From a virus, in the IMG/VR virus record IMGVR_UViG_3300002231_003432, positions 1 to 23,729 of that record: 23,729 nt of DNA; one strand, given 5' to 3'. Position numbers and translations under genes: made by a program. Shown here one piece after another: positions 1-23,729 of this stretch (within the stretch, counting starts at the first letter, position 1; every line of letters begins with the position of its first letter). Below the pieces are notes generated by a model. The model was given only the letters and a program-made list of their open reading frames with translations. It ran no database searches and had not been told where the DNA came from.

Positions 1-1
1 A

Positions 2-559
2 ATGGCAACACTTGTTAACACTGTAAGAGAACATCTTAAGGAAGGTCATACAACACTAGTAGTAGTTCCAGGAATTCAACTAGTAGAACAAACATATACC
101 GATTTTTTATCTTATGGCATAGACAAAGAGATAATATCAAAATGGAGTGGAAATAATAAATACAAAAACACTCCAATAATTATAGCATCAAGCTCTATTT
201 TACAAAGTAAAAAAACCGACAAAACAACATATGAAAATACAGACTTATTATTATTTGATGAATGTTTAAAAAAGGGACAAAAACTAAGAACTGTTAACGG
301 GTTAAGAAATATAGAAGATATACAAATAGGGGATTTAGTTTTATCCTATAATGATAAGACAAATGTTAATGAATATAAAAAGGTAAACAAAACATATAAA
401 AACATGATAAAAAGTAAATCTTACAAACACTTTTTGAAAATAACATTAGAAAGTGGGGATAAAATAGAGGTAACACCAAACCATAAAGTTTTTACTAGGA
501 ACAGGGGATATGTAAGAGCAGACGAATTAAAAGAGGATGATGATATTAAAATACTTTAG
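2..559 (+). CDS. uvsW: UvsW-type DNA helicase, N-terminal part (5' truncated) fused to N-terminal half of a split intein
   Basis: The first 87 visible residues match the first RecA-like domain of a superfamily 2 helicase: a LVVVPGIQLVEQ strand (motif Ia region) and LLLFDE, the start of motif II. T4 UvsW unwinds branched recombination and replication intermediates and R-loops. At position 263 the reading enters an intein: Cys1 followed by about 98 residues with a block A-like start, a GDLVLSYND strand and a block B TPNH motif (TxxH). It ends at TAG 557-559, and further in-frame stops follow, so the intein really stops here. The rest of the helicase begins at 1482 and rejoins as DE|CH, restoring a DECH box. 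The true start and the Walker A motif lie upstream of the window; the apparent first Met is internal. Without trans-splicing this product would lack most of the helicase. Confidence 0.9.
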   Translation: MATLVNTVREHLKEGHTTLVVVPGIQLVEQTYTDFLSYGIDKEIISKWSGNNKYKNTPIIIASSSILQSKKTDKTTYENTDLLLFDECLKKGQKLRTVNGLRNIEDIQIGDLVLSYNDKTNVNEYKKVNKTYKNMIKSKSYKHFLKITLESGDKIEVTPNHKVFTRNRGYVRADELKEDDDIKIL

Positions 560-574
560 GTATTGTTCTAGTAA

Positions 575-591
575 ATTCAATCGAATTGAAT
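575..591 (+). promoter_or_regulatory. Inverted repeat upstream of the GIY-YIG endonuclease gene
   Basis: ATTCAAT (575-581), a 3-base CGA loop and ATTGAAT (585-591) form a perfect 7-bp inverted repeat in the only non-coding gap of the first fractured gene. It ends 10 bases before the endonuclease ATG at 602, where no clear Shine-Dalgarno is seen. It could be an RNA hairpin controlling endonuclease translation or a protein binding site. AT-rich palindromes also arise by chance. Confidence 0.35.
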
Positions 592-601
592 AAGTATTTA
601 T

Positions 602-1384
602 ATGAAAAGAAAATACTACATATATGTATATTTAGACACTAGAAAGGAAGGGAGTTTTGATTATAAAAACTATAAATTTGTTTTTGAACCATTTTATGTT
701 GGCAAAGGTTTTGGTAATAGAATGTATTCACATTTAAAGTTATTAGACGAATCAAATAAATTTAAAAATTCTATTATCAAAAAAATTTATAATAACGATA
801 AAGAACCAATAATTATAAAATTGTTTGATGGTTTAAATGAAAACGAAGCTTTAAGATTAGAGAGTGATATTATAAAATGTATAGGAAGACGAGATATGGG
901 GAATGGGCCTTTAACTAATTTAACAGATGGTGGGGAAGGTATATCTGGTTTTATTTTTACTGAAGAACAAAAGAGGCGTATGGGTAGATTAAAAAAGACT
1001 CTTTATTTAGGAGAAGGAAATCCATTCTATGGTAAACACCACACAAGTAAAACAAAAGAGAAAATTAGTAATGCACATAAAGGGAAAAAATTAACAAAAG
1101 AACATGTTAAAAAAATTATAAAACATTTGAATAATGGTTGTGGAGAAAAGAATAATATGTTTGGAAGAGTTGGAAAAAACAACCCAAAAAGAAAAACATA
1201 TAAAATAATCAATCCAAACGGAAAAGAATATGTTATATATGGCACAATATCACACGATATAAAAATTTTTTGTGATAAACATAATATATCTAAACGATCT
1301 TTATATAGGACACTTCAAGACTATAACTATAATATAACTAAAGGCAAAACAAAGGGTTGGAAACTTAGATATGTCCAAGATTAA
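602..1384 (+). CDS. GIY-YIG homing endonuclease with NUMOD3-type DNA-binding repeats
   Basis: This 260-residue protein starts with a GIY-YIG nuclease domain: YYIYVYLD at 5-12, FYVGKG at 31-36, conserved Arg40, a metal-binding Glu near 87 in LRLESDII, and a TNLTDGGEG segment near 105-113. Residues 139-163 (GNPFYGKHH then SKTKEKIS) are a NUMOD3 motif, with a degenerate second copy around 183-196. The C-terminus (200-255) looks like a helix-turn-helix DNA-binding module. Such SegA/I-TevI-like enzymes cut intein- or intron-free alleles to spread their element. The gene stands between the two halves of the uvsW intein. Its stop overlaps the next start by 14 bases (1371-1384). No strong ribosome binding site precedes the ATG, and an inverted repeat lies just upstream, so expression may be restrained. 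No in-frame link to either intein half exists. Confidence 0.88.
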   Translation: MKRKYYIYVYLDTRKEGSFDYKNYKFVFEPFYVGKGFGNRMYSHLKLLDESNKFKNSIIKKIYNNDKEPIIIKLFDGLNENEALRLESDIIKCIGRRDMGNGPLTNLTDGGEGISGFIFTEEQKRRMGRLKKTLYLGEGNPFYGKHHTSKTKEKISNAHKGKKLTKEHVKKIIKHLNNGCGEKNNMFGRVGKNNPKRKTYKIINPNGKEYVIYGTISHDIKIFCDKHNISKRSLYRTLQDYNYNITKGKTKGWKLRYVQD

Positions 1385-2263
1385 AAAAATAGAATACATA
1401 AATAGAAACAATGAAGATGTTTATAATATTTCTGTAGAGAGCAATCATAATTATTATGCTAATAACATTTTAGTTAGTAATTGCCATAAACTTAGAAAGG
1501 GAAATAAGATTAATAAAATTGTTTCTAATATAAAAACCAAACATAAATTTTCCTTCACTGGTACAATGCCAGAGAACAAGATTGATGAGTGGAACATCAT
1601 AGGTCAGTTCGGACCAATCCTAATGAGGAAAACCTCAAAAGAATTACAGAACGATGATTTTGTGAGTGATGCACTTGTACAAGTTCTTAGAATCAAATAC
1701 AAGAAACCTTTGGTCTATAAATATCAATCAACATTTCTAGACCCAACGGCAAGGTATGATGAAGAATGTGAGTTCATTTACAATCACCCCTATCGAAATA
1801 AGGTCATAGCAAAAGCTTAGCTCATAAGGTTAGCAAAAACATGCTTGTCTTAGTAGATAGGATTGAGCATGGTGAAACGTTGACAGCGGAAATAAAGAAA
1901 CATAGTAAGAAAAAGAAAGTGTATTTCATTCGCGGAAGTGTAGAAGTAGATGATAGGGAAAAGATTCGTAGAATCATGGAAACCAACGACAATGTCGTTT
2001 GTGTTGCCATAACATCTATTTTCAGTACTGGCATTAACATAAAGAATCTACATTACATCTTATTTGCAAATGCTGGCAAAGCCAAAATTAAGATAATCCA
2101 GTCAATCGGACGTGGATTGAGATTACATGAGAACAAAGACATGCTAATCATATTTGACATTAGCGATAGATTAGAGTATTCTAATAAACATCTATCTAAG
2201 AGGTTGTCTTTGTACAACAAGGAAAAGATTAAATATGCCATCGAAGAAATTATCGAAAAATGA
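1371..2263 (+). CDS. uvsW: C-terminal intein half fused to the C-terminal part of UvsW helicase (one frame change near 1812)
   Basis: Residues 1-37 are a C-intein: a DVYNISVE strand (block F) and NNILVSN (block G) before Cys+1. The helicase then resumes as CHKLRKGNK, followed by motif III SFTGTMP. The frame stops at TAG 1818-1820, but the protein clearly continues one frame over (LAHKVSKNMLVLVDRIEHG) with FSTGINIKN (motif V) and QSIGRGLR (motif VI), ending at 2263. One extra A in the run at 1811-1814 would restore IAKSLAHKV, so a one-base deletion in the sequence is the simplest reading; a real frameshift mutation or recoding is possible. The ATG at 1371 lies inside the endonuclease gene (14-base overlap) with GGAAA upstream, suggesting translational coupling. 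The 3' end overlaps gene 55. Confidence 0.88.
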
Positions 2264-2768
2264 TCTGAAAGAGATTAATGGAGCTTCGGCTTCAGCCAAA
2301 ACATCTGAGAAGGATTTCAAAGATGTAGAGAAGAAGCCTAGGAAGAAACGTGGTAGAAAAAAGAAGCAGAACTACGTAAATCCAGAAGTCTTCAAGAAGC
2401 AAATCATACAGTATTACGATGATGACATTATGACTAACGAACTTGGAAAGTCTATTAGTGATATCGCCAACAGACTTGGATTTGCTCCTAACTTCATAAA
2501 CTACACATACAAGGAAGAGATGGTAGGTGATGCGATAATCAAGATGATTAACGCGCTGAAGAATAAAAAGTATAACCCAGACAAAGGGAATCCGTTTTCC
2601 TATTATACTAAGATCGCGTACAACGCATTCTGTAATAGGATCAAGAAAGAGAAACGAACTCGTGAAGCGATTCTAGGTTATCAGACAGAAGTGTATGAAA
2701 CATTGATTCATACTGGAAATATGCCTGATGATCAATCCGATGAAGAAGAGGGAAACTATGATTATTAA
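2235..2768 (+). CDS. 55: Late-transcription sigma factor gp55
   Basis: This 177-residue protein is close in length to T4 gp55 (185), the small sigma factor that, with the gp45 clamp and gp33, directs host RNA polymerase to phage late promoters. It has a very basic N-terminal stretch (about residues 28-45, KKPRKKRGRKKK) followed by a core containing NPDKGNPFSYYTKIAYNAFCNRI, shortened here to its hallmark FSYYTKIAYNAF (about 121-132), which resembles sigma region 2 (promoter melting and core binding). The acidic tail DDQSDEEEG is at the C-terminus, where T4 gp55 binds the sliding clamp. The start ATG overlaps the end of uvsW by 29 bases, with AAGGAAAAG upstream as ribosome binding site. The gene is followed directly by gene 47. 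The call rests on the motif and on gene order uvsW-55-47. Confidence 0.85.
   Translation: MPSKKLSKNDLKEINGASASAKTSEKDFKDVEKKPRKKRGRKKKQNYVNPEVFKKQIIQYYDDDIMTNELGKSISDIANRLGFAPNFINYTYKEEMVGDAIIKMINALKNKKYNPDKGNPFSYYTKIAYNAFCNRIKKEKRTREAILGYQTEVYETLIHTGNMPDDQSDEEEGNYDY
2280..2293 (+). promoter_or_regulatory. UUCG-tetraloop RNA hairpin in the 5' part of gene 55
   Basis: GGAGC (2280-2284), loop TTCG, GCTTC (2289-2293) would fold as a five-pair stem with one G-U pair closed by C(UUCG)G, an exceptionally stable tetraloop known from T4 mRNAs. It lies 17 bases after the uvsW stop and inside the gene 55 coding sequence. No T-run follows, so it is unlikely to be a full terminator. It could affect mRNA stability or reading through the uvsW-55 border. 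Confidence 0.3.
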
Positions 2769-3810
2769 GGATGAACGAGTTGCACTAGTAACCGATCTTC
2801 ATATTGGCAAACATCAAAACAGTTCGAAGTGGCATAAGATAGCTTTGGACTTCGCCAAAGAATTTCGTGACAAACTGAAGGAAGACAAAATCAGAGATGT
2901 CATAATCTGTGGTGATGTCAACGATGATCGTAATGAAATCTCTGTGCAGTCAATGCACATAGTTAACGAAGTATTTCAGATTTGGAAAGACTTCAACATC
3001 AACATCATTGTTGGTAATCACGATGCTTACTACAAGAATCGCTCTGATGTAAATTCTCTATCTCTGTTTTCGGGATGGGATAACATCAACATCATAGATG
3101 AAATAACTGAGTACAAGATATTCGGAAAGAAACTTGTATTCTGTCCTTGGGGCGCGGATGTAGACCTAGTCACAAATTGTGACTACCTATTTGGTCATTT
3201 TGAAATCAACGGTTTCAATCTGTCTAAGATGAGGGTATGTGTTAAGGGTGTTGATTCAACAAACATTCTCAAGAAGGCACCGTTAACAATCTCAGGACAT
3301 TTTCATCTTAGAGAAGATAGGAAATACAAGAACGGTAGAATACTTTACCTTGGAAGTCCGTATGAATTGGATTGGGGTGATTGTGGAACAAGAACAAGAG
3401 GATTTTATTATTTTGATATACCAACTGGTGAGTATGAATTTATAGAGAACAAAACATCACCGAGGCATAAGAAGATTCGTCTGCTAGAAATAACTTCAGC
3501 AGGAAAAGTGACTGATGATATTAAGAAAGAGTTTGATGGTAATTTTGTGTCGTTCATAATTGATCAAGACGTTGATCCTGAAAAGTTACAGGACTTCATA
3601 CCATCACTCAATGCATACAACCCTCTTTCACTTAAAATAGAACACACATTAGAAGATAGGGTTACACTAGAGGCATCAGAGTTTAAGTTCACTGCTGTTG
3701 ATATACCAACATCTATTAGTGAGTTCATTAAGATGTCAGACTATACCAACAAGGAAGAGATTCTGGAAGAGACAAACGAACTATATTACAAATGTAAACG
3801 AGGTGAATAA
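2758..3810 (+). CDS. 47: gp47 recombination nuclease subunit (Mre11/SbcD family)
   Basis: gp47 is the metallophosphoesterase nuclease subunit of the gp46/gp47 complex, which resects DNA ends for recombination-dependent replication. The catalytic motifs are all visible counting from the ATG at 2758: DLH (13-15), GDVND (52-56), GNHD (86-89) and GHFH (180-183), with a further C-terminal domain. At 350 residues it is slightly longer than T4 gp47 (339). An in-frame ATG 30 bases upstream exists, but the ATG at 2758 has GAGGGAA at a good distance and puts DLH at the usual position. It overlaps gene 55 by 11 bases. In T4, gene 46 is its close neighbour; here gene 46 is 11.3 kb downstream, separated by an accessory island. 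Confidence 0.92.
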   Translation: MIIKDERVALVTDLHIGKHQNSSKWHKIALDFAKEFRDKLKEDKIRDVIICGDVNDDRNEISVQSMHIVNEVFQIWKDFNINIIVGNHDAYYKNRSDVNSLSLFSGWDNINIIDEITEYKIFGKKLVFCPWGADVDLVTNCDYLFGHFEINGFNLSKMRVCVKGVDSTNILKKAPLTISGHFHLREDRKYKNGRILYLGSPYELDWGDCGTRTRGFYYFDIPTGEYEFIENKTSPRHKKIRLLEITSAGKVTDDIKKEFDGNFVSFIIDQDVDPEKLQDFIPSLNAYNPLSLKIEHTLEDRVTLEASEFKFTAVDIPTSISEFIKMSDYTNKEEILEETNELYYKCKRGE

Positions 3811-3938
3811 TGAAAGAGAAATGTGTTAAGTGTGCTAAGACAACATGCAGGCTGCATCCTAAGTATCAGGCTAAGAGACAGCCAAGATGTGATTGCAAAG
3901 TGTGTTGGGAAATATGGGAGAAGAAGAAAAATGAATAA
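3810..3938 (+). CDS. Small Cys-rich protein, possible zinc-binding (42 aa)
   Basis: The ATG overlaps the stop of gene 47 (TAATG) and the frame stays open for 42 residues. The protein is basic and has six cysteines: a CVKC pair (5, 8), Cys13, and a CDCKVC cluster (27, 29, 32), with His16. Such spacing suggests a zinc-binding knuckle. The gene overlaps the next start by 8 bases (3931-3938), fitting a translated position in the operon. I do not recognise a family. It may bind nucleic acid or a protein partner; that is inference only. Confidence 0.6.
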   Translation: MKEKCVKCAKTTCRLHPKYQAKRQPRCDCKVCWEIWEKKKNE

Positions 3939-4775
3939 TAAAATAGGATTAGGTCTTATTACATGTAACGCCCAAGATCGATTAGAACAGAGCCTTCCTT
4001 GGTTCCAGAAGTAGATGAGATGGTCATCATTAACGATGGTACTCCATATGAGAATTCTGTGTATGGAGATAAGGAAGTTATTCAACATCCTAAGAACAAG
4101 GGTGTAGGAATTAGTAAAAATGATGCTATGCGCTATCTTGTACAGCATGACTGTTCACATATCTTCATAATGGAAGATGACGTTCTTATTCAGGATGAGA
4201 ATGTATTTGAGCAATACATTAAGACCGCAGAGGTAAGTGGTATCTGGCATATGAATTATGCGCTTCAGGGTCCAGCTAATAGAACACAGAAGGGCAATGC
4301 TCCTATGTTCATTCAGGAGAGAGCTAACTTCGACCAGGATTCACCACCAAACCCAAGACAGATCGTTGAATACGAAAACGGATTGGACGTAGCACTGTAT
4401 CCAAACTGTGTAGGTGCATTTTCATACTTCTTGAAGAGTGTCATCAAGCATGTTGGATATCATGACGAGCGTTTTCATAACGCATGGGAACATGTAGAGC
4501 ATACATACAGGATTATTAAGGCTGGTCTTCATCCTCCTTTCTGGTGGTTCGCTGATATCGCTGATAGTTGGAATTATCTTGACGATATCGAAGGATGTAT
4601 TGAGAATAGTGCCATCGCAAAGACAGAAGAATGGAATCAAAACCTACAGGAAGGAATGGCTTGGTACTCTCATAAACATGGTTGGATACCACAGCAGACT
4701 CCAGACACTCCACCACAAAACGTTATGGCTATTCTTGAAAACATTGAAAAGACATATGCAAGGAAAGTTTTGTGA
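3931..4775 (+). CDS. Glycosyltransferase, GT2-like (one frame change near 3998)
   Basis: The protein begins IGLGLITCNAQDRLEQSL, a GT-A nucleotide-sugar binding start, and continues with MVIINDGT, a GVGISKNDAMRYL segment and MEDDV (a DXD-type metal/nucleotide-sugar motif). Further on are aromatic-rich acceptor-side segments (FHNAWEHVEHTYRIIKAG, PPFWWFADIADSW). It would transfer a sugar from a nucleotide-sugar donor; the acceptor is unknown. The frame starting at 3931 stops at 4012-4014, while the rest runs in the next frame from about 3996. One missing C in the TTCCA at about 3992-3996 would restore LPWFPEVDEM, so a one-base deletion is likely. The ATG at 3931 overlaps the preceding small gene, with GAGAAGAAG upstream. 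This is the first gene of the glycan island. Confidence 0.75.
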
Positions 4776-5110
4776 GTCAACAAATAACTTTTCAAAAGAT
4801 AAGTATCAAACAAGGTACAAAGAGACTTAAGGCAAATTGGTCTGTAGATATTGAACAAGATTTAAAGTTGATGTATAATGTTGACATCACTCAAAATGTA
4901 GATATGAATCCAGAAGGTGTAAAGGTATATCCTTATGATCCTAACAATGAAAATAGATTCAAAAGAACTGAATGGAAATATAAGGTTGTTGGAACAGTAC
5001 AGAAAAACGGGAAGATTAAAATAGACAAGGATATTACAAAGAAGACCAAAAGGGAAAGAGTCATATCACGAAAGAGATTTGAGTCTAGATATTTCACAGA
5101 CGCATTATAA
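4772..5110 (+). CDS. Hypothetical protein (112 aa), GTG start
   Basis: The frame starts with GTG at 4772, overlapping the stop of the glycosyltransferase gene, with AAGGAAAG just upstream. The product is 112 residues, lysine-rich and hydrophilic, with an internal region rich in D, N and K (NVDITQNVDMNPEG, YPYDPNNENRF) and a basic tail. No signal peptide, membrane segment or recognisable catalytic motif is seen. It lies between a glycosyltransferase and a membrane-anchored protein. I do not recognise it; the open frame, the start overlap and the good ribosome binding site support a real gene. Confidence 0.6.
   Translation: MSQQITFQKISIKQGTKRLKANWSVDIEQDLKLMYNVDITQNVDMNPEGVKVYPYDPNNENRFKRTEWKYKVVGTVQKNGKIKIDKDITKKTKRERVISRKRFESRYFTDAL
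4851..4879 (+). promoter_or_regulatory. Possible sigma70-type promoter inside a small coding gene
   Basis: TTGAAC (4851-4856) and TATAAT (4874-4879) are separated by 17 bases. The site lies within the 4772-5110 gene and would read towards the membrane-anchored protein and radical SAM genes. In AT-rich coding DNA such matches can arise by chance. Confidence 0.3.
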
Positions 5111-5123
5111 AAGGAGAGTTAAG

Positions 5124-5477
5124 ATGAAGCAAAGAGTAATCAATGTAGCATTAATAATATTAGCGGTTTGTTGTGTTGAGATATTACTTAGTCCAATGGT
5201 TATACATGCATATAAGAAAACAGACACTGATCATGGATATAACCCTGCTACATGCACAATGGAAGTAAAGCGTGTGGTAAAAATCACTCCTGATGGGTAT
5301 GTTACTAAGCCCGCTGGTCCAGTATTTTCAGGAAAACAAGTAATAAACGAAGATGGAAAAGCTGAATTTCTTCTGCAAGCTGGAAGTGGTGATAGCTTGA
5401 CAACATTTGTTGTTGAAATAACATACGAAAACCTAAGTGTTGAAGTAGGGGAGGTTATAGTAACCAATGAAAGATAA
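5124..5477 (+). CDS. Small membrane-anchored or secreted protein, unknown function
   Basis: From the ATG at 5124 (AAGGAGAG at an ideal distance) the product has 117 residues. It opens with a short basic stretch and a hydrophobic segment (about residues 5-25, VINVALIILAVCCVEILL), a signal peptide or N-terminal anchor. The rest is polar, with beta-strand character and alternating valines towards the end (TTFVVEITYENLSVEVGEV), like a small extracytoplasmic beta-sandwich. The longer in-frame start at 5079 would put charged residues before the hydrophobic segment and lacks a ribosome binding site. The gene overlaps the radical SAM gene by 11 bases. It may sit in the host envelope; the function is not recognisable. 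Confidence 0.65.
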   Translation: MKQRVINVALIILAVCCVEILLSPMVIHAYKKTDTDHGYNPATCTMEVKRVVKITPDGYVTKPAGPVFSGKQVINEDGKAEFLLQAGSGDSLTTFVVEITYENLSVEVGEVIVTNER

Positions 5478-6649
5478 AGCAAAAGAGTGGTCTACCGAAA
5501 AGAAGTGGAATCCGTTTAACAGTTATAAGCTTCTGTCTCAAGTATATCGCTGGAAGTATATCGATAGGAAGAATAATAACAATATTCCTCAACCAAGCTT
5601 GGTGACGGTTGATCCAATCAACGCATGTAACTATAAATGTGAATGGTGTAATGCAAATAACATTCTAGAAAAGAATAGTACAAAGCTTTCAGATAAAACA
5701 CTCATGGATATTGCTGATTTTCTTCCACGGTGGCAAGGATCAGAGAATTGGCCTAGGGGAGTAGAGGCAATTTGTGTGGCTGGTGGTGGTGAGCCACTTA
5801 TGAATAAACACACTGGCAAGTTTATTAAGAAGTGTATTGAGAACAAAGTCGAAGTTGGCGTTGTAACCAACGGATCATTGATTGATAAAAACTTAGATGC
5901 CTTATCTCGTTGTACATGGGTAGGTGTGTCGGTAGATTGTGCTACACCAGACACAATGAAACAGATACAAAGGAGTTGATATGTTTGACAAAACCATGGA
6001 CAACATAAAGATGCTTGTTGATTATAGTCTAGAGAAGGCAACAATACTCTCATCCAGTCCTCAAGGATTCGGAGTGAGTTACAAATACCTTCTTAGTCCA
6101 GATAATGTCCATGAAGTTTATGATGCAGCAAAACTTGCAAAGTCTCTTGGCTGCAAAAACTTTCATATGCGTCCTGTCGGACTCCCTTGGGATCAAGTAG
6201 ACAGCAAAGATGTTAGCTGGTTAACATTTTCTGATTCTCAACTTGATGATTACAACAAGCAAGTTGACGCAGCAAGGGAATTGGAAGATGAAAACTTTGG
6301 TGTGTTTGGAATCACACATAAGTTTGATGATAAGTTTAAGATTTGCAATCAGTTTCATGACTGCCATGCAATTTTTATGACTGGTGTATTTATGCCATCA
6401 AATGATCGTGATCTTAAAGATGGTTTTGACTTCGGATTGTGCTGTGATAGACGTGGAGATAACAATCTTTTACTATGTAAAGATGCAACATCATGCAAAG
6501 AAGTAAAAGTAGCATGGGGTTCTGAAAAGCATTGGGAAGTATATGACAAGATTGAAGTGAATAAGTGCCCACGTTGTACCTATCAGCCACATAATCAAAT
6601 ATATGAACATGTCATCCAAGCTGATTGTATGAACTACAAGTTTATCTAA
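5467..6649 (+). CDS. Radical SAM protein with Cys-rich (SPASM-like) C-terminus (one frame change near 5970)
   Basis: The N-terminal part carries the radical SAM cluster motif CxxxCxxC (Cys54, 58, 61 in NACNYKCEWCNAN) and the SAM-binding GGGEP at 106-110. The C-terminal part has many cysteines (CNQFHDC, GLCCDRRG, NKCPRC, ADC), typical of auxiliary iron-sulfur cluster domains such as SPASM. These enzymes use a 5'-deoxyadenosyl radical to modify peptides, sugars or other substrates; the substrate here is unknown. The frame breaks at TGA 5977-5979 and continues one frame over. Deleting one base around 5968 restores QIKGVDMFDKTMDNI, so a one-base insertion is the simplest explanation. Start ATG 5467 has GGGGAGG upstream. 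Its position among glycosyltransferases suggests a role in sugar or glycoconjugate modification. Confidence 0.85.
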
Positions 6650-7452
6650 TGTACGACTTCAAATATATAGATATCATAACGCATGTTCGTTTGGATAACG
6701 ACGAGAGAATTAAGAATGCACTTCTCCGAGAGAAATTCTACAGAGATTGTTGTGCGAATCTTAACTTTATCTACGTTGAAGACGACACAGAGGAACGTGT
6801 AAGGAATTATCTAGATATTTCAGATGATAATTACAGGTTTGAGTACAATGATGATGAGTTTAAGAAGACTGCTTCCTATAATATAGGGGCAAAGCTTTCT
6901 AAGAGGAGACATTTTTGCTTCCTTGACCTAGATTGCTTTATTCATCCTGAACATATTCTTGAATCGGCATCGTATTTGGAAAAAAATGACAATCTTGGAT
7001 TGATTATTCCTTACAATGGAGTTGCAATTTACATGTCAGATACCTTTAAGCAGAAATTTGAAGATAACCCTACATATGAAATGTTTGAAAAGGTCTTTCC
7101 ACAGTGCTTTAACGTTTATTACCAGACGGAAGACCTACTAATTGGAAATAATCAAGCAGTTGGTGGTTGTGTTATGGCTCGTTGTGATGTATTCAAGAAA
7201 TATAACGGTTTTAATCCTAGATTTCAGGGTTGGGGATTTGAAGATAACGAACTTCCGAGACGGGTTCACATACTTGGTTACGGTGTAGTCAAGTTACAAG
7301 GTAAAAAACAAGTCTTATGGCACCTACCACATGGAGTTGGACAGACTGATAGGGCAAAAGCTAACAAATATTACAAGAGAAATCATCAAGTGGTATCTTT
7401 TGTCGAACTATCTACTAAAGATAGCCTAGAGGAGTATATACATACATGGTAA
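6649..7452 (+). CDS. Glycosyltransferase with GT-A fold and GT7C-type acceptor domain
   Basis: The product (267 residues from the ATG at 6649, which overlaps the previous stop as TAATG) has FLDLDCFI (DXD-like) after a KKTASYNIGAKLS segment, as in GT2/GT7-type enzymes where the donor site precedes DXD. A galactosyltransferase C-terminal signature follows, FQGWGFEDNELPRRV, close to the GWGxEDxE motif of the Glyco_transf_7C family (chondroitin synthase and beta-4-galactosyltransferases). A late His-rich segment (WHLPHG) may complete the metal site. The longer in-frame ATG at 6625 would lie within the previous gene. It probably adds a hexose or N-acetylhexosamine from a UDP-sugar; donor and acceptor cannot be read from sequence. 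The 3' end overlaps the next gene by 7 bases. Confidence 0.8.
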   Translation: MYDFKYIDIITHVRLDNDERIKNALLREKFYRDCCANLNFIYVEDDTEERVRNYLDISDDNYRFEYNDDEFKKTASYNIGAKLSKRRHFCFLDLDCFIHPEHILESASYLEKNDNLGLIIPYNGVAIYMSDTFKQKFEDNPTYEMFEKVFPQCFNVYYQTEDLLIGNNQAVGGCVMARCDVFKKYNGFNPRFQGWGFEDNELPRRVHILGYGVVKLQGKKQVLWHLPHGVGQTDRAKANKYYKRNHQVVSFVELSTKDSLEEYIHTW

Positions 7453-8258
7453 AACTCAATATAAGAGACAAAAACTTTGGTGGTGAACTCAGTTCTTGTC
7501 ACAAAGGAACTAATAAGCATGTAGAATGGGAGTTTGGTAATGTAAAAGTGAGTAATTCTTGCTTCATCACAGACCTTTGTTTGCCAGATGTGTATAAAGC
7601 GGCTGCTGTCAAGAGAAAAATCGCTTGGCTTTTGGAACCACGCTCTATTAATCCTGGGATGTACAACTGGATAAGGGAAAACAACAAGGCTTTTGACTTT
7701 GTACTTACGTTTGACAAAGAACTTTTGGACTTGGGACAGAACTATGTGTACTACCCACACGGAAGATGTTGGATTAACAACTACATAGAGGTTCCCAAGA
7801 CAGAAATGTGTTCCATTTTTGCATCAGCAAAGCGATTCACAGTCGGACACGATCTAAGATTCAAAGCAATTGAACGCTTTGGTGATAAGATGACTGCTTT
7901 TGGTGGTGCAGTTAACAACAGAGTAGAGAATAAAGAAGATGGAATGAGTCAATTCAGATACTCTGTTACTATTGAGAACTGTATACAGGATCATTACTGG
8001 ACAGAAAAGGTTGTTGACTGCTTTGCAACTAAGTGTATTCCGATATATTATGGGACACGCAGTATAGTTGACAATTTTAATTGCAATGGTATAATATTCT
8101 TTGACAATTTAGATGAGTTGGATAGCATTCTTAACAACATGAGCGAAGAAGATTACAACAAGCGCAAAGATGCCATCGAAGAGAACTTCAGAAAGGTAGA
8201 GGAGTATAGAATTCCAGAGGATTGGATATATCTTAACCTTCCATTTTTGTGTGACTAA
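7446..8258 (+). CDS. GT10-like (alpha-1,3-fucosyltransferase family) glycosyltransferase
   Basis: The C-terminal half contains the GT10 core signature: YSVTIENCIQDHYWTEKVVD (residues 172-191) followed by IPIYYG (198-203). This matches the family pattern FENS...YxTEK...VPxxxG that binds GDP-fucose in GT-B fold fucosyltransferases. The N-terminal half has IAWLLEPRSI and FDFVLTFDKELL segments, as expected for the acceptor-side domain. At 270 residues it is shorter than the animal enzymes and in the range of compact phage and bacterial forms. GAGGAG precedes the ATG by 8 bases. A GDP-sugar dehydratase/reductase-like gene in the same island could supply the donor. The sugar transferred is an inference from family membership; GT10 members using other donors exist. 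Confidence 0.78.
   Translation: MVKLNIRDKNFGGELSSCHKGTNKHVEWEFGNVKVSNSCFITDLCLPDVYKAAAVKRKIAWLLEPRSINPGMYNWIRENNKAFDFVLTFDKELLDLGQNYVYYPHGRCWINNYIEVPKTEMCSIFASAKRFTVGHDLRFKAIERFGDKMTAFGGAVNNRVENKEDGMSQFRYSVTIENCIQDHYWTEKVVDCFATKCIPIYYGTRSIVDNFNCNGIIFFDNLDELDSILNNMSEEDYNKRKDAIEENFRKVEEYRIPEDWIYLNLPFLCD
8068..8095 (+). promoter_or_regulatory. Consensus extended -10 sigma70 promoter inside the GT10 gene
   Basis: TTGACA (8068-8073), a 16-base spacer and TATAAT (8090-8095) with TGG directly before the -10 (extended -10). Both hexamers are perfect consensus. It lies inside the GT10 coding region and points to the sulfotransferase gene at 8260. Its -10 region shares the 13-mer AATGGTATAATAT with the site at 12463-12475. 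Confidence 0.55.
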
Positions 8259-8259
8259 T

Positions 8260-8967
8260 ATGAAATACAACGACAACTGGTACGAAAAAGTAAGAACAGA
8301 TCATTATCATACCATAGCTAATGAGTCTTCACCCTTTGACATCAAGGTAGTTCAATTTGGGCCACCTAGAACTGGTACAACTGTGGTGTATCAACTCTTA
8401 TGCTCGCTAATGCGCGAGAGCACAAAGACGCATTCACCTATTCAGGTAATAAACTTTGAACCTGACTACTGGGTGTGTACGTGCAGAGACCCAAGGGACA
8501 CTATATGTTCCCATTGGAGGATAGATGCTAACGTAACCAAGGCAAACTTTGACACGATTAAGATGGGTATCAAATCATTGGACTATTATTTCCAAGCTTA
8601 TTCTGGATACTTTAGCCTATATGAACCATATACAAAAAAGGATAATGTGATATGGCTCAAGTATGAGAAGTATTACAATGACTTTGACAACATATTCGAT
8701 GCATTTGAAAGAAGAATGGATATTAAGATTGATGGTGATATGAGAAACACTCTTAAGGAACAACATTCTATCAAACACAACAAAGAATTTTCCAACAATT
8801 ACAACAACTTCAAGGACTATGATAACAGTGATCTATCTGGTCTCCATGGAAATCATATATTCACAGGTGAACCTGGCAGTTGGAAGATGCTTGTTGAAGA
8901 AAAATACCACAGATACATGAACGATTTGATGAGACCATATCTCCAAGCTTGGAAATATGAGGAATAA
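8260..8967 (+). CDS. Sulfotransferase (PAPS-dependent family)
   Basis: The N-terminal FGPPRTGTT (residues about 34-42) is the 5'-phosphosulfate binding loop, and CRDPRDTICSHWR (about 75-87) is the 3'-phosphate binding segment with the conserved Arg and Ser of PAPS-dependent sulfotransferases. Near the end, FTGEPGSWK matches the GxxGxWK motif that contacts the nucleotide. The enzyme would transfer sulfate from PAPS to a hydroxyl, probably on a glycan given its position between glycosyltransferases and methyltransferases. ATG 8260 follows the previous stop directly; a GTG at 8251 overlapping the GT10 gene is the alternative start. A consensus promoter about 170 bases upstream could drive it independently. 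PAPS would have to come from the host. Confidence 0.85.
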   Translation: MKYNDNWYEKVRTDHYHTIANESSPFDIKVVQFGPPRTGTTVVYQLLCSLMRESTKTHSPIQVINFEPDYWVCTCRDPRDTICSHWRIDANVTKANFDTIKMGIKSLDYYFQAYSGYFSLYEPYTKKDNVIWLKYEKYYNDFDNIFDAFERRMDIKIDGDMRNTLKEQHSIKHNKEFSNNYNNFKDYDNSDLSGLHGNHIFTGEPGSWKMLVEEKYHRYMNDLMRPYLQAWKYEE

Positions 8968-8980
8968 GAAAGGAAACAAA

Positions 8981-9595
8981 ATGGGAGATTTAAAAATATA
9001 CGATCTGGGAGACTATAGATGCAGATACAACGCAGATATCTTTGTTGAGACTGGAACATTCAAAGGTGAAGGTGTTGAATATGCGAGCAAATTTGGTTTC
9101 AATGAAATCCATTCTATTGAGATAATCAAAGAGTTAGCTGATGACGTAGAAAAGAAGTTCTCTAATGATGAAACAATTAATATCTGGAATGGCTCAACGG
9201 CTGATGTTCTCAGCAAGATACTCCCAACACTAAATGGCAACGTAATATTTTGGCTTGATGCTCATTTCCCTGGTGCCGATGCTCATCTTGTTCCTTACAA
9301 TAATGAAAAAGACCCTGATCTACGGGCACCATTGGAACGGGAGTTGGAGTTGATACAAAAGAGAGCCAAAGACTACAATGATGTTTTGATCATCGATGAT
9401 CTGTGGCTTTATGAAGATGGTCCATTCGAATGGGGAACATGTAATGATCACTTCAAAAGGTGTGGTCATGATACAACAAGAGAAGAATTAGTCGGAAAGG
9501 ATTCATCATTCATCTATAAATTGTTTGATGAGACCCATAACTTCGAAAAGAAATACACCCACCAAGGATATCTTATAATCACACCGAAACAATGA
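8981..9595 (+). CDS. SAM-dependent methyltransferase-like protein
   Basis: The protein (204 residues from ATG 8981, preceded by AAAGGAAA) has a Rossmann-type start FVETGTFKGEGVEYA, similar to methyltransferase motif I. A strand-helix-acidic pattern follows (IHSIEIIKELADDV), where the Glu would bind the SAM ribose, then WLDAHFPG, a conserved D-x-H motif of small sugar O-methyltransferase-like phage proteins, and VLIIDDLW. These suggest a metal-assisted O-methyltransferase, acting on a sugar given the neighbours. Motif I is not canonical (GTFKGEG rather than GxGxG), so a non-catalytic Rossmann protein is possible. It overlaps the next gene by 4 bases (ATGA). Confidence 0.6.
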   Translation: MGDLKIYDLGDYRCRYNADIFVETGTFKGEGVEYASKFGFNEIHSIEIIKELADDVEKKFSNDETINIWNGSTADVLSKILPTLNGNVIFWLDAHFPGADAHLVPYNNEKDPDLRAPLERELELIQKRAKDYNDVLIIDDLWLYEDGPFEWGTCNDHFKRCGHDTTREELVGKDSSFIYKLFDETHNFEKKYTHQGYLIITPKQ

Positions 9596-10311
9596 ACAAG
9601 ACGTGTCTAATAAATCAGCCTGCGGGAATAGGTGATATCATTCTTTGCCAGAAGATCGCGCATGAATGTCAAAAGAGAGGCTTTCATGTTACGTGGCCTG
9701 TCATACCTCAGTATGAATCTATCAGAGACTATCTTCCAGATTTTGAATACATCAAACAAGACAGTCAGTTCATAGGTAAGGATCATTATGATAGTCACAA
9801 TCTCATTAAGGAAGAAGACTTTATATACATCCCATTAGTTAGAGCAGCAAAGCTTGTGAAGACAAACCTGATCATGTATGCAAAGTATGAATTGGTTGGC
9901 GTTGATCCAACTGATTGGGAGGATTACGTAAACCTAAAGAGGATACCTGAAAGAGAAGATTCTCTTTACAAGCACCTTGGATTAGATGATGAAGAATATA
10001 TACTTGTTAACGATACTTTTGGCTCACCTCCCAACACTATCAAGCGCACAATACCTATTAATGATGATAGAAAACGAGTGTCAATGAAATACGTAGAAGG
10101 TTATACGGTATTTGATTGGATGAAGGTAATAGAGAACGCATCTAGAATAGACATCATTGATTCATCAACTACGTTCTTGATGAACTTTGTAGACCTTAAG
10201 GCTGAAACGGTCAACGTATATTCTAGGACTAATAAGCCGCAATTAGATACTAACATGCAAACACAACCACTGTTCGACAGTAAGAACAAGTGGAATTGGT
10301 TACAGATGTAA
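9592..10311 (+). CDS. Possible GT-B (GT9-like) glycosyltransferase
   Basis: The 239-residue product starts CLINQPAGIGDIILCQKIA, resembling the glycine-rich GxGD start of ADP-heptose-type (GT9) transferases. It has a C-terminal segment VIENASRIDIIDSSTTFLMNFV like the GT9 region where a helix and DSS/DTS loop hold the nucleotide. The middle carries an YILVNDTFGSPPN strand and loop. These are only weak, pattern-level matches, and the protein is short for a complete GT-B enzyme (usually over 300 residues). The start ATG overlaps the preceding stop (ATGA). It is embedded in the glycan island, which supports a carbohydrate role; otherwise treat it as hypothetical. Confidence 0.5.
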   Translation: MNKTCLINQPAGIGDIILCQKIAHECQKRGFHVTWPVIPQYESIRDYLPDFEYIKQDSQFIGKDHYDSHNLIKEEDFIYIPLVRAAKLVKTNLIMYAKYELVGVDPTDWEDYVNLKRIPEREDSLYKHLGLDDEEYILVNDTFGSPPNTIKRTIPINDDRKRVSMKYVEGYTVFDWMKVIENASRIDIIDSSTTFLMNFVDLKAETVNVYSRTNKPQLDTNMQTQPLFDSKNKWNWLQM

Positions 10312-10320
10312 AGGAGAAGT

Positions 10321-11302
10321 ATGAACTATCTAGTAACAGGAATAACAGGATTCGCAGGACCACACTTAACAAACCTTCTTCACAAAGAAGGACACAAGGT
10401 TTTTGGTCTAGTTCGTGGAAGTAATGGAATGGAAACGGATATCTTGGACGTTGTCCCTGCCGAAACCTTCAATGATATCACTTTTGTATATGGAAACTTA
10501 ACAAGCTATAACGCACTTCAGCGTGTAGTTCAAAAAGAATAGGTTTGATGGTGTGTTCCACCTTGCAGCACAGTCTCATCCACCAACTTCTTTTGAAGAC
10601 CCACTGGACACACTTAACAACAATGTTATGGGCACAGCTAATCTGATTCAGTGCATAACAGAGATGCAGCCAGAATGCAAACTAATGTTTTGCTCAACAT
10701 CAGAAGTCTACGGCAACACTGGCAAGGATGGTAGAAAGATAACAATCGATAATAAAATTCTTCCGTCAAATCCTTACGGTGTTTCAAAAGCATCTATTGA
10801 TCTCTATGTTCAAGAGCGTGTAACAAATGGCAAACTCAACGCATATATAACTAGAGCGTTCTCACACACTGGTCCAAGAAGAGGTAAGAAGTTTTCTATC
10901 TCTTCCGATGCATACCAGATAGCTCGCATGGTTAATGGTCAGCAGGACAAGGAACTTCTAATTGGAAATCTAGATTCAGTTAGAGTGGTGGTTGATGTTA
11001 GGGATATTGTTAACGCATATTATCTATTGATGATCAACAATAAGTCCACTGGTGGCATCTTTAACGTATGTGGAGATGAGCCACACAAGATGAGATATTT
11101 CACCGATCTATTGGTTGAGGTTAGTGGTCTGGAAGGCGTTGAATATAAGATTCATGATCCATTCTGGAGACCAATTGACATTCACTATCAGGATGGTGAT
11201 CGTAAAGAATTAGTAGAACTCACAGGCTGGAAGCCAGAGTATGATATCAGAACAACCATGGTCGATCTTCTCGACTATTGGGTAAAGAAGACGAGCGAAT
11301 AA
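10321..11302 (+). CDS. NAD(P)-dependent GDP-mannose dehydratase/reductase-like enzyme (one frame change near 10540)
   Basis: This is an extended short-chain dehydrogenase: TGITGFAG (residues 7-14) is the NAD(P)-binding TGxxGxxG, followed after the frame change by FHLAAQSHPPTSFEDP, an STSEVYG segment and YGVSK (catalytic YxxxK). RAFSHTGPRR matches the GDP-mannose 4,6-dehydratase / GDP-4-keto-6-deoxymannose reductase (GMD/RMD) group. Such enzymes make GDP-deoxyhexoses (fucose, rhamnose). Frame 1 stops at 10540-10542 and the protein continues one base later. Dropping one A from the five-A run near 10533-10537 gives VVQKNRFDGVFHLAAQ, so a homopolymer insertion is likely. AAAGGAGA precedes the ATG. 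Which of the two steps it catalyses is not settled; the length (about 325 residues) is nearer RMD. Confidence 0.82.
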
Positions 11303-11937
11303 TGAAAGCAGTATATAATAACACAAGACCTGGCGTAGTATCGGAACGAGTAGTCGAAGCTAACTTCATCATTGAGATGTTCAACAAGTATTTCAATCCT
11401 GGAGATGTAGTTTTGGATATTGGTGGAATACCATCAAGACATTATGAGAACAAGCCAATCTTAGAAAACATATCTAGGGCTGGTGCTCAATATTATGTAG
11501 CAGATTTTCGTGGTGGTGATTTCCAAGGTGATTTTGTAACATACGACTTTGGTGAAAGAAAGTTTGACATAAACATCTTCCTTTCATCCTTGGAACATTT
11601 TCCACAGTGCACAGAAGGTGATATGAAATTCCGTGAGAAAGAAGATGTCAAGGGATTTCAAAAGGCACTATCTATAACAAATACTGATGGTAAGATATTC
11701 TTGACCGTCCCATATGGAGTTGATGCTTGGTATAATTATCACCAGAGCTATGATGACAACACAATCCTAGACCTTACTGAAGGCTCTACAATAATTGAAG
11801 AGTTCATATACATGGTGAACGATGAACAGAAGTGGGAACTTAAACTTGCAGACGAAGTAAATGGCGTTACGATAGACAACACTAGAGTTACTTGTGTTGG
11901 ATGTTTTGTATGTCAGAAAGACCAGATTGAAATATGA
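11302..11937 (+). CDS. Class I SAM-dependent methyltransferase
   Basis: The ATG at 11302 overlaps the previous stop (TAATG); a longer in-frame ATG at 11278 lies inside the epimerase gene. The 211-residue product has motif I GDVVLDIGG, an acidic second strand (YYVADFRGG), a motif IV-like INIFLSSLEHF and a post-motif ALSITNTDGKIFLTVPYG, the arrangement of Methyltransf_11/23-type small-molecule methyltransferases. It would transfer a methyl group from SAM, possibly to the sugar assembled by its neighbours. The C-terminal cysteines (TCVGCFVC) are notable but without a recognisable motif. The 3' end overlaps the next gene by 4 bases. Confidence 0.7.
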   Translation: MKAVYNNTRPGVVSERVVEANFIIEMFNKYFNPGDVVLDIGGIPSRHYENKPILENISRAGAQYYVADFRGGDFQGDFVTYDFGERKFDINIFLSSLEHFPQCTEGDMKFREKEDVKGFQKALSITNTDGKIFLTVPYGVDAWYNYHQSYDDNTILDLTEGSTIIEEFIYMVNDEQKWELKLADEVNGVTIDNTRVTCVGCFVCQKDQIEI

Positions 11938-12464
11938 AACAAGGTATAGTAGTAACAGGTTCAGAAGCTTCTGGAACCAAGATTTTAGCAGAGTCTATAA
12001 TCAAATGCATGGATGTATCAGGAACCATTGGTGGGCCAGTAGTTCCCTCTGATGGCCCCATGCTTTATCGAAGAAGTGTTCCATATGGAAGACCATCTAT
12101 TTGGCCAACACCTAGTCAGCTAGCAAATAAGTTGGAAGCGCATGGTTGTGACAACATAACAGTTGTGATCAGTACAAGAGAATGGTTCTCTCTGGTAAAG
12201 TCACATCAGAGACAGTTTACTGATCTCAATGAATCTAAGACACCAAGCGAGATTCTAGAGAAGGTTCGTAAGTGTTATAAACTGATCTTCGATGACATCA
12301 GTAAGAACAACATGAACTTCCTTATAAGCAACTATGAAAGTTTAATTAATGATCCAGAGAACCATCTTAGAAACTTGGCAAGTGTTTTGGCATTGCCGTT
12401 TGTAGGAATGAATGTGAAAATAACAAATCAAAATAAAAAATACATTGGAAAAGACTATCAGTAA
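11934..12464 (+). CDS. P-loop sulfotransferase-like protein
   Basis: The 176-residue protein opens with a strand and P-loop, GIVVTGSEASGTKILAES, resembling the phosphosulfate loop of sulfotransferases (GxxxSGT) and also small kinases. Residues around 79-93, VVISTREWFSLVKSH, resemble the sulfotransferase 3'-phosphate segment (strand, R, then S). A later segment FLISNYESLINDPENHL matches the family's 'YE.L..dp...l..l..fL' region. It is shorter than the sulfotransferase at 8260. The start overlaps the methyltransferase stop (ATGA). The last bases of the gene carry a promoter-like sequence for the next gene. A nucleoside-monophosphate-type kinase is the alternative. Confidence 0.6.
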   Translation: MKQGIVVTGSEASGTKILAESIIKCMDVSGTIGGPVVPSDGPMLYRRSVPYGRPSIWPTPSQLANKLEAHGCDNITVVISTREWFSLVKSHQRQFTDLNESKTPSEILEKVRKCYKLIFDDISKNNMNFLISNYESLINDPENHLRNLASVLALPFVGMNVKITNQNKKYIGKDYQ

Positions 12465-12473
12465 TGGTATAAT
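12445..12473 (+). promoter_or_regulatory. Extended -10 sigma70-type promoter directly at a gene start
   Basis: TTGGAA (12445-12450), 17 bases, then TATAAT (12468-12473) with TGG before it. The 13-mer AATGGTATAATAT (12463-12475) also occurs at the promoter inside the GT10 gene. The -10 touches the ATG at 12474, so transcription would begin at about 12480, the position of a second in-frame ATG, giving a leaderless mRNA. Confidence 0.5.
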
Positions 12474-13481
12474 ATGATCATGACAACAGACACATATACA
12501 TTCAATGACGTGTTAATAAAGCCCAAGTACTCAGAAGTTAAATCGCGCAAGGACGTAGATATTTCTGTAGAGTTTGGTAAGATAGTAAGTGAGATTCCAG
12601 TAATCTCTGCCAACATGAAAACTATTACTGGGTCAAGAATGGCACTTGAAATGGGTAAACGTGGTGCCTGGAGTTGTTTACATAGATTTAACACAATAGA
12701 AGAAGCTAGAGAAGAATACGAAGAAGCCAAAGAACAAATACCACTAGTTTCTATTGGAGTTAACGGAGAATCCAAGGAACGGTTTCAAGAACTTAGTAAT
12801 GCTGGTGCCAAGTTCTTTTGTGTAGATGTCGCTCATGGACATCATATTCTTGTCAAAGAAATGATAAAGTACATCAAGAGCGAAAACGCTAATGCATATG
12901 TCATGGCTGGTAACGTAGCAACACCAGAAGGATACAAGGCTTTAGCTAAATGGGGAGCAGACGCAGTTAAGGTTGGTATCGGACCAGGCTCCATGTGTCA
13001 GACAAGAACCAACACTGGTGTCGGAGTCCCACAGCTTTGGGCATTTGAACAAATAGCCAAGCAGAGACAATCACTTGGAACCAAGTCAGCGATGATAGTT
13101 GGCGATGGCGGTATAAAGAGTGTCGGTGATATGGCAAAGTCTTACAAGTTTGTCGATGCTATTATGCTTGGATCATTCTTCGCTGGATGTATGGAAACTC
13201 CTGGTGATGTCTATAAGCGCAAGGATGGAAGTCGTTACAAAGTCTACGGTGGTTCTGCTAGTGGACACAACAAGGGAGCTAACGGAAAGCGTCCTGAGTT
13301 TGTAGAAGGTGTAACTGAAGAAGTTCCTCTTGGTGATCATGTGAAGTTCTTGCTTAGAGAAATCAAAGAGGGAGTACAGTCGGCATGTTCTTATGTCGGT
13401 GCGTTCAACATAAAAGAATTCAAAACCAAGTGCGAGTTTATCCGCATAGGAAGTGGAGGAAAGGAAGAGAGTAAACTATGA
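12474..13481 (+). CDS. GMP reductase / IMP dehydrogenase family enzyme
   Basis: The 335-residue TIM-barrel enzyme has the family start TFNDVLIKP, the SANM loop, [12 protein letters not shown], the catalytic-Cys loop [11 protein letters not shown] (Cys175) and [14 protein letters not shown] for phosphate binding. It lacks the CBS domain insert of cellular IMP dehydrogenases. The ending [17 protein letters not shown] resembles GMP reductase (SACTYVGA) more than IMP dehydrogenase. GMP reductase converts GMP to IMP; IMP dehydrogenase makes XMP from IMP. Either would shift the guanine nucleotide pool. IMP dehydrogenase genes are among known fractured split-intein genes, but this copy is uninterrupted. 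No Shine-Dalgarno precedes ATG 12474 or 12480; a promoter lies right at the start. Confidence 0.85.
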
Positions 13482-14014
13482 CATATGTAAATAAACATGA
13501 TACTAATGGAACATGCTCAAAACGTGGAGAAAGTGCTGTCACTAGATTTGATGAAGTAATTGAATCTATGGGTGGTGAATCTCTTAGTGCATCGAAGAGT
13601 GATGATATAGAACGACACGTTGATAAGTTTGTAATTCTTTACGATAAGGAATTTACTGTTGATGTCAAAGCAGCTAAATCAACTAACAGGGGTGGAGATA
13701 TTGTCATTGATGAGGTGTGGGTAGAATATAAGAACGTGAATGGTCATGATGGTTGGCTTCTTGGAGAGGAAGATTTTGTAGCATTTGAAACAACCAAGCA
13801 TAACTTTGTTATGGTTTCAAGAAGTAAGTTGTTAGATTTTTGTGACAAGAAAATAGATAAGAGTGGGAAGCCTGTTAAGTTTCCTGAACAAGCATTGTAT
13901 AAACTCTACAGAAGAGATAAAAGAAACGATCTGATATCAAGAATCAAACTTGATGATGTTATGGGACTAGACCCATTGATACTGAGAAAGAAGGAGAGTA
14001 AAAATGGCAAGTAA
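13478..14014 (+). CDS. Possible PD-(D/E)XK-type nuclease
   Basis: The 178-residue product has an early conserved-looking helix (RFDEVIESMGG), a strand FVILYDKEFTVDVKAAKS containing D-V-K (a D/E-x-K half-site), then DEVWVEYKNVNGHDGWLLG and FVMVSRSKLLDFC. The order helix-acidic-strand-D-x-K-strand-helix resembles the restriction-endonuclease fold of phage nucleases and Holliday-junction resolvase-like proteins. The match is by pattern only; no precise family is recognised. The ATG overlaps the preceding stop (ATGA), with GGAAGGAAGAG upstream, and the 3' end overlaps the next small gene by 11 bases. It lies close to the recombination gene 46, where a nuclease would fit. Confidence 0.5.
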   Translation: MTYVNKHDTNGTCSKRGESAVTRFDEVIESMGGESLSASKSDDIERHVDKFVILYDKEFTVDVKAAKSTNRGGDIVIDEVWVEYKNVNGHDGWLLGEEDFVAFETTKHNFVMVSRSKLLDFCDKKIDKSGKPVKFPEQALYKLYRRDKRNDLISRIKLDDVMGLDPLILRKKESKNGK

Positions 14015-14174
14015 AGAGACACAAGAGTTAATCGTTGAGGCTTTAAATTTCTACATGGATAGCCTAAAGGTGACACTCAAAGATAATGGAATGGATGATA
14101 TGGATTCAATGAGGAAGCTTGTAAAGCTTGACGATATTAAGAAGGGATTGGAGAATAAGGGAGATGGCGAATAA
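14004..14174 (+). CDS. Small acidic helical protein (56 aa), unknown
   Basis: ATG 14004 has AAGGAGAG at a good distance and the frame runs 56 residues to TAA 14172-14174, overlapping both neighbours by 11 bases. The sequence is almost entirely helix-forming (ETQELIVEALNFYMDSLKV, then MRKLVKLDDIKKGLENKG), with a central DNGMDDMDS turn. It resembles a short helical hairpin. No family is recognised. Ribosome binding site and overlaps support a real gene. Confidence 0.6.
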   Translation: MASKETQELIVEALNFYMDSLKVTLKDNGMDDMDSMRKLVKLDDIKKGLENKGDGE

Positions 14175-14880
14175 AGTTCTAGTACTAGGAAAAGGATACC
14201 TAGGAAAGGAATTTGAACGTCATGGATTTGAAACTTGGGGAAAGAGTAAACTAACTTTTCAATATCCCCTTCCAGCCTTTCCTAATAATGCACTTGAAGA
14301 GATTAGAAATTATGATGTAGTTGTTAATTGCATTGGCAAATCTAACACTCGTTGGTGTGAGAGGGAAGATAACCTCCACGAGGCCATGTTTGTTAATAGT
14401 GAGTTGCCAGGATTGATTAGTGAGTATTGCAATAGGAATGGTATTCGGTATGTCCATATATCCACAGGTTGTTTATATGGAGATACTGTAGAACCAGCAA
14501 CTGAATCTACTCATATAGCTGCACATTGTAGATATACATTGACTAAATGGATGGGCGAAATTCTATGTAATCCAAAAGACCTCATTGTGAGACCGAGACT
14601 ATACTTCAGTGATGTAGAAGATAAAAACAATCTTCTGTGTAAGCTGCAAAAGTTTAGGTCATTCACTGGAGACAAAGTGGATAGTGTATCTTCAACCTCA
14701 ACAATAGTTGGAGCAGTGAAAGAATTGATTCAAGCTGACCAATCTGGTATATTCAATGTAGCACAAGAAGGTTCTGCCTCTATAGCCAAAATAGCACTTT
14801 GGTGTGGTCTCCCAGTAAAGGAAATCATAACGGCTAAACAGCTACAAGAAAGGAAAATCTACATCTTGTCAACAACATAA
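14164..14880 (+). CDS. RmlD-like NAD(P)-dependent sugar reductase/epimerase
   Basis: From ATG 14164 the 238-residue protein starts KVLVLGKGYLGKEF, a GxGxxG nucleotide-binding loop. Then come VVVNCIGKSNTRWCE (the NxxG strand with the RmlD-like 'vD.CE' position), YVHISTGCLYG (the S/T of the catalytic triad) and YTLTKWMGE, where Tyr and Lys form YxxxK. This is the pattern of dTDP-4-dehydrorhamnose reductases and related short-chain dehydrogenases. The C-terminal part is shorter than in RmlD (about 290). An upstream in-frame ATG at 14128 would extend it into the previous gene; the 14164 start puts the GxGxxG loop at the normal place. It probably makes a deoxysugar nucleotide for the island's transferases. 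Confidence 0.72.
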   Translation: MANKVLVLGKGYLGKEFERHGFETWGKSKLTFQYPLPAFPNNALEEIRNYDVVVNCIGKSNTRWCEREDNLHEAMFVNSELPGLISEYCNRNGIRYVHISTGCLYGDTVEPATESTHIAAHCRYTLTKWMGEILCNPKDLIVRPRLYFSDVEDKNNLLCKLQKFRSFTGDKVDSVSSTSTIVGAVKELIQADQSGIFNVAQEGSASIAKIALWCGLPVKEIITAKQLQERKIYILSTT

Positions 14881-14966
14881 TGAACATAGACAAGCTTAAG
14901 AAATTCTACAAACCGATGAATATTGAATCAGCAGTAAAGTTATCTTATGCCGAACTCAAAAAATAA
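14880..14966 (+). CDS. Possible very small protein (28 aa)
   Basis: The ATG overlaps the stop of the RmlD-like gene (TAATG), as at several other junctions here, and the frame closes at TAA 14964-14966. The 28 residues are lysine-rich and helical (MNIDKLKKFYKPMN start). It overlaps the next frame by 20 bases. The support is position only: without it, about 66 bases would be non-coding, which is unusual in this window. Confidence 0.35.
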   Translation: MNIDKLKKFYKPMNIESAVKLSYAELKK

Positions 14967-15138
14967 AGAAGAGTGGGTAAACCCCACTAACATACCTAAA
15001 CCTATCAGAAACACTTTCTTGGGTGATGATGATCTAGGTTCATTACTTACACAAATTGCAAATCTGTCTACCTTAGAACAGATGACAACTGCTGTATGGA
15101 TGGCATATGAAGAGGAACAATTTCTGGAAGATTTATGA
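14947..15138 (+). CDS. Small hypothetical protein upstream of gene 46 (63 aa)
   Basis: This 63-residue acidic protein runs from ATG 14947 to TGA 15136-15138, overlapping the gene 46 start (ATGA). The N-terminus is polar and Asn-rich (MPNSKNKEEWVNPTNIP). A helix-forming region with many Leu and Met follows (SLLTQIANLSTLEQMTTAVWMAY), and the tail is EEEQFLEDL. The amphipathic middle suggests a small protein-interaction module. No strong ribosome binding site is seen, so translation may depend on the preceding frames. The family is not recognised. The stop-start overlap with gene 46 favours a real gene. Confidence 0.55.
   Translation: MPNSKNKEEWVNPTNIPKPIRNTFLGDDDLGSLLTQIANLSTLEQMTTAVWMAYEEEQFLEDL
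14972..14988 (+). promoter_or_regulatory. Short GC-rich hairpin before gene 46 region
   Basis: AGTGGG (14972-14977), loop TAAAC, CCCACT (14983-14988) make a perfect 6-bp stem, 5 bases after the TAA at 14966. It lies within the 14947 coding frame and has no T-run, so it is not a standard terminator. It may act on mRNA decay or translation of the small gene; chance is possible. Confidence 0.25.
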
Positions 15139-16961
15139 AAAATGTAAACTTCAAAAGAATAGAGATAGAGAACTTTCTTAGTATAGGTGATGAGACAGTA
15201 GACGTTGATTTCAAAACTGGTCTTAATGTAATAACTGGTATCAATCTGGACAAAGAGGATTCTAAAAACGGTGTAGGTAAAACAACGATTGCTGATGCAT
15301 TGTACTTTTGTCTTTTTGGCACTACAATACGAGAACTCAAAAAAGAAGACATCATAAACAACATTAACCAAAAGAAGTGTAGGGTTAAGTTGACTTTTAA
15401 TGTGACAGATACCAAGGTAACTAACAACTATGTTCTTGAACGTTTCATAACACCTAACAAAGTATACCTGGAAGAGAATGGGATTGACAAGACAAAGTCC
15501 TCAATGCCCAAAACTACCGCTGAAGTGTGTAGAATAATAGGTGCATCACCAGAAGTATTCAAGAATGCTGTCATCATGACAGTTAACGGAACTGTTCCAT
15601 TTATGGCACAGAAGAAAGTTGAAAAGAGAAAGTTCTGTGAAGGTCTGTTCAACCTTGGTGTATTCCAAGATATGTTGCTTGAGGGAAGAAAGAGATACAA
15701 CGAAACCAAGAGAGACATAGAAATAGAGAAGACCAAGAAAGAGGAAGTCGAAAAGACGTTGGCTATATATCAGGAACAAGACAAAAGTAAGACTGAGTAT
15801 AGAATAAAACGCACGAATAAACTACTTGGAAGAAAAGAAGATAATATAAACGAACTCAAAGAGCTTGAGGACACGATTGTTAAAATTAATATAGGCGATA
15901 TAAAAGAGTTTGAGTCTAACATATCATTACTGGAAGAAAAGAAAGAATCACTTCAAAATAACATAAGAAAATGTATACGATCAATAGCCACCAAGGAAGA
16001 GCAGATCAAATCAAAGAGAGAAGATATAGAGAATCTCAAAGAGTTTGGTGATATGTGTGATAAGTGTAAAAGACCGTTCACAGAAAACGATAAAAACAGT
16101 CGCAACGAAAAGATAACAAACATCAAGGAAGAAATTAATGGCATAAGTATTGATGTTGTTAATTTGACTAATAAACAAAGCAAATTTGAAGACCAAAAAG
16201 AAAAGTGTCTTAAGGCTATCGAAAGACAGAAAAACGGCATCAGAAAGATAAATGTTTCTGTAGAAAAGAATAAAGAGGTATCTGCTAGAATAGATCAACT
16301 TAACGGTTGGAACAACCAGATTAAGATTGATATAGATGCGTTAGAAACGGATAAGAATGAGTTTAAGGAATTTCTTAAAGATACCAATTCCAGATTAGAA
16401 TCACTTAGAACCACTATTACCGAATTGAATAAACGTCTAGAAATACTAGATTCTGTAAAGTATGTAGTATCAGAAGAAGGAGTTAAGTCGTTCATAGTTG
16501 TGAAGTTATTAAAGATACTAAATGGTAAACTTGCATACTATCTTAATAGGTTAGATGCACCATGCAAATTCAAATTCAATGAATATTTCAATGAGCGCAT
16601 TATCAATGATAAAGGAAAGGAATGCTCATACAATAACTTCTCAAGTGGAGAGAAGAAACGTATTGATTTGGCAATACTATTCACCTTCATGGACATAATA
16701 AGGTTGCAGGGAAATACTGCCCTTAATATAGCCTTCTATGATGAAATACTTGACACAAGCTTAGATGATAAAGGAATAGAAGCATTCTTAGAAATAGTTA
16801 ATGAGAGAGTTGAAAAATACAATGAGGCATGTTATATTATCAGTCATAAAAGTGCTGCTATAAAAGCTGCTACGAGCGATGTTGTGTTTTTGAAAAAGAA
16901 GAATGGGTTGACTACACTGGGAAACCTATCTGAAGAGGAAGAGTTCTTGAGAGGAATATAA
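15135..16961 (+). CDS. 46: gp46 recombination ATPase subunit (Rad50/SbcC family)
   Basis: This 608-residue SMC-type ATPase partners gp47 in DNA end resection. The N-terminal lobe begins FKRIEIENFLSIGDE and has Walker A NGVGKTT at about 45-51. A long charged coiled-coil (about 180-450) is broken by a zinc hook CDKCKRPF (Cys308, Cys311) that dimerises Rad50 proteins. The C-terminal lobe has the ABC signature NNFSSGEKKRIDLAI (near 500) and Walker B AFYDEILD (near 535), followed by an ISHK D-loop/switch region. It is slightly longer than T4 gp46 (560). The start overlaps the preceding stop (ATGA) with GGAAG upstream. It is cut off from gene 47 by the glycan island, and the T4 clamp and clamp-loader genes do not follow it. 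Confidence 0.93.
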   Translation: MKNVNFKRIEIENFLSIGDETVDVDFKTGLNVITGINLDKEDSKNGVGKTTIADALYFCLFGTTIRELKKEDIINNINQKKCRVKLTFNVTDTKVTNNYVLERFITPNKVYLEENGIDKTKSSMPKTTAEVCRIIGASPEVFKNAVIMTVNGTVPFMAQKKVEKRKFCEGLFNLGVFQDMLLEGRKRYNETKRDIEIEKTKKEEVEKTLAIYQEQDKSKTEYRIKRTNKLLGRKEDNINELKELEDTIVKINIGDIKEFESNISLLEEKKESLQNNIRKCIRSIATKEEQIKSKREDIENLKEFGDMCDKCKRPFTENDKNSRNEKITNIKEEINGISIDVVNLTNKQSKFEDQKEKCLKAIERQKNGIRKINVSVEKNKEVSARIDQLNGWNNQIKIDIDALETDKNEFKEFLKDTNSRLESLRTTITELNKRLEILDSVKYVVSEEGVKSFIVVKLLKILNGKLAYYLNRLDAPCKFKFNEYFNERIINDKGKECSYNNFSSGEKKRIDLAILFTFMDIIRLQGNTALNIAFYDEILDTSLDDKGIEAFLEIVNERVEKYNEACYIISHKSAAIKAATSDVVFLKKKNGLTTLGNLSEEEEFLRGI

Positions 16962-18292
16962 TGAGTCCTAAATTTAAGATGCCTATAAACAATGCTCCTA
17001 TGGGGCAACCACAGCAGCCACGTCCACAAGCTCCACAAAAGCCTGGAGTGATGTACAAACCAACTAATGTTGGTGTTCCTTTTGCACCTATGGGTATGCC
17101 AATTGGTGTCCCGCAAGCAGCCATGGTTGGACAACAAAGAGTTGGAGGTGGTGGAACACCTCTTCCAATACCAGGAGCAAACCTATCTCGTGCAGTAAAT
17201 TACTATGCCGACTATGGTGGTTGTGGTTTCTGGAGAATGATCTGGCCAGAACTTCTGGTTAATGGTTATCAGAAGGCAATCATAAATGGCCTTACAACTA
17301 TGGTTTTAGATGAACGTTTCTATGGTGGTTTAAAAGCAGTTAGACTTCAAAGACAAGCCACTCCAGAGCAGCTTAAGTTTGTTAACTTCTTGAGAAGAGC
17401 ATCAGAGAAATTTGATTACAAAATAATATACGAAATAGACGATATTATCTTCAAAGATGATATTCCTGATTTCAATCGTTGCAAGGTTGCATTCGAAGAT
17501 GATAAAATTCTTCAGAGTGCATTGTCTATCATGCAACAAAGTGATGAGATTTCTGTTACGTGTGAGTACATGAAAGATTACTACAAACATAAAACTGGAA
17601 ATAATAACATTACTGTTATCCCTAACTACGCACCAAAGATGTGGGCAGATGGTTATTATGACAAATCTCTGATATCCAGAAATTATGATAAGTTTAAGCA
17701 GCGTCCAAGGATTGGATATTGTGGATCAGGAACACCATATTGATGTCACAAATAGAACTGGACAGCAAGATGACTTTACACATATTGTAGATCAGATTAT
17801 CAAAACACGCAGGGACTTCCAATGGGTTATGATGGGATGTTACCCACTTCCTCTTAAGCCGTTTGTTGATAATGGTGAGATTGAGTTGATATCTTGGTCT
17901 ACAATTCTTGAATATCCAAAGGCAATGCATAATCTTAATCTCAATGCAACGATAGCACCATTGGTAGATTGTCATTTTCAACAGAGCCAAGAGTAACATC
18001 AAGTTTCTTGAGGCTGCTTATCAGGGACTTCCTGGTGCCTATCAGGATATGGTGACATACAAAGACGCACCAGTAAGGTTTAAGACTGGTAGATGAGATG
18101 GTTGACCAGCTTAAGAATCTTCTAAAGGATAAGTCTTACTACATGAAGATATCAAAACAGAGTCGTAAGTACGCTGATACAATGTGGCTTGATGATCATC
18201 TAGATGAGTATGTAGAATTGTACATGAGTGATTATGGTGATGCCACTAGAAAGGCTATCCTTAATCGTAACCCAGAACAAAAAGTAGGTTAA
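16961..18292 (+). CDS. GT4-like glycosyltransferase with Pro/Gly-rich N-terminus (three frame changes)
   Basis: The first 70 residues are low-complexity, rich in Pro, Gln, Gly and Met (PMGQPQQPRPQ, GVPFAPMGMPIG), probably disordered. Then comes a GT-B-type protein: YEIDDIIFKDD, VTCEYMKDYY, ITVIPNYAP, RPRIGYCGSGT (start of the donor domain) and NRAKSNIKFLEAAYQGLPG, which matches the GT4 donor-binding segment (K...EAxxxGxP). The frame changes at about 17731 (one C too many), 17976 (one T too many) and 18091 (one A too many). All three are apparent insertions, and the conserved sequence runs through all of them. Together they give a protein of about 440 residues. Either the sequence has errors here or the gene is decaying. 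It sits between genes 46 and 43. ATG 16961 overlaps the gene 46 stop, with GAGGAA upstream. Confidence 0.75.
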
Positions 18293-18294
18293 TA

Positions 18295-18663
18295 ATGCCA
18301 ACAGCACAAAAGACAGCAAAACATATGGGCGATATAGAAATAGAAGTTGTGGATAATGGATTCACAGCAAAGGTAGGAGATAAAACCTTTGTGTTCGAAG
18401 ACCTAAGTAAACTTGATGACTGGATAAAGGAAAACTTTGGTACACCCAAGAAGGCCAAGAAAACCATCAAGGATATAAAGGGTATTGATAAACCAAATAT
18501 GATAGATAAATGGACAGATATTGATAAGTTTGTCAATCCTATTATACAACCAAATATACAACCACAATGGACAACAACTTCCTCTACTGTAAATGATGGG
18601 GAACTGTTAACATACGAACATATAACAGGAAACATTCAAGAAAAAATGGAAGAGGAAGTATAA
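18295..18663 (+). CDS. Hypothetical protein (122 aa), paralogue of the next gene's domain
   Basis: Residues about 13-47 (IEIEVVDNGFTAKVGDKTF then VFEDLSKLDDWIKENF) align by eye with the N-terminal part of the next gene product (VDITENGYVV ... YVFRKASEMRKWLKDNL). The shared pattern is a beta-strand pair with NGF/NGY, a VF strand, and a helix ending WIKEN / WLKDN, suggesting a tandem duplication of a small fold. The rest is polar, with IIQPNIQPQW repeats and an acidic end. The start ATG lies 2 bases after the previous stop, with a weak TAGG; an inner ATG at 18325 is possible. No known function is recognised. Confidence 0.65.
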   Translation: MPTAQKTAKHMGDIEIEVVDNGFTAKVGDKTFVFEDLSKLDDWIKENFGTPKKAKKTIKDIKGIDKPNMIDKWTDIDKFVNPIIQPNIQPQWTTTSSTVNDGELLTYEHITGNIQEKMEEEV

Positions 18664-18947
18664 TGGCAAATTACGCAAAAGCCTATGTTGATATAACAGA
18701 AAACGGATATGTTGTAACTGGGATGTACAAGAATAATGGAACCAAGAAACAATATGTCTTTAGAAAAGCTAGTGAAATGAGAAAATGGCTCAAGGATAAT
18801 CTGGCACCTACAGGTGAAGTAGAAAGATTCTCCGATGCACTTGACAATGAATCTGAAAGTGGTAGAATAGATGCCGTTAGTAACAAAATAAACATGGTAG
18901 GATATTTACAATCAGTATTTGGCACAAAGGATACGTCTAGTGTATAG
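18663..18947 (+). CDS. Hypothetical protein (94 aa), paralogue of the previous gene
   Basis: The start overlaps the preceding stop (TAATG) and has GAGGAAG upstream. The first 45 residues share the NGY ... YVFRKASEMRKWLKDNL pattern with the upstream protein, so the two probably arose by duplication. The remainder has an acidic linker and a hydrophobic end (INMVGYLQSVFGTK). It overlaps the likely GTG start of gene 43 by 8 bases, so its translation may be coupled to the polymerase. No family is recognised. Confidence 0.65.
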   Translation: MANYAKAYVDITENGYVVTGMYKNNGTKKQYVFRKASEMRKWLKDNLAPTGEVERFSDALDNESESGRIDAVSNKINMVGYLQSVFGTKDTSSV

Positions 18948-21060
18948 AAGCATTCATTACAACATACCAAAGAAATATGTCAGATTGGGAACATGGGACG
19001 AAAACGGAAAACGTGTCTCCGTTAATGTTCCTTTCAGCCCATACATATATGTAGAGAACGAATCCAATGCGGATGCCGTTTCTATTTTCAACACAAATTT
19101 GGTAAAGAAATCATTCAAGAATTCTTGGGATCGTGATAAGTACATCAAGAATTCTGGCCTCAAGAGAATTTTCTATAACATACCAACAGAGCAGCAATTC
19201 TTGATCGATACATTTGGATCAAAGAACAGCGAAGCAGAGTTCTCTGAAAATCCTCTTAAGATAAACTTCCTTGATATTGAAACATATTCTCCAGGAGAAT
19301 TCCCTGATCCAAAGATTGCACCAGACCCAATCAACATCATAACGATATTTGATTCGCTAACAAAGAAGTTTTACACATGGGGAACTAGCGGAAAAAATGG
19401 TGGTGATTATACTGGACCAGCTAATGTTGTTTACACACAGTGTAAATCTGAAAGCGACATGCTGATAAAGTTTTTGAACTTCTGGAAGTCTGATTATCCT
19501 GATATCGTTTCAGGATGGAATTCAGAAGGATTTGATATTCCTTATCTAATTAATAGGATCAAGAGCATCCTTGGTGAAGATGCAGCCAATGTACTTTCTC
19601 CCGTCAAGCAATTATATTGCAGAGAAAACGTAGTTACCAAATATGGTAAGCGCGAAGATAGATGGTACATCAAAGGATTGTGTCATTTGGATTACATGCA
19701 CGTTTACAAAACGTTTACAAAGGATAAGCGTGAACGCTATACTTTGGATTTTATTGGAGAGACTGAATTAAAGATTAACAAGAAATACGTTCCAGCATCA
19801 GACCTACCAGCATTCGCAGATAATGACTGGCAAGGATTCTGTGAGTACAACATTCAGGATGTTAACATTCTTGTGAGGCTGGAGGAGTCTCTACACTTCC
19901 TTGATATCGTCCGTAAGCTAGCATATATGGGCTACACGAACTTTGAACAAGCACTTGGTACAATTGCCATCGTTACAGGAGCAATGGCTTTAAAGGCTCT
20001 TGAGAAGGGAATGATTATACCTACATTCCCAAACAAAGCGTCTAGCAACTATGAAGGTGGATTTGTGAGAGACCCACAACGCGGTCTAAAGGATAGCATC
20101 GTAAGTTTTGATGCTAACAGTCTATATCCTAATACCATTATCAGTACGAACATTTCTCCTGAAACAAAGGTTGGTAAGATCATTAACAAGTCAGATACGA
20201 ATGTAGAAATACGTTTGATCAACGGAAAGATTTACGACCTCACACATGAAAAGTTCTTTGAGTTTGTTGAGAAGGAAAACATCGCAATAACCAAAGCCAA
20301 GATCATGTACTCTCAGAAGACGAAGGGATTCTGCCCTGAACTTCTAGATGGCATCTATAGCGAACGTTTGTTAAACCAGAAGGAACTCAAGAGACATAGA
20401 AGAGATATCAGAAAGTGTAAAGATGGTTCTGATAAGTACAAAGAACACGAAAAGTCTATCGTAGAATTGGATGTCATGCAGTACACATTGAAGATTCTTA
20501 TGAATCGCTTGTACGGTGCATTTGGAAACATACACAGTCCATTCTATGACATTGATGCAGCAGCTAGTGTTACATTAACTGGTCAAGCTTGTATTAAGGA
20601 AGCAGCAGAAATAACAGATCGCTTCATGAAGAGTGAGTATGATATTGACGAAGATTGCACAATTTATGGAGATACAGATAGTTTTGTTGGTGATACGTTA
20701 ATTCGAACAAATCATGGAATAATAAAAGCAGAAGATTTGTATAATATGTATAATATCAAACCAAATACAGATAAACATGGACATGAACTAAAAGATATTA
20801 CAGATTTAGAATGTTTAACGTATAATGATTCCAATAAAAGTGTTGAATTTGGAAAGGTTAAGCGATTAATTAGACATAGAACATCCAAGAAAAAATATAA
20901 AATCAAGGTAAACGGAAAAGAAATAATCATGACAGAGGATCATGGATGTATGGTATTACGAAAGGATAAATTGATTCGTCTATCTCCAAAAGATATTAAA
21001 AATACTGATAAAATGATAAGTATTTATGGTGAGACTGGTACAAAGCTGGTATCCCAATAG
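18940..21060 (+). CDS. 43: DNA polymerase gp43, N-terminal 580 residues, fused to N-terminal half of a second split intein
   Basis: This is a family B replicative polymerase. Proofreading motifs counted from GTG 18940 are DIE (112-114), NSEGFD (194-199) and YNIQD (303-307). Polymerase motif A is DANSLYP (391-397), motif B KILMNRLYG (from 518), and motif C YGDTD at 576-580. Directly after, at 20680, the intein begins (Ser1, SFVGDTLIRTNHG block A; MTEDHG block B with TxxH) and ends at TAG 21058-21060 after 126 residues. The catalytic motif C is therefore split, and the second half starts at 22159. The start is uncertain: GTG 18940 has AAAGGA at a good distance; TTG 18919 is in frame but has none. 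Trans-splicing is needed for a complete enzyme. Confidence 0.92.
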   Translation: MYRSIHYNIPKKYVRLGTWDENGKRVSVNVPFSPYIYVENESNADAVSIFNTNLVKKSFKNSWDRDKYIKNSGLKRIFYNIPTEQQFLIDTFGSKNSEAEFSENPLKINFLDIETYSPGEFPDPKIAPDPINIITIFDSLTKKFYTWGTSGKNGGDYTGPANVVYTQCKSESDMLIKFLNFWKSDYPDIVSGWNSEGFDIPYLINRIKSILGEDAANVLSPVKQLYCRENVVTKYGKREDRWYIKGLCHLDYMHVYKTFTKDKRERYTLDFIGETELKINKKYVPASDLPAFADNDWQGFCEYNIQDVNILVRLEESLHFLDIVRKLAYMGYTNFEQALGTIAIVTGAMALKALEKGMIIPTFPNKASSNYEGGFVRDPQRGLKDSIVSFDANSLYPNTIISTNISPETKVGKIINKSDTNVEIRLINGKIYDLTHEKFFEFVEKENIAITKAKIMYSQKTKGFCPELLDGIYSERLLNQKELKRHRRDIRKCKDGSDKYKEHEKSIVELDVMQYTLKILMNRLYGAFGNIHSPFYDIDAAASVTLTGQACIKEAAEITDRFMKSEYDIDEDCTIYGDTDSFVGDTLIRTNHGIIKAEDLYNMYNIKPNTDKHGHELKDITDLECLTYNDSNKSVEFGKVKRLIRHRTSKKKYKIKVNGKEIIMTEDHGCMVLRKDKLIRLSPKDIKNTDKMISIYGETGTKLVSQ

Positions 21061-22158
21061 GAGATGTTATGAAACAATATATAGAATGTAAGATTTGTGG
21101 AAAAAAACTAAAGCGGATAACACATTCACATGTTAAGACACATAATATAACAATTAAACAATACCAAGATAAATTTGGGTATGACCCATCTATATTAACT
21201 TGTGAATCATTATTAAATAAATTTTCTGTTACTGAGAAGTCTATGATTAATAAATATGGTGAAAAGGATGGTAAACATAGGTGGAATGAATATAAAGAAA
21301 AACAGAGAGTAAGTAATACATATGAATATAAAAAACATAAACATGGCTGGACAATGGAACAGTTTAATTCTTATAATTCATCAAGAGCGGTAACAAAAGA
21401 AAATTGTATTAAAAGACATGGAAAGGTCAAAGGACTTTCCGTATATAATGAATATATTAGAAAACAACGATATAGTGGATGTACAATAGAGTACTTTATT
21501 GATAAATATGGCGAACCTGATGGGATTCGTGAATATAATAGGGTTTGTAGAGAAAAGGGACATACCATTGATAATTATATACGAAAATATGGAATACTAA
21601 GTGTTAAAAAATATAATGAATATAAGAATAACCAAAGACCATTTTATTCAAAGATATCGCAAGAAATGTTTGATGAAATATACGATAGTATAGAATACAC
21701 GAAATGTTATTACGCTAAATTAAATAAAGAATATGGGATATATCTACCACATTCTAAACAATACACGTTTATAGATTTTTATGTCTTAGATTGTAATAAG
21801 GCCATAGAATTTTATGGAGATTATTGGCATTGCAATCCTAATATATATGATGAAAAATATGTACATACAGTTTACAATAAACCTGCAAAAGAGGTTTGGG
21901 ATAGCGATAATAATAGAATTTCTGAATTATATAACCATTATGGGATAGATACATTAGTAATATGGCAACAGGATTATATTGATAATAAAAACGATACAAT
22001 AAATAAATGCTTGGAGTTTTTAAATGATTAGGTATAGCATAGATGAAATAGAATCCATTGAATGTATTGGTGAGTTTGAAGATGAATATGTATATGATAT
22101 AGAAATGGATGATACTACAGATCATACATTTTTTGCTAATGATATATTAATACACAAC
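20680..22158 (+). mobile_element. Split intein with embedded Vsr-like (EDxHD) homing endonuclease gene, inserted in gene 43 motif C
   Basis: The N-intein (20680-21057), an endonuclease gene (21069-22031) and the C-intein (22024-22158, 45 residues ending LIHN) interrupt the polymerase. Removing it joins YGDTD to SVYITID, the expected family B motif C. Ser1 and Ser+1 are the nucleophiles; block G (HN) is canonical. The endonuclease Shine-Dalgarno TAGGAG includes the N-intein stop TAG. The endonuclease stop overlaps the C-intein ATG by 8 bases. YGDTD|S is also a known insertion point of contiguous polymerase inteins in archaea. Confidence 0.92.
21069..22031 (+). CDS. Vsr-like (EDxHD) homing endonuclease with Zn finger and tandem DNA-binding repeats
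   Basis: Residues 7-25 are a CxxC...HxxxH zinc finger (CKICGKKLKRITHSHVKTH) like the MucR-type modules on phage homing enzymes. About residues 62-190 contain four related repeats: KYGEKDGKHRWNEYKEKQR, RHGKVKGLSVYNEYIRKQR, KYGEPDGIREYNRVCREKG and KYGILSVKKYNEYKNNQR, probably successive DNA-binding units. The C-terminal domain has FIDFYV (Asp236), AIEFYGDYWHCNP with Glu247, Asp251 and His254, and VIWQQDY, the Vsr-related EDxHD signature. Such enzymes cut alleles lacking the insertion. TAGGAG ends 5 bases before the ATG. The gene is free-standing between the polymerase halves. A comparable arrangement is described for fractured genes in marine metagenomes; this repeat-rich middle is notable. Confidence 0.88.
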   Translation: MKQYIECKICGKKLKRITHSHVKTHNITIKQYQDKFGYDPSILTCESLLNKFSVTEKSMINKYGEKDGKHRWNEYKEKQRVSNTYEYKKHKHGWTMEQFNSYNSSRAVTKENCIKRHGKVKGLSVYNEYIRKQRYSGCTIEYFIDKYGEPDGIREYNRVCREKGHTIDNYIRKYGILSVKKYNEYKNNQRPFYSKISQEMFDEIYDSIEYTKCYYAKLNKEYGIYLPHSKQYTFIDFYVLDCNKAIEFYGDYWHCNPNIYDEKYVHTVYNKPAKEVWDSDNNRISELYNHYGIDTLVIWQQDYIDNKNDTINKCLEFLND

Positions 22159-22996
22159 AGTGTATATATAACTATTGATCCTATATTGCAGCTATCTAAT
22201 ATCCCACTCTTGAATGATAAGGGAGAAATCTACAAAAGAAGTTTACGAGATAGCTGAAAAACTAGAAGATAGACTCAATAGTGAGATAACTAACTGGGCA
22301 GTTAAAAGTTGTAATGTCAAAGACCCTAGATTCAAGTTCAAAAGAGAAACAATTTGTAACTCTGGACTATTTCTTGAAAAGAAGAGATACATACTTCATG
22401 TCTTAGATAAGGATGGGTTGCCACCAAAAGAAGATAAGGAAATCAAATACACTGGTGTTGAAGTAGTAAGCATCAAGATTCCTAAAAAGGTCAAGCCTCT
22501 TATCAAAAACATATCCAAGGTAATGCTTAAGACAAGGGATAAGAAAAAGACGGATGAAGCTTACAAAGAAGCATATGAAGAATACATCAAAATGGATGTA
22601 GAAGATATTGCAACTCCAATAGGTGTCAATAAGTATGAAGAGTATGAAGCAAAATCAAATGGATTTGTAGCTGGTAAGAAAACACCAGGACATACAAAGG
22701 CTGCAATCATGTACAATCATTTGCTAAGAACTCTAGACTTAACGAGTAAGTATGAACTTATAGAATCTGGTGATAGCATCAAGACGTTTTATACTGAGAA
22801 GAACAAGTATAATATCAAAGGTATGGCATTCAAGGATATGTATCCTAAAGAGTTTGGCATTAATATCGATAAGATAGCGATGTTCAACAAGAATATCACA
22901 CCTGCTGTAGAACGACTCTATGAAGTCGTTGGATGGACACTAAAGAATCCTACAAAAGAAACAGAATGTGATCTGTTAGAACTTTTGGGAGCTTGA
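22024..22996 (+). CDS. 43: C-terminal intein half fused to the C-terminal part of DNA polymerase gp43 (one frame change near 22229)
   Basis: Residues 1-45 are the C-intein (block F EYVYDIEMDD, block G NDILIHN), followed by Ser+1 and the polymerase sequence SVYITIDPILQLSN. The frame stops at 22255-22257, but the conserved sequence continues one frame over as STKEVYEIAEKLEDRL, then EKKRYILHV (the KKRY motif that contacts template-primer) and the thumb, ending LLELLGA at 22996. One A too many near 22227-22229 (GAAATC) explains it: GESTKEVYE is then continuous. With the N-terminal part, the spliced enzyme would have about 858 residues, near T4 gp43 (898). GGAG precedes ATG 22024, which overlaps the endonuclease stop. 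Confidence 0.9.
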
Positions 22997-23021
22997 ACTT
23001 AGTCCATCGCTGTGTTATAAT
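22993..23021 (+). promoter_or_regulatory. Extended -10 sigma70-type promoter before the uvsX operon
   Basis: TTGAAC (22993-22998), 17 bases, TATAAT (23016-23021) with TGT before it (extended -10). It sits in one of the few intergenic gaps, directly upstream of a strong ribosome binding site (AAGGAGA, 23028-23034) and the ATG at 23040. Position, spacing and sequence together make this the best promoter in the window; it likely drives the small gene and uvsX early in infection. Confidence 0.7.
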
Positions 23022-23039
23022 ACATAAAAGGAGAAAGAA

Positions 23040-23438
23040 ATGAGTGATACATCAAAGCTAGTAGTATTTTTGGACGCTATCGGTAGGACAATCATTGCCG
23101 TGCGAGAGGATGAGACAGATGAGATTCTTAAGGCTAAGAACCCTGCGGTTGTGAACATTGTTCAGCAGCCTGGTGATAATAGGATGGCATTACAATTATT
23201 CCCTATTTTCTTCAAGGAGTTCCTTGCTGAAAAGGAAGAGCCTGTTATATTCAATTACAGGAAAAATGGAATTACAATGTCTGAAGATATGGCGTTGAAT
23301 TTCAAAGTCGGAATGCAGTATGAGCAGTTATTTTCTAAGACAGGTGAAGTCGTAACAGAACCACCTGCCACGGCATCACAACCACCTTCACCACAACAGG
23401 TAGAAGCAAAGGAGCCTGTTCCGCTGTTTAACGACTAG
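23040..23438 (+). CDS. Conserved-looking phage protein of unknown function upstream of uvsX (132 aa)
   Basis: The N-terminal about 92 residues (KLVVFLDAIGRTIIAVREDE, FPIFFKEFL, VIFNYRKNGITM) form a compact beta-rich domain and recall a small protein often placed before uvsX in marine T4-like phages, although I cannot confirm the family here. The last 35 residues are Pro/Ala/Glu-rich and probably disordered (PPATASQPPSPQQ), ending with VPLFND, a hydrophobic tail that could be a peptide docking onto another replication protein (for example a sliding clamp); that is inference. It follows the best promoter of the window with an ideal ribosome binding site. Its stop TAG is part of the AGGAGA Shine-Dalgarno for uvsX. 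Confidence 0.7.
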   Translation: MSDTSKLVVFLDAIGRTIIAVREDETDEILKAKNPAVVNIVQQPGDNRMALQLFPIFFKEFLAEKEEPVIFNYRKNGITMSEDMALNFKVGMQYEQLFSKTGEVVTEPPATASQPPSPQQVEAKEPVPLFND

Positions 23439-23446
23439 GAGATAAT

Positions 23447-23729
23447 ATGTCAAAGAAGAAAGAAATACCAGCAGGACTAAGCAATGCATTCAAGGCACTA
23501 GACAAGTTGAATGAAGATAGCGCACTCTTATCAGAGAATGCGCTGTCTATCGTTGATGAATTCATTGACACTGGTTCAATGGCACTTAATGCTATCGTAT
23601 CAGGTTCTCTGTATGGTGGAATACCCAAGGGAAGAATAACTGGTTTGGTAGGACCAACTGGTTCAGGCAAGACATTGATCTTGAATAAGATTATTGGTAA
23701 TGCCCAGAGGGCCGATTCGAATATGTGGG
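23447..23729 (+). CDS. uvsX: UvsX recombinase (RecA-like), 3' truncated by the window
   Basis: The visible 94 residues contain the RecA-core start: IVDEFIDTGSMALNAIVSGSLYGGIPKGRI, shortened here to its key parts DTGSMALN (41-48) and YGGIPKGRI (56-64), then Walker A GPTGSGKT (69-76). T4 UvsX coats ssDNA and catalyses strand exchange in recombination-dependent replication and repair, working with UvsY, UvsW, gp46/47 and gp32. The N-terminus is short, as in T4 UvsX. AGGAGA at 23437-23442, overlapping the previous stop, precedes the ATG. The rest, including Walker B and loops L1/L2, lies beyond the window. Confidence 0.9.
   Translation, partial: MSKKKEIPAGLSNAFKALDKLNEDSALLSENALSIVDEFIDTGSMALNAIVSGSLYGGIPKGRITGLVGPTGSGKTLILNKIIGNAQRADSNMW

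What the first reader, a model, noticed from the sequence alone, without database searches (positions are those of the whole stretch)
2..2263. Fractured uvsW: helicase DECH box divided by a split intein with a GIY-YIG endonuclease gene in the gap
Seen: helicase FDE followed by an intein N-half (Cys1, TPNH) ending in several stops; a free-standing GIY-YIG/NUMOD3 gene; then a 37-residue C-intein whose Cys+1 resumes the helicase as CHK. Joining gives DE|CH, helicase motif II. Known: fractured genes with split inteins are described in marine metagenomes, mainly in DNA replication and repair enzymes. Inference: uvsW is active only after trans-splicing, and the GIY-YIG enzyme (rather than the Vsr-like type) is the invader.
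Basis: partly seen in the sequence, partly recalled or inferred. Interest (0 to 1): 0.85.

Follow-up and report, generated by a model that had tools for sequence, protein, structure and literature searches.

The report
Phage helicase gene broken by split intein
A DNA-repair helicase gene of an uncultured virus of bacteria is cut in two by a mobile element that carries a DNA-cutting enzyme, and the two protein halves are predicted to stitch themselves together; related viruses, some of them grown in laboratories, carry the same break with other cutters, with none, or healed.

Summary
uvsW stops at DE with an N-intein (263-556, Cys1), a GIY-YIG/NUMOD3 gene follows (602-1384), and a C-intein (1371-1481) hands back to CHK; DE|CH is helicase motif II. 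This is a fractured gene of the published kind, and a GIY-YIG gene in such a gap is published too (AceL NrdHF). Added here: an allele series at exactly this UvsW site. Empty: L036 and cultured Salmonella phages STML-198, CGG4-1, Melville. Fractured with a TnsA-like gene: nine environmental alleles and cultured phages S16 and PM2, annotated as two 'DNA helicase' genes. Fractured with an HNH gene: L134. Split without nuclease: L227. Healed to one continuous mini-intein: L125-L132. The window is the only GIY-YIG case I found at this site. Fractured L133 and the healed alleles share 99-100% of intein DNA while their uvsW flanks are 62-93% identical, so the intein moved recently; L133 differs by one nuclease block between 8-bp repeats. 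Best reading: a mobile split intein whose nuclease is swapped or lost. Splicing and cutting are untested. The window's C-half has a frame break, probably a sequence error.

The parts
2..262 (+). UvsW N-extein, 3' part (5' end cut off by the contig end), ends ...LLLFDE
   Evidence: ResIII 5.8e-10; 59% identical to intein-less L036
263..559 (+). N-intein (98 aa, Cys1, block B TPNH) and stop codon
   Evidence: Intein_splicing 1.1e-9; solved relatives NrdJ-1 2.7e-8, gp41-1 3.1e-4
560..601 (+). 42-nt spacer with a weak hairpin; no Rfam family at gathering threshold
   Evidence: fold z-score -0.41 for 555-615
602..1384 (+). free-standing GIY-YIG homing-endonuclease-like gene with NUMOD3 (260 aa)
   Evidence: Pfam LEM-3_GIY-YIG 2e-11, NUMOD3 6.7e-8; phrog_314 homing endonuclease 2.4e-19
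1371..1481 (+). C-intein (37 aa, ends VSN); its ORF start lies inside the last 14 nt of the GIY-YIG gene
1482..2263 (+). UvsW C-extein beginning CHK; reading frame changes near 1811-1814
   Evidence: 62 and 76% identical to L036 before and after the break

Best explanation
A mobile split-intein element sits between the codons for E and C of helicase motif II (DE|CH) of uvsW in a T4-like virus. The gene is read as two proteins. The intein halves bind, Cys1 and Cys+1 carry out a class 1 trans-splicing reaction, and a full UvsW with an intact DECH box results. Neither half has all ATPase motifs, so activity should depend on splicing. The gap at the usual nuclease position of inteins is a docking place for a free-standing homing nuclease gene that would cut the empty DE|CH site and copy the whole block in by repair. 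Over time this nuclease is swapped (TnsA-like, HNH, here GIY-YIG) or lost, and after loss the halves can be re-joined to a continuous intein. Shown by sequence: anatomy, empty site, exact element borders in relatives, nuclease diversity, recent horizontal spread of relatives, continuous alleles that differ from a fractured one by the nuclease block. Inferred: splicing, cutting, homing by this GIY-YIG enzyme, the direction split to continuous, and that the GIY-YIG gene replaced a TnsA-like one.
For: Anatomy. Empty allele L036 in one frame. Element exactly 1227 bp in S16 and CF-SP2, absent from STML-198, CGG4-1, Melville, UoN_LG358_1 and CkP1 at the same codon border. Nine environmental fractured alleles with a TnsA-like gap gene (Pfam on 4 of the 9; the other 5 by similarity), one HNH, one split without nuclease. 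Intein DNA 99-100% identical among L125, L127, L130-L133; L125 and L130 differ in 3 of 138 intein codons but in 58 of the next 100 extein codons, 40 of these synonymous. L133 carries the nuclease block between TTTTTATG repeats where the continuous alleles have one copy. The window intein falls (100/98 support) in the clade whose other fractured members all carry TnsA-like genes. A continuous relative folds as a Hint domain, pLDDT 90.9, best solved match gp41-1, TM 0.82. The element is 25.5% G+C against 36.1% for the window; 3 of 451 sliding windows of that size are as low or lower.
Against: No splicing or cutting was measured. The window's C-half has a frame break, so this copy could be dead. 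All 16 inteins of this site in the alignment lack the usual penultimate His (Ser in 15, Ala in L135). Recent mobility is shown for relatives, not for the window's own element. The nuclease tree and the intein tree agree only in part. S16, unlike the window, shows no G+C difference between element and gene. The model of the GIY-YIG protein is poor overall (pLDDT 65).
Confidence: 0.82

Rival explanations
1. The fracture is an assembly or sequencing artefact: indels break one continuous large intein with a built-in nuclease.
For: The contig has other broken frames in conserved genes: uvsW near 1811-1814 and a glycosyltransferase near 3999, both intact in L036; PolB after its C-intein.
Against: Both intein halves and the gap gene look complete (L044 matches residues 5-259 of the 260-aa gap protein). 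Relatives from other samples and cultured phages show the same three-ORF order with other nucleases. Gap nucleases of unrelated families cannot arise from indels.
Confidence: 0.04
2. The halves work without splicing, by binding to each other, as with split NrdA of Aeh1, gp43 of phage 25 or T4 topoisomerase.
For: Such split enzymes that assemble without splicing are described in the T4 review PMC2988022 (passages seen).
Against: The break lies inside motif II, and Cys1, TPNH, the terminal Asn and Cys+1 are all kept; in L125 and L130-L132 the same intein is one chain with the helicase and must splice or stay in the active site.
Confidence: 0.07
3. A dead copy: the element has decayed in this virus and UvsW is lost.
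For: Frame break in the C-half.
Against: Splicing residues and GIY-YIG residues (Y6, Y8, Y32, G34, E87, invariant in 9 of 9 rows) are intact; breaks of the same kind occur in other genes of the contig, which points to sequence errors.
Confidence: 0.1
4. The GIY-YIG gene is not the homing nuclease of this intein but a chance insertion of a free-standing phage gene into an already split and idle intein.
For: Of the eight best relatives looked at (L043-L050) none stands in a recognisable intein gap (L047 is cut by its contig end); of 80 relatives fetched, 1 had any match to the UvsW-type intein pieces, far from its GIY-YIG gene (L074; other kinds of intein would be missed). Only one such UvsW allele was found.
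Against: GIY-YIG genes also sit in split-intein gaps of reductase genes (L006, L008, L017; host gene named by eye) and of a second UvsW site (L138), and in the published AceL NrdHF (PMC7891396, passages).
Confidence: 0.3

Closest known systems
Fractured genes with split inteins (Dassa et al. 2009, NAR 37:2560; paper not held; seen only in reference lists and citing passages, abstract recalled)
   Same: enzyme gene broken by a split intein with a free-standing endonuclease gene in the gap, in phage DNA
   Different: whether UvsW is among its enzyme types could not be checked; the series of gap states plus a continuous state at one site was found here
AceL NrdHF split intein (PMC7891396, passages seen)
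   Same: fractured gene with a GIY-YIG gene in the gap, 98-aa N-intein
   Different: class 3 intein (Ala1), in a ribonucleotide reductase; the window intein has Cys1
gp41-1 and NrdJ-1 split inteins (PDB 6qaz, 8ubs)
   Same: gp41-1 is the best fold match of the continuous relative, NrdJ-1 the best sequence match of the window N-intein
   Different: other host genes; those inteins end in His-Asn (recalled), this one in Ser-Asn as in cyanobacterial DnaE split inteins (recalled)
Pseudomonas jumbo phage MIJ3 PolB split intein with HNH gene (PMC6892783, passages seen)
   Same: fractured replication gene of a large phage with an endonuclease ORF in the gap
   Different: DNA polymerase, not UvsW; HNH, not GIY-YIG
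T4 SegE, free-standing GIY-YIG endonuclease between inh and uvsW, target uvsW (table row in PMC2988022)
   Same: GIY-YIG nuclease associated with uvsW
   Different: no intein; sits beside the gene; S16 gp113 (annotated only 'homing endonuclease', same inh/uvsW position) is only weakly similar to the window enzyme (pairwise E 0.002)

Membership tests
Fractured gene (split intein plus free-standing endonuclease gene) | host enzyme gene broken into two ORFs | tested here: met
Fractured gene (split intein plus free-standing endonuclease gene) | N- and C-intein halves at the break | tested here: met
   Pfam Intein_splicing on both halves, C-half below cut-off; alignment with relatives
Fractured gene (split intein plus free-standing endonuclease gene) | separate endonuclease ORF in the gap | tested here: met
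   602-1384, own start and stop, GIY-YIG + NUMOD3
Fractured gene (split intein plus free-standing endonuclease gene) | protein trans-splicing | not testable with these tools
   needs expression
Class 1 intein | nucleophile at residue 1, TxxH in block B, terminal Asn, nucleophile at +1 | tested here: met
   Cys1, TPNH, Asn, Cys+1
Class 1 intein | penultimate His (usual, not universal) | tested here: not met
   Ser in the window and in 14 of the 15 other inteins of this site, Ala in L135; S16 and PM2 have His
Class 1 intein | Hint fold | tested here: met
   met for the continuous relative L130: pLDDT 90.9, gp41-1 TM 0.82; the window halves themselves were not folded
GIY-YIG homing endonuclease | GIY-YIG domain with its Tyr, Tyr, Glu and a DNA-binding tail | tested here: met
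   Pfam; Y6, Y8, Y32, G34, E87 invariant in 9 of 9; NUMOD3. Fold search weak: best hit 9u75, a 5hmC-specific restriction endonuclease, E 1.9e-4, TM 0.29
GIY-YIG homing endonuclease | cuts the allele without the element | not testable with these tools
   needs purified protein
UvsW (SF2 helicase) | UvsW-type sequence and T4-like gene neighbourhood | tested here: met
   phrog_16259 and phrog_9690 DNA helicase; tblastn hits annotated uvsW; same order uvsW-gp55-gp47-glycosyltransferase as in L036 (gp names by eye)
Vsr-like/EDxHD fractured-gene nuclease | Vsr-like nuclease in the gap | tested here: not met
   the uvsW gap ORF matches GIY-YIG/NUMOD3 and homing-endonuclease families only

The most novel reading that the evidence does not exclude
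Gene fracture by split inteins is reversible and modular: in UvsW the nuclease in the gap is exchanged between three unrelated families, and a fractured allele has been healed, by loss of the nuclease block between 8-bp repeats, into a cis-splicing mini-intein that then spread between viruses.
Probability: 0.5. Interest if true: 0.75.

Novelty: new member of a known kind. Interest (0 to 1): 0.6.

Why it matters
Fractured genes were proposed as a missing link in how split inteins arise (recalled from the 2009 abstract). At this one site most of the steps co-exist: empty, continuous, split with three nuclease families, split without nuclease. The intein is 99-100% identical between viruses whose helicases differ widely, which is the mark of recent spread. 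Cultured Salmonella phages differ at uvsW by exactly this insert besides point changes (S16 with, STML-198 without; 90-100% identical within 300 bp of the site), so homing, trans-splicing and re-joining can be tested in ordinary phage crosses. In the public records these halves are annotated as two helicase genes and a hypothetical protein.

Tried and rejected
Group I intron as the cause of the gap: no Rfam match at gathering threshold in the window. Regulatory element before the GIY-YIG gene: hairpin no better than shuffles (z -0.41); sigma-70-like sites at chance level (17 found, 15.0 expected) and no terminator; TATAAATA 2 found, 2.8 expected. SegE as the source of the GIY-YIG gene: only weak similarity of the S16 gene in that position; T4 SegE itself was not compared. 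I first called the relatives' gap genes 'EDxHD' in scripts and notes; Pfam showed TnsA-like, so that label is withdrawn. Alignment A4 of intein halves with a continuous intein was misaligned by MAFFT and was not used; A5 was used for the fold instead. The census looked at L004-L229 and counted 74 loci as uninterrupted, of which L123 and L124 are in fact fractured, so 72 of 74; not all are UvsW orthologues (9 have DEAH, one DETH, one DEVH), and three uvsW-like loci (L025, L151, L200) could not be assigned. The nuclease stop overlaps the C-half start by 4-38 nt in 13 of 13 fractured alleles with a nuclease: window, nine TnsA-like, L134, S16, PM2 (for L039, L124 and L134 I used the upstream in-frame start given, since the script picked a later one). 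I considered this as coupling that protects the nuclease, but overlapping genes are common in these phages and I ran no base-rate control. Two further scans for another GIY-YIG allele found none. In the phage collection I opened only some of the hits (51 records, 59); the Lak, Vibrio and Dickeya hits were not examined.

Full report
OBSERVATION. The window is bases 1-23729 of a 28153-base IMG/VR contig. ORF 2-559 is the end of the N-half of a UvsW-type helicase followed, right after DE, by a 98-residue N-intein that begins with Cys and has TPNH in block B. ORF 602-1384 is a GIY-YIG protein with NUMOD3. ORF 1371-1820 begins with a 37-residue C-intein and resumes the helicase as CHK. Joining DE and CH gives helicase motif II. 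Two points were missed: the missing gene start is only the contig end, and the C-half changes frame near 1811-1814 while the relative L036 runs through. A glycosyltransferase near 3999 is broken in the same way and the PolB C-part also changes frame, so sequence errors are the likely cause; I cannot prove it. The element is 25.5% G+C against 36.1% for the whole window.

THE EMPTY SITE. In L036, whose gene order matches the window, uvsW is one ORF of 484 codons with ...LLIVDECHK... uninterrupted. N-extein, C-extein and the last part are 59, 62 and 76% identical to the window. Among L004-L229, 74 loci have one alignment that crosses the site; 72 are uninterrupted and the other two, L123 and L124, are fractured alleles mis-scored by that test. 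Not all 72 are UvsW orthologues.

THE ALLELE SERIES. At the same DE|CH border I found these states with both intein sides visible. TnsA-like PD-(D/E)XK gene in the gap: L037, L039 (L040 looks the same; L147 is the same contig), L042, L123, L124, L133, L135, L136, L137; Pfam was run on four of these nine (L037, L042, L133, L137; for L042 at 26.3 bits just under the cut-off of 26.5), the others are placed by similarity. HNH-like gene: L134 (phrog_655 and phrog_12434; no Pfam match). No nuclease, 86-nt gap: L227, a 5.3-kb contig binned with a Flavobacterium. GIY-YIG: the window only. One continuous ORF, no nuclease: L125-L132, eight contigs from eight data sets (translated for L125 and L130-L132; L126-L129 have the same frame and spacing, and the same match to L133). 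L038, L041 and L148 are cut by contig ends and were left out of these counts. A DNA-pattern scan and a further N-intein scan turned up 7 intein-bearing uvsW loci, all of contigs seen before.

CULTURED PHAGES. Salmonella phage S16 and relatives (STP4-a, AKM_NP4, UTK0003, SEA1, CF-SP2) and Proteus phage PM2 carry the same fracture. The gap ORFs of S16 and PM2 resemble the TnsA-like ones (best PM2 to L037, 43% over 132 residues). The records opened annotate 'DNA helicase', 'hypothetical protein', 'DNA helicase'. Alignment of S16 and CF-SP2 with STML-198, CGG4-1, Melville, UoN_LG358_1 and CkP1 shows an insert of exactly 1227 bp between the GA(C/T)GA(G/A) and TG(C/T)CA(C/T) codons. Within 300 bp on either side S16 is 89-100% identical to STML-198, CGG4-1 and Melville, and 72-98% to UoN_LG358_1. 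There is no clear gradient of identity toward the site and no G+C difference in S16, so these flanks do not by themselves prove homing. Yersinia phage fHe-Yen9-02 has a DE|CH split in another helicase with the gap ORF on the opposite strand.

RECENT SPREAD AND HEALING. Between L125, L127, L130, L131, L132 and L133 the intein DNA is 99-100% identical in every bin. For pairs of different viruses the uvsW sequence next to the borders is 82-91% identical and is down to 61-65% at 150-450 bp downstream in the most distant pairs; L133 against L125 stays at 84-93%. Exceptions in the set: L125 and L127 are near-identical throughout, and L130-L132 are 99-100% identical downstream of the site. L125 and L130 differ in 3 of 138 intein codons, against 26 of the last 71 N-extein codons (18 synonymous) and 58 of the first 100 C-extein codons (40 synonymous). 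Purifying selection cannot keep silent sites alike inside only the intein, so this is recent transfer. L133 has the nuclease block where the others have none; TTTTTATG stands at both ends of the block and once in the continuous alleles, and it holds the C-half's start codon. L132 and L133 come from the same data set. Continuous alleles are nested among split ones, so loss of the block and re-joining is the simplest direction. Insertion of the nuclease into a continuous intein is not excluded, because only one clade shows both forms and the root of the tree is not inferred.

WHICH NUCLEASE CAME FIRST. The window intein groups with L037, L039, L123, L124 and L125-L133 at 100/98, but its place inside that clade is open (53/15). 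TnsA-like genes occur on both sides of the tree. Their own tree recovers L037+L039, L135+L136+L137 and S16+PM2 as the intein tree does; L123 and L133, sisters by intein and each other's best nuclease match (58%), are not sisters in the nuclease tree (weakly supported), and L042 is placed differently. I take TnsA-like as the older resident and GIY-YIG in the window as a replacement, at about 0.65. Of the eight nearest GIY-YIG relatives looked at (L043-L050) none stands in a recognisable intein gap; they lie among other phage genes, L047 at a contig end (by eye).

STRUCTURE AND CHEMISTRY. The continuous intein of L130 was modelled with pLDDT 90.9 and pTM 0.84; the best solved match is gp41-1 (6qaz, TM 0.82, E 3.9e-11), with NrdJ-1 at rank 10 and Npu DnaE at rank 33. 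By sequence the window N-intein is closest to NrdJ-1 (2.7e-8). The split lies between the N-terminal blocks and block F, where nucleases sit in other inteins (PMC6801210, passages). The terminal Ser-Asn is unusual but is also found in cyanobacterial DnaE split inteins (recalled). The GIY-YIG model is usable only for about its first 110 residues.

WHAT IS KNOWN. Dassa 2009 is not held; I know its abstract only from memory and the paper from citations. A GIY-YIG gene in a fractured gene is published (AceL NrdHF, PMC7891396, passages). A PolB split intein with an HNH gene is published (MIJ3, PMC6892783, passages). A search for UvsW with intein gave 7 papers (listing); passages of two of them were seen and report no UvsW intein; the other five were seen as listing only. 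Three more searches (listings only) showed no title or abstract start on it. This is not proof that it is unreported: most subscription papers and Dassa 2009 itself were not searched.

VERDICT. A real fractured uvsW, a new member of a known kind. The allele series around it, not the window alone, is what raises the interest.

Noticed in passing
window 18919-22996: Second fractured gene: PolB with a Ser1 N-intein after YGDTD (20680-21057), a gap ORF 21069-22031 (phrog_22677, function unknown there; Pfam ROS_MUCR 2.5e-6; Vsr-like only by my reading of its motif, recalled) and a C-intein ending ILIHN|S (22024-22158); the C-extein changes frame near 22214-22257. Its halves share only about 29 and 37% with the uvsW intein halves.
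   Followed up: partly
L227 1338-3883: UvsW in three ORFs: an apparent early split intein at motif I (SPTS|C ... HN|SGKS; by eye, no Pfam intein match for it) and the DE|CH split intein, with no nuclease gene in either gap; two trans-splicing events would be needed for one helicase.
   Followed up: partly
L138 3049-5798: uvsW split at a different site (TGTLSGMK|C, near motif III) with a NUMOD3 / phrog_314 homing endonuclease gene in the gap, GIY-YIG by eye.
   Followed up: partly
L005, L006, L008, L009, L017: Reductase-like genes (named by eye) fractured with GIY-YIG genes at the split; both intein halves seen in L006, L008 and L017, only the N-half in L005 and L009; L017 has further split inteins in the same gene.
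   Followed up: partly
L036 4741-6312: The intein-less uvsW relative carries a whole intein in the next gene (gp55-like sigma factor by eye), at NFINY|C...N|TYKEEM.
   Followed up: no
L037 1610-2479, L042 3929-5014 and others: A TnsA-like PD-(D/E)XK family (PF08722, phrog_15427) as gap gene of split inteins; conserved WE, DF and E(I/V)(K/R)P. A search for TnsA-like with intein or homing endonuclease listed 20 of 362 papers, none of the 20 with the term TnsA-like.
   Followed up: partly
window 5979, 10542-10553, 17685-17743: Further apparent breaks of reading frames, seen by eye in the ORF list, in genes that look conserved, suggesting indel errors in the contig; the UvsX gene also reads an X just past the window end.
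   Followed up: no

What the first reader, a model, noticed from the sequence alone, without database searches (positions are those of the whole stretch)
18940..22996. Fractured gene 43: polymerase catalytic motif YGDTD|S divided by a second split intein carrying a Vsr-like endonuclease
Seen: motif C YGDTD followed by Ser1 of an intein half with TEDH block B, a separate endonuclease gene with zinc finger and EDxHD-type core, and a 45-residue C-intein ending HN before Ser+1 (SVYITID). The active site of the replicative polymerase is made only when both parts meet. Known: the same polymerase position hosts contiguous inteins in archaea. Splitting the active site itself makes this locus a good natural split enzyme.
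Basis: partly seen in the sequence, partly recalled or inferred. Interest (0 to 1): 0.85.

Follow-up and report, generated by a model that had tools for sequence, protein, structure and literature searches.

The report
Phage polymerase gene split by intein
A phage's DNA polymerase gene is cut in two inside its active-site motif by a split self-splicing protein element with a DNA-cutting gene between the halves: a real arrangement, but already known from several phages, whose relatives here show that such splits come and go often.

Summary
Relatives are intact there and the window holds several similar breaks, so an assembly indel is likely. The arrangement is not new. Aeromonas (Aes508/Aes123), Tenacibaculum PTm1 and Campylobacter CP21 phages have the same split intein at the same bond with a related endonuclease, and the Aes123 intein has been crystallised and trans-spliced. 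Nanoarchaeum and phage MIJ3 polymerases are also intein-split in this region. New here is the comparison. Within one small polymerase clade, alleles are empty (78% identical), contiguous mini-intein (74%) and split-with-endonuclease (76%, and the window). Across 64 related inteins, contiguous and split-with-endonuclease forms interchange about 18 times, at least 11 forced by well-supported branches, and the endonuclease occurs in no contiguous form. The best reading is a homing element of known kind, in a family where fracture and contiguity switch repeatedly. The direction of switching is only hinted at.

The parts
18940..20679 (+). PolB (T4 gp43-like) N-extein: exonuclease and polymerase up to motif C YGDTD
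   Evidence: start set by alignment with L003, L004, L253
20665..20679 (+). motif C YGDTD, last five N-extein residues
20680..21060 (+). N-intein (126 aa, Ser1, TEDH 85-88, His66) and stop
   Evidence: homologues in 84 loci
21069..22031 (+). free-standing Vsr-like (EDxHD-type) endonuclease, zinc-finger N-terminus; AGGAG ahead of its ATG
22024..22158 (+). C-intein (45 aa, ends HN); its ATG overlaps the endonuclease stop
22159..22257 (+). start of the C-extein (SVYITIDPIL...), runs into a stop after a frame break at about 22,232-22,245
   Evidence: uninterrupted in L003, L004, L253, L255 and L256
22214..22996 (+). rest of the PolB C-extein in another frame (as listed from ATG 22214; homology from about 22,232)
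   Evidence: phrog_262 1.7e-40; 71-76% identical to L003/L004

Best explanation
This is a fractured gene. A phage PolB gene of the T4 gp43 family is occupied at the YGDTD|S site by a split intein, and between the intein halves sits an independently translated Vsr-like/EDxHD-type homing endonuclease. Shown: the anatomy, the exact junctions, the intein-free allele, the same layout in close (L004, L005) and distant phages, and the fold of a contiguous relative. Inferred: the polymerase fragments are translated separately. Their intein halves (N-half net +8, C-half net -13) find each other by charge, fold together and trans-splice through Ser1, the last Asn of the C-intein and Ser+1 to give an unscarred polymerase. 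The endonuclease cuts intein-free alleles in co-infection, and repair copies the whole block. Because the block sits in an invariant catalytic motif, only exact loss is tolerated. Comparison adds that the endonuclease cassette is gained or lost repeatedly, switching the intein between split and contiguous forms.
For: Intein models above curated cut-offs on both halves. Same bond, same order and a related endonuclease in Aes508, PTm1 and CP21. Empty L253, contiguous L003, split L004 and the window lie in one five-row starred clade. The AF2 model of the L003 intein (pLDDT 91.7) has 9HTH, the Aes123 PolB1 split intein, as its best PDB match (TM 0.88, E 5e-14); that intein trans-splices in vitro (PMC11923092). 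53 of 95 loci (duplicates included) are split with the endonuclease, and 0 of 25 contiguous ones have it. Insert GC is 27-28% against 38% and 34.5% for the exteins. Charges. Switching: 18 changes among 64 inteins, at least 11 forced.
Against: The C-extein is frame-broken as assembled, so this copy could not make a full polymerase. The glycosyltransferase gene at 16961-18283 has three further breaks against four relatives while similarity persists across them, and the record also holds an ambiguous base that reads X in UvsX, so assembly indels are likelier than decay. No splicing or cleavage was measured. The endonuclease's link to Vsr is weak (profile E 0.11; Foldseek probability 0.72 with E 0.48), and I-Bth0305I was not matched.
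Confidence: 0.88

Rival explanations
1. The polymerase copy is decayed: the frame break is real and the fragments do not make an active enzyme; another polymerase serves the phage.
For: The C-part is split between two frames at about 22,232-22,245.
Against: 71-76% identity to intact relatives continues past the break, several neighbouring genes show the same kind of break, and L004 and L005 have the same layout without it. One polymerase match in the 28-kb record.
Confidence: 0.08
2. The fragments work as a non-covalent two-part polymerase and the intein halves are inert relics.
For: Phage 25 gp43A/43B, split without an intein, co-purify and are active (PMC2988022).
Against: All splicing residues are kept in both halves; the split runs through the motif-C hairpin; residual intein sequence would sit in the active site.
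Confidence: 0.04
3. Contiguous inteins of this family are ancestral and the endonuclease gene invaded them independently many times (fracture only, no re-fusion). This concerns the family history, not the identity of the locus.
For: Split inteins are generally thought to come from contiguous ones (PMC12707363). Endonuclease and intein distances agree only in part (Mantel r 0.31; same nearest neighbour in 12 of 37).
Against: Mantel r exceeds all 5000 permutations. Contiguous forms keep charge separation like the split forms (+7.0 and -9.5 against +6.9 and -10.5), and their C-halves are more acidic than those of contiguous bacterial inteins (-9.5 against -6.0). The L259 linker matches 19 of 21 bases of the endonuclease 3' end of its relative L005 (z 2.6, one of 22 tests, suggestive only). 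L148/L150 are split, lack the endonuclease and keep a short stretch resembling its end.
Confidence: 0.35

Closest known systems
Aes123/Aes508 PolB1 split intein of Aeromonas phage gp43 (GenBank JN377894; PDB 9HTH)
   Same: Same extein bond (D-1, S+1), same split position, same order N-half, Vsr endonuclease, C-half; related endonuclease (34.5% over 84%)
   Different: 30% identical N-half; Aes508 gp43 is split once more upstream and has an intron; the Aes123 intein is cysteine-less, the window's halves have 2 and 1 non-catalytic Cys
Campylobacter phage CP21 PolB1 and Tenacibaculum phage PTm1 split polymerases
   Same: Same site, split intein and Vsr-like endonuclease; CP21 tested biochemically (PMC12707363)
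   Different: 40% and 38% identical N-halves; other parts of the gene also fragmented
Fractured genes of Dassa et al. 2009 (cited in PMC13014065 and PMC6892783; paper not held)
   Same: Enzyme gene cut by a split intein with a free-standing endonuclease gene between
   Different: Different host gene from the examples I recall (gp41 helicase, NrdJ, IMPDH; from memory)
Nanoarchaeum equitans split PolB (pol-c position)
   Same: Family B polymerase divided by a split intein at motif C (PMC549080)
   Different: Cellular gene; the pol-c site is written YGD|TDS in that paper, two residues before the window's; no endonuclease between (the last point from memory)
Pseudomonas phage MIJ3 split PolB
   Same: Split intein with an endonuclease gene inside PolB (PMC6892783)
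   Different: Endonuclease reported there as HNH; sequence not compared here

Membership tests
T4 gp43-type family B DNA polymerase | Exonuclease and polymerase domains with motifs A and C | tested here: met
T4 gp43-type family B DNA polymerase | Uninterrupted C-part in this copy (state of the copy, not of the family) | tested here: not met
   Frame break near 22,232-22,245; uninterrupted in five relatives
Split intein (class 1, Ser1/Asn/Ser+1) | Splicing blocks A, B, F, G with nucleophiles in two ORFs | tested here: met
Split intein (class 1, Ser1/Asn/Ser+1) | Hint horseshoe fold | tested here: inconclusive
   Shown for the contiguous relative L003; the window's pair itself was not folded
Split intein (class 1, Ser1/Asn/Ser+1) | Trans-splicing activity | not testable with these tools
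   Needs co-expression
Aes123 PolB1-type intein allele | Insertion at YGDTD|S between Asp-1 and Ser+1 of phage PolB | tested here: met
Fractured-gene arrangement | Free-standing endonuclease gene between intein halves | tested here: met
Fractured-gene arrangement | Intein-free alleles in relatives | tested here: met
   L253, L255, L256, L257 and 45 more rows
EDxHD/Vsr-like homing endonuclease | Vsr-like catalytic core | tested here: inconclusive
   Only Vsr structures lead the profile search, E 0.11; Foldseek 1vsr probability 0.72, E 0.48; conserved D236, E247, H254
EDxHD/Vsr-like homing endonuclease | Similarity to I-Bth0305I | tested here: inconclusive
   Its PDB chain was not matched; source phage record not held
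EDxHD/Vsr-like homing endonuclease | Cuts the intein-free site | not testable with these tools
   Needs an in vitro assay

The most novel reading that the evidence does not exclude
Gene fracture at this site is reversible. In phage PolB the split-with-endonuclease and contiguous mini-intein forms interconvert many times (at least 11 changes), including re-fusion after loss of the endonuclease, so that empty, contiguous and fractured alleles coexist within one clade as stages of a homing cycle.
Probability: 0.5. Interest if true: 0.65.

Novelty: new member of a known kind. Interest (0 to 1): 0.42.

Why it matters
On its own the locus is another member of the Aes123-type fractured polymerases and a possible new split-intein tool. 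Its wider value is the natural series around it. Polymerases 71-78% identical carry an empty site, a contiguous mini-intein or a fractured gene, and across the family the two intein states switch repeatedly. That makes an old question testable with matched natural alleles: how genes become split, and whether splits can heal.

Tried and rejected
Co-conversion: no rise in DNA identity near the insertion among occupied alleles. Endonuclease remnants in contiguous linkers: only L259 stands out among 22. Direction of change from charge separation: split and contiguous forms barely differ; the bacterial comparison is not corrected for relatedness. DNA-level relatives of the insert in isolated phages: only partial (26% or less of the query) matches to Lak and other phages. 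Rfam, tRNA: none in the window. Splits with gaps under about 100 bases may be frame errors in contiguous inteins, so they and the remnant-bearing rows were left out of the careful tree. The papers of Dassa 2009 and Taylor 2011 and record EF583821 are not held.

Full report
What is there. The window is bases 1-23729 of a 28,153-base virus record. From GTG 18940 a family B polymerase runs to motif C. It aligns with T4 gp43 structures over 562 residues (E 1.4e-54) and with phrog_262. After YGDTD the frame continues into a 126-residue N-intein (Ser1, TEDH at residues 85-88, His66) and stops at 21060. A 320-residue endonuclease follows (21069-22031). A 45-residue C-intein starts inside the endonuclease stop (22024) and ends HN at 22158, followed by SVYITIDPIL. 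Curated intein models pass their cut-offs on both sides. The halves carry opposite charge, N-half +8 and C-half -13, as expected for fragments that meet by charge (capture and collapse, PMC11923092).

The C-extein is not open to 22996. The ORF that holds the C-intein stops at 22257, and the rest of the polymerase lies in another frame from about 22,232. L003, L004, L253, L255 and L256 are uninterrupted there. The same comparison shows three breaks in the glycosyltransferase gene (16961-18283) and one near 14,850, with similarity continuing on both sides. UvsX just outside the window holds an ambiguous base. I therefore read the break as an assembly indel, but cannot prove it. Second, YGDTD and motif A both lie in the N-half, so what is divided is the motif-C hairpin between Asp and Ser.

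The empty site. L253 (polymerase 78% identical, same neighbours) reads CTIYGDTDSVYITIDPIL with no insert. So do L255, L256 and L257 in their own versions, and the more distant Vibrio phage D490. The insert is 27-28% GC against 38% and 34.5% in the exteins, which fits recent entry from lower-GC relatives; L003 and L004 have 30-32% GC polymerases.

Not new as a kind. A protein search of isolated phages with the N-intein finds it in annotated 'intein-containing split DNA polymerase' genes of Aeromonas and Tenacibaculum phages and in Campylobacter polymerases; the endonuclease search finds the partner at the same places. Annotated regions show the same order in Aes508 and PTm1 and, without intein annotation, in CP21. 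The Aes123 intein trans-splices (about 30% as isolated, ultra-fast in its active fraction) and is crystallised as 9HTH (PMC11923092, PMC13014065). CP21 has been tested (PMC12707363). MIJ3 was described in 2019 (PMC6892783), and the N. equitans split coincides with the pol-c position (PMC549080). An AF2 model of the contiguous L003 intein (pLDDT 91.7) has 9HTH as its best structural match (TM 0.88).

The endonuclease. It has an N-terminal CxxC...HxxxH finger, a long helical middle and a C-terminal core whose invariant residues include D236, E247, G250, H254, P257 and W299. Its profile's best solved structures are Vsr enzymes, weakly (E 0.11); the fold search agrees weakly. I call it Vsr-like/EDxHD-type. 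I-Bth0305I itself could not be compared.

How common, and in what forms. Of 95 loci (some duplicate contigs) with both halves at PolB motif C, 53 are split with the endonuclease, 25 are contiguous and none of those has it, and 17 are split without a profile-matched endonuclease. Four short-gap split loci (L094, L118, L144, L159) carry pieces of it; they are counted with the 53. In L148 and its copy L150 the endonuclease is gone but a short stretch like its end and the C-ORF start remain. In the polymerase tree the window lies in a five-row starred clade holding two empty, two split and one contiguous allele; 13 gains or losses of the intein are needed among 70 rows. In a careful tree of 64 inteins (contiguous or split with a full endonuclease only), 18 state changes are needed, 17-19 in bootstraps, and at least 11 are forced by starred branches. 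Sister pairs include L117/L121 and L132/L011.

Direction. The counts cannot tell gain from loss. Hints toward loss and re-fusion: endonuclease and intein distances are correlated beyond chance (Mantel r 0.31, 0 of 5000 permutations); contiguous forms keep split-like charge separation, with C-halves more acidic than those of contiguous bacterial inteins (not corrected for relatedness); and the L259 linker matches 19 of 21 bases of the endonuclease end in its relative L005 (one of 22 tests). None is decisive.

Mechanism. Likely: two precursors are made; the intein halves associate, fold and trans-splice, restoring YGDTDSVYITID. The endonuclease, translated on its own from the same region, cuts intein-free alleles in mixed infection so that repair spreads the block. 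Splicing and cleavage are inferred from relatives and were not measured. Verdict: real, a new member of a known kind, with a family history that deserves follow-up.

Noticed in passing
window 2-2263: A second fractured gene: UvsW-like helicase with a Cys1 split intein and a LEM-3-like GIY-YIG/NUMOD3 endonuclease between the halves. Its C-part is also frame-broken near 1820-1841. Two split inteins of different nucleophile type in one phage.
   Followed up: partly
L010 4500-6300: At the same PolB site, an apparently atypical split: an N-intein of only about 12 residues (SCAYSTLIDVIF), then a Vsr-like endonuclease, then a long C-part. Shorter than the 15 residues called record-short in PMC13014065; one contig only.
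   Followed up: partly
L123, L156, L163, L167, L168, L174 (and probably L087): Related inteins sit two codons earlier, YGD|S...HN|TDS, so two overlapping insertion sites are in use in phage PolB.
   Followed up: partly
L089 4222-6520 (Nitratidesulfovibrio phage SRB7757): The C-part ORF repeats a piece of the N-intein (block B) before the C-intein, as if the split had produced a partial duplication.
   Followed up: no
L094, L118, L144, L159: Split inteins with only a fragment of the endonuclease left between the halves: decaying stages.
   Followed up: partly
window 16961-18283, 14850, 10542-10553, 3823-4014: Several genes broken by frame shifts; for the first two, relatives show intact genes, which points to indel errors in the assembly.
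   Followed up: partly
L104, L111, L151, L157, L158: Split PolB inteins with an intervening ORF of 285-535 aa that the EDxHD profile does not match; possibly other endonuclease families.
   Followed up: no
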